Positions 1 through 35,397 of a DNA stretch of 35,397 nt are shown here, one piece after another. The notes below the pieces were generated by a model that saw only the letters and a program-made list of their open reading frames with translations, was not told the origin of the DNA and made no database searches. Where the stretch lies: the NCBI GenBank assembly GCA_021208685.1, contig JAJOJJ010000015.1:1-35397 (forward strand), read 5' to 3'. The translations under genes and the position numbers were made by a program. Within the stretch, counting starts at the first letter, position 1; every line of letters starts with the position of its first letter. Origin of the DNA: Saccharospirillaceae bacterium (GTDB lineage: Bacteria > Pseudomonadota > Gammaproteobacteria > Pseudomonadales > Oceanobacteraceae).

Positions 1-2
1 GG

Positions 3-116
3 TACCCCGACGCTAAAATTCACCGCCGCACGGCCCGCTGTGGCTGCGGCTTTACCCAGACATACCCGGTTGAAACGTGGGCCGATCCGTTCGATTGCCC
101 GTGCTGCAACCCCTGA
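3..116 (+). CDS. C-terminal fragment of a cysteine-rich (zinc-ribbon-like) protein
   Basis: Only the last 37 codons are present; the gene enters from the left window edge. The reading frame starting at base 3 ends in TGA at 114-116. It shows a CxC pair (RCGCGF) and, 17 residues later, a CPCC cluster next to the C-terminus, a spacing typical of a zinc ribbon. The other two forward frames lack such a motif. I do not recognise the family. It lies directly upstream of the Sua5 gene in the same orientation, so co-transcription is possible. Confidence 0.5.
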   Translation, partial: YPDAKIHRRTARCGCGFTQTYPVETWADPFDCPCCNP

Positions 117-118
117 AT

Positions 119-175
119 ACGATGACCGACTATGAAAACGATGACCGACTATGAAAACGATGACCGACTATGAAA
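119..175 (+). repeat. Three perfect tandem copies of a 19-bp unit over the sua5 start
   Basis: Units at 119-137, 138-156 and 157-175 are identical. Each contains two ATG triplets, and the last copy supplies the ATG used for the Sua5 gene at 170. Because 19 is not a multiple of three, ATGs in the earlier copies open only short frames of about 10-14 codons that stop within or just after the array. Confidence 0.9.
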
Positions 176-1156
176 ACAGAGTGGCTTGATGGCTTCAGCG
201 ACAGCAGCCTGCAACGCGCCGTGCAGTTACTCCGGGCGGGTGAATGCGTGGCCGTACCCACCGAAACCGTTTATGGTCTGGCCGCCGATGCCCGCAATGC
301 AGCGGCGGTGCGCGGTATTTTTGCCGCCAAGGGCCGCCCGGCCAATCATCCGCTGATTGTTCATCTGGCCAGTGCGGAACAACTGCCGCAATGGGCGGCC
401 AGCGTGCCGCCACAAGCCTGGCAGCTGGCACAGGCATTCTGGCCCGGGCCGCTGACCTTACTGCTGCCCAAAGCGGCGGATGTTCCGGACGAAGTCACCG
501 GTGGCTTGCCCAGTATTGGCCTGCGCGTACCGGCGCACCCGCTGCTGCAGGCGTTATTGCAGCAACTCGGCAGCGGTGTGGCTGCACCCTCGGCCAACCC
601 CTACAAAGCGTTAAGCCCGACCTCCGCCGCGCAGGTAATGGCCGGGCTGGATGGCCGCATTGCGGCGGTACTGGACGGCGGTCACTGCGAGTTCGGACTG
701 GAATCGACCATTGTCGATCTCACTCAGCCAGAGCAGGGCATCCGTATTCTGCGCGCAGGGCCGATCAGCCGCATCGCACTGGAACAGGTGCTAGGGCAGC
801 CGGTTGAGGTGCCGCAGCAGCACAACGAAGCCGTGCCGGGTAACGTACAGGCGCATTATCAGCCGCGTACTCCGCTGCATCTGTTCAGCAGTGACGAGCT
901 GGCGGATCGGATAAAAGACGGGATTGGCGCTGACACCGGCCTGCTGCTGTGGTCACCGCGTCTGATTGCACTGGCTCTGGGCCGTGAGCGGGCGCTGATT
1001 CTGCCGGATCATGCCGCCGCTTTTGCGCAGGCGCTGTATCAGACACTGCATGAGGCCGATCAGCAGGGTTATCGCCAGCTCTGGCTGGAGCAACCACCGG
1101 GAACCGAAGACTGGCTGGCGGTTAACGACCGGCTGTCGCGGGCAGCGTCACACTGA
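170..1156 (+). CDS. sua5: L-threonylcarbamoyladenylate synthase, Sua5 type
   Basis: Makes threonylcarbamoyl-AMP from threonine, bicarbonate and ATP, the first step of t6A37 modification of ANN-decoding tRNAs in the cytoplasm. The YrdC-type catalytic domain fills about residues 10-200: PTETVYGLA at 30-38, the KGRPANHP segment at 54-61 with the conserved K-x-R, and the PSANPYKALSPTSA loop near 140. At 328 residues it is longer than TsaC/YrdC proteins (about 190), and the extra C-terminal part after a GNVQAHYQPRTP linker is the Sua5 domain. ATG 170 gives the family N-terminus but has no clear Shine-Dalgarno sequence and lies in a 19-bp tandem repeat, so initiation may be unusual. The gene precedes the liu cluster, with which it has no obvious functional link. 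Confidence 0.93.
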   Translation: MKTEWLDGFSDSSLQRAVQLLRAGECVAVPTETVYGLAADARNAAAVRGIFAAKGRPANHPLIVHLASAEQLPQWAASVPPQAWQLAQAFWPGPLTLLLPKAADVPDEVTGGLPSIGLRVPAHPLLQALLQQLGSGVAAPSANPYKALSPTSAAQVMAGLDGRIAAVLDGGHCEFGLESTIVDLTQPEQGIRILRAGPISRIALEQVLGQPVEVPQQHNEAVPGNVQAHYQPRTPLHLFSSDELADRIKDGIGADTGLLLWSPRLIALALGRERALILPDHAAAFAQALYQTLHEADQQGYRQLWLEQPPGTEDWLAVNDRLSRAASH

Positions 1157-1201
1157 CGCTGCTCAGTCTGGCCCGAATTGCCCTTTGTTTTGCCACTCAG
1201 G

Positions 1202-1217
1202 TTTACGTTAACGTAAA
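1202..1217. promoter_or_regulatory. Perfect 16-bp palindrome, probable LiuR operator
   Basis: TTTACGTTAACGTAAA is a perfect palindrome 32 bp before the liuR start. MerR-family regulators bind such dyads inside promoters, and an ACGT-rich palindrome ahead of liu genes fits the described LiuR regulons of Proteobacteria. A possible -35 (TTGCCA, 1190-1195) and weak -10 (TAAAGG, 1214-1219) bracket or overlap it, but these promoter boxes are uncertain. Confidence 0.75.
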
Positions 1218-1248
1218 GGTAACTTAACCGCCCGACAGCCCAGACCGC

Positions 1249-1641
1249 ATGAGCCGTACTTACAGCATCCGTGACCTCGCCGACGAGTTTGATATCACCA
1301 CCCGCACCATCCGCTTTTATGAGACGGAGGGCATGCTCAACCCGCAGCGCGAAGGTCAGGCGCGTATTTATTCTGCGCAGGACCGGGTCACGCTGAAGCT
1401 GATTCTGCGTGGCAAACGCTTAGGGTTATCGCTGGCCGAAAGCCGTGAACTGATCGCTATGTACCGCCCCGGACTGGAGCCGGAGGCCAACCGCCCGCAG
1501 CTGGAAAAACTGCTGGCGGTGATCGAACAGCGGCGCAGCCACCTGCGCCAGCAACTGCACGATATCGAACGCATGATGCAGGATCTGGACGATGCCGAGC
1601 TGAAAGCCAGCGAGGCGCTGGCGGCACTGACCGGCGCTTAG
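1249..1641 (+). CDS. liuR: MerR-family transcriptional regulator of leucine/isovalerate degradation
   Basis: 130-residue DNA-binding regulator. The N-terminal winged HTH covers about residues 4-70: YSIRDLADEFDITTRTIRFYE is followed by a wing with EGQARIYSAQDR. A coiled-coil dimerisation helix (about 80-120, LEKLLAVIEQRRSHLRQQL) follows. There is no cysteine cluster as in metal-sensing MerR proteins, which fits the LiuR subgroup thought to respond to branched-chain acyl-CoA intermediates. It is the first gene of the cluster, 62 bp before liuA, with a perfect palindrome just upstream suggesting autoregulation. The name rests on this position plus the MerR fold. Confidence 0.88.
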   Translation: MSRTYSIRDLADEFDITTRTIRFYETEGMLNPQREGQARIYSAQDRVTLKLILRGKRLGLSLAESRELIAMYRPGLEPEANRPQLEKLLAVIEQRRSHLRQQLHDIERMMQDLDDAELKASEALAALTGA

Positions 1642-1703
1642 CCACCGCCCGTTATTTCCGGCCCTGCTACCAAGAATAAAAATACAACAGGAAGGAGGCC
1701 CGC

Positions 1704-2860
1704 ATGACCACATTCAATTTTGGCCTGGGCGAAACGCTCGATATGCTGCGCGATCAGGTGCGCGGTTTTGCCCAGCGTGAGCTGGCACCTCTGGCGGCAG
1801 AGGTTGACCGCGACAACCAGTTCCCCATGCCCATGTGGCGCAAGTTCGGCGAGCAGGGATTGCTTGGCATTACCGTCAGCGAGGAATACGGCGGTGCCGG
1901 AATGGGCTATCTGGCGCATGTGATCGCCATGGAAGAAATCAGCCGCGCCTCGGCCTCGGTCGGGCTGTCTTACGGCGCCCACTCCAACCTCTGTGTCAAC
2001 CAGATATACCGCAACGGCACGGCGCAGCAGAAGGCGAAATACCTGCCGAAGCTGATCTCCGGCGAGCACATTGGCGCGCTGGCGATGAGCGAGCCGAATG
2101 CCGGTTCTGATGTGGTGTCGATGAAGCTGCGTGCCGATAAAAAAGGCGACCACTATGTGCTCAACGGCACCAAGATGTGGATCACCAACGGCCCGGATGC
2201 CAATGTTTATGTGATCTACGCCAAAACCGATCTGAGCAAAGGTCCGCACGGCATGACCGCCTTTATCGTCGAACGCGACCGGGCCGGTTTTTCACGCAGT
2301 CCGAAACTCGACAAGCTCGGCATGCGCGGCTCCAACACCTGCGAGCTGGTGTTCGATAACGTCGAAGTACCGGCAGAAAACATTCTCGGCGGCGAGAACC
2401 TGGGCGTGAAAGTGTTGATGAGCGGCCTCGACTACGAGCGCGTGGTGCTGTCCGGCGGCCGACCGGCATCATGCTGGCCTGTATGGATGTGGTGCAGCCC
2501 TATATTGTTGACCGCAAACAGTTTGGCCAGAGCATCGGTGAGTTCCAGCTGGTGCAGGGCAAACTGGCCGATATGTACACCAGCATGAACGCCAGCCGCG
2601 CCTATCTGTACGCCGTGGCGGCCGCCTGCGACCGGGGCGAAACCACGCGCAAAGACGCCGCCGGTGTGATTCTCTACTGTGCCGAAAAAGCCACGCAGAT
2701 GGCGCTGGATGCGATTCAGCTGCTGGGCGGTAATGGCTATATCAACGACTTCCCCACTGGCCGTCTGCTGCGCGACGCCAAGCTGTACGAAATTGGCGCT
2801 GGCACCTCGGAAATCCGCCGCATGCTGATTGGCCGCGAACTGTTTCAGGAGCTGAGCTGA
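1704..2860 (+). pseudogene. liuA: Isovaleryl-CoA dehydrogenase, interrupted by a single-base frameshift
   Basis: FAD-dependent acyl-CoA dehydrogenase oxidising isovaleryl-CoA to 3-methylcrotonyl-CoA in leucine breakdown. A strong Shine-Dalgarno (AGGAAGGAGG) precedes ATG 1704. The first frame carries the family landmarks [19 protein letters not shown] and [11 protein letters not shown], the last holding the probable catalytic glutamate. The frame is then lost and continues in the +2 frame from about 2460 ([10 protein letters not shown] onward) to the normal C-terminus with [21 protein letters not shown] and [14 protein letters not shown]. Restoring one C in the CC at 2459-2460 gives the expected Gly-Gly-Pro-Thr-Gly and a protein of about 385 residues, the family length. 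It may be a true mutation or a sequence error; the intact downstream genes and overlapping stop with liuB favour error or a recent event. Confidence 0.88.
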
Positions 2861-4464
2861 TGCCGCTTATTCAGTCACGGCTCGACAGCCGCAGCCCGCA
2901 GTTTGCTGCCAACCGCGCCCGGATGCAGGCGCTGGTGGCCGACCTTAACGCCAACGTTGCCCGCATCGCTGAAGGCGGTGGTGAGGTGGCGATGCAGCGT
3001 CATACCGCGCGTGGCAAATTGCCGGTGCGCGAGCGCATTCAGCTGCTGCTCGATGCCGGCAGTCCTTTTCTCGAAATCGGCCAGCTGGCGGCTCATGAGG
3101 TGTACGGCGAAGACGTACCGGCTGCGGGTGTGGTTGCCGGTATCGGCCGTATTCATGGTCAGGAATGCATGGTGGTGGGCAACGATGCCACGGTTAAGGG
3201 TGGCAGCTACTACCCGCTGACGGTGAAAAAACACCTGCGCGCGCAGACCATCGCCCAGCAGTGCAACCTGCCCTGTGTGTATCTGGTGGATTCCGGCGGC
3301 GCTAACCTGCCGCGTCAGGATGAGGTCTTCCCCGACCGCGAACACTTTGGCCGTATTTTCTTTAACCAGGCCAATATGTCGGCTGCCGGTATCGCCCAGA
3401 TTGCGGTGGTGATGGGTTCCTGCACCGCTGGCGGTGCCTATGTACCGGCGATGGCCGATGAATCCATTATCGTGCGCAATCAGGCCACCATTTTTCTGGC
3501 AGGCCCGCCGCTGGTAAAAATGGCCACCGGCGAAGACATCGGTGCCGAAGAACTGGGTGGCGGCGAGCTGCATACCGGCCAGTCCGGGGTGGCCGATCAT
3601 CTGGCCGAGAACGATGAGCACGCCCTGCAACTGGCGCGTAACGCGGTCGCCAATCTGAACCGCCATAAGCCGCCAAGCACGGTGGCAGAGGTAAAAGAAC
3701 CGGCGTATCCGGGCCTTGAGCTTTACGGCCTGATTCCGACCGATACCCGCCAGCCCTACGATGTGCGTGAGGTGATTGCGCGGCTGGTGGACGGCTCGGA
3801 GTTTGATGAATTCAAAGCGCGCTTCGGCACCACGCTGGTGTGCGGTTTTGCCCGGCTGTACGGCATGCCGGTCGGCATCGTCGCTAATAACGGCATCCTG
3901 TTTTCGGAGTCGGCACAGAAAGGCACGCACTTCATTGAGCTCTGTGCGCAGCGCAAAATCCCGCTGCTGTTTCTGCAGAACATCACCGGCTTTATGGTCG
4001 GCCCCAAATACGAAGCCGAAGGCATCGCCCGCCACGGCGCCAAAATGGTGATGGCGGTGGCCTGTGCCAAAGTGCCGAAGCTGACACTGGTGATCGGCGG
4101 CAGTTTCGGTGCCGGTAACTACGGCATGTGTGGCCGTGCCTACGATCCGAATTTCCTCTTTATGTGGCCCAACGCGCGTATCTCGGTGATGGGCGGTGAG
4201 CAGGCAGCGGGTGTGCTGGCGCAGGTGAAGCGCGAGCAGCTGGCGAAGAAAGGCGAAGCCTGGAGCGACACCGACGAGAACGCCTTCAAACAGCCGATCC
4301 GTGAGCGGTATGAGCAGCAGGGCCATCCGTACTACAGCTCGGCGCGGCTGTGGGATGACGGCATTATCGACCCGGCCAACAGCCGCCGGGTGCTGGGGCT
4401 GGCGTTGTCGGCCTGCCTGAATAAACCCATTGAAGAGACGCGCTTTGGCGTGTTCCGCATGTAG
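2860..4464 (+). CDS. liuB: Methylcrotonyl-CoA carboxylase, carboxyltransferase (beta) subunit
   Basis: Transfers the carboxyl group from carboxybiotin on the LiuD subunit to 3-methylcrotonyl-CoA, giving 3-methylglutaconyl-CoA. The 534 residues match the usual beta-subunit length. Two crotonase-like carboxyltransferase halves are visible: the N-half has [22 protein letters not shown] and [14 protein letters not shown], the C-half has [27 protein letters not shown] and [12 protein letters not shown]. The GIFFN-type loop and NxxGAxLP-like segment agree with MCC rather than propionyl-CoA carboxylase, which is also supported by the flanking liu genes. Its ATG shares one base with the liuA stop (TGATG), indicating translational coupling. 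Confidence 0.95.
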
Positions 4465-4494
4465 AGCCTGTTCGGATCAGGTAAGGAATCGACC

Positions 4495-5280
4495 ATGTTA
4501 GAACTCGCCATTCATCAGGGCGTTGCCACGCTGAGCCTTGATCGTCCTGAACTGGGTAATGCCTTTAATGCGGAGCTGATTGCCGGGCTGCGGGCGCAGT
4601 TGTCGGTACTGGCCACGGAACCTGCGGTGCGGGTGCTGGTACTCGCCGGTCAGGGCAAGCACTTCTGCACCGGCGCTGATCTCAACTGGATGAAAGCGCA
4701 GAAAGACGCCTCCGAAGCGGAGAATCACGCCGATGCCCTGCAGCTGGCCGGTCTGTTGCAGGATCTGAATGACTTTCCCAAACCGACCATCGCCCGTGTG
4801 CAGGGCGCAGCCTTTGGCGGTGCGCTGGGGCTGATCTGCTGTTGCGATATGGCGGTGGCGGCGGACAACGCGCGCTTCTGTCTGAGCGAAGTGAAACTCG
4901 GTTTAAGCCCGGCCACCATCAGCCCCTATGTGCTGGCGGCGATGGGTGCACGTCAGGCGCGGCGTTACTTTTTAAGCGCCGAACTGATCGACGCACCAAC
5001 AGCTCAGACACTGCAACTGGTGCACGAAGTGGTGTCCGCCGAGCAGCTGGATGAGCAGGTGCAGCGCTGGTGTCAGGCGCTGCTGGCCAACGGCCCGCAG
5101 GCACTGGCGGCGACCAAGAACCTGATCGCTGGCCAGAGCAGCCCGGTGACTGAGCAGCTGAAAGAACAAACATCGGCACTGATTGCCCGCCTGCGCGTCA
5201 GTGCCGAAGGCCAGGAAGGATTAAGTGCGTTCCTGCAGAAACGCGCCCCCACTTATGCACAGGAAGCCGCCCATGACTGA
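4495..5280 (+). CDS. liuC: Enoyl-CoA hydratase family protein, probable methylglutaconyl-CoA hydratase
   Basis: Crotonase-fold enzyme expected to hydrate 3-methylglutaconyl-CoA to HMG-CoA. The oxyanion-hole segments are GKHFCTGADLNWMK and GAAFGGALGLICCCD; the acidic catalytic position lies in SEVKLGLSPATISPYV, the ATISPYV form being characteristic of LiuC-type hydratases. Length 261 is normal. ATG 4495 has an AGGTAAGGA ribosome site 30 bp after liuB. The last 8 bases overlap the liuD start. Substrate assignment rests on cluster context, since crotonases are diverse. Confidence 0.9.
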   Translation: MLELAIHQGVATLSLDRPELGNAFNAELIAGLRAQLSVLATEPAVRVLVLAGQGKHFCTGADLNWMKAQKDASEAENHADALQLAGLLQDLNDFPKPTIARVQGAAFGGALGLICCCDMAVAADNARFCLSEVKLGLSPATISPYVLAAMGARQARRYFLSAELIDAPTAQTLQLVHEVVSAEQLDEQVQRWCQALLANGPQALAATKNLIAGQSSPVTEQLKEQTSALIARLRVSAEGQEGLSAFLQKRAPTYAQEAAHD

Positions 5281-7363
5281 GCACCTGTTTAACAAGATTC
5301 TGATCGCCAACCGTGGCGAAATTGCCGTGCGTGTGATGCGTACCGCGCAAGCGCTGGGCATCCGCACCGTTGCCATTTATTCCGACGCCGACGCCAGCGC
5401 GCTGCATGTACAGCAGGCCGATGAAGCCATCGCCCTCGGCGGTGTGACCGCTGCCGAAAGTTATCTGGATATGCACAAGGTGCTGGACGCCGCACGCGCC
5501 ACCGGCGCCGAAGCCATTCATCCGGGCTACGGTTTTTTAAGCGAAAACGCCGCTTTTGCCCGTGCCTGCGAAGACGCCGGTATCGCCTTTATCGGCCCGT
5601 CGGCTGCCGCCATTGAGGCCATGGGCGATAAGGCCAGCGCCAAAGCCCTGCTGGCCGACAGCGGTGTGCCGCTGGTGCCCGGCTATCATGGCGATGAACA
5701 GAGCGACGAACGCCTGAGCGCCGAGGCCGAGCGCATCGGTTATCCGCTGCTGCTGAAAGCCAGTGCCGGTGGTGGCGGTAAGGGCATGCGCATTGTGCTC
5801 TCCGCTGCCACGCTGCACGACGATATCGCCGCCGCCCGGCGCGAAGCGCGCTCGGCCTTTGGCGATGACCGCCTGCTGATTGAGAAATACCTGATCCGAC
5901 CGCGCCATGTGGAAGTGCAGGTGTTTATGGACAGCTCTGGCAATGGCGTTTACCTGTTCGAGCGCGACTGCTCGGTGCAGCGCCGCCATCAGAAAGTCAT
6001 TGAAGAAGCCCCGGCACCGGGTATGACGGCCGCGCTGCGCCAGCGTATGGGCGAAGCCGCGCTGGCGGTGGCGCAGCGCATTCAGTATCGCGGCGCGGGT
6101 ACGGTGGAGTTTCTGCTGGATGCCAATCACGAATTCTTCTTTATGGAGATGAACACCCGCCTGCAGGTCGAGCACCCGGTCACCGAGATGATTACCGGCG
6201 TCGATCTGGTGTACTGGCAGTTGCGTGTGGCGGCGGGTAAAGGTCTGCCGGATGGCGTCAGCCAGCAGAGCCTGCCGATTAATGGCCACGCCATTGAGGT
6301 GCGGTTGTACGCCGAAGATCCGGATAACCACTTCCTGCCCGCGATTGGCCGCCTGACACTGTGGCAGGCGCCAGAGCTGAGTGCTTCTGTTCGTCTCGAC
6401 AGTGGTGTGCAGCAGGGCGATGAGGTCAGCCCTTACTACGACCCGATGCTGGCCAAGCTGATTGCCCATGGCCGTGATCGTACCGAAGCGCTGCATAACC
6501 TGCGCACTGCTCTGGCCGCGCTGCAGGTGGATGGCGTAAAAACCAACCGCGATTTTCTGCTGCGCCTGCTCAGCCTGGACGCTTTTGCCAGGGCCGAACT
6601 GAGCACCGATTTTATTGAGCGTAACCAGCACGAGCTGACGCAGCCCTTGCCGACCCGCTGGGAACTGGCGGCGTTAACCGAGCTGCTGTTGCCGACGCTT
6701 GCCTCTCAATCTCAATCTCAACCTCAGCCTCAGCCGCAAGCGCATGACCCGTGGTACGCCGATGGTTTTCAGTCAGCACTGCCAGCGCAGCGCGTGTTGC
6801 GGCTGGAAAGTGCCGTCGGTGATGTGCTGCGGGCAAGGGCACGGGCGAATGAGCAGGCGCACGGTCTGGACAGAAATCAGAGCTGGAACCTGCTGCTGGC
6901 CGATCACAGTGTGCAGGTTCAGGGGCGCTTAGAACTCAACAGCCAGGCCGGTGATATCCGCCTGCTGCAGCTGGAGGCCCGGGTAAACGGCCAGCTGCAA
7001 TCGCTGCCGCTGGCACTGAGCGAACACGAGCTGCTGCTGTTTCTGCCACAGGGCAGCCAGCGTTTTGTGCGTAACCGCTGGCTGGGCGAACAGGCGCAGG
7101 AGGATCATGGCGGTCTGACCGCACCCATGGCCGGTCAGGTGCTGGAGGTCAGAGTGCAGCCGGGCGAACAGGTTAAAGCCGGTCAGGTGCTGATGATTAT
7201 GGAAGCGATGAAAATGGAACACAGCATCCGCGCGCCGCAGGCCGCGCTGGTGCAGGCGGTGCTGTATCAGGCCGGTGATCAGGTGGCGGAAGGCACCGAG
7301 CTGTTGCAGCTGGAGATCATGGCAGAGGCCGACGCAGAGAATGCAGCGGAGGCCGGCGCATGA
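5273..7363 (+). CDS. liuD: Methylcrotonyl-CoA carboxylase, biotin-carrying (alpha) subunit
   Basis: Carboxylates its own biotin with ATP and bicarbonate and hands the carboxyl to LiuB. The biotin carboxylase domain fills about residues 5-450: KILIANRGEIAVRV, the ATP-grasp loop KASAGGGGKGMRIV and EMNTRLQVEHPVTE. The C-terminal biotinyl domain has MIMEAMKMEH with the biotinylated lysine at 647. I chose ATG 5273 (696 residues) over the in-frame ATG 5225 because it has an AGGAAG ribosome site and starts right before the family N-terminus. The start overlaps liuC by 8 bp, and the stop overlaps liuE by 4 bp. A Gln/Ser/Pro linker (about 478-490), coded by a CTCAAT/CTCAGC hexamer repeat at 6704-6739, follows the carboxylase domain. 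Confidence 0.95.
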   Translation: MTEHLFNKILIANRGEIAVRVMRTAQALGIRTVAIYSDADASALHVQQADEAIALGGVTAAESYLDMHKVLDAARATGAEAIHPGYGFLSENAAFARACEDAGIAFIGPSAAAIEAMGDKASAKALLADSGVPLVPGYHGDEQSDERLSAEAERIGYPLLLKASAGGGGKGMRIVLSAATLHDDIAAARREARSAFGDDRLLIEKYLIRPRHVEVQVFMDSSGNGVYLFERDCSVQRRHQKVIEEAPAPGMTAALRQRMGEAALAVAQRIQYRGAGTVEFLLDANHEFFFMEMNTRLQVEHPVTEMITGVDLVYWQLRVAAGKGLPDGVSQQSLPINGHAIEVRLYAEDPDNHFLPAIGRLTLWQAPELSASVRLDSGVQQGDEVSPYYDPMLAKLIAHGRDRTEALHNLRTALAALQVDGVKTNRDFLLRLLSLDAFARAELSTDFIERNQHELTQPLPTRWELAALTELLLPTLASQSQSQPQPQPQAHDPWYADGFQSALPAQRVLRLESAVGDVLRARARANEQAHGLDRNQSWNLLLADHSVQVQGRLELNSQAGDIRLLQLEARVNGQLQSLPLALSEHELLLFLPQGSQRFVRNRWLGEQAQEDHGGLTAPMAGQVLEVRVQPGEQVKAGQVLMIMEAMKMEHSIRAPQAALVQAVLYQAGDQVAEGTELLQLEIMAEADAENAAEAGA

Positions 7364-8280
7364 TGCAGCGGGCCCATCCGGACAGCGTACGCATTGTCGA
7401 AGTCGGCGCACGCGATGGCTTACAGAATGAAGCGCAGGCACTCAGCGTCGAGCTGCGCTGCGAACTGATTGAGCGGCTGGCCGAAGCTGGCCTGCGCCAT
7501 ATCGAAACCGGCAGTTTTGTCTCGCCCAAATGGGTGCCGCAGATGCAGCACAGCGACCGCGTACTGCAGCAGCTTAAGCGTCAGCCGGGCGTGCGCTATG
7601 CCGCTCTCACCCCCAATCTTCAGGGGCTGGAAGCGGCCGTGGCCGCCAACGCCTCGGAGGTTGCGGTGTTTACCGCTGCCTCCGACTCCTTCACCCGGAA
7701 GAACATTAACTGCAGCGTGGCGCAGAGCCTGGAACGTATCCGTCCGGTGCTGGAACATGCCCGTACCGTCGGCCTGCCGGTGCGCGGTTATGTCTCCACC
7801 GTGATGGGCTGTCCGTATCAGGGCGAGGTGCCGGTGCAGGCGGTGGTCGATGTGGCGCAGGCGCTGCTGGACATGGGCTGCTACGAAATTTCTCTGGGTG
7901 ACACCATTGGCACCGGCAGCGTGCCGCAGACGCAGAATCTGATCCGCGCGCTGGCACTGCATATGCCGGTATCGCAGCTGGCGGTGCATTTTCACGATAC
8001 CTATGGTCAGGCGCTGGCCAATATTTACGCCGCGCTGGAGCTGGGCATCCGCACCGTCGACAGCTCGGTTGCCGGACTGGGAGGCTGCCCTTATGCCGCC
8101 GGAGCGTCGGGCAATGTCGCCAGCGAAGATGTGCTGCGTCTGGCCGAAGGTCTCGGCCTGCACACCGGTATCGACGCGCAATTGCTGGCAGAAACCGGGC
8201 AGTGGATCAGCGACCAGCTGCAGCGTCCGAATGGCAGTAAAAGCGGCCGGGCGCTGGTGGCGAAAGCCACGCAGAAATAG
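7360..8280 (+). CDS. liuE: Hydroxymethylglutaryl-CoA lyase
   Basis: TIM-barrel lyase splitting HMG-CoA into acetyl-CoA and acetoacetate, the last step of leucine catabolism. It starts with VRIVEVGARDGLQNE (metal/substrate-binding Asp and Arg) and has STVMGCPYQGEV, LGDTIGTG, HFHDTYGQALAN and the active-site cysteine loop GLGGCPYAAGASGNVASED. Length 306 is typical. The ATG (two in tandem, 7360 and 7363) overlaps the liuD stop as ATGA, so the whole set from liuB looks translationally coupled. No T-tract terminator follows; a REP hairpin begins 12 bp after the stop. Confidence 0.96.
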   Translation: MMQRAHPDSVRIVEVGARDGLQNEAQALSVELRCELIERLAEAGLRHIETGSFVSPKWVPQMQHSDRVLQQLKRQPGVRYAALTPNLQGLEAAVAANASEVAVFTAASDSFTRKNINCSVAQSLERIRPVLEHARTVGLPVRGYVSTVMGCPYQGEVPVQAVVDVAQALLDMGCYEISLGDTIGTGSVPQTQNLIRALALHMPVSQLAVHFHDTYGQALANIYAALELGIRTVDSSVAGLGGCPYAAGASGNVASEDVLRLAEGLGLHTGIDAQLLAETGQWISDQLQRPNGSKSGRALVAKATQK

Positions 8281-8291
8281 TGAAGAGATGG

Positions 8292-8318
8292 CTGTAGGAG
8301 GGGATCTTATCCCCGACC
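8292..8318 (+). repeat. Left REP hairpin of the REPtron
   Basis: GTAG at 8294-8297 is followed by the stem GGGGAT / loop CTT / ATCCCC at 8300-8314. The full 27 bp recur perfectly in inverted orientation at 8818-8844. The hairpin lies 11 bp after the liuE stop and may also act as a 3' stabiliser of the liu mRNA. Confidence 0.9.
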
Positions 8319-8354
8319 TGGGACAATAATGCAGCTATATAACAGGGAATTGTT

Positions 8355-8807
8355 ATGGCAAAGCTCTGGCAACAAACCGGCTACAGCCAGTTAAGGCGCG
8401 GGCGTTATTCCGAAAGCGGTCGTATTTATCTGGTTACTGCCGTGGCAGAAAAGCGCAGGCCTGTTTTTATGGACTGGCAGAGCGCCAGTATTGCATGCAG
8501 GACATTTACCAATGCAAAACTGCTTGGCGACGCCAGACTGCTTTGCTGGGTTTTGATGCCTGATCACGTACATTGGCTGCTGCAGCTGGAGGAGCAGACG
8601 GAGCTTGCTGTTTTGGTGGGGAAGCTGAAAGCGGTGACCAGTCGTAATATCGGTACGGCTGTCTGGCAATCCGGTTTTCACGACCGCGCCATTCGTCGTG
8701 AGGAAGATGTTCTCCCTGCCGCACGCTATATCGTCGCCAATCCTCTGCGTGCAGGGTTAGTAAGGCGGGTCGGAGATTATCCCTATTGGGATGCAATGTG
8801 GATCTGA
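8355..8807 (+). CDS. rayT: REP-associated tyrosine transposase (RAYT, Y1/HUH family)
   Basis: Single-strand-specific HUH nuclease related to IS200/IS605 TnpA that cleaves and joins REP hairpin DNA. The 150-residue protein contains the HUH motif as HVH (His71, His73) in WVLMPDHVHWLL, a YLVTAV strand near residue 25, and the putative nucleophilic tyrosine (Tyr125) in AARYIVANPLRAGLV. The conserved WQSGFHDRAIR segment is characteristic of RAYTs. All motifs are intact, so it may be active. ATG 8355 is preceded by an AGGGAA ribosome site. Confidence 0.93.
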   Translation: MAKLWQQTGYSQLRRGRYSESGRIYLVTAVAEKRRPVFMDWQSASIACRTFTNAKLLGDARLLCWVLMPDHVHWLLQLEEQTELAVLVGKLKAVTSRNIGTAVWQSGFHDRAIRREEDVLPAARYIVANPLRAGLVRRVGDYPYWDAMWI

Positions 8808-8817
8808 GTCAGTAATG

Positions 8818-8844
8818 GGTCGGGGATAAGATCCCCTCCTACAG
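8818..8844 (-). repeat. Right REP hairpin of the REPtron
   Basis: Exact inverted copy of the left REP; the stem is GGGGAT / AAG / ATCCCC at 8822-8836, with GTAG on the minus strand (8842-8839). It begins 10 bp after the RAYT stop and ends 48 bp before the acetoacetyl-CoA synthetase start. Confidence 0.9.
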
Positions 8845-8892
8845 GAGTGGTACCGGTATTTGCCGTAGCCTTCGGAAGTATAAGGACAACCA

Positions 8893-10947
8893 ATGACAGA
8901 ACAGCAACAACCTCTCTGGACACCCTGCGCCGGACGCCGTACCGCCTCGCAGATGCAGGGGTTTATTAACTGGCTGGAGCGCACCGGTGGCCGCCGGTTC
9001 AGCGATTACGATGACCTGCATTTATGGAGCACCCACGAGCGCGAAGAATTCTGGCAGGCGATCTGGGATTACTGCGATGTAATTGCCAGCCACAAAGCGA
9101 CAGCGGTGCTGAGCGATGGCGACAAGATGCCCGGCGCGCGGTGGTTTGAGGGGGCGCGGCTGAACTTCGCTGAAAACCTGCTGGCACCGGCGCAGAACCC
9201 CGCGTTCCGCAATAAAGCCGCGCTGGTATTCCGCAACGAAGATCCGTCCCGGCGCCGCAGCCTGACCTACGCCGAACTTTATGCTCAGGTGGCGCAGCTG
9301 GCGCAGGCCATGCGCGAAGCGGGCGTTGTGGCGGGTGACCGGGTGGCGGCCTTTATGCCGAATGTGCCGGAAACCGTGATCACCATGCTGGCGGCGGCGT
9401 CCATTGGTGCGCTGTTCTCTTCCTGTTCGCCGGACTTTGGTTTGCAGGGCGTGCTTGATCGATTTGGCCAGATTCAGCCGAAGCTGCTGATCGCGACTCA
9501 GGGGTATCTGTACGCTGGCAAAACCATCGATTGTGGTGAGCGCGTGGCCGCGATCCGCGATGCGCTGCAATTACCCCCGCAGCAGCTGATTTCGGTGCCT
9601 TATCCGGGGCTGGCGCTGAGCAAACCTCAGGGCTCAGTGAGCTGGCAGGATTTTATCACCTCGTCGCAGCAGCAGTGGTCGGCTGAAGAGATTGAATTCG
9701 CCCAGCTGCCGTTCGATCAGCCGCTGTATATCCTCTACAGCTCCGGCACCACCGGCGTCCCCAAGTGCATCGTCCATGGTGCTGGCGGAACGCTGCTGCA
9801 GCATCAGAAAGAGCTGCGCCTGCATACCGACGTACGTGCCGATGACGTGCTGTTTTACTACACCACCTGTGGCTGGATGATGTGGAACTGGCTGGTTTCC
9901 GGACTGGCCACCGGTGCCACGCTGGTGCTGTTCGACGGCTCGCCTTTCCATCCGGGGCCGGAGGTGTTGTGGAAGATGGCCGCTGAAGAAGGCATCACCA
10001 TTTTCGGCACCAGTGCCAAATACCTGTCGGCGCTGGAGAAAGCCGGTGTAAAACCGGCGCACCTGCATCAGCAACAACCTCTGCAAGGAAAGCCGCATAA
10101 AGTCCGCACCCTGCTCTCCACCGGTTCGCCGCTGGCGCATGAAAGCTTCGATTATGTGTACCGCGATATCGGCGCTGATATCGCCCTGTGTTCCATTTCC
10201 GGCGGTACCGACATCATCTCCTGCTTTGCGCTGGGCAACCCCTTGCTGCCGGTTTATCGCGGTGAGCTGCAGTGCGCAGGTTTAGGTATGGCGGTCGAAA
10301 TCTGGGATGACGAAGGCCGTGCGCTGGCTCCGGGCGAAAAAGGCGAACTGGTGTGTACCAGAGCCTTCCCATCGATGCCGGTTGGCTTCTGGAATGACCC
10401 GGATGGGCAGAAATACCACGATGCCTATTTCAGCCGCTATGCGGCACAAAAGCCTGATGGCGTCTGGGCTCACGGAGATTACGCTGAACGTGTCGCGCAC
10501 CATGGCAAAGACAGCGGTGAAACCGCCGGGCTGGTTATTCACGGCCGCTCCGACGCGGTACTCAACCCCGGTGGTGTGCGTATCGGCACCGCCGAAATTT
10601 ACCGACAGGTTGAGCAGCTGGAAGACATTCTGGAAAGTCTGGCCATCGGTCAGCCCTGGGCCGGTGATGTGCGCGTGGTGCTGTTTGTGGTGCTGAATAA
10701 TGGCCTGACACTGGACGAAGCGCTGCGCGATAACATCCGCCGCCAGATCCGCAGTCACTGCACGCCGCGCCATGTACCGGCGAAGATTATTCAGGTGGCG
10801 GAACTGCCACGCACCATCAGCGGTAAGCTGGTGGAACTGGCGGTGCGCAATGTGGTGCAGGGTTTGCCTGTGAACAACACCGATGCCCTGAAAAACCCGG
10901 AAGCGCTGCAATACTTCCGCGATCTGGAGGAACTGCAACATGACTGA
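8893..10947 (+). CDS. aacS: Acetoacetate-CoA ligase (acetoacetyl-CoA synthetase)
   Basis: ATP/AMP-forming ligase converting acetoacetate and CoA to acetoacetyl-CoA, so it salvages the acetoacetate released by LiuE. ANL-superfamily motifs: [19 protein letters not shown] (P-loop), the family-typical [38 protein letters not shown], and near the end [16 protein letters not shown] with the adenylation lysine. Length 684 is slightly above the usual ~650. A GGACAA ribosome site precedes ATG 8893. The gene ends by overlapping the next crotonase by 8 bp, so the two are coupled. It is separated from liuE by the REPtron. Confidence 0.93.
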
Positions 10948-11719
10948 TCACAGCGCCCACCTGACTCTGGAATTATGCAAAGACGACAGCGGTGCCGAAA
11001 GCATCGCCCTGCTGACGCTGAACCGGCCGGATATTAAAAACGCCATTTCCGATGGTGAAGTGATCGACGCCATCGAACAGACGCTGGCTCAGGTTAATGA
11101 CCGTCAGGACATTAAAGTCGCCGTCTTTACCGGTGTCGGAAACGTGTTCAGTGGCGGTGGCAATATCAAAGCAATGCAGCAGCGCAGCGGTATGTTTGCC
11201 GGTGATGCGCAACAGCTGACCGCCAATTACAAAGCCTTTATTCAGCGCATTCCGCTGGCGTTTGCCCGGCTGGAAATTCCCATTATCGCCGCAGTCAATG
11301 GCCCGGCGGTGGGGGCAGGAAACGATATGGTGTGCATGTGCGATATCGCCATTGCCAGCGAACAGGCCACCTTTGCCGAAAGCTTTATCAAACTGGGGAT
11401 TATTCCCGGCGATGGCGGTGCCTGGTTATTACCGCGCCGTATCTGTATGCAGCACGCGCTGGAAATGGCGCTGACCGGGCGCACATTTTCGGCCGACGAA
11501 GCACTGCGCATGGGGTTGGTCAGTCGTGTGGTGCCGCATGCTCAGTTACTGGGCAGTGCCCTGGGACTGGCACGGCAAATGGCCACCAACGACGCCCGCT
11601 GCCTGCGGGAAACCAAGCGCCTGTTTAACGCCGCCCGCAACCAGACCTTAGAACAGGCGCTGGATGATGCCGCGCAGATTCAGGGGCAGCTGCATCATGC
11701 GCCGGGGTTTAAGTTGTAG
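10940..11719 (+). CDS. Enoyl-CoA hydratase/isomerase (crotonase) family protein
   Basis: 259-residue crotonase. Oxyanion-hole segments are GNVFSGGGNIKAM and GPAVGAGNDMVCMCD; the catalytic acidic pair region is AESFIKLGIIPGDGGAWLLPR, a form common in genuine enoyl-CoA hydratases. The start overlaps aacS by 8 bp with a GGAGGA ribosome site inside aacS. It differs clearly from liuC (no ATIS motif), so it is not a recent duplicate. Likely acts on a short or branched enoyl-CoA; the exact substrate cannot be read from the sequence. Confidence 0.88.
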   Translation: MTDHSAHLTLELCKDDSGAESIALLTLNRPDIKNAISDGEVIDAIEQTLAQVNDRQDIKVAVFTGVGNVFSGGGNIKAMQQRSGMFAGDAQQLTANYKAFIQRIPLAFARLEIPIIAAVNGPAVGAGNDMVCMCDIAIASEQATFAESFIKLGIIPGDGGAWLLPRRICMQHALEMALTGRTFSADEALRMGLVSRVVPHAQLLGSALGLARQMATNDARCLRETKRLFNAARNQTLEQALDDAAQIQGQLHHAPGFKL

Positions 11720-11798
11720 TCGGGTTGGTTTTCAGCAGTAATCATCAGTGCTCGCAGGCACGTACATTCCGGATTTCTACATATGTAAAGATAATAAC

Positions 11799-11826
11799 TT
11801 GATGGCTTGGCCCGGCTGGATATAAT
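11799..11826 (+). promoter_or_regulatory. Sigma-70 type promoter for the lipoprotein gene
   Basis: TTGATG (11799-11804), 16-bp spacer, perfect TATAAT (11821-11826). It lies 52 bp before the lipoprotein ATG, in an AT-rich gap after the previous gene. Confidence 0.75.
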
Positions 11827-11877
11827 CGTTGGGCCTCAGAAGGCGTTAATTACAAATGTATAAGGAATACAGGGATT

Positions 11878-12237
11878 ATGAAATACATCAAACTGGCGGT
11901 GGTTGTTGCTGCTGTATCAATCAGCGGTTGTGCAACAATTCTTTCTGAAGATTCTGCGACAGTGAATGTTGCTACTTCCACAGGCAAGAAAATCGACGTT
12001 ACCATCGATGGTCAGAATTATACTGTCCCAGGTGTTGTTAAATTGCAGAAGGATGGCCAGAGCAAAGTAATCAAAACCAGCGATGCTGATTGCGCGTCTT
12101 CTACTGCGATGAATCGTAAAGTTGAAGGTGTTTTCTGGGTGAACGTCTTATCTGGTGGTCTGTTCGGTTCTACAACTGATTCAGCAACTGATGCAATGTG
12201 GACCTACGACGATAACGTCACTATCAGCTGTCAGTAA
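11878..12237 (+). CDS. Small predicted lipoprotein of unknown function
   Basis: 119 residues with a signal peptide MKYIKLAVVVAAVSISGC: two lysines, a hydrophobic core and a lipobox ISGC, with Cys18 as the lipidation site. The mature part is beta-rich and ends in LSGGLFGSTTD-SATDAMWTYDD followed by a near-terminal cysteine; Cys in DADCASS and the last-but-one Cys could form a disulfide. The GGLFGSTTD/MW segment resembles small envelope lipoproteins of unknown role in other gammaproteobacteria (recalled, not searched). It has its own promoter and an AAGGAAT ribosome site, and stops 7 bp before the DUF4105 gene. Residues after the lipobox CAT do not contain an Asp at +2, so outer-membrane sorting is expected. 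Confidence 0.8.
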   Translation: MKYIKLAVVVAAVSISGCATILSEDSATVNVATSTGKKIDVTIDGQNYTVPGVVKLQKDGQSKVIKTSDADCASSTAMNRKVEGVFWVNVLSGGLFGSTTDSATDAMWTYDDNVTISCQ

Positions 12238-12244
12238 TCTGCAG

Positions 12245-14035
12245 ATGAACAAGTGGTTAAAAGGGAGCCTGCTGGCTTCCTTTTTTTTGTGCATGGATGC
12301 TTATGCCAGCGATCGGGAAACATTGCTGCAGGATACTGCAAACTCTCCGGTATGGCAGGCTTTGTTACATTATAAAAAAGAGCAACTTGCTGTTTCTGAT
12401 CCGGATTTTATTTTATCCGCTGAAAATTTTTCATTACGTAATGAGCTGGATGCAACGCTGAATTTATTGACTGCGGAGTTGATGGGTCATTGCCGCTTTC
12501 CGGCACGTTATATTTTTTTAAAGACGCGTGGACTAATCAATAAGGAACAGAATTTATCGGAGTGCCAGGAATATAAACAGTTTCTCCTCCGCGCACCGGC
12601 TGATGAAATCAGCGTTGTATATGCGTCGGAAAATCTGGTGAATCCGAGCAGTATGATGGGACATGCCATGCTGGCTCTTGAGGGCGTCAGAGAGGATGGG
12701 TTTCGTGCGCGACACTCCGTTTCATTTTTTACTGAGCTCGACAGTATTAACCCACTGAAGGTCATCTGGGAAACGATAATAGAGGGAAAGCCCGGATTCT
12801 TTCTCGTCAAGCCCCTGCAACAGCATTACGAATTTTATAATCTGGCAGAGCAGCGCAATGTCTGGCGCTATGAGCTTGACCTCAGCGTTGAACAAAAGAG
12901 TCTTCTGCAGGCCCATCTGTGGGAATTACGCTCCGTTAATATGGATTATTTTTTCCATAAGCAGAATTGCGCTACGGTATCTGCCGATCTGATTCGTCTG
13001 GTTATTCCGCAATTAACAACTGGCGACTGGGTTACCCCTATTGATCTGGTTAAAGCCGTCAATCGCAGCGGAAGCATTAAAAGCATAGAAATAACACCGG
13101 CCGCTAAATGGCGTGTACGTATGCTTGAGGATACTGTGCCGCAGGAATATCAGGATGCGGTTTATCAGTGGCAAAAGGGGGAAATTGATAAACTGCCGCA
13201 GGTCGGTGGTGAAGAAGGATTTTTGCTGCGGGAAATGGCGACAGCGGTACTGGATTACAAAGAACAGACGGGTGCCGGTGATACCGGGCAGGGTGCGCAA
13301 AAGACAGAAACGCTGCGTCAGAGTATCCCCGACTCACCAGAATTTTCTGACTATGAACTGACGCTCGATCATTATCGTTCGCCACTGAAAACACCAGAGG
13401 ATGCGCATTATTCGTTCGGCTATCAGCGCACAGAAAAAAATGACTGGCTAAACCTGCAATGGTTGGCGGTGGGTCATGGGATTGAAGATGACAATCGTCA
13501 GTATTTTGCTGAGAACGAATTAAAACTGTTTGATTTGTCGTTGCGCGTATCACCACAGCACGAAGCGTTACGCCTTAATCATCTGCAGCTGTATTCGGCC
13601 CGCTCCCTGACGCCGTGGGATCGTTTTACCGGTGGTGTTTCGGGGGATTTCCGCGTCGGCTTTTATTCACTGGCTGACGATAATCTGCAGCGGCACACCG
13701 CATTTAATATTCATGGCGGTGCCGGTATTACTCTGGCGGCCTCGGCTGATTTGCGTCTGTATGCTCTGCTGAATGGCGGCTGGTACAGAAATAAAGACGC
13801 CGATTTTATCTACGCCGAACCTGAAATCGGCGCTTACCTGTATGAAGTCTTTGATATGAAAAGCTGGCTGCGTTATCAGCCCAGATTTGCTCCTGACAGA
13901 AAAACGCACCAGCAGCTGACGCTGACGCACAGCATTGCCCTGGAGAAGTCAGCCTTAATTGCTGAAGTATCCCGCCTTACTGTTGATGGCAAATATGAAC
14001 ATACCGCCAATATTAACTGGCGCTGGTATTTCTGA
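12245..14035 (+). CDS. DUF4105/Lnb-type periplasmic domain protein with predicted C-terminal beta-barrel
   Basis: 596 residues from ATG 12245, giving a signal peptide with likely cleavage after AYA (residue 21). The Lnb/DUF4105 domain spans about residues 60-260: GHCRFPARYIFL near 81, NPSSMMGHAML with His140, and FFHKQNCATVSADLI with Cys242, a papain-like His/Cys arrangement. In Enterococcus, Lnb is a lipoprotein acyl-transferring enzyme; the role of the proteobacterial relatives is not established. The C-terminal half (about 400-596) alternates polar and aromatic residues and ends in WRWYF, as outer-membrane barrels do. A longer frame from 12155 overlaps the lipoprotein gene and lacks a signal peptide, so I reject it. 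No good ribosome site is present, suggesting coupling to the lipoprotein gene. The DNA is visibly more AT-rich than neighbours, a possible sign of transfer. Confidence 0.82.
   Translation: MNKWLKGSLLASFFLCMDAYASDRETLLQDTANSPVWQALLHYKKEQLAVSDPDFILSAENFSLRNELDATLNLLTAELMGHCRFPARYIFLKTRGLINKEQNLSECQEYKQFLLRAPADEISVVYASENLVNPSSMMGHAMLALEGVREDGFRARHSVSFFTELDSINPLKVIWETIIEGKPGFFLVKPLQQHYEFYNLAEQRNVWRYELDLSVEQKSLLQAHLWELRSVNMDYFFHKQNCATVSADLIRLVIPQLTTGDWVTPIDLVKAVNRSGSIKSIEITPAAKWRVRMLEDTVPQEYQDAVYQWQKGEIDKLPQVGGEEGFLLREMATAVLDYKEQTGAGDTGQGAQKTETLRQSIPDSPEFSDYELTLDHYRSPLKTPEDAHYSFGYQRTEKNDWLNLQWLAVGHGIEDDNRQYFAENELKLFDLSLRVSPQHEALRLNHLQLYSARSLTPWDRFTGGVSGDFRVGFYSLADDNLQRHTAFNIHGGAGITLAASADLRLYALLNGGWYRNKDADFIYAEPEIGAYLYEVFDMKSWLRYQPRFAPDRKTHQQLTLTHSIALEKSALIAEVSRLTVDGKYEHTANINWRWYF
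12259..12288 (+). terminator. Factor-independent terminator inside the signal-peptide codons
   Basis: Stem 12259-12269 pairs with 12274-12284 (11 bp including one G-T wobble), loop TGCT, then a T-run reaching 12288. It begins 14 bp inside the DUF4105 gene and would terminate the lipoprotein transcript. Confidence 0.8.
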
Positions 14036-14042
14036 GTCCTGG

Positions 14043-14849
14043 CTAAAGCCCGAAACCAATCGCCGAGACGGCTTTGCCCATAATCTCTTCGCGGTAAAAA
14101 GCACAACCCCGGTCAGAGCCTGCGGCTCCGGCCACCATCATCATCGGCAGCAGGTGCTCCTCGCGCGGATGCACCTGACGCGCGCCGGGGGCATCGCTCC
14201 ACTGATTCAGTAACTCTGTGCGTTGTTCTTCGTTCTGTTCTGCGGCGTCAATCAGCCAGTCATCAAAGGCTTTGGCGGCCGCCGCATCGGCGGCTGAGTC
14301 GGCAAAAAATGCGCGCAGGTTGTGGTAGCTCAGACCACTGCCGATGATCAGCACGTTTTCGTTACGCAGCTGGGCCAGCACGTTTCCGGCAGCCTGATGC
14401 TCGGCCGGGTTCAGACCTTTTTTCAGCGACATCGCCAGCACCGGAATTTCTTCCTGCGGAAAGGCGACTTTCAGCGGAATAAACACACCGTGATCCCAGG
14501 GTGCGCTGTTATCCACCGCCGCTCCGATACCGGCATCCTGCAGTAATTGCGCTGCCCGTTCTGCCAGTGCCGGAGCACCGGAAGCCTGATAGCGGATCTC
14601 ATAGGTATGCGGCGGGAAACCGTAATAGTCGTATTCCAGTTTCGGGTGTGAGCCACCGCAAAAGGTAAATACCGGCGCTTCCCAGTGGGCCGAAACCAGC
14701 AGAATCGCGCTGGGCGGTTGCGGCAGGCGCGAAGGGATGGAGCGCAGCATGGCGGCCATGTTGTCCCATAATTGCGCGTTGCCCGGCCATTCCATAAAAA
14801 AGCACGGGCCGCCGCCGTGGGGAATATATAAAGAAGGTTGTGGCTGCAT
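14043..14849 (-). CDS. Class III extradiol ring-cleavage dioxygenase, DODA/YgiD type
   Basis: 268-residue LigB-superfamily metal enzyme, related to plant and bacterial 4,5-DOPA dioxygenases. Metal-binding histidines are visible in YIPHGGGPCFF (His11), LVSAHWEAP (His55) and the SYHNL and PWDHGVFIPL segments. E. coli YgiD binds zinc and cleaves DOPA in vitro, but its physiological substrate is unclear, so I leave the substrate open. The gene converges on the DUF4105 gene with only 7 bp between stops, and its start lies 16 bp after the MATE stop, so it may be co-transcribed with marR-MATE. Confidence 0.9.
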   Translation of the reverse strand: MQPQPSLYIPHGGGPCFFMEWPGNAQLWDNMAAMLRSIPSRLPQPPSAILLVSAHWEAPVFTFCGGSHPKLEYDYYGFPPHTYEIRYQASGAPALAERAAQLLQDAGIGAAVDNSAPWDHGVFIPLKVAFPQEEIPVLAMSLKKGLNPAEHQAAGNVLAQLRNENVLIIGSGLSYHNLRAFFADSAADAAAAKAFDDWLIDAAEQNEEQRTELLNQWSDAPGARQVHPREEHLLPMMMVAGAAGSDRGCAFYREEIMGKAVSAIGFGL

Positions 14850-14865
14850 GGTAATGGCTCCGTAT

Positions 14866-16215
14866 TCAGACCAGATTATTCGATTGCCCGGCCAGTGTCT
14901 TTAACTGGCGCAATTGATTCATGAGCATCCATAGCACGGCAGCGCTCAACACAATATTGGATAAAGGAAGTGCCAGCCAGACGCCTTTTAGCCCACAAAA
15001 TAGCGGTAATAGCGCCAGAAAAGGTAATTGGATCAGCATGTTGCCCACCGTAATAAGGGTGGCATTACGAGCTTTGCCCATGGCTTGAAAGAAGCATGCT
15101 GCGAGCACGATAAAGCCATCCAGAAAGAGGGCAAAAAGATGGAGGCGTATCCCTGCCGTAGCGGCTGCCAGCAGTTCGTTATCGCTGCCGGAAAAAATCC
15201 GGGCGAAAAATTCGGGCAATGACAGCAGAAGCGTTGTCAGAAAGAGTCCGCTGCCAACCGCTGTTAATAATCCGAGGCGAAGCACCCTGCGCACTTTTTC
15301 CGGTTCGCGTGCGCCATAAAAGTAACTCACGAGTGGTTGCATGCCCCCGGATACACCTTCCGCAAGCATGTAGTAAAACGCCAACAGATAACCGGCGATG
15401 GCATAGGCTGCCACCTCTACCGGACTACCGTAGTGCATCAATAAAATATTGTGCAGAACCACCACCACGCTCATGTAAAGGTACATGAGCATGCTGGAAA
15501 ATCCGGTAATGAGCACCCGGCGGCAATCGGTGCTATTGAGTTGGCAGTCCTCAGCCGATAATCGCAACGGATTGTGCCGACTCAGGATAAACAACAGGCA
15601 CAGCATGGAGGACAGAGCTTCGCCGATAATGGTCGCCAGCGCGGCCCCGAAAAGTCCCCATTCAAAAACAAGAATAAACAGGTAGTCGAGGGCAATATTG
15701 GTGAGTGCACCTGTGAGCATGGCAAGCGTTGCAATCCGGGGAGCCCCCAGATTGCGAACCAGAAGTGGCAAGGCGATGGAGCCCAGCACCAGCGGCCCTG
15801 CCCAGCCAATCACCTGCAGATAGTCATTGCCCAAGGCTGCAAGTTCATCCCCTGCTCCCTGCATGAGCATAAATACCGGCCCGGCCAATACCAATAGAAC
15901 ACCGGAAGGAATGCCCAGCAGAACGATGAGCCATAGTCCTTGTGCCAGAAAGCTACGCCCCCGTAACGTCTGTCCGGCCCCTTGCGATATTGAGCATTGA
16001 GCTCCGCTGCCAACGCCGATCATCATCCCGATGGCCAGCATTACGCCTGATAAAGGCCATGCCATATTGATCGCGGATAAACCTTCGGAGCCCATGGCAT
16101 GACCGATAAAAATTCCATCCACAACCATATACAGGCCACTGATCATCAGGGCTGCAACAGAGGGTATGGTGTAGCGCCAGAACGTGCGGGTAATGCTGGA
16201 ATGGTTCATGATCAT
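14866..16215 (-). CDS. MATE-family multidrug efflux protein
   Basis: 449 residues with about twelve hydrophobic segments in the inner membrane; expected Na+ or H+-driven drug/cation antiporter of the MatE family. The N-terminus FWRYTIPSVAALMISGLYMVVDGIFIGHAMG shows the typical first helix pair, and the second half repeats the pattern (ISGLYM... versus AEGVSGGMQPLVSYFYGA). Two ATGs, 16215 and 16209, are both possible starts. It follows the MarR gene by 12 bp on the same strand, indicating a repressor-pump operon. Substrates cannot be read from sequence. Confidence 0.9.
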   Translation of the reverse strand: MIMNHSSITRTFWRYTIPSVAALMISGLYMVVDGIFIGHAMGSEGLSAINMAWPLSGVMLAIGMMIGVGSGAQCSISQGAGQTLRGRSFLAQGLWLIVLLGIPSGVLLVLAGPVFMLMQGAGDELAALGNDYLQVIGWAGPLVLGSIALPLLVRNLGAPRIATLAMLTGALTNIALDYLFILVFEWGLFGAALATIIGEALSSMLCLLFILSRHNPLRLSAEDCQLNSTDCRRVLITGFSSMLMYLYMSVVVVLHNILLMHYGSPVEVAAYAIAGYLLAFYYMLAEGVSGGMQPLVSYFYGAREPEKVRRVLRLGLLTAVGSGLFLTTLLLSLPEFFARIFSGSDNELLAAATAGIRLHLFALFLDGFIVLAACFFQAMGKARNATLITVGNMLIQLPFLALLPLFCGLKGVWLALPLSNIVLSAAVLWMLMNQLRQLKTLAGQSNNLV

Positions 16216-16227
16216 TCGCTCTGTTGC

Positions 16228-16650
16228 TCAGTCAGTCGGCAAGTGTTGACAAGCTTTCGCCAGCAACTGGCTGAGCTGCTGCATTTCTGCCGGAGTCAGG
16301 TTCGCCGCCAGAGCTGTGGCGGTCTGGGTGTATATGAATTCCTCCTCCTGTTTTATAGCGCTGGTTTTATCTGTCAGAAACAAGCGCGACGCTCTGCCAT
16401 CCTCCGGACATGATCTTTTTTGCAGATAGCCGCGGGATTCAAGCTTATTAACCATGTTGCTGGCACTGGCTTTACTGACGTTCATGCGATCTGCAAGTTC
16501 GGTCAGGCGCAGTCCATCAGACGGCATGACGGCATAGAGATAATCCAGTTCGCTGTTGCTGAGATCCATGCTGCCGTTGTGCCTGGCAGATTCTCGCCAT
16601 AGCTGCCACATGTGCCACTGAAGATGTTTAAGACTCTCGGTAATCGTCAT
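16228..16650 (-). CDS. MarR-family transcriptional regulator
   Basis: 140-residue winged-helix repressor. The recognition region is LTELADRMNVSKASASNMVNKLESRGYLQKRSCPEDGRASRLFLTDK, i.e. helix-turn-helix followed by a wing with the conserved D-x-R-A motif. It heads the operon with the MATE pump and lies 10 bp from a 35-bp near-perfect dyad, so it probably represses itself and the pump. No cysteine pair for redox sensing stands out. The ligand is unknown. Confidence 0.92.
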   Translation of the reverse strand: MTITESLKHLQWHMWQLWRESARHNGSMDLSNSELDYLYAVMPSDGLRLTELADRMNVSKASASNMVNKLESRGYLQKRSCPEDGRASRLFLTDKTSAIKQEEEFIYTQTATALAANLTPAEMQQLSQLLAKACQHLPTD

Positions 16651-16660
16651 AAGATGCTCC

Positions 16661-16695
16661 CATTAACATAGTTAGTCTAACTAACTATGTTAATG
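16661..16695. promoter_or_regulatory. Large perfect inverted repeat, probable MarR operator
   Basis: Arms of 16 bp (16661-16676 and 16680-16695) match perfectly around a 3-bp centre. It sits 10 bp upstream of the marR ATG on the minus strand. A possible promoter, TTGCGC with 16 bp to TAGACT on the minus strand, overlaps the dyad, so bound MarR would block RNA polymerase. Confidence 0.82.
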
Positions 16696-16750
16696 GCGCA
16701 AGTCCGGCGTGTCCGGGGTGGTAACTGTGCTGGCTGATGGGTTGCCTCCC

Positions 16751-17923
16751 TCAGTGATCGCGGCGCGCGGGTACCCACACCATTAATACAAATGCCCAAA
16801 CCAATGCTGCAAATCCCCAGATAAAGGTGGATGACAAGCTGGCCCCGCCTTCAATACCGAGTTTTGCCAGCCAGGGGCCGAGCAGCTGGGTGAAGCCATA
16901 GAGTGCAATGAGCGCGGCGCTTAACCTTGGCCCCTGATGCGGGTGCAGGCTGCGCGCCAGGCGCTGGGTCAGCAGCACCGCGCCTAAGAACGTTCCGCCG
17001 ACCAGAATCGCACACAGCCACAATCCCATGGACTGCTGCGGTAATAACAACAGTGCACCGACCCCCGCCGCCTGAATGGCGTAGTTCCATAACAGGGCGG
17101 TTTTATCGCCGATAGCGGCACCCAGATGATTCCACAGCCAGGTGGATGGCAGCGAGGTAATAGCGACCAGCAGCCAGGCACTGGGCACCAGCGTCAGCTG
17201 CCAGTCGGCGGCTACGGCGGGCAGAAAGGTCATCGGCAGAATGTAGCCTAACCCGGCACCGGCATAGGCCAGAAACAAAGGCGTGCTGGCACGATCCCAG
17301 AGTGCGGAATGATCGTCCCCCTGCCCGGCGGCTGCATGGCCGGGTAAGCGGTGCAGATACCAGCTGCTCCACAACGCCAGCGGAATGGCGGCGATGGCCG
17401 CGGGCAGCCAGCGTTGCGGGCCAGCCAGCCAGACGGCACTCAGATCAACCAGTGCGCTGGAGCTGAGCAGGCCAATGCCCACGCCCAGATACATCAGACC
17501 GCTGAGTTGCGCTTTCTGTTGCGTCACCAGCCACTCCAGCACCAGGGCCGGTGCCAGCACAAAGACCACCCCATTACTGATACCGTTCAGCAGGCGCAGG
17601 GCAGCGAGCGTTTCGTACTGGCTGACGAATACCTGCAGCAAGGTGAGCAGAGCATTGCCGGTCAGCATCACGGCCAGTGCATTGCGGCCGTGACCGCGCT
17701 GATACAGAAACAGCGCCAGCATGGCGCCGCTCAGGTAGCCGACGTAGTTCCAGGTCGCGAGGGAAGCCGCCTGAGACAGTGTGATCAGGCCGTCATCAAC
17801 CAGCAGCGGCAGCAGTGGCGTATACACAAAGCGACCGAAGCCATGCACCACAATCAGTGATACCGCCGCAGCGATAATGGGCCACCAATGGGACGATGGC
17901 GGATGACTGGTGGTGGAATTCAT
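16751..17923 (-). CDS. YbfB/YjiJ-family MFS transporter
   Basis: Inner-membrane carrier with about twelve hydrophobic segments. The first loop VVHGFGRFVYTPLLPLLVDDGLITLSQAASLATWNYVGYL is typical of the YbfB/YjiJ branch of the major facilitator superfamily. I chose ATG 17923 (390 residues) because a GGAG ribosome site lies 8 bases before it; the upstream ATG 17953 adds ten residues without a ribosome site. Divergent from rsmG. Substrate unknown; the family is often near LysR or efflux genes but has no firmly assigned substrate. Confidence 0.87.
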   Translation of the reverse strand: MNSTTSHPPSSHWWPIIAAAVSLIVVHGFGRFVYTPLLPLLVDDGLITLSQAASLATWNYVGYLSGAMLALFLYQRGHGRNALAVMLTGNALLTLLQVFVSQYETLAALRLLNGISNGVVFVLAPALVLEWLVTQQKAQLSGLMYLGVGIGLLSSSALVDLSAVWLAGPQRWLPAAIAAIPLALWSSWYLHRLPGHAAAGQGDDHSALWDRASTPLFLAYAGAGLGYILPMTFLPAVAADWQLTLVPSAWLLVAITSLPSTWLWNHLGAAIGDKTALLWNYAIQAAGVGALLLLPQQSMGLWLCAILVGGTFLGAVLLTQRLARSLHPHQGPRLSAALIALYGFTQLLGPWLAKLGIEGGASLSSTFIWGFAALVWAFVLMVWVPARRDH

Positions 17924-18105
17924 AAGGCAGGCTCCGTTAATGAGTGTGTGCATGATAGATAGAATGGCGATTATTCCTACCCTACTTAGGTTATGTCCGG
18001 AACAAGTCCGGTGAATGCCGGCGGAGGGAGCCGGTGCGCGTTTCCCGTCAACTGCGGGCGTATGCTAATATCCGCCGCCTTTCCATATTGCCGGTTTGAT
18101 GCACC

Positions 18106-18759
18106 ATGAACGCTGAAACAGATTCCTTAACCCGCCAGCTGGCGCGCGGCGCTGAGCAGATGCAGATTGCCCTGACGGCAGAGCAGCTGAGTGCGTTGCG
18201 TGCCTATCTGGATCTGCTGCAGAAGTGGAACAAAGCCTACAACCTGACCGCCATCCGTGAACCGGAGCGCATGGTTGCGCTGCATCTGCTCGACAGTCTG
18301 GCCGTGCATCCCTTTGTGCAGGAAGCGGACAATATTGCCGACGTGGGTACCGGGCCGGGCTTACCGGGTATTGTGCTGGCGATCATGAATCCGCACAAAA
18401 CCTTCACCCTGCTCGACAGCAATGGCAAAAAAACCCGCTTTCTGTTTCAGGCCCGCACTGCGCTGGGGCTGGAGAACGTGACCATAGTGAACGAACGGGT
18501 CGAGGCATATCATCCCCCCCGGCCTTTCGATATGATTGTCAGCCGCGCTTTTGCCTCGCTCGCCGATATGACCCACTGGTGTCAGCATCTGCGCGCTGAG
18601 CAAGGCTGTTTTCTGGCGATGAAAGGGCAATATCCACAGGATGAAATTGCCGCCATCGCCGACAAATTCCGCGTGGTGGCATCCGATGCCATCAGCGTTC
18701 CCGGTGTGGAAGGTGAACGGCATCTGCTGCGCCTGCTGCCGGTTAATACCAACGATTGA
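18106..18759 (+). CDS. rsmG: 16S rRNA (guanine527-N7)-methyltransferase
   Basis: Uses S-adenosylmethionine to methylate G527 in the 530 loop of 16S rRNA. 217 residues, usual length. The SAM-binding loop is NIADVGTGPGLPGIVLA; the KWNKAYNLTAIR segment and SRAFASLADM motif are typical of the GidB family. It leads an rsmG-parA-parB set, as commonly seen near chromosome origins, but mnmG, its usual upstream partner, is absent here; an MFS gene lies upstream on the opposite strand. A weak AT-rich -10-like TAATAT lies near 18066. Confidence 0.96.
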   Translation: MNAETDSLTRQLARGAEQMQIALTAEQLSALRAYLDLLQKWNKAYNLTAIREPERMVALHLLDSLAVHPFVQEADNIADVGTGPGLPGIVLAIMNPHKTFTLLDSNGKKTRFLFQARTALGLENVTIVNERVEAYHPPRPFDMIVSRAFASLADMTHWCQHLRAEQGCFLAMKGQYPQDEIAAIADKFRVVASDAISVPGVEGERHLLRLLPVNTND

Positions 18760-18796
18760 AGGCGGATCGCCGTCAGGCACTGAAGGAAGCTGAGTT

Positions 18797-19582
18797 GTGA
18801 GCAAAGTTCTGGCAATTGCGAATCAGAAAGGTGGTGTCGGCAAAACCACAACGGCGGTCAATCTGGCTGCCTCGCTGGTAGCGACCAAACGTCGCGTGTT
18901 GCTGGTGGACCTCGATCCGCAGGGCAACGCCACCATGGGCAGTGGCATCGACAAGCACGATCTGGAGGTTTCTCTCTACGAGGTGCTGACCGGCAAATGC
19001 CGTACCGCTGCGGCGATACAGAAAACCGACGCCACCACGGCCGGATTTGACCTGCTGCCCGCCAATGGTGATCTGACCGCTGCCGAAGTGGAGCTGATGG
19101 ACCTGCCCCGGCGTGAAAGCCGTCTGCGTGAAGCGCTGGCGGAAGTGCGCCCTGATTACGACTACATCCTGATCGACTGCCCGCCGTCACTGAATATGCT
19201 CACGGTCAATGCTCTGGTGGCGGCGCAAGGGGTACTGATTCCGATGCAGTGCGAGTACTACGCACTGGAAGGTCTGAGTGCGCTGATGCAAACCATTGAA
19301 TCGATCAAAGCGACATCCAACCCGAAACTGGAAATCGAAGGCCTGCTGCGCACCATGTACGATCCGCGCAACAGCCTGACGGTCGATGTCTCCACCCAGT
19401 TGATCAGCCACTTCGGCGATCGGGTATATGGCACCGTGATTCCGCGCAACGTGCGTCTGGCCGAAGCGCCAAGCCACGGCGTGCCGGTACTGAGTTATGA
19501 CAAATCCTCGCGTGGGGCGGTTGCCTATCTGGCTCTGGCCGGAGAAATGAACCGCCGCACCCGTCAGGCCGCAACGGCCTGA
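18797..19582 (+). CDS. parA: Chromosome-partitioning ATPase ParA (Soj)
   Basis: Deviant-Walker ATPase that moves ParB-parS complexes over the nucleoid. The N-terminus has IANQKGGVGKTTTAVNLAA (residues 7-25) with the signature lysine, then VDLDPQGNATMG and LIDCPPSLNMLTVNA. Length 261 is that of chromosomal ParA. The start is GTG 18797 with an AAGGAAG ribosome site 7-8 bases upstream. 37 bp after rsmG and 25 bp before parB. Confidence 0.96.
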   Translation: MSKVLAIANQKGGVGKTTTAVNLAASLVATKRRVLLVDLDPQGNATMGSGIDKHDLEVSLYEVLTGKCRTAAAIQKTDATTAGFDLLPANGDLTAAEVELMDLPRRESRLREALAEVRPDYDYILIDCPPSLNMLTVNALVAAQGVLIPMQCEYYALEGLSALMQTIESIKATSNPKLEIEGLLRTMYDPRNSLTVDVSTQLISHFGDRVYGTVIPRNVRLAEAPSHGVPVLSYDKSSRGAVAYLALAGEMNRRTRQAATA

Positions 19583-19607
19583 CCGCTGAATAAGGTTATC
19601 TGAACGC

Positions 19608-20513
19608 ATGACAAAGAAAAAACGCGGCCTTGGCCGTGGCCTCGATGCCCTGCTGAGCAGCTCCCGTGCGGCGGTCGTTGCCACTCAGCCGGATAGCACA
19701 GACATCATGGACAGCCATGTCCCGGCAGAGGCCGGTGAGCTGCGTCACCTGCCAATTGAATGGATTCAGCCGGGTCAGTATCAGCCGCGCAAAGACATTC
19801 AGCCGGAAGCACTGGAAGAACTGGCAGCCTCGATTAAAGCGCAGGGGCTGATGCAGCCGATTGTGGTGCGTCCGCTGGCCAGCGCTGATGATCGTTTTGA
19901 AATCATCGCCGGTGAGCGCCGCTGGCGCGCCTGCCAGCTGGCGCAGCTCGACACCGTTCCGGCGTTGATCCGTGATGTGCCGGATGATGCCGCCATCGCC
20001 ATGGCGCTGATTGAAAATATTCAGCGTGAAAACCTGAATCCGATGGAAGAAGCCGCTGCCCTGCACCGCCTGCAACACGAGTTCGAGCTGACGCAGATGG
20101 AAGTCGCCGAAGCCGTGGGTAAAAACCGCGCCACCGTTGCCAACCTGCTGCGTCTGATGAATCTGAACGAAGACGTCAAACGCCTGCTTGAACACGGCGA
20201 TATCGAAATGGGCCATGCCCGCGCCCTGCTCGGCTTAAGTGGTGGCCAACAGAGCGAAGCGGCTGCGCAGGTGGTCAGCCGTACGCTGACCGTGCGTCAG
20301 ACCGAAGCGCTGGTGCGTCATCTGCAGGAAGGCAAAAGCGCAGATAAAACCGCCAGCAAACCCAATCCGGATATTCAGCGTCTGGAGCGTTTACTGGGCG
20401 ACCGTCTGGGCGCCAAAGTCGCCATCAGACACAGCGCCAAAGGCAAAGGCCAGCTGGTGATTAATTACACCAATCTGGATGAGCTGGACGGCATTCTGGC
20501 GCATATCAAGTAA
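19608..20513 (+). CDS. parB: Chromosome-partitioning protein ParB (Spo0J)
   Basis: Centromere-binding CTP-dependent clamp. The N-terminus KKKRGLGRGLDALL is the ParA-contacting peptide; the ParB/Srx domain follows with QPRKDIQPEALEELAASI, GERRWRAC (CTP-binding) and IENIQRENLNPMEEA. Then comes the helix-turn-helix MEVAEAVGKNRATVANLLRLM and a dimerising C-terminus. Length 301 is typical. No good parS site was seen in this window. Confidence 0.96.
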   Translation: MTKKKRGLGRGLDALLSSSRAAVVATQPDSTDIMDSHVPAEAGELRHLPIEWIQPGQYQPRKDIQPEALEELAASIKAQGLMQPIVVRPLASADDRFEIIAGERRWRACQLAQLDTVPALIRDVPDDAAIAMALIENIQRENLNPMEEAAALHRLQHEFELTQMEVAEAVGKNRATVANLLRLMNLNEDVKRLLEHGDIEMGHARALLGLSGGQQSEAAAQVVSRTLTVRQTEALVRHLQEGKSADKTASKPNPDIQRLERLLGDRLGAKVAIRHSAKGKGQLVINYTNLDELDGILAHIK

Positions 20514-20514
20514 G

Positions 20515-20846
20515 TTATTGCGCGGAGGCATTGCGGCTGTTCTGCAGCAGCGAATGCCTCTCTCCTCCTTCGTTAAATACCGACCAGACCGCAGCTTTCT
20601 GACCCTGACTGAACATCAGCAGGCCCTCGTCACGGGCCAGTGACCTATAGTGCATAAACATATCGGCGCTGATGCGGCTGTCGTCTGATCCGGGGGTTCC
20701 ATTGCATGAACCACCACCGGAATCGTCAGGTCGGCGACCGGAGTATCCGGGTTCTCTGGTTGTGGTGTGGGGTTCTGGGATGAGTTATTGTCGCCGCCGC
20801 AGACGCTGAGCAGCGACAGCAGGAGTAAGAGGATTCCCTTCGTCAT
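20515..20846 (-). pseudogene. Small Pro-rich lipoprotein gene, frameshifted
   Basis: On the minus strand ATG 20846 opens a signal peptide MTKGILLLLLSLLSVCGG with lipobox-like LSVC (Cys16), then a Pro/Asn-rich spacer and DLTIPVVVHAMEP. The frame then turns implausible and stops at 20616. If one C is added to the C5 run near 20696-20700 (GGGGG on the plus strand), translation continues as GSDDSRISADMFMHYR-type sequence through GQKAAVWSVFNEGGERHS to TAA at 20517-20515, about 110 residues. The stop lies 1 bp after parB ends (convergent). Family not recognised; real mutation and sequence error are equally possible. The inferred tail also encodes the hairpin at 20525-20560. Confidence 0.55.
20525..20560. 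terminator. Hairpin after parB, possible terminator without T-run
   Basis: GAGGCATT (20525-20532) pairs with AATGCCTC (20553-20560), with an inner GCTG/CAGC stem. It starts 11 bp after the parB stop. The following sequence is pyrimidine-rich rather than a pure T-run, so termination is uncertain. Confidence 0.5.
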
Positions 20847-21141
20847 GGATTGTTTCCGGGGGGTAAGCGTAAGGTGGCAGCCTATGCGTGTGGCGGCTCA
20901 ATGCAAATGGTTATTGACGGACCCCTGTGTATCTTCCGGAGGGATAACAATCAGGATGTCACTGAGCGCTGGTTTGGCCGTGACGCTCAGGCGGTGTTAA
21001 GTGAGCCATCACTTGCTGATGCAGGCCTTACAAATCCTGACGTTAGCGGGATGTTCTCACAAAATCAGCGGGATAGAGCCGTTTCCGGCCGGCAGGCAGG
21101 GCTGTTGAGGGAATTATTCTCGCTTTGCCTCCCGGTTTCGG
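20847..21141. other. Intergenic stretch without a convincing gene
   Basis: Open frames here (for example 20850-21188 on the plus strand) show no family features or plausible composition. The only structure seen is a small hairpin, AAGTGA/TCACTT at 20999-21014. The stretch ends at the atp promoter. Confidence 0.6.
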
Positions 21142-21170
21142 TTGAAGCGGGCTGGTCGAGCCAATATAAT
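21142..21170 (+). promoter_or_regulatory. Promoter of the atp operon
   Basis: TTGAAG (21142-21147), 17-bp spacer, perfect TATAAT (21165-21170). It would start transcription near 21177, giving a leader of about 47 bases before the atpI ATG. No competing promoter of this quality is visible nearby. Confidence 0.8.
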
Positions 21171-21223
21171 CACCGCGCCTTAAAATAGGCTGTTGCAGAT
21201 TTTTGACTAATGTGGGGCTGGGG

Positions 21224-21592
21224 ATGACAGGCATACCGCGTCCACCGGTCTACCGGATCGTGATTTTACAATTGATCCTGACGTTTGCTGTTGCATTAGT
21301 CGCCTGGTTGCATAGCGATGTAGCCGCCAAGTCGGCATTAGCAGGAGGGCTTATCTGTGCCCTGCCTAATGCGTACTTCGTCTGGCGAGCATTCCGTTAT
21401 AGCGGGGCCCGGTCATCTGCGCAGATCGTGCAGTCGTTTTATCAGGGAGAGGCCTGGAAGTTTGTTCTGACAGGGTTTGCCTTTGCTGCCGTCTTCAGCC
21501 AGAACTGGTCACTGAATTATTTGGCACTGTTTGCGGGATTTGTGACAGTGCAGCTGGGACACTTGTTTTCAGCAAAAATTGCCAATTTATAA
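21224..21592 (+). CDS. atpI: ATP synthase protein I (AtpI), assembly factor
   Basis: Small membrane protein that assists assembly of the c-ring; not part of the finished enzyme. 122 residues from ATG 21224 with four hydrophobic segments (IVILQLILTFAVALVAWL, ALAGGLICALPNAYFVW, FVLTGFAFAAVF, YLALFAGFVTVQLGHLF). GGLICALPNAYF matches the conserved AtpI segment. In-frame TTG 21203 and GTG 21212 are alternative starts; ATG is preferred although its G-rich ribosome site lies very close. First gene of the atp operon. Confidence 0.85.
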   Translation: MTGIPRPPVYRIVILQLILTFAVALVAWLHSDVAAKSALAGGLICALPNAYFVWRAFRYSGARSSAQIVQSFYQGEAWKFVLTGFAFAAVFSQNWSLNYLALFAGFVTVQLGHLFSAKIANL

Positions 21593-21612
21593 ACCTTTGG
21601 AACAGAGAGTGA

Positions 21613-22542
<930 letters not shown>

Positions 22543-22566
22543 TTCGGAATTGACAGACTGTTTTAA

Positions 22567-22842
<276 letters not shown>

Positions 22843-22843
22843 T

Positions 22844-22881
22844 AAGTAGGTGCGATCCCAGGATCGCTCGTCTACCTACTT
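22844..22881 (+). promoter_or_regulatory. Strong intercistronic hairpin between atpE and atpF
   Basis: AAGTAGGT plus GCGATCC (22844-22858) pairs with GGATCGC (22861-22867) and ACCTACTT (22874-22881), with a 2-base loop and one 6-base bulge. No T-run follows, so it is not a terminator. It may be an mRNA processing or stabilising element helping to adjust the c:b expression ratio. Confidence 0.72.
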
Positions 22882-22908
22882 TAACGTAATGGCAAGAGGT
22901 GAATTACT

Positions 22909-23379
22909 GTGAATATGAACCTGACCATTTTGGGTCAAATGATTGCCTTTGCGATTTTTGTCTGGTTCTGCATGAAGTTTGTATGGCCGCCACTTGTGGC
23001 TGCCATGCGCGAACGCCAGGAGAAAATTGCAGAAGGTCTTGACGCTGCGAACCGTGCTACCCGTGATCTGGAACTGGCTCAGGAAAAAGCCATGAACCAG
23101 ATGCGCGAAGGTAAGGAAAAAGCTGCCGAGATCATCGAGCAGGCTAACAAGCGCGCCAATCAGATCATCGATGAGGCTAAATCAGCCGCTCGTGCTGAAG
23201 GTGCACGTCTGGTAGCCGCTGCTCAGGCGGAAGTCGAGCAGGAAGTAAACCGCGCTAAAGAAGAACTGCGTAAGCAGGTGTCTGAGCTGGCCGTCGCCGG
23301 TGCAGCCAAAATTCTTGGCAAGTCAGTCGATGCAGCCGCTCATGGCGACCTGCTGAATACATTAGCTGACGAGCTCTGA
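22909..23379 (+). CDS. atpF: F1Fo ATP synthase subunit b
   Basis: Peripheral stalk protein, 156 residues. One N-terminal membrane helix ([23 protein letters not shown]) is followed by a long charged coiled coil (about 35-145), ending in [17 protein letters not shown] 22909 is chosen over ATG 22915 because the AGAGGTG ribosome site is at proper distance and the MNMNLT start matches homologues beginning MNxNxT. Confidence 0.96.
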
Positions 23380-23390
23380 GCGAGGTTTCC

Positions 23391-23927
23391 ATGGCTGAAT
23401 TAACAACACTCGCTCGGCCATATGCCAAAGCAGTGTTTGCTGAAGCAAGTGAGAAAGGTGCGTTTGATGCCTGGTCTGAAGATCTGGCATTGCTGAGCGC
23501 GTGTGTCGCGGATGCCACCCTGGTGAGCATTCTGCAACACCCTTCTCTCACGGCCACACAGCAGGCACAGACACTGACAGGCGTATGTGGCGATAAGCTG
23601 AATGAAGCAGCCAAAAACCTGGTCACTGTTCTGGCCGAAAACAAGCGTCTGATGCTGTTGCCTGAAATTTCTGTGTTGTATGAAGAAATGAAGGCAAAGC
23701 TGCAGAACACCGTGGATGTCGTGGTGAAAACGGCGTTTCCATTGAGTGATGAACAGAGCGAAAAGCTCTCTCAGGCGCTGAAAGCCAGACTGCAGTGTGA
23801 TGTACGTATGACCAGCGAAGTCGATGAATCCATCATCGGTGGCGCCATCATTCGTGCCGGTGACCTGGTAATCGATGGCTCCTTAACAGGCAAGCTGTCC
23901 AAATTAGCCGAAGCGATGAAATCCTAA
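23391..23927 (+). CDS. atpH: F1Fo ATP synthase subunit delta
   Basis: Connects the alpha3beta3 head to the b-stalk. 178 residues: an N-terminal helical bundle beginning LARPYAKAVFAEA, and the C-terminal segment SEVDESIIGGAIIRAGDLVIDGSLTGKLSKLAEAM, which is the conserved family motif. 11 bp after atpF and 17 bp before the atpA start. Confidence 0.96.
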   Translation: MAELTTLARPYAKAVFAEASEKGAFDAWSEDLALLSACVADATLVSILQHPSLTATQQAQTLTGVCGDKLNEAAKNLVTVLAENKRLMLLPEISVLYEEMKAKLQNTVDVVVKTAFPLSDEQSEKLSQALKARLQCDVRMTSEVDESIIGGAIIRAGDLVIDGSLTGKLSKLAEAMKS

Positions 23928-23944
23928 TTTGAAGGACGATGCAC

Positions 23945-25489
23945 ATGCAGCAACTGAATCCATCTGAGATCAGTGAAGTCATCAAAAAACGCATCGAAAA
24001 TCTCGATGTGACTTCACAAGCCCAGAACGAGGGCACCGTCGTATCTGTATCCGACGGTATCGTTCGTATCCATGGTCTTGCCGACGCTATGTACGGTGAG
24101 ATGATTGAATTTGAAGGCGGCGTATACGGCCTGGCAATGAACCTGGAGCGTGACTCCGTTGGTGCTGTTGTTCTGGGCGAATACAAAGGTCTGGCTGAAG
24201 GTCAGACTGCCAAATGTACTGGCCGTATTCTGGAAGTACCGGTTGGTGAAGCCCTGCTGGGTCGCGTAGTCGACACTCTGGGTAACCCGATTGACGGAAA
24301 AGGTCCGATCAACACTACGCTGACCGCTCCGATTGAACGTGTTGCGCCTGGCGTAATCGCACGTCAATCCGTAGATCAGCCGGTTGAAACTGGTTACAAA
24401 GCGGTTGACTCCATGGTGCCGGTAGGCCGTGGCCAGCGTGAGCTGATCATCGGTGACCGTCAGACAGGTAAAACGGCGATGGCTATCGACGCCATCATCA
24501 ACCAGAAAGGTTCTGGTATTAAGTGTATCTACGTTGCTATCGGTCAGAAGCAGTCTTCTATCGCCAACGTAGTACGCAAACTGGAAGAACACGGCGCGAT
24601 GGAACACACCATCATCGTTGCAGCAGGCGCGTCAGACCCGGCAGCTATGCTGTTCCTGGCTCCTTACGCCGGTTGTGCGATGGGTGAATACTTCCTGGAT
24701 CGCGGTGAAGACGCTCTGATCGTTTATGACGATCTGACCAAGCAAGCCTGGGCATATCGTCAGATCTCCCTGCTGCTGAAGCGCCCACCAGGCCGTGAAG
24801 CTTACCCAGGCGACGTATTCTACCTGCACTCCCGTCTGCTGGAACGCGCATGTCGCGTTAATCCAACCTACGTTGAGCGCATGACTAACGGTGCAGTGAC
24901 AGGCAAAACCGGTTCTTTGACCGCTCTGCCAATCATTGAGACACAGGGCGGCGACGTATCTGCGTTCGTACCGACCAACGTGATCTCTATTACCGATGGT
25001 CAGATCTTCCTGGAAACTAACCTGTTCAACTCCGGTATCCGTCCGGCGATGAACGCGGGTATCTCGGTATCCCGTGTGGGTGGTGCTGCTCAGACCAAGA
25101 TCATCAAGAAACTGGGCGGTGGTATCCGTCTGGCTCTGGCTCAGTACCGTGAACTGGCGGCATTCGCTCAGTTTGCCTCTGACCTGGACGAAGCGACCCG
25201 TCAGCAGTTGGAACACGGCCGTGCCGTTACCGAACTGATGAAGCAGAAGCAGTACGCGCCGATGTCCACCGCTGAGATGGGTCTGGTGATCTACGCTGCG
25301 ACTGAAGGCTTCCTGAAAGACGTTGAAGTGAACAAGATTCAAGCGTTTGAAGCTGCTCTGCTGAGCTACGCCAACAGCGAATATGCTGAACTGATGGCGA
25401 AGATCAACGTTAAGGGCGACTACAACGATGAAATCGCCGCGGGTCTGAAAGAGTGTATTGAGAAATTCAAGAGCACTCAGACCTGGTAA
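23945..25489 (+). CDS. atpA: F1Fo ATP synthase subunit alpha
   Basis: Non-catalytic nucleotide-binding subunit of F1. Walker A GDRQTGKT at about 170-177; [11 protein letters not shown] near the C-terminal third is the family signature, with the arginine that reaches into the catalytic beta site. 514 residues from ATG 23945, the length usual for Pseudomonas-like homologues, which begin [10 protein letters not shown]. The ATG six bases earlier (23939) lies too close to the GAAGGA ribosome site. Confidence 0.98.
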
Positions 25490-25553
25490 GTCCGGTGCTG
25501 GCGGCCCGGTAACGGCAGTCGCCAGCTGGATTCACTCAACGTAGGGCAGCTAA

Positions 25554-26414
25554 ATGGCAGTCGGAAAAGAGATTAAAGAGCAGATTACGAGTGTAAAAAG
25601 CACGCAGAAAATTACTTCAGCAATGGAAAAAGTTGCTGTAAGTAAAATGCGTCGCGCTCAGATGCGCATGATGGCGAGCCGTCCATACGCGGATAACATC
25701 CGTCGGGTGGTCGGTCACCTTGCCAGTGCTGCGACTGAGTCACGTCACCGTTATCTGCTTGATCGCGAAATTAAGCGGGTTGGCTATATCGTGGTGTCTT
25801 CCGACCGTGGACTGTGTGGCGGCTTGAACAACAACCTGTTCAAGCGTGTTGCCCAGCAGTCAAAAGAGTGGAAAGACAAAGGTGTGGAAGTTGACTTCTG
25901 CGCTATCGGCTCTAAAGCCGGTCTGTTCTTTTCCAACTTTGGTGGCAAAGTTGTGGCGTCCAAAACCCATCTGGGTGACGCGCCGGAACTGGCCAGTCTG
26001 ATCGGAGCGGTAAAAGTGATGCTTGATGCATACGATGAGGGTCAGATTGACCGTCTGTACATCGTGCATAATCGCTTTGTAAACACGATGACCCAACTAC
26101 CGGTAGCAGAACAATTACTCCCGTTAAAGGCAGTCGAAGACGATTTAACAAAGAAAAACTGGGATTACCTGTATGAGCCTGATGCGGAGACCATTATTGA
26201 TGGTCTGTTGCTGCGCTACATCGAATCACAGGTATACCAGGGTGTGATTGAAAACAACGCCTGTGAGCAGGCTGCGCGTATGCTGGCGATGAAAAACGCC
26301 ACCGATAACGCCGGCGGCATGATCAAAGAGCTGAACTTGCTGTATAACAAAGCTCGTCAGGCAGCGATCACCCAGGAAATTTCAGAAATCGTTAGCGGTG
26401 CCGCGGCTGTTTAA
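25554..26414 (+). CDS. atpG: F1Fo ATP synthase subunit gamma
   Basis: Rotating central shaft, 286 residues. The N-terminal helix has [28 protein letters not shown], the Rossmann-like middle [17 protein letters not shown], and the conserved C-terminal helix [35 protein letters not shown]. 64 bp after atpA. Confidence 0.97.
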
Positions 26415-26441
26415 GCCCCGGGAACACAGGTTTTAAGTTAA

Positions 26442-27848
<1,407 letters not shown>

Positions 27849-27913
27849 CTTGGGCGGGCCGGGGGTGAGTAGTGTAGTCCGCTCCCCGGTCTCCTCAGTC
27901 TGAGGGAAAGATT

Positions 27914-28342
27914 ATGGCGATTACCGTCCATTGCGATATCGTCAGCGCCGAAGAGAATCTGTTCTCCGGTCTGGTTGAGCGTGTGGTAGCCCGTGGTGTG
28001 GTAGGTGAATTAGGTATTGAGCCTGGTCACGCTGCGCTGCTGACTCCACTCGTGCCAGGCACTGTCCGTATTATCAGACAGGGTGGTGAAGAAGAGGTTG
28101 TTTACGTCTCTGGCGGTTATCTGGAAGTTCAGCCGAATTCAGTGACTGTACTGGCTGATACGGCGGTGCGCGCAGGCGACATCGACGAAGCAGCAGCTAT
28201 CGAAGCCAAGAAGCATGCTGAGCAGGCTATCGCGAATCAGGGTGCAGACTTTGATTACACCCGCGCGCTTACTCAGTTGGCAGAAGCTGCAGCTCAGCTG
28301 CGTACTATCCAGCAGATCCGCGAAAAACTGGGCAAGCGCTAA
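27914..28342 (+). CDS. atpC: F1Fo ATP synthase subunit epsilon
   Basis: Central stalk protein that also inhibits ATP hydrolysis. 142 residues: N-terminal beta-sandwich with [19 protein letters not shown] and [18 protein letters not shown], then the C-terminal helical hairpin ending IREKLGKR. Last gene of the operon. The DNA coding the end of the protein is repeated twice more downstream. Confidence 0.96.
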
Positions 28343-28365
28343 GCTTAACTGGTCAATCGCTGAAG

Positions 28366-28389
28366 AACCCCGCTCCGCGGGGTTTTTTT
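28366..28389 (+). terminator. Terminator 1 of the atp operon
   Basis: AACCCCGC / TCC / GCGGGGTT followed by a run of T to 28389; it begins 24 bp after the atpC stop. Confidence 0.92.
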
Positions 28390-28484
28390 ATGTCTGGATT
28401 TCTGCTGGAACGCAGCGTACTGCGGCCATCCCTGAGCCAGCCGATTCGCGAAAAACTGGGCAAGCGCCACCTGGCACAGCTGCA

Positions 28485-28505
28485 TTCCCACGCAGGGCGT
28501 AGGAA
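28485..28505. repeat. REP-like small palindrome between the two terminators
   Basis: TTCCCACGC (28485-28493) faces GCGTAGGAA (28497-28505), a 9-bp stem with one mismatch and a 3-base loop. Sequences of the form ATTCCCACGC-GCGTGGGAAC recur as dispersed palindromes in many proteobacterial genomes; assignment here is from recall. Confidence 0.45.
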
Positions 28506-28554
28506 CGAGGAAAAAACTCGGCAAGCGCTAAGCGTCCTTGTTTGGCTGCGAAAG

Positions 28555-28588
28555 AAACCCGCTCTGTGCAAACAGAGCGGGTTTTTTT
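28555..28588 (+). terminator. Terminator 2 after the atp operon
   Basis: AAACCCGCTCTGT / GCAA / ACAGAGCGGGTTT, a perfect 13-bp stem followed by T to 28588. Confidence 0.92.
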
Positions 28589-28639
28589 ATGGCTGGATTT
28601 CTGCTGGAACGCAGCGTGCTGAGGCCATCCGGATGCCGG

Positions 28640-28681
28640 AAAAAATCAGGGTCTGACGTCTGTGGGACGCAGACCCTGATT
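28640..28681 (-). terminator. Terminator of the large minus-strand gene
   Basis: 12-bp arms AATCAGGGTCTG (28644-28655) and CAGACCCTGATT (28670-28681) with an inner CGTC/GACG stem. Read on the minus strand it is followed by a T-run (AAAAAA on the plus strand, 28640-28645), 38 bp after the stop of the 1142-residue gene. Confidence 0.85.
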
Positions 28682-28718
28682 CATCGCTGAATCCTCGTGC
28701 TGTCAGGAGTCAGGCAGG

Positions 28719-31700
28719 TCAGTAATAAATAATGACACTGCCTGCGCCACCGGCAGAACCACTTGTACCGCCATTGTTTGCCGATGACCAGGCTGTGGCG
28801 GATGGTCCTGTACTTCTGCCACCGCCACCGGCACTGATGTTAAATGCCCAGCTGCTGCCTTTGGGGGTTGTCGCTGCGCTGCCGCCACCGCCACCACCAC
28901 CGCCAAATCCGCCGCCACCCGCGCCACCTCCGGAAACTGAAAGCTTCTCTCCCTTCGAGGTGTAACACAGCGGATTGTTCGCGTTGCCCCCGTTGGTTGG
29001 AGTGACACCGTTTACGCTGGCATTCGCTCCGATACCCTGGCCGCCAACAGCGCCGCCTGCGCCATCACCACCGTTACCTCCCGAACCGCTGCCCGGTATC
29101 GCGGCCGAAGTCATGGTCGGGCATCGTCCATAACCGGCACTACCGTCCGGATTATCACTCAGCCCGGCATCTCCGCCCCGTGGGCCAGTGCTGATATTGT
29201 TGGACGCTGCGCCACCCCCACCACCGCCACCGGCAACTAATAACCAATTGCTTCCGATTTGGATTGCACTGGCATCGCCACCATTGCCACCCTGAAGTGG
29301 GTATTGGGCGGCGGTACCGCCGCCACCGGCAATGACCGAAACGCTTGTTGAGCCAGCTGGCACGGACAAAGTTACTTTGCCAACGGCGCCGTTTCCGCCC
29401 TGGCTTCGGTTGTTATAGGCGCCGCCACCACTGCCGCCGCCCGCGCCGGTTACCACCGCCGTCAGTTGCTGCACTCCCGAAGGGATTGACCAGGTTGCAG
29501 TGGCTTTCCCCAGATAGACCTGAGCGTTAATGGCGGTGGTGGCACTGACGGCTTCGCTGACTTGCATCTTATCGGTGTCAAATGTGGTGACGCTGAAGGT
29601 GTAGCGGCCGCTCTGGGTCAGAGGAACAATACAGGGCAGTGCAGAACAGCGGCTGCGGGTACTGGTTATGTTGTTCGTAATAACGTATTCGATGTTGTTG
29701 TTCGGGGTACTCGCGCCCCCGAAGGTGACGGTAACGCCTTCAACCCCCGGGCTGACTTGCACATCGGATACCGCCGTTGCTGCTCCGGCCGTGACGGAGT
29801 TCGACGCAGTGGATGGGCTGCTGGTTCCTGCTGAGCTCTTTGCCTGCATCGTAAAGGTATATGTCCGACCGGTGTTAAGGCCGGAGATCACACAGGGTGA
29901 TGCGGAGCAGCTTGCGGTCAGATTGCCCGGCTTGCTGGTGACCACATAGCTTGTCGTTGCAGCCTTGCTGGCAGTGTCCGGGGTAAATTCTATGGTGGCG
30001 TTGCCTGCGACGGGTCCGGCGATGGCACTCAAAACGGTGGGTGCGGCCAGTGGTGTCACCGTGGCTGTCGCGGTATTACCCGGCCCTGCGCTGTTAAGGG
30101 CGGAGACGGTCAGGTAATACTGTGAACCCAGAGTTGCGTTGCTGAAGGTGCAGGTGAGCCTGGACGTTTGACAGGAGCCGACGTAATTCTTCCCCTGGCT
30201 GGTCAGATGCAGGTTGTAGGCGGTGATGCTGGCTCCGCCGTTATTGCCGGGTGCCTCAAACGACACGTTAATGGTGGCGGTATTGCCGTTCGGCGTAAAA
30301 GACACCTGCATATTCTCAGGCGCAGTGGCCGGCGCAACCGGTGCAGGCACCACGGTTACCGGTGACGATTCACTGCTTCCCTCAGCATTCTGAGCCGAAA
30401 CGGCAAAGCTGTAAGGGATTGCAATGGTCAACCCGGACACCAGGCAGGGTGACTGGGCGCAGCTGCCGGTTTTCGAATCCGGTGTACTGGTAACGGTGTA
30501 GCCCGTTATTGGTGAGCCGCCACTGGACGCAGGTGCCTGTATGGCGACACTGGCGGTGGCCGTCGTTGCTCCTGGCTGAACGTCAACATAAGAGACGCTG
30601 GTAATCGAAGGCGCAGAAGGCTGGGTTTTATAGGCGTAAGTCAGCGCTGAGCTGTACAGGGTGCTGTTGTTGCAGGTCGCGGCTGCCCGTACATAGTAGG
30701 TGGTTCCCAATACTATTTTGCTGGTCGGTATTGCTGCGGTGATAACGCCATTCTTCAGCGTTGCCGGAATGCTGAAGGCATCAGCCGGTGCGCTGGTGGT
30801 GCTGCCTGGCTGCGTGGTCGACAGACTGAAGGCCGTGCTACAGCCGGGCTGAACATTGATGGCGGTGGTCTGAGCATTCAGGGCAGTGCCGGAAAGCTTT
30901 ACGGTTGTGTTGCCGAAAGCAGGCAGATCGGTGGCATAGATCCAGGTGTTTGCCTGCGGGCTCTCTATCGTTGCCATTAAGCGGGTTGAGTTGTCTGCCA
31001 GGATCAGATCGGGTGGATTGCCATTACTGTCCTGTGCCGGAGCTGAGGCCAGGGGAGAGCCTTCGGCGTTCAGAGAACCGTCACTGTTCACCTGATAGGC
31101 CTGAATCTGGCTGTTGCTGATCGCCCAGCCCCGGTGACCGTGAGCAGAAAAGACCAGATCATAGGCATTGGCCGGGCTTGTTACCGTGGTACTGGCCGTC
31201 AGAACGCCGTTATTCAGCGAAAATACGGAAGGTGTCAGCGCGTTATTGAGTAAGTAAACCATGCCATTGCTGGGGTGCATGGCCAGCGCGGTGGGACTTT
31301 GAACAAGGACGGCATATTGATTCAGAACTTGCTTAGACAACGGGTAAGGCTGGCTGTTGCTGGTGCCGAGTGCACCGGATTCGGTGATCTGATACGCCAC
31401 GACGAGGGGTTGATGAGATGACCCGCTTTGACCGCAATTGAGGGTGTTAAAGCCTGCTGAGACAAGGTACTTCCCGTCTGGCGACAGCGCGATGCCCGGC
31501 GAATTGGAAATGATATTGGTCGGTCCGGCAATGGGTGACAGGGCGCCGTTATCAGCGATGCTGTAGGTGATCACCGCCGCTGACGCATCGCAGTCATATT
31601 GGGCGGTAAAAGGAAAGGAGCCGCTGGTCAGCAGAAAGAGGCGTCCGTTTGTACTGTCGATGGCGATCGGGCTGGTGATGCTGCCGTATTTGTTATTCGG

Positions 31701-32147
31701 TTTGCTGACCGCAAACGGAGAGCCACTGATTTCGGTCAGTGTGCCATCGCTGTTGATGCTGAAGACGTTAATGCTGAAATTCGCCACATTGGTAAAACTG
31801 ACACCATAGGCAAAGACGACATTGCGCTGATGGTCGATCGCCAGCGAATAAAACTGAGGAGCGGCACTGGCTCCGCCATTGTTGTTGGTGTATTGACCAA
31901 CAGCGGTCATTTTCCCGCTGTCCGGATCAACCCGGTAAGCCCTGATGTAGGGTTGGTTGTCGTTAATCTGGTAAAGAAACGCGCCGTCTTGCGTGCTGAC
32001 CTGCGTGGCGCCACCAGTATTGGCAACGGCCAGGTTGGTCACTGATGCGACGGTTCCGGCGTCAGCGGAAAGCGTTGTTCCTGCGGCCAGCGTCAGCAGA
32101 CATGCTGCCAGCGCATAGCGGAGAATGCCCGATCTTGTTTTTTTCAT
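28719..32147 (-). CDS. Large secreted modular protein: beta-propeller-like, four FN3-like repeats, glycine-rich C-terminus
   Basis: 1142 residues with a signal peptide (MKKTRSGILRYALAACLLTLAAG, cleavage likely near ADA at 31). Residues ~35-410 resemble a YVTN/lactonase-type propeller: repeated YSLAIDHQRNVVF, SPIAIDSTNGRLFLL, PGIALSPDGKYLVSAG and PTALAMHPSNGMVYLL blades. Four FN3-like repeats follow at about 507-600, 604-697, 700-782 and 787-870, each with a Cys pair. From ~881 comes a glycine-rich domain opening with ATWSIPSGVQQLTAVVTGAGGG and closing with GSVIIYY, similar in layout to glycine-rich phage adhesin and surface domains. Presumably surface-exposed or released; no anchor or sorting signal seen. 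AAGGATG ribosome site before ATG 32147; own terminator. Function unknown: adhesion or binding is an inference. Confidence 0.83.
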   Translation of the reverse strand: MKKTRSGILRYALAACLLTLAAGTTLSADAGTVASVTNLAVANTGGATQVSTQDGAFLYQINDNQPYIRAYRVDPDSGKMTAVGQYTNNNGGASAAPQFYSLAIDHQRNVVFAYGVSFTNVANFSINVFSINSDGTLTEISGSPFAVSKPNNKYGSITSPIAIDSTNGRLFLLTSGSFPFTAQYDCDASAAVITYSIADNGALSPIAGPTNIISNSPGIALSPDGKYLVSAGFNTLNCGQSGSSHQPLVVAYQITESGALGTSNSQPYPLSKQVLNQYAVLVQSPTALAMHPSNGMVYLLNNALTPSVFSLNNGVLTASTTVTSPANAYDLVFSAHGHRGWAISNSQIQAYQVNSDGSLNAEGSPLASAPAQDSNGNPPDLILADNSTRLMATIESPQANTWIYATDLPAFGNTTVKLSGTALNAQTTAINVQPGCSTAFSLSTTQPGSTTSAPADAFSIPATLKNGVITAAIPTSKIVLGTTYYVRAAATCNNSTLYSSALTYAYKTQPSAPSITSVSYVDVQPGATTATASVAIQAPASSGGSPITGYTVTSTPDSKTGSCAQSPCLVSGLTIAIPYSFAVSAQNAEGSSESSPVTVVPAPVAPATAPENMQVSFTPNGNTATINVSFEAPGNNGGASITAYNLHLTSQGKNYVGSCQTSRLTCTFSNATLGSQYYLTVSALNSAGPGNTATATVTPLAAPTVLSAIAGPVAGNATIEFTPDTASKAATTSYVVTSKPGNLTASCSASPCVISGLNTGRTYTFTMQAKSSAGTSSPSTASNSVTAGAATAVSDVQVSPGVEGVTVTFGGASTPNNNIEYVITNNITSTRSRCSALPCIVPLTQSGRYTFSVTTFDTDKMQVSEAVSATTAINAQVYLGKATATWSIPSGVQQLTAVVTGAGGGSGGGAYNNRSQGGNGAVGKVTLSVPAGSTSVSVIAGGGGTAAQYPLQGGNGGDASAIQIGSNWLLVAGGGGGGGAASNNISTGPRGGDAGLSDNPDGSAGYGRCPTMTSAAIPGSGSGGNGGDGAGGAVGGQGIGANASVNGVTPTNGGNANNPLCYTSKGEKLSVSGGGAGGGGFGGGGGGGGSAATTPKGSSWAFNISAGGGGRSTGPSATAWSSANNGGTSGSAGGAGSVIIYY

Positions 32148-32204
32148 GGCTCATCCTTAGTCCCGTGGTGTGTAGTTGGCTGCCATCGGCTGAAGGCACC
32201 GGTA

Positions 32205-32295
32205 AAAATCAACCTTTGACTATTGCATGCCTTTACCGCGCCCTCCGTTCGCGCAGAGCTGGCGGATGCTGTTGCAGGATAGTCAGGTTGATTTT
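32205..32295 (-). repeat. Inverted repeat in the leader of the large secreted-protein gene
   Basis: AAAATCAACCT (32205-32215) pairs with AGGTTGATTTT (32285-32295), and GACTAT (32218-32223) with ATAGTC (32279-32284) after a 2-base bulge; 55 bases separate the arms. It begins 58 bp upstream of the gene start on the minus strand. CGGTAAA/TTTACCG offers a competing pairing (32200-32206 with 32232-32238). Confidence 0.6.
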
Positions 32296-32432
32296 GCGTT
32301 TGAGTCTACTGTGAGGGATGAGGTAACGCGAATGAAAAAAGGAGAAGATTTTCTGATTCCGATAGCCAGAGGCTATGCACGATTCGCCCACTGGAACCGA
32401 ACGGGCCAGAATCGCTTTGTCCGATCAGGGAT

Positions 32433-32468
32433 GCGCAAAGTACCGCTCAACATACCGGTGCTTTGCGC
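32433..32468. terminator. Strong hairpin 3' of the crotonase gene
   Basis: 13-bp stem (32433-32445 with 32456-32468, one T-G wobble) and a 10-base loop, starting 18 bp past the crotonase stop. No T-run on either side, so it may protect the 3' end rather than terminate. Confidence 0.5.
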
Positions 32469-32485
32469 GGAAAATCGCAGCCGTC

Positions 32486-33340
32486 TTACTCCTCAAACAA
32501 TCCCTTCACGGCAAACAGGTCATCGTATTCTGCCTGTTGCTTCTGCGCTTTGGCCTGGAAGGTTTTCATCATATCGGTCGGGCGGAACATGCCGGACTGC
32601 CAGGTCGCCATGTAGCGCAGGCTGTCTTCAACACTGTGGTCGCGGCTGTAATTCAGCATCTCTTTGCAGCCGGTAACCGCCAGCGGCGAGTTTTTCGCAA
32701 TCTGGGCGGCAATGGTCATCACGCCGTCGAGCATGGCCTGCTGGGATTCATACACCTCATTCACAAAACCCAGCGCTTTGGCTTCCTGCGCACTGAATTG
32801 ACGCCCGGTGTAGGCCAGTTCGCGTACCACGCCCTGCGGCATCAGTTTCGGCAGGCGCTGCAGGGTGCCGACATCGGCGGTCATGCCCAGCTCGGTTTCT
32901 TTAATGGTGAAGTAAGCATCGGCGCTGCAATAGCGCGAGTCAGCGGCACAGACCATGTCCAGCGCACCACCGATACAGCCGCCCTGAATGGCCGCCAGTA
33001 CCGGTAAGCGAATTTGCTCCAGCGAGCTTAAGGTGTCCTGTAATTGCATCACGACACGACGCAGATTTTCGGCCATCCGCCCGGCATCCCCGCTCATTGG
33101 TACCGCTTTCGGATGGGTGAATACCGCCAGATCCATACCGGCGGAGAAATGCTTGCCGGTTGAAGAAATCACAATCACCCGCGCATCGGTCAGGGCCTCA
33201 ATGGCACGCATGCATTGCGGCAGCTCCAGCCAGAAAGCCTGATTCATGGAATTCAGGGCGTCGGGGCGGCACAGTTGAACGTGAGCAATATGGTTTTCGA
33301 CACTGACGTTAAAGCTCTGGAATTCAGGCAGGGCATTCAT
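32486..33340 (-). CDS. Crotonase family, ECH1-like dienoyl-CoA isomerase candidate
   Basis: 284-residue crotonase. Oxyanion-hole segments are GKHFSAGMDLAVF and GGCIGGALDMVCAADSRY. The active-site stretch KETELGMTADVGTLQRLPKLM closely follows the ADVGTLQRLP form of delta3,5-delta2,4-dienoyl-CoA isomerases (ECH1), which place acidic residues there. It would help beta-oxidation of unsaturated fatty acids with odd-position double bonds. AAGGATC ribosome site. Divergent from a LysR gene and sharing with it a 167-bp gap with a dyad, so likely regulated by it. A plain hydratase role remains possible. Confidence 0.88.
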   Translation of the reverse strand: MNALPEFQSFNVSVENHIAHVQLCRPDALNSMNQAFWLELPQCMRAIEALTDARVIVISSTGKHFSAGMDLAVFTHPKAVPMSGDAGRMAENLRRVVMQLQDTLSSLEQIRLPVLAAIQGGCIGGALDMVCAADSRYCSADAYFTIKETELGMTADVGTLQRLPKLMPQGVVRELAYTGRQFSAQEAKALGFVNEVYESQQAMLDGVMTIAAQIAKNSPLAVTGCKEMLNYSRDHSVEDSLRYMATWQSGMFRPTDMMKTFQAKAQKQQAEYDDLFAVKGLFEE

Positions 33341-33351
33341 GGCAGATCCTT

Positions 33352-33382
33352 ATGGTTGTCTGATGGTTGTCTGATGGTTGTT
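33352..33382. repeat. 11-bp tandem repeat upstream of the crotonase gene
   Basis: Two full units ATGGTTGTCTG (33352-33362, 33363-33373) and a 9-base partial third (33374-33382, 8 matching). It lies in the 5' untranslated region of the minus-strand crotonase gene. Confidence 0.85.
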
Positions 33383-33390
33383 ATTGTGGG

Positions 33391-33413
33391 CTATGTTGAC
33401 GCTGTCAATATAG
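33391..33413. promoter_or_regulatory. Inverted repeat, probable LysR-type binding site
   Basis: CTATGTTGAC (33391-33400) and GTCAATATAG (33404-33413) are inverted repeats with one mismatch around a 3-bp centre; the core TTGAC-N3-GTCAA has the T-N11-A form of LysR sites. On the minus strand it contains a perfect TTGACA -35 (33408-33403) with AATAAC 17 bp further, fitting a crotonase promoter. Confidence 0.65.
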
Positions 33414-33507
33414 GGGGTGCCTGTGTCGCCGGTCAAATGAGTGGCTGCCTTGTGCCGGTGTCTGCATGGTAGTCTTATTGCCTGAATGAATGCTGGGTTA
33501 ATTCGGT

Positions 33508-34434
33508 ATGCAGAAAATGAATCTTTCCCGCGTCGATCTGAACCTCTTTGTGGTCTTCGATGTGATTTACCGTGAGGGCAATCTGACCCGCGCCAGCGAG
33601 CAGCTGAACCTGTCGCAACCGGCGGTCAGTCATGCGCTGGGGCGTTTGCGTGAGCGCTTTGATGATCCGCTGTTTGAGCGTTCGGGCAAGGGGATGAGCC
33701 CGACGCCTTTGGCGAAAGCCATTATCGGCCGTGTTCGGGCTGCGTTGCAGGATCTGGAATCCACCCTGACGGAAGGGCTGGCCTTTGATCCGTCACAGGC
33801 CAGCCGGGTGTTTACACTGGCCTCGCGTGATGTGATGGAGGCGACGGCGCTGCCACTATTAATGGCTCGGCTGCAACAGCAGGCGCCAGGCATTCAGTTA
33901 CGCAGTGTGCGGGTGGCGCGGCGTGAGATGGAAAGCGCGCTGTCATCCGGCCAGATCGACTTTGCCGCCGATGTGCTGTTACCGGTTGGTGATGATATTG
34001 AGCATCAGGCGATTGGCGAAGAGCAGCTGGTGGTGGTGATGCGCGAGGGCCATCCTTTGCAGGGGATCGCGTGGAATCTGGACGCTTACCTGAGTGCCCG
34101 GCATGTGCTGGTATCCAGTCGGGCGGAAGGTCCCGGCGTGGAAGATTTCGCCCTGACGCGTTTGGGCAAGGTGCGGCAGGTCGCGCTGCGTTGCCAGAAT
34201 TACTATGCCGCGATTCAGGTGATGCAGCAGACCGATTTGCTGCTCACCCTGCCCGGCAGCTTTGCCCGCAACATGGCCGCCCGGCAGCCGCCATTCCGGG
34301 TGCTGCCCTTGCCACTGCCTCTGGCGCCGCTGGAAATGCACCTCTACTGGCACCGCAAGGCGAGCCGCGATCCGGCGGTGATGTGGCTGAAAGCTCAGAT
34401 GGCCGGGCTGATGCCCGGCGCGGTATCGGGTTAA
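33508..34434 (+). CDS. LysR-family transcriptional regulator
   Basis: 308 residues. N-terminal HTH at about 8-67: LNLFVVFDVIYREGNLTRASEQLNLSQPAVSHALGRLRERFDDPLFERSGKGMSPT, then a substrate-binding domain from about 95 in two halves. The DLNLFVVFDVIYRE start places it in the NodD/LinR/SyrM-like branch, where many members control aromatic or fatty-acid-type genes. Divergent from the ECH1-like crotonase with an inverted repeat between, so probably its regulator. The stop TAA overlaps the stop of the convergent gene. Confidence 0.93.
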   Translation: MQKMNLSRVDLNLFVVFDVIYREGNLTRASEQLNLSQPAVSHALGRLRERFDDPLFERSGKGMSPTPLAKAIIGRVRAALQDLESTLTEGLAFDPSQASRVFTLASRDVMEATALPLLMARLQQQAPGIQLRSVRVARREMESALSSGQIDFAADVLLPVGDDIEHQAIGEEQLVVVMREGHPLQGIAWNLDAYLSARHVLVSSRAEGPGVEDFALTRLGKVRQVALRCQNYYAAIQVMQQTDLLLTLPGSFARNMAARQPPFRVLPLPLPLAPLEMHLYWHRKASRDPAVMWLKAQMAGLMPGAVSG

Positions 34435-35397
34435 GGCAGGGTCAGTGTCGTGCTGTAGCTGCCGGTGGCGGCAGGTGAGCTGCTGCCACTGACATAGGCG
34501 GAGGCAGCATCCAGATCTGCGCTCAGAACCAGCTGAGCGTTATCAGCGGTTGCTGTCAGGTTGGCAGGTCCTGCGGACTGGGTGATCAGCGTGACGCTGC
34601 CGTTATCCCGTGCCAGTGCGCTTTTCAGGCTGCCGTCCTGCTCTCTTAGCATAAGCAGGCCAAGGCCGCTGCTGCTGCGGGTCTGAAGCTGCTGAATCAG
34701 CTCGCTGGCGGCGGGCGGCTCAGCGCATTCCTGTGTTCCGCTCAGCTCCAGCGTCTGTACCAGACAGTATATCGGCTGATTCTGATCATCCACACTGACG
34801 TTGTCGTATTGAATGGTGAGTGATTGCTGGCCGAATGCGGCCGTGCTGTCCGATATTTTAATCGCCGCCGTACTCTGACCACTGAAACGGGTCTCGCCAA
34901 AGCCCGTTGTGTAACCCGTTAAAGCCTGTCCTGCCATCCGGCTGTTACTGGTCAGCGTAAACAATTGCGGCTCATTGCCGTTGGCGTTGCTGTAAAGCGG
35001 TAAAGAGAAGGCAGTAGCCGTATCGGGCAAGGTCCGGAAGGTGCTGCTGCCTGCGGCGCAGTTCGCCACTTCGAGAGTGCCGGCATTGTCGCGGATGACG
35101 AAAACACTTTTGCGGCGGATATGCCGGGTTTCCTGCTCAGTATGGATGCGTGGTATCTGCGTGCGTACATAGTCGCTGACCATCACCCAGGTGCCGGTCA
35201 GGTCGGTATTCAGGTCGGTACGTTCGTTGTAGGCGCTGAGGTCATAGGCCGCCGCTGCGGCAGTGTTGCCCAGCGTCTGAGTCGGAATGACCTCTGCAGG
35301 AGGCTGATAACCGCAATCGGGAACGGTCGGAGTGCCACCGTCGCCGGGATCACCGCCATCGCCCGGATCACCACCATCGCCCGGATCACCACCGTCG
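34431..35397 (-). CDS. Secreted or surface protein with Gly-Asp-Pro repeat linker, N-terminus outside window
   Basis: Open on the minus strand from the window edge to TAA at 34433-34431, about 321 codons; the start is missing. It begins with GDGGDP repeats, then TPTVPDCGYQPP, followed by a mainly beta-rich, Ser/Thr-rich region (TGTWVMVSDYV..., ending in SYSTTLTLP). Cysteines occur at CGYQPP, EVANCAAG, IYCLVQ and QECAEPP, four in pairs that could form disulfides. A short acidic-Gly-Pro linker after a lost signal or lipobox segment is typical of proteobacterial lipoproteins. Family not recognised. Confidence 0.72.
   Translation of the reverse strand, partial: DGGDPGDGGDPGDGGDPGDGGTPTVPDCGYQPPAEVIPTQTLGNTAAAAAYDLSAYNERTDLNTDLTGTWVMVSDYVRTQIPRIHTEQETRHIRRKSVFVIRDNAGTLEVANCAAGSSTFRTLPDTATAFSLPLYSNANGNEPQLFTLTSNSRMAGQALTGYTTGFGETRFSGQSTAAIKISDSTAAFGQQSLTIQYDNVSVDDQNQPIYCLVQTLELSGTQECAEPPAASELIQQLQTRSSSGLGLLMLREQDGSLKSALARDNGSVTLITQSAGPANLTATADNAQLVLSADLDAASAYVSGSSSPAATGSYSTTLTLP
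35344..35397. repeat. 18-bp tandem repeat encoding GDGGDP
   Basis: Three units (35344-35361, 35362-35379, 35380-35397) differing at one to three positions; the array continues beyond the window. It encodes the Gly-Asp-Gly-Gly-Asp-Pro linker of the partial gene. Confidence 0.88.

Follow-up and report, generated by a model that had tools for sequence, protein, structure and literature searches.

A predicted intrinsic terminator downstream of a small lipoprotein gene is conserved within the signal-peptide code of the following DUF4105 gene

In a 35,397-nt stretch of a Saccharospirillaceae genome of 4.0 Mb (contig JAJOJJ010000015.1; the whole stretch is called the window for simplicity), a hairpin followed by a T-run lies directly after a small lipoprotein gene and inside the first codons of a DUF4105 gene, where it forms part of the code for the signal peptide. 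The element and its position recur across related gene pairs, and the DNA is conserved beyond what the protein requires. Judged from sequence, the lipoprotein gene probably has a conserved, leaky intrinsic terminator that is written over by the signal-peptide code of DUF4105 and keeps DUF4105 expression low. From the same data we infer that termination takes place and is leaky, that the enzyme is scarce relative to the lipoprotein and that its synthesis depends on re-initiation; tuning of read-through by translation of the lipoprotein gene is only suggested.

All features described here lie on the forward strand of the window. The lipoprotein gene (11878-12237) encodes 119 residues with a lipobox, SGCA, recognized by eye. 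About 50 nt upstream of it lies a sigma-70-like promoter, TTGATG-16-TATAAT (11799-11826, 10 of 12 matches). A promoter scan of the region from 10 to 16 kb returned three promoter-like sites against 5.9 expected, and the promoter match is weak when taken alone; TATAAT or TATACT was present upstream of the lipoprotein gene in the seven distinct loci inspected, the window included. The protein of the window matched no Pfam or NCBIfam family, seven members of the group matched no Pfam family, and searches against PHROGs gave weak matches only, none with a named function. The stop codon of the lipoprotein gene, TAA, occupies 12235-12237 and the ATG of DUF4105 is at 12245, as read from the window sequence, leaving a gap of 7 nt (12238-12244) that contains no Shine-Dalgarno sequence. 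The DUF4105 gene (12245-14035) opens with the signal peptide MNKWLKGSLLASFFLCMDAYA (12245-12307, cleavage site judged by eye).

The sequence, the terminator scan and the fold agree on a hairpin made of the 5' arm AAAAGGGAGCC (12259-12269), the loop TGCT (12270-12273) and the 3' arm GGCTTCCTTTT (12274-12284). Intrinsic terminators have a G+C-containing stem of at least five pairs, a short loop and a U-tract; here the stem has 11 pairs, 5 of them G-C, the loop has 4 nt, and a run of eight T (12281-12288) stands directly 3' of the stem, its first four T being paired in the stem as well. Together, stem and T-run (12259-12288) make up codons 5-15 of DUF4105, within its signal peptide, and the T-run falls in codons 13-15, Phe-Phe-Leu. 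The initial annotation had placed the stem 14 bp past the DUF4105 start, which is right when counted from the A of the ATG; the other coordinates that it gave and its reading of the eight T as code for Phe-Phe-Leu are also correct. The terminator scan picked up 12259-12288 independently, with the same 11 pairs and 5 G-C pairs, but this match alone is weak evidence because the region from 10 to 16 kb holds 15 terminator-like sites against 6.4 expected. The 26-nt hairpin folds at -15.7 kcal/mol, a value equalled by 0 of 200 dinucleotide shuffles; folding energy alone is nevertheless modest evidence, because 17 of 200 shuffles of a wider 55-nt piece fold equally well. We regard the comparative sequence evidence as decisive for the reality of the predicted element.

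Relatives of the pair were collected mainly through the lipoprotein. The DUF4105 protein used as a query against the genome contigs found no relatives, and a first lipoprotein alignment was too variable and was dropped for scanning; a narrower alignment, run against the genome contigs, gave 80 of 91 confirmed relatives, which 12 further loci brought to 92. The lipoprotein is present in 92 of 92 loci, as expected since most were found through it, and a DUF4105 match follows directly 3' in 89 of them. Three loci (L022, L080 and L108) look broken, with DUF4105 matches in two frames in L080 and L108, and L057 runs off its contig. After removal of three repeats, 86 loci were scanned; the tree exposed three more repeats (L049 equals L009, L065 equals L010, L079 equals L018), which are left out of the counts of 83 and 69 given below and included in the 86-locus scans, the nulls, and the codon and start counts. 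The strict scan required a stem of at least 6 pairs with at least 3 G-C and at most 1 mismatch, a loop of 3-8 nt and a T-run, all no more than 110 nt past the lipoprotein stop. The scanner was written for this analysis, and its thresholds were fixed once an earlier version had been tried on the loci; nulls and controls were run with the same code.

With these settings a terminator was found in 74 of the 86 loci, or 71 of the 83 distinct pairs. A relaxed scan raised the number to 78 of 86, with the three late repeats still included and with nulls available for the strict scan only. All but one of the 74 strict matches are embedded in the DUF4105 frame (73 of 74), the other being L022, where DUF4105 is broken. 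Once L022 and the unconvincing match of L092 are dropped, 69 distinct loci carry the terminator inside an open DUF4105 frame. The initial annotation had described this anatomy for the window, a terminator of 11 pairs and T8 built into a signal-peptide code, and the sequence supports it. In 67 of the 69 a standard start codon (ATG, GTG or TTG) lies 5' of the stem and no more than 14 nt ahead of the lipoprotein stop, so that at the level of predicted frames these loci show the arrangement typical of pyrBI, a terminator within a translated frame.

Of 44 genomes of the source family, 6 have a DUF4105 match with an E-value of 1e-40 or below, and in three loci from other families of the order (L008, L009 and L010, 37-41% protein identity) lipoprotein and hairpin are both kept. 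The tree labels name carriers in Alteromonadaceae, Colwelliaceae, Vibrionaceae, Aeromonadaceae, Pseudoalteromonadaceae, Hahellaceae, Oceanospirillaceae and Nevskiaceae, and others in several beta-proteobacterial families, Novosphingobium and Mariprofundaceae. Beyond Pseudomonadota the labels point to carriers in Bdellovibrionota (three, with an ambiguous start in two), Campylobacterota (two) and one Nitrospirota MAG; many carriers are MAGs and are placed here by label. On a tree of 81 of the 86 linked and 18 of the 30 supposedly unlinked loci, the embedded state requires 8 changes versus 25.3 with shuffled labels; the tree is a quick version with SH-aLRT support only, midpoint-rooted for drawing, and several of its long branches are unsure.

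Several lines of evidence indicate that selection acts on the DNA or RNA element. Of 3440 dinucleotide shuffles of the 86 stretches, 76 contained a terminator by the strict scanner, as did 139 of 2920 synonymous recodings of the 73 embedded signal peptides, drawn from each gene's own codon usage. In 42 aligned stems 99.5% of the cells are paired and 8 of 9 pairs have changed on both sides. The covariation score of this set is 0.617 versus 0.233 in shuffles, with 0 of 500 shuffles as high and slid controls at no more than 0.259; the score is descriptive, since the set consists of 42 of the 49 distinct stems with a 4-nt loop, chosen by pairing, and leaves out L080, L086, L094, L098, L100, L101 and L102, which are mostly divergent. 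Phenylalanine codons in the T-run are TTT rather than TTC by 113 to 7, compared with 1211 to 786 elsewhere in the same genes, and even the 21 genes with a preference for TTC show 29 to 1 in the T-run versus 128 to 356 elsewhere. The peptide is often altered across loci while the hairpin is retained. Pairing is kept over unrelated peptides such as QRRRSNRLLFV (L095, Hydrocarboniphaga), SCRRTCAGIFL (L101, Nevskia), NSKIFILLFFL (L098, Campylobacteraceae) and KRLIILIISLFLL. Taken together, these sequence comparisons and the unlinked loci described below indicate that it is mainly the hairpin and T-run, rather than the peptide, that selection holds. The check proposed at the outset, whether the hairpin persists where codons are free to differ, thus came out strongly positive. 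The case named as refuting, the same signal peptide lacking stem or T-run, did not turn up among the 12 pairs that fail the strict scan, in which KGS..ASFF and KSG..AAFF were sought by eye.

DUF4105 loci that lack the lipoprotein served as one control. Thirty loci were taken as unlinked, of which L117 proved to be linked and already in the set, leaving 29. A match in the signal-peptide region, estimated from the position of the domain match, was found in 1 of the 29 only (L130) and was weak (24.4); the scan was done without L123 and L131, whose matches start past residue 77, and the frames of L126 and L138 open too late to be informative. In L116 and L119 the scanner match lies further upstream, close to where the frame opens or ahead of it, and in L112 the lipoprotein is located 3' rather than 5' of DUF4105. 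Two loci nesting within the linked clade, L005 and L006, have no lipoprotein in the 1.5-kb flank and no embedded hairpin. L006 has an intergenic terminator after its upstream gene, followed by the DUF4105 signal peptide. We take this upstream gene, recognized by eye, to be mnmG.

Other genes served as a second control. Within the same loci a terminator was found in 5 of 358 other genes (1 of 52 tight same-strand pairs); across 1.06 Mb from three genomes it was found in 8 of the 863 genes called as ORFs and in 3 of 235 tight pairs. These control scans additionally required a total score of 27, which the locus, unlinked and null scans did not, and the control genes are longest ORFs with rough starts. 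One of the eight matches is itself the DUF4105 locus of a genome (G040) of the same genus as the window. Among the 52 control pairs, the one in L057 repeats this layout with another lipoprotein gene, unrelated to the first.

Twelve of the 83 distinct pairs fail the strict scan, and the pair can therefore live without the terminator. In L014 and L073 the hairpin is present and the T-run poor; in L020, L021 and L043 the DUF4105 frame opens 58-77 nt past the stop and the scan found no terminator; in L074 the terminator precedes the opening of the frame; and in L089, L099, L103 and L108 the scan gave no convincing terminator. L066, L097, L014 and L074 pass the relaxed scan alone, and L092, still counted within the 71, looks spurious.

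Start positions and ribosome-binding signals were compared for the two genes. Counted from the initial base of the lipoprotein stop codon, DUF4105 starts fall between -13 and +26 nt in 69 of 72 cases, and in 19 of the 72 the start overlaps the stop (ATG at +2). A Shine-Dalgarno energy of -4 kcal/mol or lower was calculated for 6% of the 72 DUF4105 starts versus 73% of 71 lipoprotein starts, with 42% in 358 flank genes; the medians are -0.7 kcal/mol for DUF4105 and -5.3 for the lipoprotein. Rare codons are fewer in the lipoprotein than in the DUF4105 gene in 53 of 71 loci (p 2.9e-7, calculated over non-independent loci with an E. coli-type list of rare codons), and codon use thus suggests that the lipoprotein is the better expressed of the two. 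Starts without a Shine-Dalgarno sequence near the lipoprotein stop fit coupled re-initiation; together with codon use and start positions they fit an abundant lipoprotein and a rare enzyme made by re-initiation on read-through RNA.

On this reading a leaky Rho-independent terminator would end most lipoprotein transcripts about 50 nt past the stop codon. DUF4105 starts upstream of it, and the terminator would then double as signal-peptide code, the A-rich arm encoding Lys and the T-run Phe and Leu. Every full DUF4105 mRNA has to pass the terminator, whatever the upstream promoter, because the terminator lies inside the code. If DUF4105 mRNA arises from read-through alone, the enzyme would be kept scarce relative to the lipoprotein. 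Its start, lacking a Shine-Dalgarno sequence, would rely mainly on ribosomes that finish the lipoprotein, which would couple the two products and avoid wasteful initiation on terminated transcripts that have no in-frame stop; the lipoprotein mRNA would thereby be spared non-stop translation.

The best surviving alternative, which we consider possible yet clearly less likely than a plain leaky terminator, is a switch by translation-coupled antitermination as in pyrBI attenuation, in which read-through needs a ribosome close behind the polymerase, coming from either the lipoprotein or the DUF4105 gene. The clustering of DUF4105 starts at the lipoprotein stop, most of them without a Shine-Dalgarno sequence, is in line with it. 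No factor is known to change read-through of this terminator, a point against the main reading too; the absence of a known regulatory input speaks against a switch. In the window 21 nt separate the stop codon from the stem (median across loci 22; 18-27 nt in 52 of 69 loci), and counted from the first base of the stop the stem lies at a median of 24 nt (IQR 22-28). Ordinary terminators in three genomes sit about as far from their stops (medians 26-27, IQR 20-36), so the spacing is no evidence of a special switch and the idea of a special distance was dropped.

Measurements in E. coli bear on this alternative from both sides. Li et al. 2015 (PMC4824070) found that a terminator still works when placed in the opening 100 bp of a coding region. 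Termination became more efficient as the stem lay further from the stop, up to about 27-30 nt, and upstream expression was roughly halved when the terminated transcripts were non-stop. The 21-nt spacer falls within this graded range of upstream-ribosome-dependent termination (PMC4824070), and a ribosome finishing the lipoprotein may therefore tune read-through. However, two constructs at 17-18 bp had efficiencies of about 0.12 and 0.8 (PMC4824070), so spacing alone predicts little. The initial annotation had proposed that a ribosome starting at 12245 would cover the base of the stem and could let the polymerase through. Such a trigger is possible, but by analogy its effect would be small, given that initiation 30 bp upstream lowered termination by only about 10% in the E. 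coli work (PMC4824070). Moreover, the distance from the DUF4105 start to the stem varies (median 20, IQR 16.5-27), so an initiating ribosome would probably not cover the base of the stem in every locus. If translation matters, the lead ribosome from the lipoprotein gene, perhaps re-initiating, is the likelier agent.

It is improbable, though still worth weighing, that hairpin and U-tract serve mainly to stabilize the 3' end of the lipoprotein mRNA, for example as a 3'-UTR sRNA or an Hfq/ProQ site, with the effect on DUF4105 a tolerated side effect. A terminated RNA would indeed end in a hairpin and U-tract, and the apparently better expression of the lipoprotein agrees with such a role. Yet an ordinary intergenic terminator would suffice for this purpose, which leaves unexplained why DUF4105 starts upstream of the terminator in many lineages. 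Nor does Rfam give a family at gathering score: in 11700-12500 it returned two matches, at 19.6 of 42 and 16.9 of 100 bits, both far under that score. We give little credence to a hairpin acting on the translation of DUF4105 rather than on transcription, for instance by a pause past a weak start. The hairpin does follow most of the chosen starts by 7-30 nt, and these starts lack a Shine-Dalgarno sequence, but a purely translational hairpin would have no need of the TTT bias in the T-run.

Slightly less credible again is that the true DUF4105 start lies further 3', which would make the terminator intergenic. This holds or may hold for some pairs: the terminator of L074 precedes the frame, L062 and L069 are ambiguous, and L018 and L096 have no standard start near the stop. 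In the window, however, later starts (LCMDAYA or MDAYA) leave no signal peptide whereas the upstream start yields a whole one, residue 32 is where the first domain match begins, and 67 of 69 loci have the standard start 5' of the stem noted above; as a general account, misannotation was judged unlikely from the frames. Conservation of the peptide KGSxxASFF for secretion, with the hairpin as a by-product of codons, is very hard to sustain. The hairpin axis keeps one codon register in 53 of 69 loci, as it would predict, and takes five others in the remaining 16 (in L084 and L087, with the peptides KGSLRASFF and KGRLFASFF, the register differs through the choice of loop only); as sole cause it is contradicted by the recodings, the TTT bias and the pairing kept over unrelated peptides. 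A hairpin with T8 is also an arrangement prone to transcriptional slippage, but frameshifted products are about as implausible here, since DUF4105 is open in the zero frame and the length and register of the T-run vary among loci.

The protein whose expression the leaky terminator would limit has 596 residues and the domains DUF7843, Lnb_N and DUF7840, assigned from domain matches. The Lnb_N match scores 109.5 bits against a Pfam cut-off of 22.2, and His140 and Cys242, the residues expected of a permuted NlpC/P60 core, are invariant in 25 relatives. The structure model (mean pLDDT 87.9) has 12-13 strands from residue 388 to the C-terminus. Its best Foldseek matches in the PDB, at E 2.8e-6 and weaker, are outer-membrane barrels, porins among them. 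Their whole-chain TM-scores are low because a match can extend over no more than the barrel of the model; a sequence search returned no solved relative at E 0.01. PMC12994826 identifies DUF4105 as Lnb, the lipoprotein N-acyltransferase of Bacteroides, and by that account H140 and C242 would be the catalytic pair. The likeness to Bacteroides Lnb (PMC12994826) consists of the Lnb_N domain with its invariant His and Cys; the protein studied here, a putative N-acyltransferase, may differ from it in its modelled C-terminal barrel, and its gene is paired with that of a small lipoprotein. A predicted outer-membrane Lnb-like enzyme and one small lipoprotein plausibly form a functional unit.

Terminators in leader peptides and leaky terminators in operons are both known. 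The pyrBI attenuator of E. coli, which PMC4824070 cites, has its terminator inside the code for a leader peptide, and the likeness lies in an intrinsic terminator within a short coding stretch open to interference by translation. Unlike in pyrBI, the code overprinted here belongs to the signal peptide of a functional downstream protein and follows a complete upstream gene, with no known pause site and no known effect of a ligand. Ordinary leaky terminators between operon genes set expression ratios, and partial termination would likewise lower the downstream gene here; those terminators lie between genes, whereas this one is overprinted by coding sequence. Another counterpart is engineered: the synthetic construct W48 of Li et al. 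2015 carries the tR2 terminator 30 bp past the AUG of its second ORF (PMC4824070). In both, the terminator falls within the first 100 bp of the downstream cistron, and it works there in W48; terminated W48 mRNAs are non-stop, but W48 has a usable ribosome-binding site whereas the present element is natural, crosses phyla and mostly has starts without a Shine-Dalgarno sequence. A search of the open-licence PubMed Central literature found no terminator that is conserved across phyla and lies where a functional downstream gene encodes its signal peptide.

The results single out the small lipoprotein as the probable partner of the Lnb-like acyltransferase predicted for the outer membrane. They also suggest that terminator finders that skip coding sequence, and gene callers that shift starts past terminators, could miss such elements. 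If the main reading holds, the pair is a natural and deeply conserved case of one DNA stretch doubling as transcription terminator and export-signal code, and it offers material for testing terminators within coding sequence, the effects of upstream and re-initiating ribosomes and the handling of non-stop mRNAs by the cell. More speculatively, and with doubt outweighing confidence, terminators may be pre-adapted to encode signal peptides: an A-rich arm would give Lys, the stem small residues and the U-tract Phe and Leu, yielding a distinct architecture that makes a secreted protein wholly dependent on terminator escape governed by re-initiating ribosomes. The lipoprotein-DUF4105 pair would then be its founding, cross-phylum example.

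At locus L022 (genome G451), the DUF4105 reading frame, which encodes the predicted lipoprotein-modifying enzyme, is broken up by stop codons. The terminator at this locus (AAGCCAGGC/GCCTGGCTT) is unrelated in sequence, yet its position after the lipoprotein stop codon is unchanged. At two other loci, L021 and L104, the only trace of DUF4105 found 3' of the lipoprotein gene is a remnant, a 280-aa frame matching DUF4105 residues 364-541, i.e. the barrel part, and no terminator was found after the lipoprotein gene at either of them. A variant of the embedded terminator is present at L084:4401-4446, where one 5' arm is followed by two tandem 3' arms (GGCTTCCTTTTTTATAGGCTTCCTTTTTT), an arrangement that resembles a duplication of the terminator's second half inside the signal peptide.

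Near the lipoprotein stop codon, no ATG, GTG or TTG was found in the DUF4105 frame of L018 and L096; in L018, translation of DUF4105 may begin at an uncommon codon, for example ATT.

The window's own genome encodes a second, distant DUF4105 paralogue (L002, G000:C20:172391-173293; 30% identity), which has no lipoprotein gene within the flank examined and whose signal peptide contains no hairpin. The window also carries a REP-associated tyrosine transposase gene at 8355-8807 (NCBIfam match).

Another, unrelated gene pair arranged like the lipoprotein-DUF4105 pair was observed in a Gallionellaceae MAG (L057:2195-3553). Its lipoprotein-like gene (MTIRNARFLVGVFLLCLGAC) starts 3 nt past the stop codon of the preceding gene and contains a stem and T-run in its signal peptide (AAACGCCCGC TTTCTA GTGGGCGTTT TTC).

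The order of DUF4105 and a diverged lipoprotein gene is reversed at L112 (genome G464), and the embedded terminator is absent from this locus. This arrangement hints at a functional link between DUF4105 and the lipoprotein.
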